In this document: positions 1-44,700 of the stretch, piece by piece
Position numbering within the stretch: position 1 is the first letter of the stretch
Layout: each line of letters opens with the position of its first letter
NCBI RefSeq assembly: GCF_009711975.1
Contig: NZ_VIKW01000033.1
Location: forward strand, 1-44,700
Direction of reading: 5' to 3'
Source of the DNA: Anabaena sp. UHCC 0204
GTDB taxonomy: Bacteria; Cyanobacteriota; Cyanobacteriia; Cyanobacteriales; Nostocaceae
Length of the DNA: 44,700 nt
Program-made: the position numbers and the translations under genes
Notes under the pieces: model-generated
Seen by the model: the letters and a program-made list of their open reading frames with translations, nothing else
Told to the model about the DNA's origin: nothing
The model's database searches: none

Positions 1-1980
1 CACATTTAATTTGTTATCTTTACCAATAATCTCGGCAATGCGTCTGTGTTCAGCTTTAATTTCAATAACTTTGATCCGAGTTGGGGTTTCCTTAATATGC
101 AGAATGTTCTGTGATTCTGGTAATTTGGGCGAAAATTCCAAGGTGAGACGACCTTGTTTTTCTTTTTTCACCAGTAGTTCTGGTTCTCCTTTAACTATTT
201 CTACGCGGATATTAGGAGTATCTTCCCAAAAAACTGCGGGGTGTCCAATTAAAGCTAAGATAGCTTTTTCACTGAAGTTATACTCGACTTTACCGTAATA
301 ACCACCATCATTATATGCCTCAATACAACTACAGACCCGCATATCTTGAGATGTAACGTAGTTAAATTCACTCAAATTATTACTCAGACGCTTGATAGCA
401 ATGGGGCGACCTTTACTCCACTCACCCTTAGCATTAACTTTTTGTTCCTTTGGTTGCAAAACACATCTACTGGGATAGAAGGTAATAAACCATGCTAACC
501 GCATTTCTGACTCTGGTTTGCCGGGTGTTTGTGGTTGTTTCTGGAGATTTGCTAGGGCATTAAGGCACATTTCCCAAGCAGCTTGGGGTTGAATGAGGTC
601 TACTATGGTTTGGATGCTGCTATCTTCTCGGAGTGCTGCTGCCTGTTGTTTATAGTTACTACTAGGTTTAAGTCGGGAGAGGAGTTCTGCTGCTTCCATT
701 GCCAACCAGTGATGACCGGATGCGATCGCTCTCCGATATAATGGTTCTAATATGTTAGGTAAGCGTTTTTTTGCAATCTCAACATCCATCCAATAAAGAC
801 ACAAAGAACAAAACAATGTTTGTAAACTATTTTCTTCTTCCACCGAAGCAATATAGGCACTTACTATAAGTTCTTTTTGAGTAATATCACCTTGCTGAAC
901 TTGCAGTACCATTTTCAATCTGGCATAAACAAATGTGAGCCAATGATTTGATTGACGGGACATTAATGTGGCATACTCTTCTGCTTCTTTGAGGCGTTCT
1001 GCTGAACCATCTTTTAACAATGCTAAAATAAAAAATAAACCACCAATTGTATGAAAATATATTTGGCGTTTACCCATAGCTTTTTTCAGGATTTTTAGAG
1101 CATCTGTATAATATTTAATAGCTTGTTCATTTTCACCCCGCAGAAAACTCAACCAACCCCAAACAATAGCAGCGTTATTTTTATATTCTTCTGATATTCG
1201 TCCCAAACTATCTTGTGCGTCTTCAGTATCACCCCGTAACAGCAATTGTTCTGTCAAAACCAAATGCAGATAATCTGAGCCATGTTTTCCAGATTCATAA
1301 CATTTTTCTTCCAAGAGCATAAAGGCATCTTCAGAATTAGACAATTTTAATACTGAATTGAAGAGAATACTTGATATACTAATTCTATATAATTCCGTTG
1401 GTAGAGTATTCAGCCAAGTTTCATCAAACGGGTTATTGCATATCTGCTCGAAGATATTTTCTATAACAATTGGTTCTTCACTATCACTATAATTTCGATA
1501 ATCTTCAATTTGCTTATTAATAAAACTAACATCTTGACGATAAAAACCAATGCGGATTTCCCTAATACATTGACGGAGATTATAGAAAATTCGACATTCA
1601 TGTTTCCAGTGAGTGTGTATAGGTAATTTGATTTCTACGGCTATAACTAATGTTTCAAATTGTTCAGTTTCCACAGCATGACGAGTAGCAATTTCTGTGA
1701 GTAACGGATGACACTCAACCCCGCTGCGGTTTTCCTGAACTAACAAACCTGCTTTTATCAACTTATCAATTATCAGACTCAGGGTTTTAGTCCCCCAAGG
1801 TTTGTTATTTTCATCTAAAATATCAGTTTTACTAAGACAACTTATAAATGAATTCTTATCTATTGGTGCATAAATTACCGAAAACAATTGGATAATTTTT
1901 TGTGCAGAAGGGTGTAACTCAAAGTATTTTTCAGTGAGTTGTGTTTGTACTTTGGTGTTATCAAGTTTAAAATTAATCAT
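1..1980 (-). CDS. N-terminal 660 residues of a large protein, probably SNF2-family helicase (3' end outside window)
   Basis: The frame is open from ATG at 1980 to the window edge, exactly 660 codons with no stop. The start reads MINFKLDNTKVQTQLTEKYF. Residues 1-100 look like a winged-helix/AAA-associated region, with LSLIIDKLIKAGLLVQE. Residues 150-480 are a helical TPR-like solenoid, including a segment about yearly-style repeats of aromatic/alanine helices such as ENEQAIKYYTDALKILKKA. From about residue 560 a beta-rich part begins, with a run TPTRIKVIEIKAEHRRIAEI. That last phrase resembles the region preceding the helicase core in large cyanobacterial SNF2 (HepA-like) proteins. This family link is from memory and the helicase motifs lie outside the window. 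The gene is seen clearly; the product name is tentative. A TPR-containing regulator is the alternative. Confidence 0.6.
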   Translation of the reverse strand, partial: MINFKLDNTKVQTQLTEKYFELHPSAQKIIQLFSVIYAPIDKNSFISCLSKTDILDENNKPWGTKTLSLIIDKLIKAGLLVQENRSGVECHPLLTEIATRHAVETEQFETLVIAVEIKLPIHTHWKHECRIFYNLRQCIREIRIGFYRQDVSFINKQIEDYRNYSDSEEPIVIENIFEQICNNPFDETWLNTLPTELYRISISSILFNSVLKLSNSEDAFMLLEEKCYESGKHGSDYLHLVLTEQLLLRGDTEDAQDSLGRISEEYKNNAAIVWGWLSFLRGENEQAIKYYTDALKILKKAMGKRQIYFHTIGGLFFILALLKDGSAERLKEAEEYATLMSRQSNHWLTFVYARLKMVLQVQQGDITQKELIVSAYIASVEEENSLQTLFCSLCLYWMDVEIAKKRLPNILEPLYRRAIASGHHWLAMEAAELLSRLKPSSNYKQQAAALREDSSIQTIVDLIQPQAAWEMCLNALANLQKQPQTPGKPESEMRLAWFITFYPSRCVLQPKEQKVNAKGEWSKGRPIAIKRLSNNLSEFNYVTSQDMRVCSCIEAYNDGGYYGKVEYNFSEKAILALIGHPAVFWEDTPNIRVEIVKGEPELLVKKEKQGRLTLEFSPKLPESQNILHIKETPTRIKVIEIKAEHRRIAEIIGKDNKLNV

Positions 1981-2009
1981 AATACAACAGGAGTCAAGAG
2001 TCAGAATTT

Positions 2010-2152
2010 GTAGGGGCGAAGCATTCGGAAAATAGCCTTAGACAAAAACCGATAATTTATCGCCCGAATGCTTCGCCCTTACTTGGAAAAAAACCGATAA
2101 TTTATCGCCCGAATGCTGATGCTTCCAATCCCGTTAGGGATACGCCCCTACA
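2010..2152. repeat. Dispersed palindromic repeat, copy A
   Basis: This stretch is built from two inverted modules. One is GGGGCGAAGCATTCGG, answered by CCGAATGCTTCGCCC. The other is the palindrome CGATAATTTATCG, present twice. It ends with GATACGCCCCTAC, which answers the opening GTAGGGGCG. The same modules recur at 17470-17632. The rest of the gap 1981-2460 holds a short palindrome ATAGGAATCCTAT near 2190 and a GCGCAGCGTAGCC repeat fragment near 2220. No gene is seen in the gap. Confidence 0.8.
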
Positions 2153-2340
2153 GGCTTTGTGTATAGGTTTCAATTTAGATTTTATAGGAGTTATAGGAAT
2201 CCTATTTGATTTTTATTAGCGCAGCGTAGCCGAGCCACCAAAGCAAATAAGCTGCATAAAGCTCTTAAAGACTTGCTTAACGCACCCTACAAATACTAAG
2301 ATTTTTTCAAAATTCAAATACTATTGCCATAGTATCATTT

Positions 2341-2413
2341 GGCGTTACAGAATCGAAATATGAAAGTTAAAAATCTCATCTTTCCCTCTTTGCGCCTCTG
2401 CGCCTCTGCGTGA
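2341..2413. repeat. Partial copy of MITE-like repeat (ggcgtt...ctttgcgcctctgcgtga)
   Basis: This segment aligns almost base for base with the left part of the element at 7933-8057. Both start GGCGTT, run through ATATGAAA/GTATGAAA and TTAAAAAT, and end with tandem TTTGCGCCT units and GCGTGA. The right inverted end seen at 7933-8057 is missing here, so this is a truncated or degenerate copy. Confidence 0.65.
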
Positions 2414-2460
2414 ATAAAAAAAATAAAGAGATGCTCCACAGAACATCTCTAACTTAAAAA

Positions 2461-2532
<72 letters not shown>

Positions 2533-2592
2533 TTTTGCTGTTTTTCCAACTTTCCCAATATACCAAACAGCCATAGTCTTGTCAAGGGGTTT

Positions 2593-3462
2593 TTAGAAAA
2601 AATTTGCCGTTAACTGGAAAGAAGCCGTACAACTAGCTCCTGGTGCTAACACAGTCAGATTTTCACCAGTGTTGAAAGCATTGCGAGTGGCGCTCCAAGG
2701 CTCTAGACAGTAGAATTCTTTGCCCTTAATAGTCCAGAACACCAACCAGGTAGAGAAATCATCGTAATCTAGAGTTAACTTCAACTTGCGGCTGTTATCT
2801 GTCACAGATGCAGATTTACTGGTTAATCCTCCAAAAGCAAAATCAATTTCCTCTTGATTAAAATCAAACTTGCCGTTAAAAGCGTGAAATTCCTTGGTTT
2901 TGTTGTCTTGATATTGACTAGAAGGAAGTTCCACTTCTAGCTGATTCTTATCACCACAGAGAAAATAAGGATGGAAACCAGCGGAAAATGGCATTGGTGT
3001 AGATGACAGATTTTTATATTCCTGACGCACTACTAAAGTATTACCTTGAAGTTCGTAGGTAAAAGCCAATTGAAAATCAAAAGGATAAACTGCCTTTGTT
3101 TCCTCATTGCTGGTGAGAACTACAGTTAGACTAGCGTTATTTTCTGTCTTTTGCTCTGTTGCTGTCCAAGGCAATTCCCGCGCAAAGCCATGTTGTTTAA
3201 TAGTATACTGTTTTCCCTCGATGCTGTAAGTATTATCAGGTAAGTTACCGCAAAGAGGAAACAAAATTGGATTACCACCCCGAACACTCAAATCAGCATG
3301 AGTAAAGCGTTCTGTATCTAAATAGAATATTTCTTGACCATTAATTCGCCAACGAGTGATGATACCGCCTCTTTCTGGAACAACTTCTATCTGTGAACCA
3401 GCGGTTTTATCAGACAGGATGTAGGTTTTGTATTGTTCTTGTTGAATGTCAATGGTGAACAT
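2593..3462 (-). CDS. Aldose 1-epimerase family protein
   Basis: This 289-aa protein belongs to the galactose mutarotase-like fold, which interconverts alpha and beta anomers of hexoses or hexose phosphates in the cytoplasm. Family landmarks are visible: H91 in KQHGFAR, H164 in AGFHPYF, and the acidic EPWSATRN segment near residue 262, matching the catalytic His/His/Glu of the family. N-terminal RGG (31-33) and GNPILFPL (63-70) are typical of the YeaD/LacX-like subgroup. The length is normal for that subgroup. The ATG at 3462 starts a beta-strand-like MFTIDIQ. Substrate cannot be read from the sequence. A 24-nt near-copy of its start region lies beyond the CRISPR array at 4462-4485. Confidence 0.85.
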   Translation of the reverse strand: MFTIDIQQEQYKTYILSDKTAGSQIEVVPERGGIITRWRINGQEIFYLDTERFTHADLSVRGGNPILFPLCGNLPDNTYSIEGKQYTIKQHGFARELPWTATEQKTENNASLTVVLTSNEETKAVYPFDFQLAFTYELQGNTLVVRQEYKNLSSTPMPFSAGFHPYFLCGDKNQLEVELPSSQYQDNKTKEFHAFNGKFDFNQEEIDFAFGGLTSKSASVTDNSRKLKLTLDYDDFSTWLVFWTIKGKEFYCLEPWSATRNAFNTGENLTVLAPGASCTASFQLTANFF

Positions 3463-3667
3463 AATAGTCAGTAGATTGGTGTGGAGATTTGTGCTTATGG
3501 ACAGTTAGGAGGAAACAGGCAATAGTTAAGAGGTTTTGGGCAATTTTACTCTTGATTACATCTTGCGATTTTTCTACCTTTCTCCCCAATTGTAGGTTGT
3601 CGTGCCAACAAATTCCACCATGATCATTTAATCTCAAACCTTCAAAAAATAGGTTTTGTCAAGTAAA

Positions 3668-4068
3668 CTTTTCGTCCCCTTGCGGGGAAGTGGGTTTAGA
3701 AAGTCGCATTTTTGATCACAAAATGAACGATGTAATAACACCGTTTCCATCCCCTTGCGGGGAAGTGGGTTTAGAAAGGAAATTTTAGCAGATAAACTGT
3801 ACTTCGCCGTGCCAGTGTTTCCATCCCCTTGCGGGGAAGTGGGTTTAGAAAGTCATGGCATACAGGGCTAGTTTGCAAGATGAAAAATTGTTTCCATCCC
3901 CTTGCGGGGAAGTGGGTTTAGAAAGTTGCCAGCACCCTCTCGATTAAAGAAGTTTATGAGGGTTTCCATCCCCTTGCGGGGAAGTGGGTTTAGAAAGTTC
4001 TTGCTTCGATTTTCCCATCTATTGCTCAGACTGTTTCCATCCCCTTGCGGGGAAGTGGGTTTAGAAAG
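3668..4068 (-). CRISPR. CRISPR array, 6 repeats and 5 spacers, no cas genes in window
   Basis: A 36-nt repeat, starting GTTTCCATCC on the plus strand and ending GGGTTTAGAAAG around a CCCC-TTGC-GGGG hairpin, occurs at 3668-3703, 3743-3778, 3817-3852, 3890-3925, 3962-3997 and 4033-4068. Copies 2 to 6 are identical. Copy 1 differs at three of its first seven bases. Spacers are 39, 38, 37, 36 and 35 nt and unrelated to each other. Two signs give transcription on the minus strand. Read that way the repeat ends in GGATGGAAAC, like the GAAAC end of many repeats that forms the crRNA 5' handle. The degenerate copy is then the last one, decayed at its 3' end as usual. The leader is therefore on the right (4069 onward). 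The subtype cannot be assigned from the repeat alone. Confidence 0.95.
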
Positions 4069-4345
4069 GGTTCACTTCTGGAAAGCTTACTGGGTAGGGG
4101 TTTCAGATACCCATTTCGATACACCTCAGAAAAATGGAAAAATTTTCCGACAAAGTGGCGAATTTTATAGGCTAAAACCTTTAGTGTGCAAGACTTCGAC
4201 ACACTTCAACGAAATTATAGAGTTTTCAAGGTTCGGGGGAGGTGTGTCGAAAAAATTTAACCCACCAATCTAAGTTTACTACTTAACAACTAGAAGAGTC
4301 AAGAATTTTATTGTATAAATTCGATTTAATGAATCGAATTTGTAC
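4069..4345 (-). promoter_or_regulatory. Putative CRISPR leader with repeated TTTCGAYACACCTC motif
   Basis: This non-coding stretch follows the leader-side repeat. The motif TTTCGATACACCTC occurs at 4114-4127. A relative, TTCGACACACTTC, is at 4195-4207, and the inverted form GAGGTGTGTCGAAA is at 4239-4252. A perfect 10-bp inverted repeat, AAATTCGATT with spacer TAATG, lies at 4317-4341. A minus-strand TATAAA near 4165-4170 could be a -10 box for the pre-crRNA. Leader function is inferred from position only. The remaining bases to 4540 hold the gene-start relic (4462-4485) and an STRR. Confidence 0.45.
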
Positions 4346-4502
4346 TATAGCAGTAAGCAAGAAACAATAATAAAAACCTTGCCAGGTGCGTCACTTAGAG
4401 ACAATCAGTTTATTTACCGAATTATCCCCTAACACACCCTACAAGCAATAGTCCTACTTACTTGAATGTCCATGGTAAACATGATTTTATTTGATGATTC
4501 GT

Positions 4503-4538
4503 AATTGATAATTGTCAATTGTCAATTATCAATTATCA
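4503..4538. repeat. Heptamer tandem repeat (STRR), AATTGTC/AATTATC units
   Basis: About five 7-bp units of the form AATTGTC or AATTATC stand in tandem directly beyond the pdhA stop codon. The same unit occurs at 15491-15523 and 15645-15679. Confidence 0.8.
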
Positions 4539-4540
4539 GC

Positions 4541-5578
4541 TTATACGTCTTCAGCAAAAATGAAACGATATAACTCGCTAGGATCTGGTTCAGGGCTGCT
4601 TTCAGCAAATTTAACTGCGTCCTCAATCACAGCCTGAATTTTCTTTTCAATATCTTTGAGTTCTGCTTCTGTAGCTAGATCATGTTCTAGCAAATAAGCA
4701 GCTAACTTTTTAATGGGGTCACGAGCAAACCAAAAATCCTTTTCTTCCTTGCTGCGGAGTTCGTCTGGATCAGCCAGAGAGTGACCCCGGAAGCGATAGG
4801 TCATGGCTTCAATTAAAGTTGGACCTTCTCCAGCCCTAGCACGAGCTACGGCTTCTTGAGCCACTTGTCGCACTGCTAAAACATCCATTCCGTCTACTTC
4901 CACACCCACCATGTTAAACACACTGGCTTTTTTGTAAATTTCTGGTTGGGAAGTTGCCCGTTCGTGAGCCATACCGATCGCCCACTTATTATTTTCTACC
5001 ACAAAAAGAATCGGCAGTTTCCATAAAGCCGCCATATTCAATGTCTCAAAAAATTGACCGTTGTTAGCCGCACCGTCACCAAAGAAGCAAGCCGTTACTT
5101 GGTCAGCATTTTTGTCTTGAAGAACTTCCCGACGGTATTTAGATTGGAAAGCCGCACCAGCAGCTACAGGAATACCTTCAGCAACGAAAGCATAACCACC
5201 TAATAGACGATGTTCCGCAGAAAACATATGCATTGAACCACCACGGCCTTTACTGCAACCGGTGGCTTTACCAAATAATTCTGCCATGACCTCTCGTGCG
5301 GGGACTCCGGCACTTAAAGCATGAACATGGTCACGGTAGGTACTGGAAACGAAGTCTTCACCGGGACGCATTGCACCTTTAACAATGCCACTACAAACGG
5401 CTTCTTGTCCGTTGTAAAGGTGGACGAAACCAAACATTTTTCCTCTATAGTACATTTCGGCGCATTTATCTTCAAAGAAACGGCCTAATGTCATATCTTC
5501 GTATAAGCCCAATCCTTCTTCTTTGGTGATTTGGACTGTGGCAGTATTAAATACGGGTAACGTGCGCTCTTGAACCAT
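4541..5578 (-). CDS. pdhA: Pyruvate dehydrogenase E1 component, alpha subunit
   Basis: This 345-aa subunit, with the beta subunit, decarboxylates pyruvate with thiamine pyrophosphate and passes the acetyl group to the E2 lipoyl domain, making acetyl-CoA. The TPP motif is present as GDGA (167-170) followed by ENN (195-197). The E1-alpha signatures YRDHVHAL (81-88) and GRGGSMHMF (111-119) flank the active site. A phosphorylation-loop-like [11 protein letters not shown] is near residues 265-275. Length and order match cyanobacterial and plastid PdhA. The beta subunit gene is not in the window, as is usual for cyanobacteria where pdhA and pdhB are unlinked. The gene is monocistronic here, with 326 nt of upstream spacer. 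Confidence 0.95.
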
Positions 5579-5904
5579 GCTTGTAAATTATCCTTATCGT
5601 AAAACTTAAAGTTAAGTGGGTCTTGGATCACGTTAGCTATAAATCAGCCAGCGTGGACAAAACTAATTTATCAAACCTCATTTTATAGGATAGCAATGAG
5701 GATAACTGGCTTTCTGCATAGCGATTAACAATTAACCTAAATTGCTGTTTGCCTTTTTCCACCCGCGCTTACGGCAATTTTCATGTATTTAAAGCAAATA
5801 TTGAATAAATCTCTTTTTTCCTTTATTCCTTTGCGTCTTTGCTCCTTTGCGTCTACCTTTTGGGATCTCTAAGAGAGATGGCGCGAAATAAAATTAAATG
5901 TTAT
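5579..5904. other. Intergenic region pdhA-tatC
   Basis: No gene is seen. It holds the pdhA 5' region. Near 5816-5855 there is a degenerate repeat of the CCTTTGCGTCTTTGC type, related to the TTTGCGCCT units at 2390 and 8000. A short palindrome ATCTCT-A-AGAGAT lies at about 5864-5877, just beyond the tatC 3' end. Confidence 0.6.
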
Positions 5905-6699
5905 TCATTTACCTGTGAGTTTTACCAGTCCAATCCCACCAAAGTATAATCCTAAAACAGCACCAGCTAAAAGACTTTGGGTGAGAGGATCAGTAGAAGG
6001 TGTAAGCACCGCTCCCAAAACTACTGCTGCCATAATCACATAGCGCCAACCTTTTAACATGGTTTGTGAAGAGACAATCCCTAAAGTAGCCAGCAATAAT
6101 TGAATAACCGGAACTTGAAATGCTAATCCTGTGGTGAATAACAATAACAGCACAAATTCAAAATACTTATCAATTGACCAAATTTGCTCAACAACATCAG
6201 CACCGTAATTAATGAAGAATTGTAAAGCAGCCGGGATGAGTGCAACATAAGCAAATGCCAACCCCGCTACAAATAGTACACTTGACCCCAAGACTACAGG
6301 GATTAACAACCGACGTTCCCGTATGGTGAGTCCAGGAAGTACAAACTGGATAATTTGGTAGAGAATGAAGGGAGTAGCCAGCATTAAACCACTGTAAGCT
6401 GCAACTTTCATGGAGACAAAGAAAAATTCTCCTGGAGCTAATTGCAGAAATTTAACTCCTTGAGCAGGAACTTCTAATAACTGCACTAGGGGTTTAACTA
6501 CGATAAAACAACCAATAACACCCACCCCCACCACAATGAGGGAATAGAAAATTCTTTGTCGTAACTCCTCCAGGTGGTCAAAAATGGACATTTCCACTTC
6601 ACCTGGTAATTCATCCAGCGGGTTAATAGAGGGTTCACCGGACGTTTCTGGATCTAAATCGAGGGATTTTATTTGATCTAAGTCTTGTGAAGAGGTCAT
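5905..6699 (-). CDS. tatC: Sec-independent protein translocase TatC
   Basis: TatC is the multi-spanning membrane receptor of the twin-arginine pathway and binds the RR signal peptide of folded substrates. The 264-aa sequence has a soluble acidic N-terminus of about 35 residues, then [18 protein letters not shown], the conserved family opening (HLEELR). About six hydrophobic helices follow. The helix 2-3 region has [19 protein letters not shown], in which the P and ExR are conserved. The substrate relevant to this window is the Rieske protein PetC, whose N-terminus carries RRQF. The gene stands alone, with no tatA or tatB beside it. Confidence 0.95.
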
Positions 6700-7615
6700 G
6701 ATTCAGTTATTAGGAAACATTTGTTAGGCAATCTTCGTTAACTATTTTATCTGGGTCGGTGACTACCAAGAGAGGTTTTTACTAGCTTCCTAGATTTTGT
6801 TTATTATTTTTTCACTTTTGCGCTTATGACCAAACATGATTACTGCTTACTCAAACACATGATTTTTTAATACAAAATTTTAGTTCACATCCTGATCCAA
6901 GTTACATTAATTCTTGGTAATATTTTTATCTCTATTTTTAAAGTTGCATTTTTAATTTATTTTATTAAAAGTATTAATTATTACTATTGTTTACTAAACC
7001 ACTAAATTGTTCTTGATTAATTAATCAGTATTAACTATTACAGTTATAATTTAATATTATGAAATATCAATTGGCTTTATCGCTTGTTAAGGCTTATTTA
7101 ATATGCGATTGGGGAAATATTCTATATTTTAACTCCCATAAGCACAAGTATTATATATTACAAAGCTTTACGTATTTATCTATGGTACTCATGTTTATTT
7201 ATTATCGAAAAAAATATTTTTGTCCGGTTGGTTGCTCATTACATTTGCATAGGTATAAAGAACGTTATCTTGTGGCTAAATTAACTCTGCCAGGGGGGTA
7301 AGAGTGAGGTTAGCAATCATGGATCTGATTTTGATCTGTGAATAAATGAAAACAACTGCTTGTTTGTCTCATGTACGGATAAATCAAAGGTGTACCAGGG
7401 ATATAACCCAGGAATAATCTAGATTTACTCTGACCTTAAACAGACAGGGATAGACTAATGCACCTGAAAATTGCATCCTTTGTAGTGTCTAATTTGATAC
7501 TACAGACAGAATTTTTCTGGCAATTTTTAGAACTATTAGCCGATTAATAGGTTTTCAAAGTTGATCAAGATGACGTTGCTGATTATGCAATCATCAATCT
7601 GAGTTGAATGTCTAT
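6700..7615. other. Long AT-rich intergenic region upstream of the small secreted peptide
   Basis: These 916 bp lie between the divergent tatC and the peptide gene. No convincing gene is seen; an 80-codon frame at 7059-7301 has no ribosome binding site or recognisable product. The region is very AT-rich from 6780 to 7060. Two symmetric sites stand out: an inverted repeat at 7481-7504 (own entry) and GGGATATAACCC at 7398-7409, which is loosely like the GGG-TCTAA-CCC core of HetR sites but one base too long. Its size suggests a long 5' regulatory region. Confidence 0.5.
7481..7504. promoter_or_regulatory. Inverted repeat TGTAGTGTC-N6-GATACTACA, possible operator
   Basis: Nine-base arms TGTAGTGTC and GATACTACA pair except for one G/T position around TAATTT. 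It lies 111 nt upstream of the peptide gene start at 7616. No T-run follows, so a terminator is unlikely. The core GTGTCTAA partly matches the HetR half-site GGGGTCTAA, but the outer G-runs are absent. Binding by any named regulator is not supported. Confidence 0.4.
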
Positions 7616-7819
7616 ATGAAGAAAACAATTGGTTTGGGACTAATGGTATTGTCAGTTTATCTGTGCAATTCCAGTGCTTGTTTTGCAGGTAATAAGCTGT
7701 CCGTAAGCAATACTCAACTAAATAGCGTCAATGATGCTCAATTGCAATTAGTGGCTAATGTGTCTGCTAGAGATGATCAAACGGGGGATTGTCTTCGTCG
7801 AGGTAATTGTCGGGATTAA
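7616..7819 (+). CDS. Small exported peptide precursor, C-terminus RGNCRD (PatX-like candidate)
   Basis: The protein has 67 residues from the ATG at 7616; an in-frame TTG at 7604 would add four residues before the signal peptide and is less likely. The signal peptide is typical: MKK, a hydrophobic core (IGLGLMVLSVYLC), then a cut site after ACFA. The mature part has about 43 residues, is polar and ends in GDCLRRGNCRD with two cysteines. Heterocyst inhibitors of the PatX family are known as short exported proteins ending in RG(S/T)GR. This end has the RGxxR pattern but N and C instead of S/T and G. The assignment is therefore only a lead. It could also be an unrelated secreted peptide. Upstream lies a very long non-coding region with a symmetric site. 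Confidence 0.6.
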   Translation: MKKTIGLGLMVLSVYLCNSSACFAGNKLSVSNTQLNSVNDAQLQLVANVSARDDQTGDCLRRGNCRD

Positions 7820-7932
7820 GGTGCTTTGATAGCGCAGTGTTGGTCATGTTTTGTTTTCACTTTATTTACTGACAATTTAGTAACTTCGTCTAAATTAAGA
7901 CGGGGAAAATAAGTATTGCAGATATCCAAAAT

Positions 7933-8057
7933 AATTTAGGGCGTTGCTGAATCAGAGTATGAAATTTAAAAATTAGATTTCTTTAACTCTTAATTCTTTG
8001 CGCCTTTGCGCCTTTGCGTGAGGCTAATTCATACATTCAATCAGCAACGCCTAAATT
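7933..8057. mobile_element. MITE-like element with about 30-bp terminal inverted repeats
   Basis: The left end AATTTAGGGCGTTGCTGA and the right end, which reads AATTTAGGCGTTGCTGA on the other strand, are near-perfect inverted repeats differing by one G. The similarity continues inward to TATGAA on both sides. The 125-bp interior has no frame and carries three TTTGCGCCT-type units. A truncated relative is at 2341-2413. It has no transposase, so it would be moved in trans if still active. Confidence 0.75.
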
Positions 8058-8066
8058 CGTTAATGC

Positions 8067-8103
8067 CAAAAAAAATAACCTCCAGTTTTGGGGGTTGTTT
8101 TTT
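8067..8103. terminator. Bidirectional rho-independent terminator
   Basis: The stem AACCTCC (8077-8083) pairs with GGGGGTT (8090-8096), loop AGTTTT. A T-run follows on the plus strand (8098-8103) and an A-run precedes it (8067-8075), giving a T-run on the minus strand. It could end mraY transcription from the right and peptide-gene transcription from the left. Confidence 0.7.
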
Positions 8104-8130
8104 GTACTTTATGAATTTAATTAGGGCTTG

Positions 8131-8207
8131 TTGATAGCGTAGCGTGGCGTTAGCCATAGTCCTGACTGCTGACTCTTGACTGGGCGCAGCCCCTGCGCCC
8201 CTACGAC
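8131..8207. repeat. Dispersed GC-rich repeats (GCGTAGCGTGGCGTTAGCC and GGGCGCAGCCCCTGCGCCC)
   Basis: Two repeat types stand side by side in the 7820-8225 gap. GCGTAGCGTGGCGTTAGCCAT recurs within the MITE at 36297-36408 and in altered form near 32780. GGGCGCAGCCCCTGCGCCC is related to GGGGCGCAGGGCTTGCGCCC at about 32589-32608. No gene is seen in the gap. Confidence 0.65.
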
Positions 8208-8225
8208 TTTTTTCGCAAACGCTGA

Positions 8226-9344
8226 TTATTTTATGCCTATTAAACAAAGAGAAGCTAAAAAAGCGGCGATGATATAAAAAACTGCGACTACTTGCAATTC
8301 TGACCAACCAGTTAATTCTAAATGATGATGTAAAGGTGCCATTTTAAATAATCGCTTGCCTTTGCCATCTGGTCCTTTGGTAGCTTTATAATAGCTAACT
8401 TGTGCCATGACAGAGAGGGTTTCTACAAAGAAAATCCCGCTGAGGATGAATAGTATAACTAAAGTATTAGTGAGTAGTGCGACAGCGGCTAAAGCACCGC
8501 CAAGGGCTAAAGAACCAGTGTCACCCATGAAAACACTAGCTGGGTTACGGTTATAGACTAAAAATCCTAAACAACTACCACTGACAGCAGCACAGAAAAC
8601 CATTAAGTCGGGTGAATTAGGAGCAATGACGACACCTAATGCGAAAATAGCGATCGCTACTGTTCCCGCTGCTAAACCATCAATTCCATCTGTTAAATTA
8701 GTAGCATTGCTCTCTGCCACTAGGACAAAACCCGCTACAGGCCAAAATAGCAGTCCTAAAGGTAAGGATAAACCTACCCAAGGTAAATAGATATTGGTTA
8801 TACTAAAATCACCTTTAAACATCAACCATAGGCAAAACATCGCCCCAAAGATAACTTGCAAAGCTAACTTCATTTTAGGAGAGATGCCTTTATTGGACTT
8901 ACGACGCAGAATTTGCCAGTCGTCTAACCAGCCAATTAATCCGTAACTCAGTGTTAAAGCAGAAACGGCAACTACATTTTCAGAAAAGTTAGATAATATG
9001 CAAGCTATTACAACCGCTACAGGGATGAAAAAAATACCACCCATAGTTGGTGTCCCAGCTTTTTTTAGGTGGGCTTGGGGTCCATCTTCCCGGATAATTT
9101 GTCCAGTTTTGAGTGCTTGTAAGATGGGTATTACCCACTGTCCAAGAATGGTTACACCCACAGCAGACAATAGAAAAGGTAGGGTTAGGGATGTCGTATG
9201 CCAGGGAGTCCTGTTACCCATTCCATCGAAAATCAAGGCTGTTGTTGTCAGTAGCATGGCCAGCATTGAGGCTAACCCAATTCCAGAAAAATTCAAACTT
9301 TGGTTAGGGGATAATTTAGCGTCCACAAGAAAAATTTCCTTCAC
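8226..9344 (-). CDS. mraY: Phospho-N-acetylmuramoyl-pentapeptide-transferase
   Basis: MraY moves phospho-MurNAc-pentapeptide from UDP to undecaprenyl phosphate, making lipid I at the inner face of the plasma membrane, the first membrane step of peptidoglycan synthesis. The 372-aa protein has about ten hydrophobic helices. The catalytic and binding motifs are intact: D141 D142 (DDWQ), NLTDGIDGL (216-224), MGDTGS (273-278) and HHH (339-341). The early segment DGPQAHLKKAGTPTMGG (87-103) is the family signature. It stands alone and is not in a mur cluster, as is common in cyanobacteria. Confidence 0.97.
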   Translation of the reverse strand: MKEIFLVDAKLSPNQSLNFSGIGLASMLAMLLTTTALIFDGMGNRTPWHTTSLTLPFLLSAVGVTILGQWVIPILQALKTGQIIREDGPQAHLKKAGTPTMGGIFFIPVAVVIACILSNFSENVVAVSALTLSYGLIGWLDDWQILRRKSNKGISPKMKLALQVIFGAMFCLWLMFKGDFSITNIYLPWVGLSLPLGLLFWPVAGFVLVAESNATNLTDGIDGLAAGTVAIAIFALGVVIAPNSPDLMVFCAAVSGSCLGFLVYNRNPASVFMGDTGSLALGGALAAVALLTNTLVILFILSGIFFVETLSVMAQVSYYKATKGPDGKGKRLFKMAPLHHHLELTGWSELQVVAVFYIIAAFLASLCLIGIK

Positions 9345-9415
9345 TCCACACTTAAAAAAACCTAAATAAAATAGTAGAAACTATTTTTAGTCACTAGTTC
9401 CCAAAATACTATCAG

Positions 9416-9655
9416 CTAGTCTTCTTCAATAGCTACATCATCGTCGTCATCATAATCAATATCACCAATTCCGTCATCTGCGCCCAGAAAATCAGATATT
9501 ACTTCTACATCTTCCCGCGAATCTGTTTCTTGGACATCACGGGCTATGAGTCGGCCACCCTGCCGTAACCAGTCCAACATTGAGGACTCTTGTTTTAAGG
9601 GAATAACCGCTGCTCGCTGGTTACGGGGTGCTTCACGGAGGGGAGAATCTAACAT
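9416..9655 (-). CDS. DUF3134 family protein, function unknown
   Basis: This 79-aa soluble protein starts with MLDSPLREAPRNQRAAVIPL, the recognisable N-terminus of the cyanobacterial DUF3134 family. A central SMLDWLRQGGRLIARD follows. The C-terminus is strongly acidic, with a run of aspartates (YDDDDD at about 69-74) and ending in EED. There are no membrane segments or cysteines. It lies 71 nt upstream of mraY on the same strand. No function can be inferred beyond family membership. Confidence 0.85.
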   Translation of the reverse strand: MLDSPLREAPRNQRAAVIPLKQESSMLDWLRQGGRLIARDVQETDSREDVEVISDFLGADDGIGDIDYDDDDDVAIEED

Positions 9656-9893
9656 ATTAACTAAAGACTCACAAGGGTTGATCTAACTAGACATTAAGAG
9701 TCTATCATTTGATACGAGTTAATTTATTCCTTCATTCAAGTCTTTAATCGCTTAATCCGAATTAAACAAAATTTTCATTTAATTGGGGAATTGTAGCCAA
9801 AAAGGCATTATTAATGAGTTGAATGGTTATAGACAAAAACATTACTATTTCATTAATGCTATTTCATCATGCAAATTCTTGAGGTAAAGGGCA

Positions 9894-10478
9894 ATGATAG
9901 GCAAATCAACTCTCACAGATATAATTGCCGGCACAAATCGCGGTTTGTTAGCAAATGTAGGACAACAACAAGCTATTTTAGCAGCGATCGCCAACCTTGA
10001 AGACTTTAATCCTACACCACGTCCATTAGCAGCGAGTCATCTCCTAGAAGGCAACTGGCGACTACTATACACCACAAGTAAAGCTCTATTAAACATAGAT
10101 CGTCTACCTTTTTGTAAACTTGGTCAAATTTACCAATGTATTCGGGTAGAAACTAACAGTGTATATAACATAGCTGAGATTTATGGCGTTCCTTCCTTAG
10201 AAGGATTAGTTAGTGTCGCTGCTAAATTTGAACCAGTTTCAGAGCGGCGTGTGCAAGTTAAATTTCAACGTTCTATTATTGGTTTACAACGTCTAATTAG
10301 CTATACATCACCAGGAGAGTTTATTCAACAAATTGAGTCGGGCAAAAAATTTACAGCCTTTGATTTTCCCATTCAGAGTGAAAAACAACAGGGCTGGTTA
10401 GACATTACTTATATAGATGATGATCTCCGGATTGGTAGAGGTAACGAAGGTAGCGTTTTTGTATTAAGTAAAACATAA
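9894..10478 (+). CDS. PAP/fibrillin family protein
   Basis: The 194-aa protein belongs to the plastid-lipid-associated protein (fibrillin) family, small lipocalin-like proteins that bind hydrophobic molecules at thylakoids and plastoglobules. Visible features are the helical N-terminus (STLTDIIAGTNRGLLAN), the LLEGNWRLLYTTSKALL motif at residues 50-66, and the C-terminal segment LDITYIDDDLRIGRGNEGSVFVL, which is the family's closing signature. No signal peptide is present, so it would act from the cytoplasmic side. AAAGGGCA precedes the ATG. It lies 206 nt upstream of psaE on the same strand, but this spacer holds promoter-like sequence. Confidence 0.9.
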   Translation: MIGKSTLTDIIAGTNRGLLANVGQQQAILAAIANLEDFNPTPRPLAASHLLEGNWRLLYTTSKALLNIDRLPFCKLGQIYQCIRVETNSVYNIAEIYGVPSLEGLVSVAAKFEPVSERRVQVKFQRSIIGLQRLISYTSPGEFIQQIESGKKFTAFDFPIQSEKQQGWLDITYIDDDLRIGRGNEGSVFVLSKT

Positions 10479-10578
10479 AACCTTTTGCAAGAAGTGTTTG
10501 CGAATGAAATTACTCTAATATGGGTACTTTGTCAAGGGGGAATTGGGAAAATTAATCACCCCATGACACAAACTAACA

Positions 10579-10596
10579 TGACAAATAACTTAACAA
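10579..10596 (+). promoter_or_regulatory. Weak HLR1-like direct repeat upstream of psaE
   Basis: TGACAAAT-AA-CTTAACAA has the 8-2-8 spacing of HLR1, the RpaB binding site of cyanobacterial photosystem I genes, but matches the consensus (G/T)TTACA(T/A)(T/A) only partly. It lies 89 nt upstream of the psaE ATG. psaE is a known type of RpaB target in other cyanobacteria. Confidence 0.3.
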
Positions 10597-10684
10597 AACC
10601 ACAAGCTCATACCTCCAGGTTGTAAAGTAAAAACAATCAGCCCTACTTTAACGGCAACTCATACTTCAAAAGGGAAGATACAAC

Positions 10685-10900
10685 ATGGTTCAACGTGGTT
10701 CTATAGTACGTGTTCTCCGCCCTGAATCCTACTGGAATCAGGATCTTGGCACAGTGGTTTCTGTTGACAAAAGCGGCATCAAATACCCTGTAATTGTCCG
10801 GTTTGAGAAAGTTAACTACTCCGGTATTAACACAAATAACTTTGCTGTAGATGAGTTAATCGAGGTGCAAGCACCTAAACCTAAAGCAGCAGCAAAGTAA
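10685..10900 (+). CDS. psaE: Photosystem I reaction centre subunit IV
   Basis: PsaE is a small SH3-like subunit on the stromal (cytoplasmic) face of photosystem I that helps dock ferredoxin or flavodoxin and supports cyclic electron flow. The 71-aa sequence begins [20 protein letters not shown], and has [10 protein letters not shown] and [14 protein letters not shown], the core strands of the family. Length is normal and the C-terminus has an Ala/Lys tail. A purine-rich AAAAGGGAAG precedes the start. mutM follows 112 nt downstream on the same strand, a neighbour pair seen in other Nostocales. Confidence 0.97.
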
Positions 10901-11012
10901 ACAGCCAAGCGCCAAGGGGATTGTTTTATGGGAAAATAGGAATGTCAAGGTGAATATCTTGCACATTTTCTATGTCTGACCATAGCTTCCCCTAACCATA
11001 TTATTTGCTTGA

Positions 11013-11852
11013 ATGCCTGAACTGCCTGAAGTTGAAACAGTCCGCAGGGGTTTAAATCAATTAACCCTAAATCAAGAAATCACGGGAGGAGATGTGTTGC
11101 TACAACGCACTATCGCCTACCCGTTTTCTGTTGGTGAATTTATTGATAAAATTCTAGGAAATACCATTGCTACCTGGCATCGTTGTGGTAAATATCTCCT
11201 CGCTGAACTTTCTTCTCCTTCCTCTGGTTATTTAGGGGTTCACCTCCGCATGACTGGTCAATTATTGTGGTTAAACCAAAATGAACCTTTACACAAACAC
11301 ACGAGAGTGAGGTTATTTTTTGGGGAAAAGCAAGAATTACGCTTTGTTGACCAACGCACTTTCGGACAAATGTGGTATGTTCCTGCTGGTGTCGCTGTGG
11401 AAAGTATTATTACAGGTTTGGCAAAATTGGCAGTTGACCCATTTTCTCCAGAATTCACTGTTGAGTATTTGTCCGAGAAATTAAAAAAATCCCGTCGTCC
11501 CATTAAAACTGGGTTGTTAGATCAGTCAGTGGTGGCAGGATTAGGTAATATTTATGCTGATGAGGCTTTGTTTAAAAGTGGTATTTTACCCACAACTCTC
11601 TGTACAGAATTACAACTTCCCCAAATCGAACTTTTACGAACTGCAATTATTGAAGTTTTATCAGCGAGTATTGCTGTAGGTGGCACAACTTTTAGTAATT
11701 TTCTCAGTGTTAAAGGCGTTAATGGTAATTATGGCGGTGAAGCCTGGGTTTATAACCGAACTGGACAACCTTGCAAAGTTTGTGGTAATGTCATCCAGCG
11801 AATTAAGTTAGGTGGGCGTTCTAGTCATTTTTGTTCTCAATGTCAAAGTTAA
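11013..11852 (+). CDS. mutM: Formamidopyrimidine-DNA glycosylase (Fpg)
   Basis: MutM removes oxidised purines such as 8-oxoguanine and cuts the resulting abasic site by beta,delta-elimination. The protein starts M-PELPEVE; after Met removal the proline is the catalytic nucleophile and the next Glu the general acid. Further landmarks are the R/K region HLRMTGQL (75-82), the helix-two-turn-helix segment GLGNIYADEALF, and a C-terminal zinc finger with C254, C257, C274 and C277. The 279-aa length is normal. All key residues are present, so it should be active. Confidence 0.97.
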   Translation: MPELPEVETVRRGLNQLTLNQEITGGDVLLQRTIAYPFSVGEFIDKILGNTIATWHRCGKYLLAELSSPSSGYLGVHLRMTGQLLWLNQNEPLHKHTRVRLFFGEKQELRFVDQRTFGQMWYVPAGVAVESIITGLAKLAVDPFSPEFTVEYLSEKLKKSRRPIKTGLLDQSVVAGLGNIYADEALFKSGILPTTLCTELQLPQIELLRTAIIEVLSASIAVGGTTFSNFLSVKGVNGNYGGEAWVYNRTGQPCKVCGNVIQRIKLGGRSSHFCSQCQS

Positions 11853-11865
11853 GTAGTCTGGGAAG

Positions 11866-11981
11866 GAGCAAAGGAGCAAGGGAGCAGGGGAGCAGAGGGG
11901 CAGGGGGCAGGGGGGGGAGAGAGAATATGTTTTCTACTGACAACGGACAACGGACAACTGACAACTGACAACTGACAAATC
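11866..11981. repeat. Purine-rich GGAGCA/GGGGCAG tract and ACTGACA heptamer STRR
   Basis: The mutM-proA gap between convergent genes holds two simple tracts. The first consists of GGAGCAAAGGAGCAAGGGAG-type units and a long G-run. The second (from about 11938) is a tandem heptamer GACAACG/GACAACT. The heptamer family recurs at 40269-40315 and the opposite strand of the first tract at about 39396-39446. Confidence 0.75.
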
Positions 11982-11992
11982 ACCCCTAATCT

Positions 11993-13288
11993 TTAAATAT
12001 CACGATGAGTAAATGATTTTGCATTTGCACCTGTGTAGGTAGTCACAATATGTCCATTACCAGACATTTGATATTTATATGTAATCAAACCCTCTAAACC
12101 AACTGGTCCACGAGGTGGCATTTGTTGGGTACTAATTCCCACTTCTGCACCAAAACCATAGCGGAAACCATCAGCAAATCGGGTAGAACAATTATGATAA
12201 ACTCCTGCTGCATTTACTAAGCCTTGGAAAGTTTCTGCGGCTGTGATATCTTCAGTAATAATTGCTTCTGTATGCCGAGAACCATAATTGTCAATATGGG
12301 ATATTGCTTCTGTTAAAGAATCAACTATTTTAATTGCTAAAATTAAATCGCTGTATTCTGTTTCCCAGTCTGTTGCTTTGGCAGCGACAATATTAGGTAA
12401 AATTTTTAAAGTGCGTTCATCACCTCTTAATTCTACATTTTGAGTTTGTAAAGCAGTGGCAATTTGTGGGAGAAATTGGGCAGCAATGCTACTGTGAATT
12501 AGTAAGGTTTCAATGGCATTACAAGCAGCGGGATATTGAGTTTTAGAATCTACAGTAATACTAATAGCTTTAGCAATATCAGCGGCTTCATCTATATAAA
12601 GATGACAAATTCCATCGGCATGACCTAATACGGGAATGCGGGTATTATCTTGAACAAATTTCACAAAAGCATTAGAACCTCTGGGAATAATTAAATCTAC
12701 ATATTTATCTAATTGCAAAAGTTCTAATATTTCTGCTCTGGTGGTTAACAATTGCACTGCATCTGGGTTAACATTAGTATTAGCCAATCCTTTTTTAATG
12801 GCTTTGACTATCGCTTCACAAGAATGTAAAGCTTCTTTACCACCTTTGAGAATGACACCATTACCTGATTTAATTGCTAAAGAAACAATTTGAATTGCGG
12901 CTTCGGGACGGGCTTCAAAAATGATCCCTAAAACACCCAAAGGACAAGTAATGCGTTTGAGAATTAAACCAGTGTCAATTTCCCGGTGAATTTGTACATT
13001 ACCCACAGGATCATCTAGCTTACCAACATCTCGCACACCAGCGATCGCATCTCTTAATTTATGTTCATCTAACTGCAACCGTTTATAAAGGGGTTTGGTA
13101 ATTCCTTCTGTCGTGGCTATTTGACAATCAGCTATATTTGCTTGGAGAATATCATCCTTAGCTGATTCTAAAGCCAGAGCGATCGCTTCAATAGCTTGAT
13201 TTTTCTCCTCAGTCGCCAGCAGTGCCAACTTACTAGCAGCTTGACGGGTTTGTTGGGCAATTTGAATTAACGCAGAAGCACTTTGCAT
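11993..13288 (-). CDS. proA: Gamma-glutamyl phosphate reductase
   Basis: ProA reduces gamma-glutamyl phosphate to glutamate-5-semialdehyde with NADPH, the second step of proline synthesis. The 431-aa protein has the aldehyde dehydrogenase-like fold. Visible are [14 protein letters not shown] (116-129), the [12 protein letters not shown] loop (142-153), the IPRGSNAFV motif (201-209) and the catalytic C256 in [12 protein letters not shown]. The C-terminal half has [18 protein letters not shown], typical of the family. Length is slightly above E. coli ProA. It is monocistronic and divergent from the M48 protease gene. Confidence 0.97.
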
Positions 13289-13441
13289 AGTTAAAAATAA
13301 CAGTAGGCTAATTTAAAAACATTTACTTTTTATCCTATCAATAATTTTCGTAGTAATAACTTTTGCAAAATTCTGATGACAAATGCAGTATACATTGAGT
13401 ATTGATAGATAAAAATCTCACATTTTGATCACGGAGATTAT

Positions 13442-15439
13442 ATGTCATTGCAATCAGGGTTAGATGCTTTTAATCAAGGGCGCTATGAAGAAGCAATTTA
13501 TCTTCTAGAAGAATTCTCCCAGAATTCCATAGAACTAAATTCTCCAGATTACCTGACTTCCCAAATGTGGCTAGTCAAAGCCTATCAAGCCATAGGAGAC
13601 CTTGAAGAAGCGACAATTTTGTGGCAAAAGTTAATTAATAGTCCTAACCAAAAAGTCCAAGAATGGGCTAGAGGAAATCGTCCTACCCCGCTACCACAAC
13701 CGGAAACTGAGTCTCGTAAATTTCCCAAGGCTGGAAGGGCTGTTACCACGGGGGTAAGTTTAGCTATGGGGGGAGTAGGTGGTAGTTTAACCCTAGCATC
13801 TGGTGTCACCATAGCCTTGCTATTTGGCATGGTTTTTGTTTTAGGTTTAAGTGTAGTCTTAATTACTAACAGCAGCGATCCTGGGACTGGACTAGCGATC
13901 GCTATTGGTATTACCTTAGTATTCAATCTCGCTGCTTTTTTCTTCTCTCCCCTCCTCATGGACTTAAGCCAAAAGTGGCTTTACCAGACTCGTTGGGTGA
14001 ACTTAGCAGAAATTGAAAACCTCAGCCCAGAAACAGCAAAAATCATCCGCCAAGTCTGTCAACAAAAAAACATCACCACCCCCAGACTAGGAATAATTGA
14101 CGACCAAAACCCCACCGCTTTTACCTATGGTTCTTTACCTAACAGCGCCCGGTTAGTCGTCAGTCAAGGACTTTTTACTTACTTAGATGATGATGAAGTC
14201 GCTACCGTTTACGCCCATGAATTAGGTCACATCGTCCATTGGGACTTTGCTGTCATGACCGTAGCTTCTACTTTAGTGCAAATTTGCTACCTAGTTTACA
14301 GCACAGCCCGAAGATTTACCCGTGGCGGTGGCGACAATAAAGTTAAAGATGCGTTAGAAACTGCCGGTTTTGTTGCATATATCTTTTATGTTATCGGTAC
14401 ATATCTGCTGTTATATCTTTCCCGAACCAGAGAATATTTTGCAGATCATTTCGCCGCTGAAACCACAGGTAATCCCAACGGATTATCTCGCGCCTTAGTC
14501 AAAATTGCCTATGGGATTGTCGAAGAAGGTTCACGCGCCCAAGAACCCAGCCGTTTAATTGAAGGGACTCGCGCTTTAGGAATTTACGACCACAAAGCCG
14601 CAGCTTCTACAGGTACAGCTTACCGCATTTCTTCAGATCCGCAAAAAGTTGGTCGCGTCTTTTTGTGGGATATGTTCAACCCTTGGGGTTGGTGGATGGA
14701 ATTAAATTCTACTCATCCCCTTACAGGTAAACGAGTCCGCGCCCTCAGCACATACTCAGAACAACTAGGTTTACCTACTGAATTTGATATGGGGCGAGTT
14801 ATGGGTGAAGGTAAAACCCTTGATAAAACAAAACTTTACGGTAACTTCTTCTTAGATATCGTTCTTTATGGTGCAGAAACCATTGGCTTTATTGGTGGTT
14901 TGATTATCGGTTTCTTCATGTTATCAGCTTCAGACAACTCTGGCTTAATACTAGGTATGCCATTAGTAGGTTTAGGAATCGGAATTGTCATTAAAGCCTT
15001 GGTGATGTTCCCTGACTACAGCAAAGCCGTTAGTACAGATATTCTCACTTTAATGTCAGACCCTTATGCTAGTCCGTTGCGGGGACAACCTGCCAATTTA
15101 GAAGGGGAATTAATTGGCCGGGGTGATGCTGGTTATAAATTTGGTTCTGATTTAAAACTCCAAGATCCTAGCGGAATGCTTTATTTACGCTATGCTTCCC
15201 GTTTTGGTCCAATTGGTAATTTTCTGTTTGGGATGAAACGAGTAGAAAGCCTAATTGGTCAAAAAGTAGGGACTATTGGCTGGTTTCGCCGGGGAATTAT
15301 GCCTTGGATGGATTTAATCCAACTAGAAGGAGAAAATGGCACTTTTGTCCATAGTTATCACCGTTTTTGGTCATTCATTATGGGTGGCGGATTCATTATT
15401 CTAGGAGTCGCATTAACTGTCTTTTTGAACAACAATTAA
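13442..15439 (+). CDS. M48 family membrane metalloprotease with N-terminal TPR-like segment
   Basis: The 665-aa protein has three parts. Residues 1-80 are helical and TPR-like (DAFNQGRYEEAIYLLEEF). Residues 100-180 contain two hydrophobic segments. The HtpX-like protease domain follows with HELGH (259-263) and third zinc ligand E331 in REYFADHFAAE. A further hydrophobic pair is at 475-515. The C-terminal third has LEGELIGRGDAGYKFGSDLKL and a final membrane helix at about 645-662. It would cut damaged or misfolded membrane proteins, with the active site on the cytoplasmic side. This layout, longer than HtpX (about 290 aa), recurs in cyanobacteria. The substrate is unknown. A strong terminator follows. 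Confidence 0.9.
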   Translation: MSLQSGLDAFNQGRYEEAIYLLEEFSQNSIELNSPDYLTSQMWLVKAYQAIGDLEEATILWQKLINSPNQKVQEWARGNRPTPLPQPETESRKFPKAGRAVTTGVSLAMGGVGGSLTLASGVTIALLFGMVFVLGLSVVLITNSSDPGTGLAIAIGITLVFNLAAFFFSPLLMDLSQKWLYQTRWVNLAEIENLSPETAKIIRQVCQQKNITTPRLGIIDDQNPTAFTYGSLPNSARLVVSQGLFTYLDDDEVATVYAHELGHIVHWDFAVMTVASTLVQICYLVYSTARRFTRGGGDNKVKDALETAGFVAYIFYVIGTYLLLYLSRTREYFADHFAAETTGNPNGLSRALVKIAYGIVEEGSRAQEPSRLIEGTRALGIYDHKAAASTGTAYRISSDPQKVGRVFLWDMFNPWGWWMELNSTHPLTGKRVRALSTYSEQLGLPTEFDMGRVMGEGKTLDKTKLYGNFFLDIVLYGAETIGFIGGLIIGFFMLSASDNSGLILGMPLVGLGIGIVIKALVMFPDYSKAVSTDILTLMSDPYASPLRGQPANLEGELIGRGDAGYKFGSDLKLQDPSGMLYLRYASRFGPIGNFLFGMKRVESLIGQKVGTIGWFRRGIMPWMDLIQLEGENGTFVHSYHRFWSFIMGGGFIILGVALTVFLNNN

Positions 15440-15460
15440 TTTTACCAATTTGATTTTTTT

Positions 15461-15488
15461 AGAGGTAGTTAAAAACTGCCTCTTTTTT
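15461..15488 (+). terminator. Rho-independent terminator of the M48 protease gene
   Basis: The stem AGAGGTAGT (15461-15469) pairs with ACTGCCTCT (15475-15483) with one wobble, followed by TTTTT. It starts 22 nt after the stop codon. Confidence 0.85.
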
Positions 15489-15490
15489 AT

Positions 15491-15679
15491 TAATTATCAA
15501 TTGTCAATTGTCAATTGTCAATTATTGAACTAATGACCTCGTTTTTGTATTTTTTGTAGGTTGGGTTAAGCGACAGCAAAACCCAACCAACCGTTGTAAA
15601 GGGACTTCCAAGAAATAAATTATCCAGATTAACGGACAAGTATTGAATTGTCAATTGTCAATTATCAATTGTCAATTAT
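15491..15679. repeat. Two heptamer STRR blocks (AATTGTC units)
   Basis: Tandem AATTGTC/AATTATC units fill 15491-15523 and again 15645-15679, in the spacer between the convergent M48 and mazG genes. Between them is GGTTGGGTTAAGCGACAGCAAAACCCAACC (15559-15588), an imperfect palindrome with GGTTGGGTT and AACCCAACC arms. Confidence 0.75.
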
Positions 15680-15683
15680 TAAC

Positions 15684-16484
15684 CTAATGACCTAGTTTGG
15701 CTTTAGCCTGTTGCCAAAGTGCATCTAATTCTTCCACACTATAATCTGTAAACGGACGTTCAATCACATCTTCCATTTTTTGTAATCGGTGGATAAATCT
15801 TTGGCTTGTACCTTGTAAACCTGCACTCGGATCAAGATTATGCCATCTAGCAACTTGAATAATTGCAAATAGCAAATCACCTAATTCTGATTCTTGTCTT
15901 TCTTGAGTTTCTTCAGCTAAAGCTGCTTGAAATTCTCCTAACTCTTCATGAAATTTTCCCCAAACTTCATCAACATTATTCCACTCAAAACCAACACTAG
16001 CAGCTTTTTGGGAAATTTTCATCGCCGCATTTAAGGGAGGCAAACTCCGCCGATAACGATTAAGTTTATCAGTGAGTTTTTGGTCTTCTACTGTTTCTCC
16101 TTTTTCTGCTGCTTTGATGGTTTCCCAATTTTGTCGCACTTCATCAATATTTTGTACAGTCACATCACCAAATACATGAGGATGACGACGAATTAACTTT
16201 TGAGAAATACCCTCAGCGACTTCTTGGAGGGAAAAATCTCCGGACTCGTTGGCAATTTGTGCTTGTAATACTACTTGTAATAATAAATCACCTAATTCTT
16301 CTGCGATCGCCTTTTTATCTCCTGTTTGAATTGCGTCTACCACTTCATAGGCTTCCTCAATCACATAAGGTGTAAGACTTTGGGGTGTTTGTGCCAAATC
16401 CCAAGGACAACCTTCAGGCGATCGCAATTTCGCCACTACATCTATTAATTCTTGTAACGCCAGCAAAGTCTGATTAACTTCCAT
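15684..16484 (-). CDS. mazG: Nucleoside triphosphate pyrophosphohydrolase MazG
   Basis: MazG hydrolyses NTPs and dNTPs to NMP and pyrophosphate, cleaning the pool of abnormal nucleotides. The 266-aa protein has the two tandem MazG domains of the long bacterial form. The N-terminal one has CPWDLAQTPQSLTPYVIEEAYE and the metal-binding EExxE...ExxD pattern (IEEAYEVVDAI, AEELGDLLLQV). The C-terminal one repeats it as EELGEFQAAL and ESELGDLLFAI. It follows the DUF2227 gene by 16 nt on the same strand, so the two are probably co-transcribed. Despite the name it is not a toxin. Confidence 0.95.
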   Translation of the reverse strand: MEVNQTLLALQELIDVVAKLRSPEGCPWDLAQTPQSLTPYVIEEAYEVVDAIQTGDKKAIAEELGDLLLQVVLQAQIANESGDFSLQEVAEGISQKLIRRHPHVFGDVTVQNIDEVRQNWETIKAAEKGETVEDQKLTDKLNRYRRSLPPLNAAMKISQKAASVGFEWNNVDEVWGKFHEELGEFQAALAEETQERQESELGDLLFAIIQVARWHNLDPSAGLQGTSQRFIHRLQKMEDVIERPFTDYSVEELDALWQQAKAKLGH

Positions 16485-16500
16485 AAAACCTCTGGATTTT

Positions 16501-17085
16501 TTATCGCTTCTTCACACTGCGACGACTGCGGGTAACTTTACGTTTTTTAATTTTGCCACGGGGAAGCAAACCTTGAATACCCTGTTTTTGAAATCGCTTA
16601 TAAGCAGAACCAGTCCAATCGCTGAGAGAATGACTCATTGCACCCAGTTCACAGCCAATAAATAGGGCAAAAAATTCTCCATAATATATATAGATAGTCT
16701 TCCCCACTGTCCCCCACACTTCCCCCCAGTTCCAAGTCACATTTCCCAACTTGGCGAAAATCATCACAGCCACAATTACCACAAATGCCAAAAAAGTCGT
16801 GAGATACACTACTCTTAAAGTCGTGCCAATAATTGGACCATGGGATAAAAAAGACCGATGTCGCAGACTTTTTTGATAAGGTAGCCAAATCCACCGCAGA
16901 AACCCCCAACGCTGAAATTGACGGGAATAAATATCCAAGTCGGGTCCAAACATCAACCCCCCAAACATATATCCACCCGCTACCAACAAAGTCATGTTAC
17001 TGCTGCGAGTGGAAACTAAGGTTATACCCGCTACCCAAGGCATAGACCAAATAGTAATGCGATCGTGTGTTTGACCAGAGGGCAT
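16501..17085 (-). CDS. DUF2227 family putative metal-binding membrane protein
   Basis: The 194-aa protein starts MPSGQTHDRITIW, with a His-Asp pair, and contains GPDLDIYSRQFQRWG, HRSFLSHG and SHSLSDW. These His/Asp motifs are the conserved set of the DUF2227 (YdjM-like metal-dependent hydrolase-like) family. Three hydrophobic stretches are seen, near residues 15-45, 85-110 and 130-150. The C-terminus is strongly basic (KIKKRKVTRSRRSVKKR). Enzymatic function is not established for the family. It precedes mazG by 16 nt on the same strand. Confidence 0.85.
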   Translation of the reverse strand: MPSGQTHDRITIWSMPWVAGITLVSTRSSNMTLLVAGGYMFGGLMFGPDLDIYSRQFQRWGFLRWIWLPYQKSLRHRSFLSHGPIIGTTLRVVYLTTFLAFVVIVAVMIFAKLGNVTWNWGEVWGTVGKTIYIYYGEFFALFIGCELGAMSHSLSDWTGSAYKRFQKQGIQGLLPRGKIKKRKVTRSRRSVKKR

Positions 17086-17219
17086 ATTTACAAGTCAAAA
17101 GTCAAAATTGAATCCTGAGTAAGTATAGCTGACAACCTCCCTCCAGCCTGAAAAAGTTTTTTCCCAAACCCCTTGCAAAATTTGAAAAGGCTATGTTATA
17201 TTAATTAAGTGAAACAAAC

Positions 17220-17292
<73 letters not shown>

Positions 17293-17307
17293 TTTAAAAG
17301 AAGCAAT

Positions 17308-17356
17308 AAGTTTTTATAAAGCGGTTCGCAATTTTCATTGTGAACCGCTAAAACTT
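17308..17356. repeat. Long inverted repeat downstream of tRNA-Val
   Basis: Arms AGCGGTTCGCAA and TTGTGAACCGCT match at 11 of 12 positions around TTTTCA. The outer AAGTTTT and AAAACTT also mirror each other. It begins 15 nt after the tRNA and could act in 3' processing or termination, though no clean T-run follows. Confidence 0.65.
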
Positions 17357-17469
17357 TATGTAGCTAAATTTCAATAACCCATTTGCGCTAACTCCCCTTC
17401 TGGAAAATCGCGTAAGTGGGTTTTATTTATATAGGGTTTGCGGAGAAAGTCTATTAGGAGTCAGGAGTC

Positions 17470-17632
17470 GTAGGGGCGATAAATTATCGGTTTCTTCCCA
17501 AGTAGGGGCGAAGCATTCGGGCGATAAATTATCGGTTTTTTCCCAAGTTTATTTTCCGAATGCTTCGCCCTTACACCGAATGCTTCACTCTTACACTGAA
17601 TGCTTCATATCTACACCGAATGCTGATGCTTA
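17470..17632. repeat. Dispersed palindromic repeat, copy B
   Basis: This block carries the modules of 2010-2152 in another order: GTAGGGGCGATAAATTATCGG, GGGGCGAAGCATTCGG, the palindrome CGATAAATTATCG again, then CCGAATGCTTCGCCC. It then decays into three or four shorter units of the type TTACACCGAATGCTTC. The rest of the 17293-17778 gap holds the inverted repeat at 17308 and the psb34 promoter. Confidence 0.8.
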
Positions 17633-17715
17633 TCTTCCCTATTACCTGTCACCTTCTTCATCTGTCAATTATCAAAGTCTTATTACAACTATTTACTATT
17701 TTTTGTCAATTCCTC

Positions 17716-17764
17716 TTGACACTTCGTAACAATCTTGTTATATTAGTTTACATAAGGTAACAAA
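17716..17764 (+). promoter_or_regulatory. Sigma-70-type promoter of psb34 with overlapping HLR1-like site
   Basis: TTGACA (17716-17721) and TATATT (17739-17744) are spaced by 17 bp, close to an ideal housekeeping promoter. Immediately after the -10 box, TTTACATA-AG-GTAACAAA (17747-17764) fits the 8-2-8 HLR1 direct repeat bound by RpaB. Placed over the expected start of transcription, it would repress under low light and release under high light. Regulation is inferred. Confidence 0.65.
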
Positions 17765-17778
17765 ACAAAAAAAACATT

Positions 17779-17949
17779 ATGTATACTACCGTTAACGAAG
17801 AAGGCATTCTCAATAACTACGCTCCCGAAGCCAAACTTTATTACGCCGAATTTCCTACAAAAGCGCAACAACGCCGCTACGCCTTCCAAGGTGCAGTAGC
17901 AGTATTATTTTTAACTTCTATAGTTCTAATTGCTTTGGGGGTTAGCTAA
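17779..17949 (+). CDS. psb34: Photosystem II assembly factor Psb34 (Hlip-like small protein)
   Basis: The 56-aa protein starts MYTTVNEEGILNNYA, has AEFPTKAQQRRYAFQGAVA, and ends with one hydrophobic helix of about 20 residues and GVS. This matches Psb34, a one-helix protein whose N-terminus resembles high-light-inducible proteins and which associates with CP47 during PSII assembly or repair in other cyanobacteria. The cytoplasmic N-terminal part of about 35 residues and single thylakoid helix fit. The gene has its own promoter and a terminator, so it is monocistronic. The start is set by the only in-frame ATG. Confidence 0.9.
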   Translation: MYTTVNEEGILNNYAPEAKLYYAEFPTKAQQRRYAFQGAVAVLFLTSIVLIALGVS

Positions 17950-18003
17950 AATTCTCAGCTTCGGTATTTGTATCTAATCGTCATTCATATTTCTCCTAAT
18001 TAA

Positions 18004-18033
18004 CTCCGGTCAGTTTCGCCGGGGTTTTTTTTT
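18004..18033 (+). terminator. Rho-independent terminator of psb34
   Basis: CTCCGG (18004-18009) pairs with CCGGGG (18019-18024) with one T-G pair, followed by nine T residues to 18033. Confidence 0.85.
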
Positions 18034-18154
18034 GCGAAATCACAGCTAGTATATTTTCACACTAGTAAAAGGCTCTACCATCTAAATTGCATTCCCCGAT
18101 TCTACTTGGGAATCAGAGACAGTACAATTAGATATACTTAGTCAAAAATAGCAA

Positions 18155-19531
18155 ATGGTTCTCATTCGACCTAGAATAACTGATTTCTACGACATCACAG
18201 CAACCCAAGCACAGTTAGATTTTGCCATAGCATTTCTAGATGAAGATATTCCCCTCTATGTTGACCCTTTTCTTTTATGGAAGTCTCCCTCATTACAAGA
18301 CCAGGCACTTCATACCACTCTCATTAATGCCTTTAACCACCTAAATTTTCTTGTTCAGAAAGGCAAAGTAGATGAGGCGCGAAACAACCTGATTATTGCG
18401 TCTGAGTGCCAAGAAGTGGGACTTGGTTTGTCAAAAAACCGAAAAGGTGTCAGGATTAGTGCTAACAAAGCAGATGAGATTATCTCTATATTCCAAAAAA
18501 TTCCAGAGTATGGTAAATATGGCTTCGTCCACTTTGAAGAAATACAGTTTTATGTAGATGGAATCTCTAAAGATCGTATTAGTGATATTTCCTGTAACTT
18601 TATCAAATCATTTTTAATAGACTATACTATACAACAATGTGAAGAAGTAGGAATACCACTAGATAAAACTAATATTTCTACACTATATGAATACCGCAAA
18701 AATTCATTTATTCTAGATTCAGAAATCACATTACCTGTGAATCCTGAAACTAAAGAACCTTTAATTTTTGTTCCTAAAAGATGGCTAAAATTCTCTCCGT
18801 GGATAAACTTTGAGGACTATTTTAAGGAATATTGCCCTCGTGATGAAATTTTCAACCCTGGAGAAACGGAGGAACGTGTTAAAGTTTTAAACTTCAACCG
18901 GGAAAATTATGGCGTTGTGCAGGAATATATCAAGGTAAAAGAACGAACTCAGGAAGACTGTAAAAATGATCCTCTCTTTAAACAGATACCTATTCTTTCC
19001 GCCACAAGGAAATTAACTGAAATACAAAAACTGCCTACGGGAAAAGAAGATCAGGCAGACATTCAGTACGAAAAGAATATCTGTCAACTGCTTGCATCGC
19101 TTCTTTATCCAGACCTTGATTTTGCAGCCGAGCAAAGTCGTACAGATTCTGGAAGACTGATTAGAGACCTTATCTTCTACAATAATCGGTCAATAGATTT
19201 TCTTGAAGAAATTTATCAAGTCTATGGTAATAGACAACTTGTATTTGAATTAAAAAATGTGAAGGCAGTTGAGAGTGAACATATTAACCAACTTAACAGA
19301 TATCTTGATTCTGGACTTGGTAAATTTGGTATTCTTGTTACAAGAAATCCTCTTTCTAAAGCGATGTTTAGCAATACTGTTGATTTATGGTCTGGTCAAA
19401 GACGATGTATCATCACACTTACAGATGAGGATATATCGTTAATGGTTAATATCTTTGAAAGTAAGCAGAGATCGCCAATTGATGTCCTCAAAAAGAAGTA
19501 TGTAGAATTCCGTCGAAAATGTCCTTCATAA
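18155..19531 (+). CDS. Protein with C-terminal PD-(D/E)XK nuclease-like domain, first gene of a putative defence operon
   Basis: The 458-aa protein is soluble. The N-terminal 300 residues are unassigned; they open with RPRITDFYDITATQAQLDF and have DIPLYVDPFLLWKSPS (32-47) and VPKRWLKFSPWINFEDYF near residue 205. The C-terminal 150 residues look like a restriction-type nuclease: a helix (YEKNICQLLASLLYPDL), then D338 in IRDLIF, E365-x-K367 in VFELKNVK, and Q379 in the next helix (HINQLNRYL), then GKFGILVTRN. This spacing and order fit PD-(D/E)XK enzymes that cut DNA with a metal ion. Two small homologous genes follow at 12 and 6 nt, so the three form an operon. Defence function is inference. 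An alternative is a repair nuclease. Confidence 0.75.
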   Translation: MVLIRPRITDFYDITATQAQLDFAIAFLDEDIPLYVDPFLLWKSPSLQDQALHTTLINAFNHLNFLVQKGKVDEARNNLIIASECQEVGLGLSKNRKGVRISANKADEIISIFQKIPEYGKYGFVHFEEIQFYVDGISKDRISDISCNFIKSFLIDYTIQQCEEVGIPLDKTNISTLYEYRKNSFILDSEITLPVNPETKEPLIFVPKRWLKFSPWINFEDYFKEYCPRDEIFNPGETEERVKVLNFNRENYGVVQEYIKVKERTQEDCKNDPLFKQIPILSATRKLTEIQKLPTGKEDQADIQYEKNICQLLASLLYPDLDFAAEQSRTDSGRLIRDLIFYNNRSIDFLEEIYQVYGNRQLVFELKNVKAVESEHINQLNRYLDSGLGKFGILVTRNPLSKAMFSNTVDLWSGQRRCIITLTDEDISLMVNIFESKQRSPIDVLKKKYVEFRRKCPS

Positions 19532-19543
19532 AAGGTGAAATAG

Positions 19544-19948
19544 ATGAAGCGTAAAGATGTTGATGAATTTGAAAAAATATCTGGTCAGATCCAAGTAGTT
19601 TACGATGAGCTTTCGGTTTTATCTAAAAAATCTCCCAATGAAGCGGTTAACAAGTTTAAACTCAACTTTGTTAATAAATTATTGAATGACTCAAATGTAT
19701 TCCTTGGAGAAAAATATCGACCTTTTGAAGACTTTTCAGAGTTTGATATAGATGACGTACCAATAAACAGTGATGTAGTATTCATCCTTTCACAGTATCT
19801 ACAATGCTTTGAAAAAATGCGTGCAGATAATGTAAAATACAAGCATCCAAATTGGAATTGGTTGGTAGATGCAGAGGAAAATGAACCTGGAGATGAAGCA
19901 GGCAAAGTTTACATTAAAACAATTCGTCCAAAACGCTTAAGAGAATAA
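19544..19948 (+). CDS. Small unknown protein, first of a paralogous pair
   Basis: The 134-aa protein is not recognised. It is helical and acidic in the middle, with LSKKSPNEAVNKFKLNFVNKLL, then FDIDDVPINSDVVFILSQYL (about residues 66-85), a tryptophan-containing stretch NWNWLV, and a basic C-terminus (IRPKRLRE). The next gene encodes a homologue with the same core, KKxP...NKxK...VNxLL...DxDDVPxNSDVxxxLSQY. AAGGTGAAATAG before the ATG is a good ribosome binding site. It starts 12 nt after the nuclease-like gene, so it is translated from the same message. Possible roles are partner or inhibitor of the nuclease; the sequence does not decide. Confidence 0.75.
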   Translation: MKRKDVDEFEKISGQIQVVYDELSVLSKKSPNEAVNKFKLNFVNKLLNDSNVFLGEKYRPFEDFSEFDIDDVPINSDVVFILSQYLQCFEKMRADNVKYKHPNWNWLVDAEENEPGDEAGKVYIKTIRPKRLRE

Positions 19949-19954
19949 ATAATT

Positions 19955-20326
19955 ATGATTAAAAAAGATCAAAAACAGACTAGTTTTGAAAAAGCTGAAC
20001 TTTATGAAGTCATAATATCTCTGCTAATGGCTATGCAAAAAGAATTCCTGGAACTGACTAAAAAGAAGCCAGAAGCTGTGTTAAACAAGAGTAAAATAAA
20101 AATGGTCAATCGGCTTTTAAAAAAATGTCGTATCGTACTAGCCTGGGAGCAATCACTTGAATATCTTGATCTAATTGATGAAGATGATGTCCCTCAAAAT
20201 AGTGATGTAGCGCTGATGTTATCTCAGTATGTAGCTGCTATGAATCAGTTCCAATCAACCTATTATGGTTGGGATGGTAAAGAGTCTCGTTGGTTTATTT
20301 ATGAAGAAACCTTGCCTCTTCCTTAG
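19955..20326 (+). CDS. Small unknown protein, second of the paralogous pair
   Basis: The 123-aa protein is homologous to the preceding one over about 90 residues. It shares LTKKKPEAVLNKSKIKMVNRLL, IDEDDVPQNSDVALMLSQYV and an aromatic tail (STYYGWDGKESRWFIYEE). It differs by a longer lysine-rich N-terminus and by lacking the basic C-terminus. It begins 6 nt after the stop of its paralogue, pointing to translational coupling. No domain is recognised and no membrane segment is present. The pair probably arose by tandem duplication, and may form a heterodimer or have split roles. Confidence 0.75.
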   Translation: MIKKDQKQTSFEKAELYEVIISLLMAMQKEFLELTKKKPEAVLNKSKIKMVNRLLKKCRIVLAWEQSLEYLDLIDEDDVPQNSDVALMLSQYVAAMNQFQSTYYGWDGKESRWFIYEETLPLP

Positions 20327-20390
20327 ATTGCTAGTAGTTGAGTATAGTGAATGCTGTTTACCCTTATTTTACCCAATCCTAATTCCCTAT

Positions 20391-21491
20391 TCACCCATTA
20401 CCAAGAAACTTAGCTTTCATTTCTTCTAGTTCTTTATCTATGGGATCATTGCTAGTAGATTGCGATTGAGAATTAACATTTTGAGGTGGAACTTTACCAC
20501 CTGTAAATTGAGTTTTCATTTCTTGCAATTCCTTCTCGATTTGACTAGAAGTTTTAATGACAACTGTTGCTTGAGAAGTGAGTGGTGTAATGAGTGTGGG
20601 GGGTACAGATGATTGTTGGTAATTTAAATCTTTGAGAACTTGATCCACAGTTTTGTAACGGTGACTGGGGACACTTTCTACCATTTTGTCAATGATTAGA
20701 CTTAATTCTTTACTTACAGGAGTTTTGAGATATTGTTGCCATATCCAAGTAGCGTTATGGGTATCGTAGGAATCGAAAGGCGATCGCACTGTTAATAAAT
20801 TAATACAAGTTGCACCTAAACTATAGATATCACTGGCAAAAAGTGCCTTTCCTCGCATTTGTTCTGGGGCGACATATTCGGGACTACCTATACTTGTACC
20901 AGTTTTGTTCAGGGCTGTTCCTGTGGCGGATTTGGCTGCTCCAAAATCAACTATAACTAATTTGCGATCGCTACTGCGACGAATAATATTTTCTGGTTTA
21001 ATATCTCGGTGTATGACTTGTTGTCCGTGACAAAAGTGCAACACTGGCAATAAATCATTCAGTAATTGTCGAATCTGTGTTTCATTGAAAGCGCCATTTT
21101 GTTGTAGTTCTTGGTATAAATTCAGTCCATCTATGAATTCCTGAACTAGATACTGTCTGTCATCTTGGTTACAATATGCTAAAAGTGATGGAATCTGGGG
21201 ATGTTGACCCAATTCATCCAACTGTATAGCTTCTTGGTTAAATAACTCTACTGCCTTTTGTACCGTATTTGTACCTTGGGCTTGAGGGTAAAATTGCTTA
21301 ATTACACAAGGTGGTTTTGAGGGTTTATCCTCGTCTACTGCTAAAAAGGTTCTACCAAAACCACCTTGTCCGATAGGTTTAATAGCGCGGTAGCGTTCTT
21401 TCAGCAGTAATTTTGTCCCACAGGTTTGACAAAACTTAACATCATTAGTGTTTTCTGGGTGGGAACAATGGGGATTAAGACAATAACTCAT
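20391..21491 (-). CDS. Serine/threonine protein kinase with N-terminal zinc ribbon
   Basis: The 366-aa protein has a four-cysteine ribbon (C4, C9, C21, C24), then a Hanks-type kinase domain: GQGGFG (41-46), K65 in VIKQF, HRDIKPEN (161-168), DFG (182-184) and an APE-like APEQM. All catalytic residues are present. After residue 300 comes a linker with two copies of a short helix, IEKELQEMKTQF and IDKELEEMKAKF, the second at the extreme C-terminus. No membrane segment is seen, so it is cytoplasmic. This ribbon-kinase layout is a common cyanobacterial type. Substrates are unknown. It converges on the nuclease operon with 64 nt between stop codons. Confidence 0.92.
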   Translation of the reverse strand: MSYCLNPHCSHPENTNDVKFCQTCGTKLLLKERYRAIKPIGQGGFGRTFLAVDEDKPSKPPCVIKQFYPQAQGTNTVQKAVELFNQEAIQLDELGQHPQIPSLLAYCNQDDRQYLVQEFIDGLNLYQELQQNGAFNETQIRQLLNDLLPVLHFCHGQQVIHRDIKPENIIRRSSDRKLVIVDFGAAKSATGTALNKTGTSIGSPEYVAPEQMRGKALFASDIYSLGATCINLLTVRSPFDSYDTHNATWIWQQYLKTPVSKELSLIIDKMVESVPSHRYKTVDQVLKDLNYQQSSVPPTLITPLTSQATVVIKTSSQIEKELQEMKTQFTGGKVPPQNVNSQSQSTSNDPIDKELEEMKAKFLGNG

Positions 21492-21566
21492 AAATAAATA
21501 AATGATACCTATCCTTATTGTGCCTTGTGCTTTGCCAAAAGGTGTTTATGAACGTTTATTTTATTT

Positions 21567-21898
21567 TTAAGTAATGTTAAGGGATTTTTTTAAAGCTATT
21601 TCTACAAGATTAAATAGATAAGATGGTAAAATTCCTAATTTTTTGTGAAATACTGAATTATGGACAGTAGCAATTTTATCAGCCCTAATCAATGATGTTT
21701 TTTTCAGCCCTGTTTTTATAAAGTCATTAATACCCAATTTTCACTCAAATCATCAGTCGGAATTTTGGAAAAAATACCCAATATAATAAATTCTTCTCGA
21801 TGCACTGATAAAATAAGGGCTGGTCTTAATTTTGTAGCAGTTAAATTGCTAAAAGGGAAACGAACTAACCAAATTTCTAAAGATTTAGGCTTCATCAT
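21567..21898 (-). pseudogene. Frameshifted MazF/PemK-type toxin gene
   Basis: From the ATG at 21898 (or 21895) the frame reads MKPKSLEIWLVRFPFSNLTA, then KLRPALILS, the opening of a PemK/MazF endoribonuclease toxin. It meets a stop near 21716 after NWVLMTL. In another frame the same gene continues as KTGLKKTSLIRADKIATVHN and runs to a stop at 21567 (KKSLNIT), the expected second half. One frameshift, perhaps with loss of a few codons, near 21716-21722 therefore breaks it. The intact family length is about 110-120 residues. Its start overlaps the 3' end of the upstream gene by 14 nt, as in coupled toxin-antitoxin pairs. Confidence 0.8.
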
Positions 21899-22877
21899 TA
21901 TAAATATCTTCTTCTGGATCGTTCCACTCCTGAAATCCAGTTTCTGCAAGCTGCATCATTGTTAATATATTACCATGATCTGCAAGCTTCATTTTAGAGG
22001 TAAAAGCTTCTATTCCTAGAATTTTTGATTCTTGATTTAAAATTCTATCTTCTAATTCTTTCACGCGATTTACTAATATTTGGTAACTTTCAACTGAGAT
22101 AATTCCACTGCTAATAGGTTTAGTCATAATTTGAGATAATTGCTGGTTTTGGATAACTGGTTCAACTTTCGCACCTTGAAAACTATTTTCATCTTTGGGT
22201 ATACCTGTAAAAGATTTGATTGTTGCAGGAGTTAAAGACCTAATTAATTCAGGATTATCTTTAATTTTAGAAATTAGTTCTGGTTGTATTTCATCTTCGG
22301 GAATACCTGTACAGGAGTTTATTAATGCAGGATTTAAAAAGTTAATGAATTTAGGACTCTCTTTGATCTGACCTAAAATTACTTCTGTCATCATTTGGAA
22401 GTGAAATTTTCTTTCTGCTTCTCTTTCTGCTTCTTCTCGTTTTTTATCCTTCAATACTTGCTGACTAAGAAATGCTTTAATCACAGAACCTTCTGCTACA
22501 AATGCAATGTGAGGATGTAGAGATTCAAAAGCCAAAATTACCTGATCTTTATAGCCCTGATCATTCTCGCATATCCAGACCGCCATCAACTTTGTACCCA
22601 GAACCAGTGAAGACAGTAATTGATTATTACCAATATTACCATCAGCATGAAAATGGGGATTTTTTTTTGTTGCTTTTTTGATATTTTTTTCTATTTTTAC
22701 GTCAATTTCATCAGTATCAATAATAGGAGATATAGTTATCCATGTAATCTTATGTTCTGTATCTTCAAAATAAAGTTTAACTTGATCAAGACAAAGTTCA
22801 TCACCATCAAATTCTTGATCTTCCTGTGTTGATACTCCTAGTAGAGTTTGTCCAATAGGAAATTCATTGATTACCAT
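21885..22877 (-). CDS. Unknown protein with internal repeat and antitoxin-like C-terminal tail
   Basis: The 330-aa protein is read from the ATG at 22877; a TTG 39 nt upstream is possible. Residues 1-110 form a beta-rich domain (FPIGQTLLGVSTQED, FDGDELCLDQVKLYF) that loosely resembles DUF6334-type small proteins. A charged helix follows (DKKREEAEREAERKFHF). Next are two copies of a 32-residue repeat, PxxINFLNPALINSCTGIPEDE and PELIRSLTPATIKSFTGIPKDE. Then comes a coiled coil (VNRVKELEDRILNQESKIL) and a tail LAETGFQEWNDPEEDIYNDE. The tail overlaps the toxin start by 14 nt and looks like the end of a MazF-cognate antitoxin. Such antitoxins are normally under 100 residues, so a fusion is likely. 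Confidence 0.65.
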   Translation of the reverse strand: MVINEFPIGQTLLGVSTQEDQEFDGDELCLDQVKLYFEDTEHKITWITISPIIDTDEIDVKIEKNIKKATKKNPHFHADGNIGNNQLLSSLVLGTKLMAVWICENDQGYKDQVILAFESLHPHIAFVAEGSVIKAFLSQQVLKDKKREEAEREAERKFHFQMMTEVILGQIKESPKFINFLNPALINSCTGIPEDEIQPELISKIKDNPELIRSLTPATIKSFTGIPKDENSFQGAKVEPVIQNQQLSQIMTKPISSGIISVESYQILVNRVKELEDRILNQESKILGIEAFTSKMKLADHGNILTMMQLAETGFQEWNDPEEDIYNDEA

Positions 22878-23018
22878 ATTTATCACCAGCAATGAAGTCA
22901 TCTTTAATATTAACAAGATTGCCTTCAGTCCACCAGATGTGACGACAACTTTTAACGCCCACCTACTTAGTTTCTAAGTCCTAACTAACAGTTTTAAATA
23001 AAAATAAAGTCTAAACAT

Positions 23019-23047
23019 CTAAAAACCCGATCAAGGTTGACCGGGTT
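23019..23047 (-). terminator. Strong minus-strand terminator of a small transcript
   Basis: Read on the minus strand, AACCCGGTCAA and TTGATCGGGTT pair with one mismatch around a short loop, followed by a T-run. It lies 37 nt beyond the 27-codon frame at 23084-23167 and far from any other minus-strand gene end. Confidence 0.75.
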
Positions 23048-23083
23048 CTAGGAAATTTACTGGTTTCAAATGATTAAAGTACG

Positions 23084-23167
23084 TTATTGTAACTTACTAA
23101 GGTGGACTTTTGAAAACACAAACACAGCATCTTCACGTTTTTCCGCTCTGGGATTTGGCTTCGCCAT
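23084..23167 (-). CDS. Possible 27-residue protein or small RNA
   Basis: An ATG-started frame encodes MAKPNPRAEKREDAVFVFSK and seven more residues. The stop is followed by a strong terminator (23019-23047). Upstream, the minus strand has TGATATAGT near 23241-23249, a good extended -10 box, giving a transcript of about 210 nt. No clear ribosome binding site is seen. The peptide is basic and matches nothing I recognise. The same interval could instead be a small regulatory RNA. The rest of the 22917-23408 gap shows nothing else. Confidence 0.4.
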   Translation of the reverse strand: MAKPNPRAEKREDAVFVFSKVHLSKLQ

Positions 23168-23408
23168 GTATCTAACACGGGCTATTTGCCACTTGATTAC
23201 TCAATAATGCTGTAATTTGTTTGGGCTGATGACAGGGGACACTATATCATTTGCCCTTTTTGGTTGGTTTCTTATTTGCTTGGTGTCCTATAGATTCAAT
23301 ATATCATTTCATTTTGGAGATGTAATATGTCCTTTACATTTATTAACAAATAGGTGTAAGGGAAGGGGTGATAGATAACAATAAAGAGCAGAATAGATGA
23401 AAAAAAGC

Positions 23409-24248
23409 TTATTTTCGGTTATTTCCTTTTTGCCAAGTTTGACTGTTGGCTGGTTTGCTAAATTCTGCTTTAGGAAAAAGTCGCTGTTCTATTTGTTCAT
23501 AACTTCCTTCCAACTCACATTTACCAAAGTGGGGACATTGACGACAATAAACGCTGTTGGTGTAACGTTCTAAATTCTCGCGGTTGAAAAAATAGGGTTT
23601 ATGACTAAATGTACTCGCTACCCATTGCCATGACATATTGTTACTTGCTGGATCACCATCGAGTAAATGTTGCAGAAACCATTTTGCACCGGCTTGCCAT
23701 TGAATGAGCCGCCAATGAATAATATAGGCTGCTAACCACATTCTGATATGGTTGTGGAGATAGCCAGTTGATCGTAATTCCTGACTAAAACTGTCTATGC
23801 AAACTAGTCCGGTAGTTCCAGTGGTGATATCTTCCGGGAGTTCTGTGGAGTAATCTGTGACTTTGTAGCCGGTTTTGTATTCTTCCTGATTTTGCCAAAT
23901 CCCATTTCCAAGTTTGACATATAATCTTTGCCAATAGTCACGCCAAGCTAATTCATTAATTAGTTTATTTGCATCATCTGGTTTTTCAACTTGTGCAAGA
24001 ACATATTCTCGAATTTCTCGCAAACTTAATACACCATGACGAATATAAGGTGATAATTTAGTAACGTCACCAGTTAATAAATTCCGTGTTTTTCCGTAAG
24101 CGACAGGGTTGATTTTCTGTAATGCTTGTTGTGCGGCTTTTCTGCCTCCGGGAATGTCGCTAACTTGATTGTCTTGGGCTGCGGCTTGGGGAAACTGTTC
24201 CCGCAGGTATGTAATTAATTCAGTCCGACTATTAAAATCACGTAACAT
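23409..24248 (-). CDS. FAD-binding photolyase-like protein lacking the N-terminal photolyase domain
   Basis: The 279-aa protein corresponds to the C-terminal FAD-binding half of the DNA photolyase/cryptochrome family. Landmarks are KLSPYIRHGVLSLREI (64-79), INELAWRDYWQRLY, the flavin-pocket segment LRSTGYLHNHIRMWLAAYI, and DPASNNMSWQWVAST. The helical core therefore looks intact. The N-terminal alpha/beta domain (about 130-200 residues) that holds the antenna pigment is absent. A C-terminal cluster CRQCPHFGKC has three closely spaced cysteines. It may bind FAD and act in light sensing or repair, but lacking the first domain its activity is uncertain. It is divergent from the lipoxygenase gene. 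Confidence 0.85.
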   Translation of the reverse strand: MLRDFNSRTELITYLREQFPQAAAQDNQVSDIPGGRKAAQQALQKINPVAYGKTRNLLTGDVTKLSPYIRHGVLSLREIREYVLAQVEKPDDANKLINELAWRDYWQRLYVKLGNGIWQNQEEYKTGYKVTDYSTELPEDITTGTTGLVCIDSFSQELRSTGYLHNHIRMWLAAYIIHWRLIQWQAGAKWFLQHLLDGDPASNNMSWQWVASTFSHKPYFFNRENLERYTNSVYCRQCPHFGKCELEGSYEQIEQRLFPKAEFSKPANSQTWQKGNNRK

Positions 24249-24426
24249 AATTTTGTGAATTTGGGTATAAATTTATGAAGAAATAATCCAGTAATCAGGA
24301 GTTATAGGAGTCCAAAATAAAATAAATAGAAGTCAAACACCACGTATTCACCTAAAGGTAGTCTACAATCAGATGTGGTTTTATACCGCAAATAATTGTT
24401 CTATACTCTCATTCATTGTACCTGTT

Positions 24427-26349
24427 ATGACAAAGCAACCATCTTTAAGTGAACAAAAAGGTTATTATCGCTATAATTCCAGTAATTTAGAGCAAAAAGG
24501 GGCTGCACGGTTATTTCCCTATACGGGGGAAGATGGGGCAGTACGCTATATTTTGACTAAGCTATGTGAAAATCTGTTAGCACAAGGAAAATTATCTGAA
24601 CCTTGGAGTTTGTTGTTAACTGAGTTAGAAAATAAAGTTAACAAATTGGAGGAAGATTGGATAAATATAGCGACTTTGTTGGTAGATTGTGAAATTTTTC
24701 AATCGGGATGGTTTAATTTTGATTTACCACCTAATGAACAGTTTAATAGTAGTTATATCCAAGAAAGGAAAAAGTTAATTAAACGACTTTCGGCTGCAAA
24801 AAAAGCAGTGGAAAAATTAGATAAAAATCTCCCTGTTCTCCAACGAAATGAGGAGCAGAGAAACCTATTTTTTGCGGCTTTAACTAAAGCTGATGGGACA
24901 CCTCCACCAATTATGAGTGTAATTCATAAACGGGATGGAGGATTAAGCGATCGCGAATTTGCCCGACAAAGATTAGCAGGTGCTAACCCAACAATAATCC
25001 GCCGAGTACAACCAACTGATCAAGGTTTAATCCAATCTTTAGCAACTCAACCTTATAAATTAGCAAATAATGGGACTGTAGATTTAGTTAAAGCCGCAGG
25101 GGACAATCGTTTATTTATTGTTGATTATCCATTGTTGAAAGATTTAGAAGTTACTGATTTGCAACCTGGTAAATATGTTGGTAGCCCAGTAGCTTTATTT
25201 TATCGTACTGATCAAGGATTAGAACCAGTATTAATTGAAGTTGAAAAAGGGAGGGTAGTAACTCCAGTAATTTCTGGAAGTGCGGCTGATGATTGGATGC
25301 GAGCGAAATTATATGTGCAAACGGCTGATGCTACCCATCATGAATTAATTTCTCATTTGACTTATACTCATTTAGCAATGGAAGCTTTAGCTATTGCTAC
25401 TCCCAGACAGTTACCATATAATCATCCTGTCCATCAATTACTTGCTCCCCATTTTAAGTTTTTAATTGCCATTAATAGCCGGGGAAATAGTATATTATTG
25501 GCAGCAGGAGCAGCAATTGATAATCTCATGGCTCCTACTATCCAAACTTCTGGAAAGCTCATGAGTAAGGCTTATCGGGAAAAATCTTTTTGGTATTATT
25601 CCCTATTAAATGATATTGAATTACGGGGAATTGAACCCAAGTTTTTACCAGAATATCCTTATCGTGATGATGCTTTGTTATTATGGGAAGCGATCGCTAA
25701 ATATGTGACTCGGTTTTTACGAAATTACTATCCAGACGACAAAGCCGTACAACAAGATCCCTATTTACAAGCTTGGGCTGAAGAATTAGCTGCACCTTTA
25801 AATACCCGCCCTAAATCAGATTTTCCCCAAGCACCTGCATGGCTACCTAAAGAATTAGTTGCAGAATCAGGAATTGAACCCCAAGAATTACCTAACTATC
25901 CGCGAATTCCGGGATTTATCAAAATTGGTAGTTTACAACAATTAATAGATATTGCCACTATTACCATTTTTACCTGTGGACCCCAACACGCAGCTTTAAA
26001 CTTCAGTCAGTTTGATTATATTACCTATACTCCTAATGCACCTTTAGCTAATTATAGCTATCCTGATACACCAGCTAGTTTAGAGGAATTTTTACCACCA
26101 ACAGATAAAGATTTACTGCAAATGCAGTTAACTTCAGCTTTGAGTGGAATCCATTGGGGTAAATTAGGAAGTTCTGATTTAATTCAATTCGCCAAAAAGA
26201 GCGATCGCCAAATTCTCGCCCAATTCCAAAATGATTTATCATTAATTGAAGGTACAATTAAAGGACGTAATCAACAACGCTTTACAGATAGCGATGTTGA
26301 GTATCCCTATCTTTTACCTTCGCTGATTCCCAACAGCATTAATATTTAA
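24427..26349 (+). CDS. Lipoxygenase
   Basis: Lipoxygenases insert O2 into polyunsaturated fatty acids with a non-haem iron. From ATG 24427 (640 aa; an ATG 54 nt earlier adds a hydrophobic stretch unlike the family) all five iron ligands are found: H305 and H310 (HELISH), H521 and N525 (CGPQHAALN) and the terminal I640. The long helical catalytic domain spans residues 200-640. The N-terminal 190 residues are helical, without a PLAT beta-barrel typical of plant and animal enzymes. Bacterial enzymes of this form are known in cyanobacteria. Position specificity cannot be told. The gene is divergent from the photolyase-like gene with 178 nt between starts, which likely contains both promoters. Confidence 0.93.
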   Translation: MTKQPSLSEQKGYYRYNSSNLEQKGAARLFPYTGEDGAVRYILTKLCENLLAQGKLSEPWSLLLTELENKVNKLEEDWINIATLLVDCEIFQSGWFNFDLPPNEQFNSSYIQERKKLIKRLSAAKKAVEKLDKNLPVLQRNEEQRNLFFAALTKADGTPPPIMSVIHKRDGGLSDREFARQRLAGANPTIIRRVQPTDQGLIQSLATQPYKLANNGTVDLVKAAGDNRLFIVDYPLLKDLEVTDLQPGKYVGSPVALFYRTDQGLEPVLIEVEKGRVVTPVISGSAADDWMRAKLYVQTADATHHELISHLTYTHLAMEALAIATPRQLPYNHPVHQLLAPHFKFLIAINSRGNSILLAAGAAIDNLMAPTIQTSGKLMSKAYREKSFWYYSLLNDIELRGIEPKFLPEYPYRDDALLLWEAIAKYVTRFLRNYYPDDKAVQQDPYLQAWAEELAAPLNTRPKSDFPQAPAWLPKELVAESGIEPQELPNYPRIPGFIKIGSLQQLIDIATITIFTCGPQHAALNFSQFDYITYTPNAPLANYSYPDTPASLEEFLPPTDKDLLQMQLTSALSGIHWGKLGSSDLIQFAKKSDRQILAQFQNDLSLIEGTIKGRNQQRFTDSDVEYPYLLPSLIPNSINI

Positions 26350-26403
26350 TAGGAGTCAGAAAAAAGAAGTTGTGGCGGGGAAATCCCGCCCATAAAAGAG
26401 TCA

Positions 26404-26985
26404 CTACGAAGCTACATTAAAGGAATTTAAAAATCCTTCGATACTCTTAGTTAAATATTTCTGTCTTCTTTTTGTAGTTTCCACACTTACTTGATACAAT
26501 CTTTTATCAACCAAGTATATTCTTTGTTTAACAATTTTGTCCCCAGGTTTACTATAGCTAATTTCCTTACCAGAATAATTACCTAAAGTAATTTTTTGTT
26601 CACTAATTAAAATACCTTTGGCTTTTTTTACCACACTATCACGCCCATTTTCTAAAGCCTTTTCTACAAGATTATTCCGATTTAATAATTCAATATACTC
26701 AGACGAATAATCAACGTATCCCACCACATATTTAACGTCCTCTTGTTTGCGTTCCACAGTAAACATATTTAATTCAATATTGCCAGATTTCGTCTTTACT
26801 GTTTGTTTCTCCACCTTGGGATTACCCGGCATTAAAATCCGGAAACTACTATCAGGACTATAAAATAACTTCCATATAGATTGAGCTATTTGTACTGGTT
26901 GATTAGCTGATACAGATGTATTCATTGTATATCCACCACAGATAACCAATAGCGCCAAGGAATAATTTAGAAATTTAGGTTTCAT
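26404..26985 (-). CDS. Secreted protein of unknown function
   Basis: From the ATG at 26985 (193 aa; an ATG 21 nt upstream is possible) it begins with a signal peptide: MKPKF, hydrophobic YSLALLVICGGY, cut near SVSA. The mature part is beta-rich, with SPDSSFRILMPGNPKVEKQT and IELNMFTVE. The C-terminal half includes RIYLVDKRLYQVSVETTK. This matches a cyanobacterial group of periplasmic proteins of about 190 residues that somewhat resembles PsbP-like folds, but no function is established. It converges on the lipoxygenase gene. Confidence 0.65.
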   Translation of the reverse strand: MKPKFLNYSLALLVICGGYTMNTSVSANQPVQIAQSIWKLFYSPDSSFRILMPGNPKVEKQTVKTKSGNIELNMFTVERKQEDVKYVVGYVDYSSEYIELLNRNNLVEKALENGRDSVVKKAKGILISEQKITLGNYSGKEISYSKPGDKIVKQRIYLVDKRLYQVSVETTKRRQKYLTKSIEGFLNSFNVAS

Positions 26986-27160
26986 AATTCTCAAATTCGA
27001 TACCATTGAATTTTATACAAAAAAAGCCACAGTAATTCCAGCATAATTCATGATTTAGAGTAAAATAGACTTAATTGAGAATTTTATCTTCTCTTCTCAA
27101 TAATCCGCTGTATATCTTAATCAAGACTAGCAATTATTTAATATTACAAACTGTTAACAA

Positions 27161-27403
27161 ATGTCGCCAGAATTCCCAATAGGTAGTAAAGTCCGCGTGA
27201 TCTCATTACCGCCTTATGTTAAAACTGCTGAACCTATGCCGATGTTACGTCCTGCTGATGTCATTCACATTGGCGAAGAGGGTATAGTTATTGACCGTCG
27301 TCCTGGTGGTTATTGGGGTGTACGTTTTACTAGAGGTAGTTTTCTCATAGATAGTCAATACATTGAAAGTATAGAAAAACCATCTGAACCCCAGTCGGAG
27401 TGA
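27161..27403 (+). CDS. sipA: NblS-interacting regulator SipA (DUF3148)
   Basis: SipA is a small SH3-like protein that binds the histidine kinase NblS (Hik33) and stimulates its activity in stress and light signalling, upstream of RpaB. The 80-aa sequence has the conserved core KVRVISLPPYVKTAEPMPML (residues 9-28), EGIVIDRRPGGYWGVRF (about 39-55) and LIDSQYIE. Length is normal. It stands alone with its own start region. It may connect with the HLR1-like sites at psb34 and psaE in this window, since RpaB acts through those, but this link is from known biology rather than the sequence. Confidence 0.9.
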   Translation: MSPEFPIGSKVRVISLPPYVKTAEPMPMLRPADVIHIGEEGIVIDRRPGGYWGVRFTRGSFLIDSQYIESIEKPSEPQSE

Positions 27404-27444
27404 TCCAAGTGTAAAAAAACGTTAATCCTCAAGGCAGAATATAG

Positions 27445-27600
27445 TCATACTCTGCCGAATGCAGCTTTCACAAAAGGATGTACCAATTCATGAGGCACTT
27501 GATTTTGTTCAATATAATCATTCATTTCTGCCTGATAATCAAGATAAAAACTCAACACATCAAATACTTGTGCAAGTTGTAAATTTAGAAGAGGAGGATT
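27445..27600 (-). pseudogene. C-terminal fragment of a DUF433-type antitoxin
   Basis: A minus-strand frame of about 50 codons reads LNLQLAQVFDVLSFYLDYQA, EMNDYIEQNQVP and HELVHPFVKAAFGRV, then a stop at 27445. This matches the C-terminal helices of DUF433 proteins. There is no start codon; the frame meets a stop at 27613-27615, next to the antitoxin gene on the other strand. The N-terminal half has been lost. It is a relic, probably removed when the vapB-like gene arrived. Confidence 0.6.
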
Positions 27601-27607
27601 TTTAATT

Positions 27608-27880
27608 ATGACTCAAGCAGTAGAAAGGCAGAAATCTATTTTGGAAATAGTCCAAAATCTAACCCCTCAACAACAGGAGGAGGTTTTGAATTTTATTGAG
27701 TTTTTACAGTTCAAGTCACAAAAACAGGATATATACACAAAAGGTAAATCTCAGCAAAAATCACCGGAGGAATTAGGCTGGCCTCCTGGTTTTTTTGAAC
27801 AAACTTATGGTAGTTGTCAAGATGATCCTATTGTTATTGATGATGAGGATAATTTTGCCCAAAGTGAAGAAGCTGCATGA
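27608..27880 (+). CDS. VapB-like antitoxin (DUF2281 type)
   Basis: The 90-aa protein has the DUF2281 N-terminal helix SILEIVQNLTPQQQEEVLNFIEFLQFK and, further on, the phrase ELGWPPGFFEQTYGS. It ends in an acidic tail, DEDNFAQSEEAA. This is a common cyanobacterial antitoxin layout. GAGGAGG at 27590-27596 is a strong ribosome binding site. The stop overlaps the start of a vapC gene by the classic ATGA. Because the toxin is truncated, this is an orphan antitoxin. Confidence 0.8.
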   Translation: MTQAVERQKSILEIVQNLTPQQQEEVLNFIEFLQFKSQKQDIYTKGKSQQKSPEELGWPPGFFEQTYGSCQDDPIVIDDEDNFAQSEEAA

Positions 27881-27975
27881 TTTATTTGCTAGATACTAAT
27901 GTTTGCGCTCGTTATCTTAAATCTAAAGCAATTTCACTACTCCTTTTTATCCACCTGCCGACATTCAGCAATTGA
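27877..27975 (+). pseudogene. Truncated VapC (PIN-domain) toxin
   Basis: The frame starts in ATGA overlap with the antitoxin stop. MIYLLDTNVCARYLKSKAIS is the normal N-terminus of a PIN-domain toxin, with the first catalytic Asp (D6). After about 20 residues the frame enters the 3' end of the opposite-strand gene at 27937 and stops after 32 codons. The remaining 110 or so residues, with the other acidic residues, are gone, so no active toxin is made. Confidence 0.8.
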
Positions 27976-28140
27976 TTGGTTTATCTCTGTTGCTTCTGTG
28001 TGGCTTAGAATTCCTGCAAATTTGGCTAGAGGATGATCTTTTCGTGTAGCTTTCACACGGTGTAAATAATCTAGTAAAAGTTGTACAATATCATCAGGAG
28101 CTTGTTCTAGTTCTTGGATTAATTGCTCACGGTTTGTCAT
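27937..28140 (-). CDS. Small antitoxin-like protein, toxin missing
   Basis: The 67-aa protein begins MTNREQLIQELEQAPDDIVQ and has LLLDYLHRVKATRKDHPLAK, FAGILSHTEA and SIAECRQVDKKE. Helical N-terminus and FAGILS-type tail match small antitoxin-like cyanobacterial proteins of the DUF2281-related kind. No toxin gene follows on the minus strand; its 3' end meets the vapC breakpoint at 27936, so a partner may have been deleted at the same event. Confidence 0.65.
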   Translation of the reverse strand: MTNREQLIQELEQAPDDIVQLLLDYLHRVKATRKDHPLAKFAGILSHTEATEINQSIAECRQVDKKE

Positions 28141-28317
28141 ATATTGAAACCTCTAAAGCATAATAAGTTAGAATCGCTCCCCTCTAGTTTATCTCATGCG
28201 ATCGCCTATCCATCCTAAATAAAGTACAGCGATCGCTTTCCTCTTCGCAGGCATCGCTCCCATGCAAATAAAAACGGTGGGTTAATAAAATTTAACTCTA
28301 CAAGAGGGGCGATCCTA

Positions 28318-29064
28318 CTAATGTAAAAAGGCACGTAACTTCTCAAGCTCATGTTCCTGAAAACATTTGGCAAAAGACTTAGGAGCAAATGCGTTTGGAT
28401 GTGGGAGAAAAGCAAAAAATCTTTCACGACTCCCAATCATAATTGGCTCAGATACTGAAATTTCCGCAGAGATATTAAATTGACTTTGAATTGCTTTTCG
28501 TGCGGGTGATCCTAGTACCACGACTACTTTTGCTCCTGCTAGTTCTAAAATCCTCAGCAAATATGCTTCAACACATTTATTTTGTGCTTGTTTTACACCA
28601 ATTTCCTCACAGGATTTACAATGCACTATTTCGGTAAGCGCATAATCAGTTCCTGGATGCACATCACGTCTAAGTAACTCCATAGCACGTTGCCTAATTG
28701 CTGCCCAGAAATTAACAGAGGAGCTATATGTCCCATCTTTTTGCAAGGATTTTTTACCATTTACGATCCATTCCTTGCGTCCTCCTCCAAAACGATAATT
28801 GAAATAATCATCTACATCATCATCTGACCAAGAGCAAATTGGGTAGTCCTCACTAAAACTAATTGATGGATTTGAACTTAGAAAAAGAATAGGAGCTTGC
28901 TCTATTTTCCCACTCCACGGCTCAGGTACTTGATACTGATCTAAATTGATAGAACCTTGAGAAAGTACAATTTCACGACATGGATGCTCAGTATCAGGAT
29001 TCTGTAAACAGAATCGCGCATGGGGACAATGAACAATTTCATTTAATAGAGTTCTTATAGACAT
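28318..29064 (-). CDS. Uracil-DNA glycosylase-like superfamily protein with cysteine cluster
   Basis: The 248-aa protein has the fold-specific landmarks of the UDG superfamily: PILFLSSNPSIS (motif for the base pocket, normally GxxPG), TEIVHCKSCEEIG, VVVVLGSPARKAI, and a final LPHPNA resembling the HPS/HPN minor-groove loop. Cysteines at 13, 19 and 29 plus C-x2-C-x11-C near residues 145-160 may form a metal or Fe-S site, but their order differs from family 4 enzymes. The catalytic Asp/Asn is not obvious. It follows the S1-domain gene by 32 nt on the same strand. Base-excision activity is possible, not proven. Confidence 0.6.
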   Translation of the reverse strand: MSIRTLLNEIVHCPHARFCLQNPDTEHPCREIVLSQGSINLDQYQVPEPWSGKIEQAPILFLSSNPSISFSEDYPICSWSDDDVDDYFNYRFGGGRKEWIVNGKKSLQKDGTYSSSVNFWAAIRQRAMELLRRDVHPGTDYALTEIVHCKSCEEIGVKQAQNKCVEAYLLRILELAGAKVVVVLGSPARKAIQSQFNISAEISVSEPIMIGSRERFFAFLPHPNAFAPKSFAKCFQEHELEKLRAFLH

Positions 29065-29096
29065 TTCTAGTATGGTGTTAATTAATACAGCTTAAA

Positions 29097-29414
29097 CTAC
29101 GAGCATAAAGCAGGAATCTTCAGGGGTACAAGAGCTTTATGTAGTACACTAGGTTTAGCACTTAAATATACTTCCCGAAAATTACTCTCATTGTATCCAA
29201 CCACAACCGCGCCTATAGTTGTACCAATTTCTGGATACATTTCTGGACTCATTCCCCCTTCAGCTAAAAAATCCGGGATTTTGATCAACCCCTTAACTAA
29301 AGACTCATCAATATTGACAAAAACGCCAAAGGGTGTATGAAATTCTACTTTTCCCAGAACAAACAGACCTAGCTTATATTTAGATTTAATATTTTCCCAA
29401 CTTGTAATATCCAT
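29097..29414 (-). CDS. S1 RNA-binding domain protein
   Basis: The 105-aa protein is almost entirely one S1-like beta-barrel: GLFVLGKVEFHTPFGVFVNI (residues 15-34), ESLVKGLIKIPDF, and IGAVVVGYNESNFREVYLSAKP. It has no other domain. An S1 domain alone binds single-stranded nucleic acid. It lies 32 nt upstream of the UDG-like gene on the same strand, so the two are likely co-transcribed, which hints at a joint nucleic-acid role. Confidence 0.8.
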   Translation of the reverse strand: MDITSWENIKSKYKLGLFVLGKVEFHTPFGVFVNIDESLVKGLIKIPDFLAEGGMSPEMYPEIGTTIGAVVVGYNESNFREVYLSAKPSVLHKALVPLKIPALCS

Positions 29415-29635
29415 AAAAAATCATATTCACCCAAGTTGTTAGTTATCAAGTTAAGGCTTGTACAGTTGATGATACGTAATTATTGATGAAATCCCAATCT
29501 TCATCCTGTTCATCCTTTAATCCTGAAAATCCTGATTCAGACATCCTCACATACAACAGGCAAATTGAGAAAAAAGTCAATTAGTCTTAATTTTAGTTAC
29601 AGTTAGATCACAAATAAATCGTGAGGGGTGATACT

Positions 29636-31231
29636 ATGCGTGTTTTGCTAGTTTATCCAATATTTCCAAGCACATTTTGGTCTTATGAGAAAATTCTGGC
29701 ACTAGTTGACAGAAAAGTGTTGTTGCCACCTTTGGGTTTAGTGACAGTAGCGGCAATTTTGCCCCAAGAGTGGGAATTTAAACTCGTAGATCGTAACATC
29801 CGCGCCGCCACAGAAGCAGAATGGGCATGGGCAGATATTGTCATTTTCTCTGCCATGATTGTCCAAAAACAAGATTTACTAGAGCAAATCCGGGAAGCAA
29901 AGAGACGCGGTAAGTTGGTAGCTTTAGGTGGTCCTTATCCTACCTCCACACCCCATGAAGTCGAAGCCGCAGGGGCAGATTACCTGATTCTCGATGAAGG
30001 GGAACTGACTTTACCTATGTTTGTGGAAGCAGTCAAAAAAGGGGAAAAATCTGGAGTTTTCCGGGCTGCTGAAAAACCTGATGTCACAGGTACACCGATT
30101 CCCCGCTTTGATTTATTAGAGTTTAATGCCTATGATATGATGTCCGTGCAGTTTTCGCGGGGTTGTCCCTTCCAATGCGAATTTTGCGACATCATTGTAT
30201 TATATGGACGCAAACCCCGAACCAAAACACCAGCACAACTGTTAGCAGAGTTAGATTATCTCTATGATTTGGGTTGGAGACGTGGTGTGTTCATGGTGGA
30301 TGATAACTTTATTGGCAACAAGCGGAATGTGAAATTGTTGCTGAAAGAGTTAAAAGTTTGGATGGCAGAACATCAATATCCTTTCAATTTTGATACAGAA
30401 GCTTCCATTGATTTGGCACAAGACCAAGAAATGATGGAGTTGATGGTTGATTGTGGATTTAAAGCGGTATTTTTGGGCATTGAAACCCCCGATGAAGATA
30501 GTTTACAACTAACTAAGAAATTCCAAAATACTCGCAGTTCTTTAACTGAATCTGTAGAAACCATTATTAGAACTGGACTACGGCCAATGGCTGGGTTTAT
30601 TATAGGTTTTGATGGTGAAAAAGCAGGTGCGGGCGATCGCATTGTCAGATTTGCCGAACTAGCAGCTATCCCTTCCACCACCTTTGCCATGTTACAAGCG
30701 TTACCTAATACCGCTCTATGGCATCGGCTCACCAAAGAAGGCAGACTGCGGGAAAACAAAGATGGAAATATCAATCAAACCACATTGATGAATTTCATTC
30801 CTACCCGTCCCCTAGAAGAACTTGCTAGGGAATATGTGGAAGCTTTCTGTGCTTTATATGACCCGGCTGCCTATTTAGATCGCACCTATCGCTGTTTTAT
30901 GATGTTGGGTTCGGCTAAATATACAGTGCCAGCAAAAATGCCAGAATGGGTAGTTGTGAGAGCCTTATTAATTGTAATTTGGCGACAAGGATTTAAACGA
31001 CAAACTCGCTGGAAATTCTGGCATCACTTATTTAGCATTCTCAAGCATAACCCCAAGGTGATTGAACAATACGTTTCCACCTGCGCCCACATTGAGCATT
31101 TCATGGAATACCGGCAAATTGTCCGTGATGAAATTGAAAGCCAATTAGCAGCGTATTTAGCCCAAGGTGCAGAAACACCATACATACCAGTTCAGGCAAA
31201 AGCAGCCGAAAAAGCAGAAGCAGTAGTTTAG
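29636..31231 (+). CDS. B12-binding domain radical SAM protein
   Basis: From ATG 29636 (531 aa; GAGGGG lies 8-13 nt upstream, and the in-frame GTG at 29621 is less likely) the first 140 residues form a cobalamin-binding-like domain (MRVLLVYPIFPSTFWSYEK). The radical SAM domain has C177, C181 and C184 (CPFQCEFC) for the 4Fe-4S cluster. The segment FMVDDNFIGN, FLGIETPDEDSL and AGFIIGFDGE are later strands of the barrel. The C-terminal 120 residues are helical (DUF4070-like). The product is unknown: candidates are methylation or rearrangement of lipids, hopanoids or tetrapyrroles. It is monocistronic. Confidence 0.9.
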   Translation: MRVLLVYPIFPSTFWSYEKILALVDRKVLLPPLGLVTVAAILPQEWEFKLVDRNIRAATEAEWAWADIVIFSAMIVQKQDLLEQIREAKRRGKLVALGGPYPTSTPHEVEAAGADYLILDEGELTLPMFVEAVKKGEKSGVFRAAEKPDVTGTPIPRFDLLEFNAYDMMSVQFSRGCPFQCEFCDIIVLYGRKPRTKTPAQLLAELDYLYDLGWRRGVFMVDDNFIGNKRNVKLLLKELKVWMAEHQYPFNFDTEASIDLAQDQEMMELMVDCGFKAVFLGIETPDEDSLQLTKKFQNTRSSLTESVETIIRTGLRPMAGFIIGFDGEKAGAGDRIVRFAELAAIPSTTFAMLQALPNTALWHRLTKEGRLRENKDGNINQTTLMNFIPTRPLEELAREYVEAFCALYDPAAYLDRTYRCFMMLGSAKYTVPAKMPEWVVVRALLIVIWRQGFKRQTRWKFWHHLFSILKHNPKVIEQYVSTCAHIEHFMEYRQIVRDEIESQLAAYLAQGAETPYIPVQAKAAEKAEAVV

Positions 31232-31240
31232 CAATATCTT

Positions 31241-31290
31241 GGCACTCCCCGGTCTAAAGACACGGGGATTCTTGGTTTTAAGTTTTTTCA
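31241..31290 (+). terminator. Hairpin CCCCG-GTC/GAC-CGGGG, terminator-like, resembling an IS200/IS605 end
   Basis: CCCCGGTC (31247-31254) pairs with GACACGGGG (31259-31267) with one bulged A. The run GGTTTTAAGTTTTTTC follows. It starts about 16 nt after the stop. The context GGGGATTCTTGG resembles the terminal hairpin of cyanobacterial IS200/IS605 elements, but no tnpA or tnpB is beside it. Confidence 0.5.
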
Positions 31291-31317
31291 GCCTAATTCC
31301 TGATAACCTGCTTTTTG

Positions 31318-32541
31318 CTATAACTGTAAAACAAAAACTTCCTCACTAACGGAAACAAAAGTTTTCCCCACTGGTAAAACAGCTAAAGCATTAGTTTGAG
31401 CTAAATTAATTAAATTGCCAGAATTTAAATTACCACCTGCTTGATAAAATTTATAAACACCATCAATTAAATTTAAATTACCCCAAATATAAGTTTCCAT
31501 TTTTCCCTGAGATTTTAATTCAGAACCAGATTTTACTTTTATAAACTTCGCTTCCCAACCTGTAGCCACACCCGAAAGTTTTTTAATTGCTGGTTGGACA
31601 AATCGCCAAAATGTTACTAAAGCAGAAACAGGATTTCCAGGTAAACCAAAGTAGAGAGAACTGGCAAAACTGGCAAAAGTCAAAGGTTTTCCTGGACGCA
31701 TTTGCACAGCGCGAAAATGAATTTCTGCACCAAGAGATGCTAAAATTTTATCAATATAATCATAGTCACCGACGGAAACGCCACCAGAAGAAAGAACTAT
31801 ATCAGAGTTATTAATGGCATAATTTATAGTTTCTGTTAAAGCAGTAGGATTATCTTTAATAATTCCTAACATTAAAACTTCTGCATCTAATTCTTTTACT
31901 AAAGTGAATAAAGCATATTGATTAGAATCAACAATTTGTCCAGGTTTTAGGGTTTGTTCTGGTGTAATTAATTCATCACCACTGGAAAAAATTGCCACCC
32001 GTGGACGACGGAAAACACTAATTTTAGGCAATTGTGTGGCGGCTAAAATAGCAATTTCCGTTGCATTCAGGGGAATTCCTGCTGGTAAAAGTTCCTTTCC
32101 TGCTTGGTAAAAATCCCCTTGGTGTCTAACAAACTCTTGCGGTTGAGGTGCAGAAAGAATAGAAACTTTATTTTCCTGTAAATTAGTTTTTTCCTGCATA
32201 ACTACAGTATCTGCACCTTTTGGCATGATTGCACCGGTGAAAATTCGCGCTGCTTGTCCTGGTTGAATAGTAATTTGGGATTGATATCCTGCGGGAATCT
32301 CTTCCACAACTTCCAAAATGGTAGGATTTTCAAGACTGGAATTCTGCACATCTTCATAACGCACTGCAAAACCATCCATTGCGGAATTATCCCAATGGGG
32401 AAAATCTAAAGAACTAATTACTGGAGTTGCTAAAATTCGGTGTGAAGCTGTTAATAAATCAACAACTTCAATATCACGTTTTTGATTTAATGATTGGACA
32501 GCATTAACAATAATAGTTTCTGCATCTTTGACTGATAACAT
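31318..32541 (-). CDS. moeA: Molybdopterin molybdenumtransferase
   Basis: MoeA inserts molybdate into adenylylated molybdopterin, the last step of molybdenum cofactor synthesis. The 407-aa protein shows the three MoeA parts. The N-terminal part has LDFPHWDNSAMDGFAVRYED and ARIFTGAIMPKGADTVVMQE. The central domain, with SSGDELITPEQ, is homologous to MogA (SSGGVSVGDYDYI, DKILASLGAE, GLPGNPVSALVTF). The C-terminal beta domain ends the protein. The catalytic D-x(n)-GGVS and GLPGNP loops are intact. A product is nitrate reductase, relevant to heterocystous cyanobacteria. Confidence 0.95.
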   Translation of the reverse strand: MLSVKDAETIIVNAVQSLNQKRDIEVVDLLTASHRILATPVISSLDFPHWDNSAMDGFAVRYEDVQNSSLENPTILEVVEEIPAGYQSQITIQPGQAARIFTGAIMPKGADTVVMQEKTNLQENKVSILSAPQPQEFVRHQGDFYQAGKELLPAGIPLNATEIAILAATQLPKISVFRRPRVAIFSSGDELITPEQTLKPGQIVDSNQYALFTLVKELDAEVLMLGIIKDNPTALTETINYAINNSDIVLSSGGVSVGDYDYIDKILASLGAEIHFRAVQMRPGKPLTFASFASSLYFGLPGNPVSALVTFWRFVQPAIKKLSGVATGWEAKFIKVKSGSELKSQGKMETYIWGNLNLIDGVYKFYQAGGNLNSGNLINLAQTNALAVLPVGKTFVSVSEEVFVLQL

Positions 32542-32961
32542 AATAAATGAGCTATTTAGGGTTTAAGGAAAAAAGGAGTCAGGAGGTAGGGGCGCAGGGC
32601 TTGCGCCCATTCAGGAGATAGCGAGGAAGAATTAGAAAGAGATCACAATAGTCTCAAATCTGGTTTATTAAGCGTTGTTAGTTGTCATTTGAATTAAATC
32701 TTTGCTAAACTAAATTTACAAAACTTTACTATTAACGTAAGTTGCTAATTAGAGTAATCGTCAGAATCAGGTGGTTATCGAGCGATAGCCTGCGTGGCGT
32801 AGCCATAGTCGAGATAATGTCCAGGATTTAAGGATATACAGAATGAAAACTGGAATTTTATCACCAATTACCAATCACCAATTACCAATTACCAATTACC
32901 AGCCTCAACTAGATAACTAGCAACTTGGTTTATTAGATAATTTCATCAATCATTATAATAT
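32542..32961. other. Intergenic region moeA-cytochrome b561 with dispersed repeats
   Basis: No gene is seen. It holds GGGGCGCAGGGCTTGCGCCC near 32589, a degenerate GCGTGGCGTAGCCATAG repeat near 32793-32810, and tandem heptamers of CCAATTA/CCAATCA type at 32861-32901. Confidence 0.65.
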
Positions 32962-33546
32962 ATGCTTTCAGCTAATACACCTCCTAAACCTAGACAAAAT
33001 TCTGCTTTTAAGCACCTAATGTCAATCCATTGGTGGATGTCAGTTGGTTATATAATATTGTTCGCAACTGGAACATTTATGGCCAGGTTGCCAAGGGAAG
33101 TTTTTATTCGTTCTTCCCTTTATGATTTTCATAAATCAATAGCTGTTTTAGTGATGGCTGTACTCACTTGGCGAATTTTAGTATTGTTGCGTGTTTGGTG
33201 GCGAAAATATACTAAAAAATTTCCTAAGTTGACTCCAGAATGGTTTAAAACTGTTGCTCTACATAGCAGTTTATATATTTTTATGTGGGCTGTTCCTGTT
33301 GCTGGTTTCTTGCTTTCTAACTCATATAAAAGTAATAATGTGAGTTTTTTTGGCATTGTTTTACCAGATATTTTCCCCCAAAATTCAGAAATGGTTGATA
33401 TTGGGAGAAATTTGCATTTTTGGTTAGCCTATACATTTTTGGCTTTTATTATTCTCCACACAATTCAACAAAGAAAAGTAGTGCGATCGCTCTGGCGTAA
33501 ATTCATGAAAATCATCAAATTCGATAATAACTTATCCAGGGAATAA
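32962..33546 (+). CDS. Cytochrome b561-type membrane protein
   Basis: The 194-aa protein has about four transmembrane helices. Histidines H23 (SIHWWMS), H57 (YDFHKSIAV), H101 (ALHSSLY) and H152/H166 (LHFWLAY, LHT) are placed to bind two b haems, as in bacterial cytochrome b561. Length matches. It probably moves electrons in the membrane between quinone and another partner, but the partner is not indicated. It has its own start region and no other redox gene next to it. AAGTAA-like sequence follows the stop. Other di-haem b families have similar helices, so the name is a family call. Confidence 0.85.
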   Translation: MLSANTPPKPRQNSAFKHLMSIHWWMSVGYIILFATGTFMARLPREVFIRSSLYDFHKSIAVLVMAVLTWRILVLLRVWWRKYTKKFPKLTPEWFKTVALHSSLYIFMWAVPVAGFLLSNSYKSNNVSFFGIVLPDIFPQNSEMVDIGRNLHFWLAYTFLAFIILHTIQQRKVVRSLWRKFMKIIKFDNNLSRE

Positions 33547-33647
33547 TATCAAGTAATTTACATAGGGTTTAGGGAAAAAGTCTTTTTGTGGAGAAATCTT
33601 GCCAGGTTAAATTTCCCTATCCTTTTTTGGATTTCGACAAAGCACAT

Positions 33648-34574
33648 TCACTTTTTATAAATTAAAAATACCGAACCAATTAGACCGAAATTCTCCACAT
33701 AAACTTTATTATTATAAAACAACCCTGGAGACATTCCGCCATCAAATAACATCCCTTCTTTAATTGTCCCTAAACAGTTATTTTTAGCAATTCCTGATAA
33801 CACATCATCAAATTGATTGGGGAGTAATTCTTTATTATTTGCAGAAAACTGCATACTAGAATTAGCTTTCACATCATTTACCAACAAAATTACATAACCT
33901 TTACTAGTAATAGCAACTAGAGAACGATTAGTAGCACCTTTACAAGCAAATTCTCCCAAAGCTTGACAGATATCCTTAAATTTTCCTTGATTATAAAATC
34001 TACCATTACCTCCCACCATATTGTAATTAAGAATATTTGCTCCTCTTCTTCCTATTCCCATAGTGGCTTGGCGTTGTTGAGGATTTCCTCCTGATATCCC
34101 AAAGGAAGAACGTCTATTTTTAAATGCTCCTGAATACTCAACACCGCGAGAAATATTTAACCCTTGGGGTTGATTTTGTGGATCTATATAATCAGCATTA
34201 ATAGCCGCAATTGGTGATTTACCATTTAATTTAGAATTAGTATCAGTGATGATTTCTCTAAACTGTTTTGGGACATATTTTTTCTGAAATCTTCCTCTAG
34301 CATCTTTAGCATAAATTTGATGAGCTAAACCCACATTTACTTTAAAATCTAACTCTGGTGATTGAGGATTAAAAATAATTACATGATTGATACCTTTGCT
34401 ATATCTTTCACCATTATTATTAGCTTGAAAAAAATCAATACTAAATTGAGCATTTTTACCAGGACACTTAGCAGCCTGTTTGGGTGCTGAATTAGCTACC
34501 ATATCCTGACAACCTGATATTAAAGTTGTCGTAAGACTTAACAAAGATAAAAAAATCAATTTTTTGGCAAACAT
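33648..34574 (-). CDS. Phosphodiester glycosidase family lipoprotein
   Basis: The 308-aa protein begins with a lipoprotein signal: MFAKKLIFLSLLSL, then a lipobox LISGC at about residues 18-22, so it should be anchored in a membrane after lipid modification. The rest matches the NAGPA-like (DUF2233) phosphodiester glycosidase family: SPIAAINADYIDPQNQPQGL (ExN-type catalytic region), FGISGGNPQ, RSLVAITSKGYVILLVND, and DGGMSPGLFYNNK near the end. Family members cut sugar-phosphodiester bonds in cell-wall or exopolymer glycans. The next upstream minus-strand gene ends in a terminator, so this has its own promoter. Confidence 0.85.
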   Translation of the reverse strand: MFAKKLIFLSLLSLTTTLISGCQDMVANSAPKQAAKCPGKNAQFSIDFFQANNNGERYSKGINHVIIFNPQSPELDFKVNVGLAHQIYAKDARGRFQKKYVPKQFREIITDTNSKLNGKSPIAAINADYIDPQNQPQGLNISRGVEYSGAFKNRRSSFGISGGNPQQRQATMGIGRRGANILNYNMVGGNGRFYNQGKFKDICQALGEFACKGATNRSLVAITSKGYVILLVNDVKANSSMQFSANNKELLPNQFDDVLSGIAKNNCLGTIKEGMLFDGGMSPGLFYNNKVYVENFGLIGSVFLIYKK

Positions 34575-34581
34575 AAAATGT

Positions 34582-34613
34582 AAAAAACCCGCTACAGGAA
34601 TACTATAGCGGGT
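34582..34613 (-). terminator. Rho-independent terminator of the DUF4912 gene
   Basis: On the minus strand ACCCGCTA (34613-34606) pairs perfectly with TAGCGGGT (34594-34587), followed by a run of T residues (34587-34582). It lies 44 nt beyond the DUF4912 stop. Confidence 0.85.
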
Positions 34614-34656
34614 AAAATTAACAATTGCAGTTATGGTTAATTTTCAGATACAACAA

Positions 34657-35907
34657 TTATGCAAGCCATTCCAGAACAGCTTCATCTTTGGTATTAGTAT
34701 TACGAGAAGGTGTTTCGCGCTCAAATTTCATGTGAATAGAACGGGTTTGCTCACCATCAGCCGCAACAGCTAGAATGGGGTAATCAATTACACCATCTTG
34801 GAAGGACATTTGGAAGCGGAATGTACCATCGGAATTAAGCTTAATGGGACGACCACCAATAGTTACAGTTGCATCAGGTTCAGTTGCACCGTAAACAATC
34901 AATTCAGCGTCAGCAACTAACCAGAATTTGCGAGGACGAACGGGAACAGCGGAAGCGGAGAAGCCGACACCGGACATTCCTACACCAGACATGGTTAAAC
35001 CAGATACACTAGGAATAGCCCACATACCTACACCAGATGGGAAAATGTAGGAACTGAGAACTTGTTCTGGAGCAGCAGAACCGGGGACGTGCTGCATAGA
35101 ACCGAATATAGAACCTGCAACCCGTTGGGCTTCGGCAGATTCTGCCATACCAAAGATTTCTTCGTAAATGGGGTTTCCACCACCAGCATTACCGTTAGCT
35201 GTTGGTAATTTTTTGGAGGGGGGAACAAGTTCGTAGAAGGTTTTACCGCGCAAGTCTTCTTCAAAATCTACTGTGATGAAGACATCTTCAATCCAGTCGG
35301 AAGGATAGACAGGGGGAATATGAACTCTAGCGGAACGTGCTAATACTAACCAGCCACCATCAGCAGTGCGATAACCTACATCAATAATATAATCGCGATC
35401 GCTCACTGGAATTGGCAAGTACCATTCTCTGGCTAGTTCATCAGCAGGGTATTCTTGAATACTGTGGGGGCTTTGGTAATCTAGATCCAGATCAGTGACA
35501 TCATAAATCCGCAGTGCCAGTTGTTGTCCACCTTGACGACGGAGTTCTTCTTTATGATCGTTAGGAATATCCCAGTAAGTATAAGCCCACTGAGGATCGC
35601 GGGGTAGTAAAACTATCCGGCTTTCACCATAACCAGCGGGTAAATCGGCTAGAGCTTCATCAACGTCGGCTAGAGAGCCACCAGTACGATCTTCTTGACC
35701 TAGCTCGAATTTTGCTGCTTCCACTGTTTCTTGTGCCTCCTGAGTACGAGATGAACTGAGCGAGAATTTACTTTGCTGAACGTCTTGAATTGATGCCAAC
35801 AACTGCGATTTACGCATTCGACTATAGCGAGATATACCGTATTCACTAGCAACTTTCCGTAATTGCCGTAATGTCATCTCCTCTAGCGGTGGGCGTTCTT
35901 TTGCCAT
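34657..35907 (-). CDS. DUF4912 domain protein with N-terminal Rho-N/SAP-like motif
   Basis: The 416-aa protein starts with LEEMTLRQLRKVASEYGISR and the following basic helix, a Rho-N/SAP-like motif of about 40 residues that binds nucleic acid in other proteins. Residues 95-200 form the DUF4912 domain: RIVLLPRDPQWAYTYWDI, and YPADELAREWYLPI. The C-terminal half has repeated GMSGVGMSGVG-type glycine-rich sequence and a beta-rich end (VTIGGRPIKLNSDGTFRF) that looks like a glucodextranase-like or PKD-like fold. Function is unknown. A spacer of nearly 600 nt precedes it and contains no gene. Confidence 0.85.
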   Translation of the reverse strand: MAKERPPLEEMTLRQLRKVASEYGISRYSRMRKSQLLASIQDVQQSKFSLSSSRTQEAQETVEAAKFELGQEDRTGGSLADVDEALADLPAGYGESRIVLLPRDPQWAYTYWDIPNDHKEELRRQGGQQLALRIYDVTDLDLDYQSPHSIQEYPADELAREWYLPIPVSDRDYIIDVGYRTADGGWLVLARSARVHIPPVYPSDWIEDVFITVDFEEDLRGKTFYELVPPSKKLPTANGNAGGGNPIYEEIFGMAESAEAQRVAGSIFGSMQHVPGSAAPEQVLSSYIFPSGVGMWAIPSVSGLTMSGVGMSGVGFSASAVPVRPRKFWLVADAELIVYGATEPDATVTIGGRPIKLNSDGTFRFQMSFQDGVIDYPILAVAADGEQTRSIHMKFERETPSRNTNTKDEAVLEWLA

Positions 35908-36296
35908 TAACTTGGCCTCCAGTAGTTTGAAAGGTAAATTATTTTTTCCGGGTTAAAAAAAGTTGGATGAAATATCATCTACCCAGATTTTTTTATTCCT
36001 GACTCCTGGTTTGCCCCAGTTTTAAATTTGTTTACTGTTTGTTTTTTTTATTGAGATACCAGCTCCTCTAATTCCTAGTTATGCTTATGTTTTGCATTTC
36101 TTTGGGATCGCAAAGAGTTGTTAAGTAAATATTAACCAGTAAAACTATCCAGGGATCAAGGGGTCTAAAGGTAGGTTTTCCTATATTCTACGTAGTTATC
36201 AGCTCTTTGGGGATCAAAATGTCATGAAATCTTAATATATTGATCCGGCACTAGGCTTTAATGTCAAAATTTGATGACATTTAGAGGAAAAGAGAT
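35908..36296. other. Upstream region of DUF4912 gene
   Basis: This AT-rich spacer shows no gene. It probably carries the minus-strand promoter and 5' region of the DUF4912 gene. GGTCTAAAGGTAGG near 36160 and AAATTTGATGACATTT near 36268 are the only mildly symmetric or repeated sequences. The MITE follows. Confidence 0.45.
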
Positions 36297-36408
36297 AGGA
36301 CTTACGCAATAACTCTCTGAAACTCTTCTTTCTCCGTGTCCTCTGCAGTATGGCTAACGCGAAGCGTGGCGTTAGCCATACGTTTCTTCATGATTTTGCG
36401 TAAGTCCT
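36297..36408. mobile_element. 112-bp MITE-like element with AGGACTTACGCAA ends and nested palindrome
   Basis: The ends AGGACTTACGCAA (36297-36309) and TTGCGTAAGTCCT (36396-36408) are a perfect 13-bp inverted repeat. Inside is a second perfect palindrome, TATGGCTAACGC and GCGTTAGCCATA around GAAGCGTG. The interior has no coding capacity. No clear target duplication is visible at the borders. AGGACTTACGCA ends are frequent in Nostocales genomes. Confidence 0.8.
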
Positions 36409-36502
36409 GGGAATAATGAACCACGAAGACACGAAGGACGCGAAGGCAAGAAAGTTTGAGAGATATTTTGCGTCTGACAACTAACCACTGACAACTGACC
36501 AA

Positions 36503-38785
36503 TTACAAAAACGTCTGTATGACTGACATTCGTTGAATATGCCATTTACCTTCTTTACGAACTAAATCATAACGAACACGCAAGTTTTCATCAGAAGACT
36601 TCTTTGGCTGATTATTTTCATAAAACTGGGTAACTTCTTGTACCTTAGCGTCTACGGATACATAATTTTTATCTGTGCCTTTTTTAGAGACAGTGGTTAC
36701 TTCTACATTATGCTGATATTCTCTATAGCGGTTATTTGCTATTTCGTCTTTAGCTACTGACTGCCATTGTAATAAAACTGAGCCTGTTAAAATATCGCTT
36801 AAACCATCAATGTCATGATTTTGTCCTAACGCTGAAGCTTTAGCAGCTAACCAAGTTTCAATCACTTCCTTTGCGGTCTCACTTGTTAATTCTTCATCGT
36901 TTGACTGGGGTTGACTGTTGGGGTCAGGAATGGTTGTGAGTGGTTGATTTAGTCCGATCGCTAACTGTTCTCCCTGCAATAATGGACCAGGAAAGAAAGT
37001 ATTTTTTACCCAACCAAAAGTTGTGGATATTAACAACGAAGAAACTAATATTCCGGCTAATGATAAGAAAACTAGCCAAACTAAACGGGTTTTGGGATCT
37101 AGGTTACTGAGAAAATTAGTTTGAGACTGCAAAAAACGCCGGGAAATTTTAGTAGTGTTAGGTTTACGTCGTCTGCGCTTGGGAGTTTGCTGGTTTGTAG
37201 TTGGTGTATTCGTGCTATGGCGTTGATTTGGTCTTTGATTAACCGTTGCGGCTGTTGGTGTTGGGGGTATTTGTGATACTTGATTCCCTCCACTGCCATT
37301 TGTGGCTGCATTATTCCATCTGGGGATGGAAATCTGAGAAGATTCAGGTTGAGTTCGAGGGGGTGTTTCTAGTAATTCAGGGTTGGATGGTTGGTGATAA
37401 TAGGGGTGTGTTTCTGTGGTGTTATGAGTATGGTTAATATCTGCTTGCGGAAAGGATTGATGATTAATGACTGCCCATTCATGAGTTATTTGGGCATCAG
37501 TGGGCAAAGATTCTAAATAAGCCTGTACTTGTCTATCGGCAAAGTAATCTTTTAAAGAAGCTTGTTGTTTCGCTAAATCACGAAAGTGAGGAAATACTTC
37601 TTGCTGTAGCCACTGCTCGGTGTATAAACACAGTCCTGGTAATAGGTCTGGTGAATCTTGGGATTTTTCCCGAATAAAAGCTAAAGCTTCATATTCTTGA
37701 CTGAGTTCTAAAACACGGGTAGCCTCTTCGGTTTGTCCCATCAGCAAGGCACAGAGAGATTGTTCCAAATGTACATCTTGGCGTTTTCCCAAGTGCATTA
37801 ACATTTGCTTGGCTTGGCGGATTAAAGCTGGTTGGCGTTGAGTAAAACCTCTGGCAATTAAAGAGTATACTGCTAAATATGTGGCTACCGCTGAGGGACG
37901 TTTGCTTTCTATTTCAAATAGCTTATGCTGTTCCGCTACTGTTAAATAATGGCGGATTTGTTGGATAAAACGTAAAAAATCGTCTATATTTAAGCCAGAT
38001 TGATCGTTGTTGCTGCCATCAATACCGCCACGATCTTCAAGGATGCTTTGTAATAGTTCAAAGCCCTGACGACGTTGGGCAATCTGTGCTTGTGGTAAGG
38101 CTAATAGTTCTAAGATGCGATAGGGACGCAGTTTATAAAGATCAGCGGTCATTTCTGCCCGGACGCTGGGAAATAACCCTTCTCGTGCTAATAATTCTTC
38201 ACCGGTTTCTAAAGATACGGCTGCATTTTCATGATGACCTTGCTGCCATTGTTCTCGTCCTAGTTCTAGGCAAGCTAAAGAGACAGTGAGGATAATATCT
38301 GGTAAGTCTGGATTTCCTAGAACTTCTGTTTGAGTGAGATAATGACCTGTTTTGACACTAACTTTACTAGGTTTATTGACTAAGTACGGACGACCTAGTT
38401 TTAATACCAATTCATATTCTCCTAGTTCTTGGAGAATTAGCAAAGAGCCAACAAATCGGTCTGGGGTAATTTCGATGCTGAGATTTTGAGCTTCTTTATA
38501 TTTGGAGTTGTGATCTGTGAGGGTTTCTAAGGGAATTTTAGCGGCATTTTGATTAGGAGTATAAGCGTGAGCGGAGTAAAGCTGATCATAGTCACTGCGT
38601 TCTTTTGGATCTGATAAGATCATATAAGCTTCTTCTATCAACTCTTTGCGAGAAGATATAGCTGCAATCGAATATTCCCGTCGCGGCAACTGGACAATGC
38701 GATCGCTGTATGCCTGTCGCAATTGTTCCTCACTGGCCGCTAACGGTAATCCTAAAATTCGGTAGTAATCGAGCGGAATTCGCAC
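36503..38785 (-). CDS. ftn2: Cell division protein Ftn2/ZipN (ARC6-like), J-like and IMS domains
   Basis: This 760-aa membrane protein anchors and arranges FtsZ at the division site and is the ancestor of plant ARC6. The start is GTG at 38785, giving MRIPLDYYRILGLPLAASEE. The N-terminal 70 residues are a J-like domain without the HPD motif, as PRREYS stands there, so it should not stimulate Hsp70. A long helical region follows (100-450), then a proline/threonine-rich linker, a single transmembrane helix near 565-590 (VWLVFLSLAGILVSSLLIS), and the C-terminal IMS domain (DUF4101, ETAKEVIETWLAAKASALG). This order matches the family. Essential for normal division and filament shape in cyanobacteria. 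Confidence 0.93.
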   Translation of the reverse strand: MRIPLDYYRILGLPLAASEEQLRQAYSDRIVQLPRREYSIAAISSRKELIEEAYMILSDPKERSDYDQLYSAHAYTPNQNAAKIPLETLTDHNSKYKEAQNLSIEITPDRFVGSLLILQELGEYELVLKLGRPYLVNKPSKVSVKTGHYLTQTEVLGNPDLPDIILTVSLACLELGREQWQQGHHENAAVSLETGEELLAREGLFPSVRAEMTADLYKLRPYRILELLALPQAQIAQRRQGFELLQSILEDRGGIDGSNNDQSGLNIDDFLRFIQQIRHYLTVAEQHKLFEIESKRPSAVATYLAVYSLIARGFTQRQPALIRQAKQMLMHLGKRQDVHLEQSLCALLMGQTEEATRVLELSQEYEALAFIREKSQDSPDLLPGLCLYTEQWLQQEVFPHFRDLAKQQASLKDYFADRQVQAYLESLPTDAQITHEWAVINHQSFPQADINHTHNTTETHPYYHQPSNPELLETPPRTQPESSQISIPRWNNAATNGSGGNQVSQIPPTPTAATVNQRPNQRHSTNTPTTNQQTPKRRRRKPNTTKISRRFLQSQTNFLSNLDPKTRLVWLVFLSLAGILVSSLLISTTFGWVKNTFFPGPLLQGEQLAIGLNQPLTTIPDPNSQPQSNDEELTSETAKEVIETWLAAKASALGQNHDIDGLSDILTGSVLLQWQSVAKDEIANNRYREYQHNVEVTTVSKKGTDKNYVSVDAKVQEVTQFYENNQPKKSSDENLRVRYDLVRKEGKWHIQRMSVIQTFL

Positions 38786-39030
38786 AGCTTACGTCCCCTG
38801 CACTGTGTTCTCGTAGCGTCTCATAATAATTAACATAATTCACCTAGATGATTCCAGGATTGTCAAACCGTCCCATAATCATAGCCTTATTAATACCGTG
38901 TTGATCTAGCACTATAAGTGTAGATAGTAACAGATATCTTATTTTATGCAGATAATTTTTTGATCTTTAGTCGGAAATTTTTGACTTATGGTGATATGAA
39001 ATTTAGATTGATCCAATATACCTTAAATTC

Positions 39031-39339
39031 CTAAATAATCCATTCTGAAGCTCGTTCACCTAAGTCTAGGGGGATGCTAACTGCTTTACCCAAACGGGGA
39101 CGCTCTTTTGTTTCTGTAATAAAAGTTTGCACTTGTTGTATTCCTCCTAAAGCATTGAGATAGTTAGCGATGCTATCAAGATGATCCTGGTAATCTGTTT
39201 CACTTAAAGGGAAAGAGGCTTGGCCAAAGTATTTCCACATGATTTGCAGGAATATCTTTCCTTGGGTACGACGAAACTGGACATCATAAGGTTGTCCCCA
39301 TTTATCAATCAACAGTTGACGTAATTCTTTTCCAGTCAT
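39031..39339 (-). CDS. DUF3067 family protein
   Basis: The 102-aa soluble protein has the DUF3067 core: MTGKELRQLLIDKWGQPYDV, QFRRTQGKIFLQIMWKYFGQ, SFPLSETDYQDHLDSIANYL and a C-terminal PRLGKAVSIPLDLGERASEW. The family is found in cyanobacteria and plastid-bearing plants, with a plant member linked to chloroplast function. No catalytic residues are evident. It stands between ftn2 and petC, on the minus strand, with its own spacer. Confidence 0.85.
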   Translation of the reverse strand: MTGKELRQLLIDKWGQPYDVQFRRTQGKIFLQIMWKYFGQASFPLSETDYQDHLDSIANYLNALGGIQQVQTFITETKERPRLGKAVSIPLDLGERASEWII

Positions 39340-39346
39340 ACAAATT

Positions 39347-39446
39347 TGGTGATTGGTGATTGGTGATTGGTGATTGGTGATTGGGAAACTTATTTCCTGC
39401 TCCCCTGCTCCTCTGCTCCCCTGCTCCCCTGCCCCCCTGCTCCCTA
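39347..39446. repeat. TGGTGAT heptamer STRR and CCCTGCTCC tract
   Basis: Five to six tandem TGGTGAT units fill 39347-39384. A pyrimidine-rich tract of CTCCCCTGCTC units follows at about 39396-39446 and is the complement of the tract near 11866. Both lie in the 39340-39684 gap. The rest of the gap, nearest petC, shows no gene and probably contains the petCA promoter. Confidence 0.75.
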
Positions 39447-39684
39447 CCCCCCTCCCCTGAGCTTATTTAGATTTTACATTTAGTTATGATGTTAAGTTCC
39501 GTAACTCAAGTATGATAAGGATATAAAGAAATGTAATGCTAACAGAAAAGATGCTAACTATCATCTGGCAACAAAGAAGTATGGCATCGCTGCGGGCGTT
39601 ATTATTTCGATTCAGATAAGAGTGGCTCAAGTGCTGGTACTCTTGTCAAAATGCTTAATAAATTACACAAACAGCGCGTAGATT

Positions 39685-40224
39685 ATGGCTCAATTTTCTG
39701 AATCAGCAGATGTACCCGATATGGGTCGTCGTCAATTCATGAACCTGCTTACTTTTGGGACTGTTACCGGAGTAGCTTTAGGTGCATTATATCCTGTTGT
39801 TAACTATTTCATTCCTCCTGCTAGTGGTGGCGCTAGTGGCGGTACAGTAGCAAAGAATGAATTGGGTAACGATGTTAGTGTTAGTGAATTTCTAGATAGC
39901 CATAATGTAGGCGATCGCACTTTAGTACAAGGACTAAAGGGAGATCCTACTTATATTGTAGTGCAAAGTAAAGAAGCGATCTCTGACTACGGGATTAATG
40001 CTATTTGTACTCACTTAGGTTGCGTTGTACCTTGGAACGTAGCTGAGAATAAGTTTAAATGCCCTTGTCATGGTTCACAATATGACGCTACAGGTAAAGT
40101 AATTCGTGGTCCTGCACCAAAATCCTTACCTTTAGCTCATGCCAAAGTTGAAGAAGACAAAATTCTGTTAACCCCTTGGACAGAAACTGACTTCCGCACC
40201 GGGGATGCCGCTTGGTGGGCTTAA
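39685..40224 (+). CDS. petC: Rieske iron-sulfur protein of the cytochrome b6f complex
   Basis: PetC carries the 2Fe-2S cluster that takes electrons from plastoquinol and passes them to cytochrome f. The 179-aa sequence has a twin-arginine-like anchor [19 protein letters not shown] (15-33), supporting Tat-dependent export, then a glycine-rich hinge (ASGGASGG, 46-53). The cluster ligands are C108 and H110 in CTHLGC (108-113) and C126/C128 with H129 in CPCHG (126-130); the disulfide pair is C113 and C128. All are intact. petA follows on the same strand at 101 nt. Confidence 0.97.
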
Positions 40225-40268
40225 TTTCCACATTACACAAGTGCTGAGTCGTTAAGAGTGACTCTTCG

Positions 40269-40315
40269 ATTCATTCTTGACAACTGACAACTGACAACTG
40301 ACCACTGACAAATGA
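40269..40315. repeat. Heptamer STRR (GACAACT units) in the petC-petA spacer
   Basis: Three perfect GACAACT units and two altered ones stand in tandem (about 40259-40315) between petC and petA, inside the expected operon. They end just before the petA ribosome binding area. The same unit occurs at about 11938-11981. Confidence 0.8.
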
Positions 40316-40325
40316 CTTTATAGAG

Positions 40326-41327
40326 ATGAGAAATGCCCGTACACCTGCGAGGTTAACTCGCACCGCTAAAGCGATGGTTAACACATTGCTAATAGCGATC
40401 GCTACCGTAACCTTTTTCTTCAGTAGCGATATTGCCATTCCACAAACTGCTGCTGCTTATCCATTCTGGGCCCAGGAAACCTATCCTGAAACTCCCCGCG
40501 AACCGACAGGACGGATTGTTTGTGCTAACTGTCACCTAGCGGCCAAACCTACAGAAGTGGAAGTTCCTCAATCTGTACTTCCTGATACCGTATTTAAAGC
40601 GATCGTCAAGATTCCCTACGATACCAGCGTGCAACAAGTAGGCGCTGATGGTTCTAAAGTTGGCTTAAATGTTGGTGCTGTATTAATGTTGCCCGACGGC
40701 TTCAAGATTGCGCCAGAAGACCGCATTCCGGAAGAAATGAAGGAAGAATTGGGTGATGTGACATTCACACCTTACGGCGACGACAAGGAAAATATCGTCA
40801 TCGTTGGACCTCTACCCGGTGAAGAATATCAAGAAATTGTCTTCCCTGTTCTTTCTCCTAACCCCGCTACAGACAAAAATATCCACTTTGGTAAATACTC
40901 TGTTCATGTGGGCGCTAATCGTGGACGTGGACAACTTTACCCCACAGGTGAAAAAAGCAATAATAACGCTTACAACGCTTCTGCTACTGGTACAATTAGC
41001 ACAATTGCTCAAACAGAAGATGAAGACGGTAACGTTAAGTATTTGGTCAACATCAAAACCGAAACTGGTGACGTTGTTACTGATACAGTTCCCGCCGGTC
41101 CTGAACTAATTGTTGCCCAAGGACAAGCAGTTAAAGATGGTGATGCTTTAACTAACAATCCTAACGTTGGTGGTTTTGGTCAAAAAGATGCAGAAATCGT
41201 CTTACAAGACTCCTCCAGAGTGGCGTGGTTAGTTGCTTTCATCTGTTTAGTGATGTTGGCACAAGTAATGCTAGTGCTGAAGAAGAAGCAAGTAGAAAAA
41301 GTCCAAGCGGCTGAAATGAATTTCTAA
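40326..41327 (+). CDS. petA: Apocytochrome f
   Basis: Cytochrome f takes electrons from the Rieske protein and gives them to plastocyanin or cytochrome c6. The 333-aa precursor has a signal peptide cut at AAA-YPFWAQ (mature residue Y45, whose amino group ligates the haem). The haem-binding CANCH is at 66-70. The large beta domain and the EGD... small domain follow. The C-terminal helix [20 protein letters not shown] (about 299-318) and KKKQ tail anchor it. All landmarks fit. It follows petC in the usual petCA order. A strong terminator lies downstream. Confidence 0.98.
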
Positions 41328-41431
41328 ATTTAAGAGTCAGAACTATGATTTGGGTGATTATTTTGATTGATTAATCAGCAAAATCATGGTTCAGAATTCT
41401 TACAAATTCTTTGCTAAATCATCAGCTATGT

Positions 41432-41458
41432 GACAGGCTTTTTGCCTGTCCTTTTTTT
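41432..41458 (+). terminator. Rho-independent terminator of petCA
   Basis: GACAGGC (41432-41438) pairs perfectly with GCCTGTC (41444-41450), loop TTTTT, followed by C and seven T residues. Confidence 0.95.
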
Positions 41459-41477
41459 AGGTAATTGGTGGTAAAAA

Positions 41478-42263
41478 ATGGTAGAACCGACAAAATCGTT
41501 TCATGTTGATCATTTGTTGGTGCAGATTTACACTTCCGAAGTAGAAATGTCGGCAGATGTGGCTAAAATCACACACCAGTATTTACAAAATCTGCTGGAG
41601 AAACAGGATCAAGTTGCTATTTTATTGGCTACAGGTAACTCCCAAATTCAATTTTTGAATGCTTTAATTGCTTTAGGAGGAATAGATTGGTCACGAATAA
41701 TTTTATTTCATTTAGATGAATATTTGGGCATTACATCAGATCATCCGGCGAGTTTTCGTCGTTATTTGCGGGAACGGGTAGAACAAAAGGTATGTCCCCA
41801 GAGATTTTATTATATAGAAGGGGATACATTACAACCACTAGCCGAGTGCGATCGCTATACTCAACTTCTAGAAAATCAACCCATAGACCTCTGCTGTTTA
41901 GGTATTGGTGAAAACGGTCATTTAGCATTTAATGACCCAGCAGTAGCAGATTTTCAAGACACTTCTAAGGTTAAACTTGTCAAACTTGATCATATCAACC
42001 GTCAGCAACAAGTAAATACCGGATATTTCCCCAACTTAGCAGCCGTTCCCCAATACGCATTTACTCTCACTATTCCCATGATTTGTACGGCTAAAAAAAT
42101 AATTTGTCTAGCACCAGCAACCAGAAAAGCTGAAGTAGTGAAAACCTTGTTAACGGGAGATATCACAACTAATTGTCCAGCTTCTATTTTACGCCAACAA
42201 CCTCAAGCCACCTTATTTTTAGATATTAATTCTGCTAGTTTATTAGCTGATCATGAAGATTAA
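41478..42263 (+). CDS. nagB: Glucosamine-6-phosphate deaminase/isomerase-like protein
   Basis: The 261-aa protein has the NagB/RpiA/SOL fold. Landmarks are LLATGNSQIQFLNAL (49-63), FHLDEYLGI (77-85; D80 is the usual proton-transfer Asp region) and GIGENGHLAFNDP (142-154), a NagB signature. This would convert glucosamine-6-phosphate to fructose-6-phosphate and ammonia. 6-phosphogluconolactonase shares the fold but not the GxGxxGHIAFN motif as exactly, so NagB is preferred. Length is normal. It starts only 20 nt after the petCA terminator, so it may have a weak promoter or rely on readthrough. Confidence 0.88.
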   Translation: MVEPTKSFHVDHLLVQIYTSEVEMSADVAKITHQYLQNLLEKQDQVAILLATGNSQIQFLNALIALGGIDWSRIILFHLDEYLGITSDHPASFRRYLRERVEQKVCPQRFYYIEGDTLQPLAECDRYTQLLENQPIDLCCLGIGENGHLAFNDPAVADFQDTSKVKLVKLDHINRQQQVNTGYFPNLAAVPQYAFTLTIPMICTAKKIICLAPATRKAEVVKTLLTGDITTNCPASILRQQPQATLFLDINSASLLADHED

Positions 42264-42293
42264 ATTCTTGACTACGAGAGTCGCTATTACTTG

Positions 42294-42983
42294 TTAAATT
42301 AAATGGCCATCTTCCATACTAATAATCCTATCAGCAATATCTAAAATCCGGTTATCGTGAGTAACAATTAAAATAGTACAATTCTGTTCCTTAGCTAATT
42401 GCTGCATCAAATTAACCACATCGCGTCCGGATTTACTATCTAAAGCAGCCGTCGGTTCATCAGCTAATACTAACTTAGGATGACTAACCAAAGCACGAGC
42501 GATCGCTACCCGTTGCTTTTGTCCCCCAGAAAGATCAGCAGGATAATAATTAATTCTATCCCCTAATTTCACAGTATTAAGCATAGTTTCTGACTGCACA
42601 TAAGATTCCCATTGAGAAATATTGCGTTGTAATTCCAAAGACATTTGGACATTTTGTCTAGCCGTTAAAAAGTCTAATAAATTATGGGCTTGAAAAATAT
42701 AGCCAATGTGCCGACGGACTTGAACTAATTCTTCATTACTAGCATTTAATAATTCATATCCATTGAATTTCAAACTCCCCTCTTGTACAGAACGTAAACC
42801 ACCAATTAGCGTTAGCAAAGTAGTTTTTCCGGAACCAGAAGGTCCCGTCATAATCACAATTTCTCCGGCTTTGATAGTCAAATTAATATCAAACAAAGTT
42901 TGAGTACGTAACTTACTATGACCAAAATAATGATTGAGATTTGTGATTTCTAAAATATTAGCAGCAGGTAAATATTGCATCAT
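42294..42983 (-). CDS. devA: DevA-type ABC transporter ATP-binding protein
   Basis: The 229-aa protein is the ATPase of a DevBCA-type exporter. Walker A is GPSGSGKT (47-54), the signature LSGGQ is at 151-155, and Walker B is LVLADE (171-176). It follows devC by 3 nt on the same strand. In heterocystous cyanobacteria one DevBCA set exports heterocyst glycolipids; several paralogous sets exist, and this sequence alone does not show which one this is. Confidence 0.93.
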   Translation of the reverse strand: MMQYLPAANILEITNLNHYFGHSKLRTQTLFDINLTIKAGEIVIMTGPSGSGKTTLLTLIGGLRSVQEGSLKFNGYELLNASNEELVQVRRHIGYIFQAHNLLDFLTARQNVQMSLELQRNISQWESYVQSETMLNTVKLGDRINYYPADLSGGQKQRVAIARALVSHPKLVLADEPTAALDSKSGRDVVNLMQQLAKEQNCTILIVTHDNRILDIADRIISMEDGHLI

Positions 42984-42986
42984 TAG

Positions 42987-44162
42987 TTAATTAAATATTT
43001 CTGCTGGATCTACTTTCCGCAGTTTATTTGTCGAAAAGAAACCAGAAGTTAAACACATAAAAATCACGGAAGTAAATACTAATAATCCCTTGCTTACATC
43101 CATAACAATCGGTAATTTAGTCGCATCTTTCGCAATATCATATAATCCCAGTGATATAGCAAACCCAGGAATATAACCTAAAATAGCTAAAATCAAAGCT
43201 TGCTGAAATACAACATTTAAAAGATATTTATTTCTAAATCCCATCGCTTTCAGCGTAGCAAATTGGACAAAATGGGTGGATATATTACTATAAAGAATTT
43301 GATAAACCACAATTACCCCAACCACAAAACCCATAATTACCATCAAATTAAAAACAAATCCAATCGGTGTTCTTAACGTCCAATAGCTTTTTTCAAACTC
43401 AATAAATTCTTGGCGTGTCATTACTATTATATCCTTAGGTAACTTAGCCGATAAAGTTGCCAAAATTGTTTGTGGATTAACATTAGGTTGGACATGAATT
43501 GCGCCAATATCTATCTCATTTGCTCTGCGTTCTGGAAAGATTTTCAAAAAAGTAGAAGAACTAACAATTAAATTACCATCAACACCAAAAGAAGGACCAA
43601 GACTAAATAAACCACTAACTTTAACCCTGTAACCAATAGTACCTAAATAACTAAATATTTCCATACTTAAAGGTTTATTCTTTTGAAAATATTCAGCAAT
43701 TGGTCCAAATTCTGGGCGTGAAGCCCGATCAAAAAATACTTGATCAGGAATTTTTAGCAATTTAAAATCCTGTTCAACTTCCGGTAATTTAAAGATAGAT
43801 TTAACTGGTTCAAATCCTAGTACATAAATAGGATATTTGCGGCCATTTATGGGATTTTTAAGTTTAGCAAATTGTACATATAAAGGTTCAACTGATTCTA
43901 TGCCATTAAACCCTAATGTCTGATATAAACGACTGCGGGGAAAGCTTTGAGTAGAAGTCAAAGACTTATACTGGGAGCTAATTAAAAACAAATCACCCCG
44001 TAGATGTTTATGCACTTGAGTAGCACTAGCATAAAGAGCATCTTGAAACCCAATTTGCATAAACATCAAAACAGCAACAAAAGCAATACCAGCTAAAGCC
44101 ACGAAAAAGCGCACTTTTTGTTTAACCAATTGTAGCCAAGCCAGGGGTATATTTAAAATCAT
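42987..44162 (-). CDS. devC: DevC-type ABC transporter permease
   Basis: The 391-aa protein has the FtsX/MacB-like permease plan: an N-terminal membrane helix (FFVALAGIAFVAVLMFM, about 18-34), a large extracytoplasmic domain (about 40-270), then three helices (VFNLMVIMGFVVGVIVVYQIL, VVFQQALILAILGYIPGF, and LLVFTSVIFMCLTSGFF). LAWLQLVKQKVRF at the start is the DevC-typical opening. It lies 13 nt after devB and 3 nt before devA, so the three are one operon. It works with DevB and a TolC-like outer-membrane channel, such as HgdD. Confidence 0.93.
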   Translation of the reverse strand: MILNIPLAWLQLVKQKVRFFVALAGIAFVAVLMFMQIGFQDALYASATQVHKHLRGDLFLISSQYKSLTSTQSFPRSRLYQTLGFNGIESVEPLYVQFAKLKNPINGRKYPIYVLGFEPVKSIFKLPEVEQDFKLLKIPDQVFFDRASRPEFGPIAEYFQKNKPLSMEIFSYLGTIGYRVKVSGLFSLGPSFGVDGNLIVSSSTFLKIFPERRANEIDIGAIHVQPNVNPQTILATLSAKLPKDIIVMTRQEFIEFEKSYWTLRTPIGFVFNLMVIMGFVVGVIVVYQILYSNISTHFVQFATLKAMGFRNKYLLNVVFQQALILAILGYIPGFAISLGLYDIAKDATKLPIVMDVSKGLLVFTSVIFMCLTSGFFSTNKLRKVDPAEIFN

Positions 44163-44175
44163 AGTTCTAACAGTT

Positions 44176-44700
44176 TTATATCTGAATAAGTGCCTGTACT
44201 TGTAAATTAGTTAAACTAGAAACTCGTTGATTATCCGCTGAATTATCAATGCGAATTTTTACATCAACTATTTTATTATCTGTATCTGAACCAGGATTAG
44301 TATTAAAGATATTTTGTCTACCAACTTGCAAACCAATATCTGTAACTGTTCCCTTGATTTTTCCTGTAAAAGCTTCTCCAGTGATAGTTACCGATTGACC
44401 TAATCGGACTTTTTTGATATCAGTTTCGTAGACTTCTGCCACTACATACATTTGTTGTGTTTGTCCTAATTCAACTATGCCATTATTACCAATTGTTTCT
44501 CCTGGCCAAGCATTAATTTTTAGCACTTGGCCATCAATGGGTGAACGAATAGAACTTAAATTTAGCTCTGCTTGAGCTTGTTGAACAGATGCTTTCGCAC
44601 TTTCAACATTTGCTTTGGCTGCTTCCACATCTGTAGGACGAACTTCTGCAATACTATTGAGTCTAGCTTTAGATTCAGTTAACTGTTTTTCTAGAGTTTC
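44176..44700 (-). CDS. devB: DevB-type membrane fusion protein, C-terminal part (5' end outside window)
   Basis: The frame is open to the right window edge and holds 174 residues before the stop at 44176. It starts in a coiled coil (LEKQLTESKARLNSIAE, EAAKANVESAKASVQQAQAE), then the lipoyl half-motif LSSIRSPIDGQVLKINAW and the beta-barrel segment (YVVAEVYETDIKKVRLGQSV, TVTDIGLQV). This is the C-terminal half of an HlyD-family adaptor (usually 450-500 aa). The two hairpin strands bridge inner and outer membrane pumps. The N-terminal membrane anchor is outside the window. Confidence 0.9.
   Translation of the reverse strand, partial: ETLEKQLTESKARLNSIAEVRPTDVEAAKANVESAKASVQQAQAELNLSSIRSPIDGQVLKINAWPGETIGNNGIVELGQTQQMYVVAEVYETDIKKVRLGQSVTITGEAFTGKIKGTVTDIGLQVGRQNIFNTNPGSDTDNKIVDVKIRIDNSADNQRVSSLTNLQVQALIQI

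Follow-up and report, generated by a model that had tools for sequence, protein, structure and literature searches.

A three-gene operon of Anabaena sp. UHCC 0204 that matches the candidate defence system PDC-M36 and encodes a putative PD-(D/E)XK nuclease with two paralogous partners

The operon belongs to PDC-M36, a catalogued defence candidate

Our results indicate that three adjacent genes of Anabaena sp. UHCC 0204, here termed A, B1 and B2, constitute a further member of the catalogued candidate defence system PDC-M36, an assignment that is well supported; the system is apparently unstudied in the literature searched. The genes were found in a stretch of 44,700 nucleotides (contig NZ_VIKW01000033.1), which was analysed at its full length and is referred to as the window:

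18155..19531, + strand: gene A, PDC-M36A nuclease protein (putative), 458 aa; open reading frame matching PADLOC model PDLC04597 (E 4.5e-249)
19544..19948, + strand: gene B1, PDC-M36B, 134 aa; open reading frame matching PDLC04599 (E 2.3e-56)
19955..20326, + strand: gene B2, PDC-M36B, paralogue of B1, 123 aa; open reading frame matching PDLC04600 (E 1.8e-46)

In comparisons with PADLOC-DB 2.0.0, residues 1-458 of A aligned with positions 1-457 of the 457-position PDC-M36A model, while B1 best matched one PDC-M36B model (positions 1-124 of 125) and B2 the other (positions 2-115 of 117). The trio thus combines a full-length PDC-M36A match with linked PDC-M36B proteins, i.e. the same gene set as PDC-M36, and no family-level difference was seen. 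The initial annotation, made from the sequence alone, had recognised no described system with this layout; these matches place the layout among the phage-defence candidates already on record. PDC stands for 'phage defence candidate' in PMC11514479, and PMC12988326 attributes the PDC set to a preprint. The PDC-M36 models in PADLOC-DB carry no functional description, and no publication naming PDC-M36 was found in the literature searched.

The layout itself was as first described, with all three frames on the + strand and gaps of 12 nt (A-B1) and 6 nt (B1-B2). Predicted isoelectric points were 5.4, 5.2 and 5.3 for A, B1 and B2, so that the acidity ascribed earlier to the small proteins holds here, but not throughout the family, as one B1 (pI 7.7) and one B2 (8.8) among 35 departed from it. 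Mononucleotide shuffling of the window, repeated 60 times, produced no open frame longer than 217 codons, versus 458 for A. By the Nei-Gojobori method, dN/dS relative to close copies in a Nostoc sp. (L001) and in a genome from another genus of the window's family (L069) was 0.09-0.10 for A, 0.17-0.21 for B1 and 0.20-0.23 for B2; two further pairs that were tried were saturated at silent sites. Frame length relative to the shuffles, low dN/dS and recurrence across phyla together argue that the three genes are not chance frames. Around the operon, promoter and terminator predictions did not exceed those in shuffled sequence.

What is new here is anatomical: the nuclease site is invariant, the two partners are constantly linked and stem from an ancient duplication, all three genes are co-inherited across phyla, and A has an acidic N-terminal module. 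This module is common to several other proteins, many of which, judged by eye, seemingly end in a nuclease domain too, and PDC-M36 is thereby tied to a larger family that has no credible N-terminal Pfam match at the thresholds used. The concrete residues and the three-protein complex are made directly testable, the acidic module and the paired B proteins being the least known parts of the trio.

Protein A carries a predicted C-terminal PD-(D/E)XK nuclease domain

Comparison of sequences and models showed that A bears a predicted PD-(D/E)XK nuclease domain in its C-terminal part:

18995..19528, + strand: C-terminal PD-(D/E)XK nuclease domain, residues 281-458 (AlphaFold model, VIA-align matches, Pfam PDDEXK_3)
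19070..19072, + strand: codon of E306
19166..19168, + strand: codon of D338
19247..19255, + strand: codons of E365-x-K367
19289..19291, + strand: codon of Q379

The catalytic-looking D338, E365-x-K367 and Q379 that had drawn attention to this region proved invariant in 17 of 17 homologues, as did E306, and the acidic residues and lysine follow the right order for a PD-(D/E)XK active site. The AlphaFold model of A contained the alpha-beta nuclease core fold of this superfamily, with the strand that bears D338 (residues 321-340) poorly modelled (pLDDT 46-51). When this model was compared by VIA-align, the type IIS and modification-dependent restriction enzymes BspD6I, FokI, MspJI and AspBHI ranked clearly first, and RPB5, a non-nuclease RNA polymerase subunit, was among the next-best rows. 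A Foldseek search of A against the PDB returned nothing at E <=0.001 (best 1.6e-3). Pfam PDDEXK_3 was matched in 13 of 14 homologues of A (best E 1.4e-4), and the window's own A scored 18.3, below the gathering cut-off of 22. No credible match emerged when the sequences of solved structures were searched with profiles of A, of B1/B2 or of the N-terminal module.

The identity of the best structural matches points to a possible role of A as a stand-alone restriction enzyme, in which B1/B2 or the N-terminal module would read sequence or modification and A would cut incoming modified or unmodified DNA while the host survives; restriction-modification genes that adjoin the trio in L024 and an A fragment in L030 are consistent with such a role. 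However, these matches span essentially the nuclease part of A, and none of the gene families that recur next to the trio in at least 3 of 26 loci is a methyltransferase, which does not fit a type II restriction-modification system. Relative to the type IIS cleavage domains of R.BspD6I and FokI, with which it shares about 8-11% sequence identity, A differs in its N-terminal module and lies in a conserved unit that lacks a methyltransferase. We regard the restriction explanation as quite improbable.

The N-terminal module has its own set of invariant acidic residues

Upstream of the nuclease domain, two further parts of A were distinguished:

18155..18784, + strand: N-terminal module of A, residues 1-210, defined by alignments
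18791..18982, + strand: middle segment of A, residues 213-276 (pLDDT below 50, mean column conservation 0.70)

The middle segment is modelled with low confidence, and its conservation is similar to that of the rest of A. In an alignment of 18 sequences with a median pairwise identity of 26%, 12 of the first 210 positions were invariant and 6 of these were acidic (D31, D37, E84, E128, D140 and D144), an enrichment over the 29 acidic residues among the 210 (hypergeometric P 0.002, for sequences that are not independent). All six were kept in L031 and L033, whose proteins end before the nuclease domain, and in L050 and L051, which have other residues at the positions aligned with 306, 338, 365 and 367.

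Searches with residues 1-230 identified remote relatives of about 315 aa on Bacillus and Acinetobacter plasmids, of about 470-500 aa on proteobacterial and actinobacterial plasmids and viral contigs, and of 660-700 aa on a Calothrix plasmid and in a genome of the window's order. These proteins (PHROG 27295 type) have the same module with the six acidic invariants, but their C-terminal parts differ from that of A or are absent. An E-x-K-L-A pattern in the proteins of about 490 aa resembles, by eye, another PD-(D/E)XK site, and one of the five that were scanned gave a weak match to Pfam PDDEXK_9 (E 0.01); D338 cannot be compared across these relatives because the C-terminal alignment is unreliable. 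The N-terminal region, initially taken to be unassigned, has indeed no credible Pfam family at the thresholds used, but it recurs as a module in three or more further architectures. No phage record was found for two remote proteins with this module.

The acidic residues persist in proteins without the nuclease domain or without its active-site residues and may constitute a separate site. We tentatively entertain the possibility that A is a two-site protein, in which the nuclease is joined to an undescribed metal- or nucleotide-binding enzyme or ligand-sensor module, and that in the PDC-M36 branch an obligate B1/B2 heteromer reads or gates this module. If this were true, the trio would be the best entry to a whole uncharacterised family of sensor-nucleases.

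Viral-contig proteins at 3998-5407 of L050 and 3971-5410 of L051 consist of the N-terminal module followed by an A-like C-terminal part without the aligned active-site residues.

B1 and B2 are homologous small proteins

The homology of the two small proteins, noted at the outset, was borne out by the motif DxDDVPxNSDVxxxLSQY, which is common to B1 DIDDVPINSDVVFILSQY and B2 DEDDVPQNSDVALMLSQY:

19745..19798, + strand: DxDDVPxNSDVxxxLSQY motif of B1
20177..20230, + strand: copy of the motif in B2, inside DNA repeat D1

B1 was modelled as a three-helix bundle with C-terminal strands (pLDDT 93). Foldseek detected no PDB or viral match of B1 at E 0.001, and Pfam offered no credible family for either protein. 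A structural match to the mycobacterial proteasome activator Bpa was below the level deemed meaningful for helical bundles, and Bpa was absent from the results of the B1/B2 profile search of PDB sequences.

The three genes are inherited together

Linkage was surveyed on the match strand with profiles of A, B1 and B2 at 43 loci, including the window. A full-length A was present in 22 of them and was followed by B1 and B2 in every case (22/22, two with a damaged B gene), which supports the proposed linkage of the small genes to A; the 22 include close relatives (e.g. L003 and L004). Left out of this count were loci in which the A frame is broken (L010, L015 and L016; frame breaks here and elsewhere may be sequencing errors), cut by a contig end (L022 and L026) or reduced to a fragment (L030). 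B1 is also broken in L010, and B2 was not found in L016. At 15 loci with the N-terminal module only, neither B1 nor B2 was detected on the match strand within 3.6-8.7 kb.

Among 386 genomes of the window's phylum, full-length A occurred in two, including the window's own, and B1/B2 in the same two; one further genome had the N-terminal module only. Among the plasmids searched, only the 3 records with full-length A also had B1 and B2. Five viral contigs were found with an alignment search, and none when viral contigs were scanned with the window's A alone. A DNA search of E. coli genomes revealed no relative. In the tree of A, a Pleurocapsaceae sequence falls among those of Pseudomonadota, Chlorobiota and Myxococcota. 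Pairwise distances of the three proteins, calculated for 19 of the 22 full-length loci (L004, L011 and L042 were left out), were correlated (A-B1, 0.874; A-B2, 0.856; B1-B2, 0.825), and none of 2000 permutations gave values as high. Altogether, co-inheritance of all three genes and their mobility were shown.

The two damaged B genes bear on the role of the small proteins. In L011, B2 is split between 9925 and 11089 by an inserted element that, judged by eye, has a transposase-like frame; A and B1 are intact there, B2 being the only gene naturally lost. In L042, A is intact and the frame of B1 is disrupted. An intact A beside a damaged B gene weakens a strict one-antitoxin model and makes it slightly less likely that one antitoxin is indispensable, although an inactive A or a sequence error at these loci is conceivable. 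The same loci count weakly against a toxin-antitoxin-like stabilising module, in which A would be a nuclease toxin and B1/B2 its antitoxins, mainly maintaining plasmids and prophages rather than fighting phages. This explanation is compatible with the tight operon and its small linked partners, with the occurrence of the trio in plasmid and viral-contig sequences, and with the PIN-domain gene close to the L001 trio. However, a toxin-first order with two partner genes is unusual for toxin-antitoxin loci, and the scanned genes that adjoin the trio in the window are not mobile-element genes. On this evidence, a stabilising module seems rather unlikely.

Neighbouring genes are mixed

When the neighbours at 26 loci were clustered, the only families to recur in at least 3 loci were A, B and overlapping antisense frames. 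Genes near other copies include an AlbA_2-type gene (L026), a phage integrase (L020) and a terminase (L021). On a Leptolyngbya plasmid (L028), umuD- and umuC-type genes at 8163-9846 lie directly upstream of the trio, the umuC-like part being annotated as two features, and on a Methylobacterium plasmid (L029) a umuC-type gene at 8931-9962 has the same position. These arrangements would be expected of a DNA-repair or damage-response nuclease that is carried by mobile elements and works alongside error-prone polymerases. However, just two of the 22 full-length loci have umu-type neighbours; the remaining ones are mostly unannotated and were checked by clustering (26 loci) and by eye. Because this SOS link was seen at two plasmid loci only, we ranked it low and consider a damage-response role very unlikely.

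The reading that we favour, and judge somewhat probable, is that the trio serves as a defence module of candidate type PDC-M36 and moves horizontally, a nuclease gated by B1/B2 stopping the invader or the infected cell. In this defence model, B1 and B2 would associate as a heteromer and contact A, probably at its middle segment and N-terminal module, and would hold or license its nuclease. Once the B complex or the N-terminal module senses a signal of infection or of a mobile element, A might be released and would cut phage or host nucleic acid. The sensor role initially proposed for the N-terminal region and the activator or inhibitor roles proposed for the small proteins are plausible candidates. 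Observations weighed against this reading include the mixed neighbours, the two plasmid loci at which the trio follows umuC-type rather than defence genes, the absence of relatives of A at E 1e-5 from 50,697 phage records, and the 54-67% identity of A outside its closest copy, as arms-race sensors often diversify, in addition to the Foldseek result for A, its poorly modelled D338 strand and the intact A beside a damaged B gene.

The trio occupies a rearrangement point next to a psb34-like gene

Comparison of the window with relatives from the genus delimited the inserted DNA:

18036..20389, no strand assigned: segment without homology to genus relatives, a synteny breakpoint with the trio, bounded where flank homology ends

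Homology ends on the left at 18030-18035 (11 loci) and resumes on the right at 20369-20397 (3 loci). The flanks lie far apart on one contig in two relatives and on different contigs in two others; since they are separated in these four, the trio sits on a rearrangement point. No direct repeats of at least 12 nt bracket the segment. L069 shares with the window only 18133-20297 (20 kb versus 18 kb, E 1e-5), besides a short cross-match of the B1/B2 motif.

Just upstream of the trio, a match to Rfam PsrR1 (photosynthesis regulatory RNA 1; 53 bits, 17948-18029, + strand) directly follows a 56-aa psb34-like gene, which we take to be psb34, and the left homology ends right after both. The sole terminator found follows the upstream gene, its hairpin coinciding with the end of the PsrR1 match. 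No publication linking PsrR1 with psb34 was found in the literature searched.

The psb34 site was examined in 5 of the 15 other members of the genus set, and the adjoining gene in three of them is presumably pgsA. In L067, this site (1989-3930) holds an AAA ATPase and a DUF4276 protein that both match PADLOC HEC-01 models, HEC-01 being one among 74 families matched by the ATPase. In L068 (2285-3562), a near-identical ATPase is present and an adjacent partner frame of at least 90 aa is absent. A literature search on HEC-01 gave unrelated titles only among the matches listed. The trio in the window, the HEC-01-matching genes in L067 and the similar ATPase in L068 suggest that the psb34 site is a small variable defence slot.

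Farther downstream in the window, a 77-aa frame at 21716-21949 (- strand) resembles PemK/MazF-type toxins by eye, has no Pfam match and corresponds to a 132-aa open frame in L080 and L081. A DUF6334-family protein of 343 aa is encoded at 21888-22916 (- strand) and occurs in 5 of 16 genus genomes, including the window's own.
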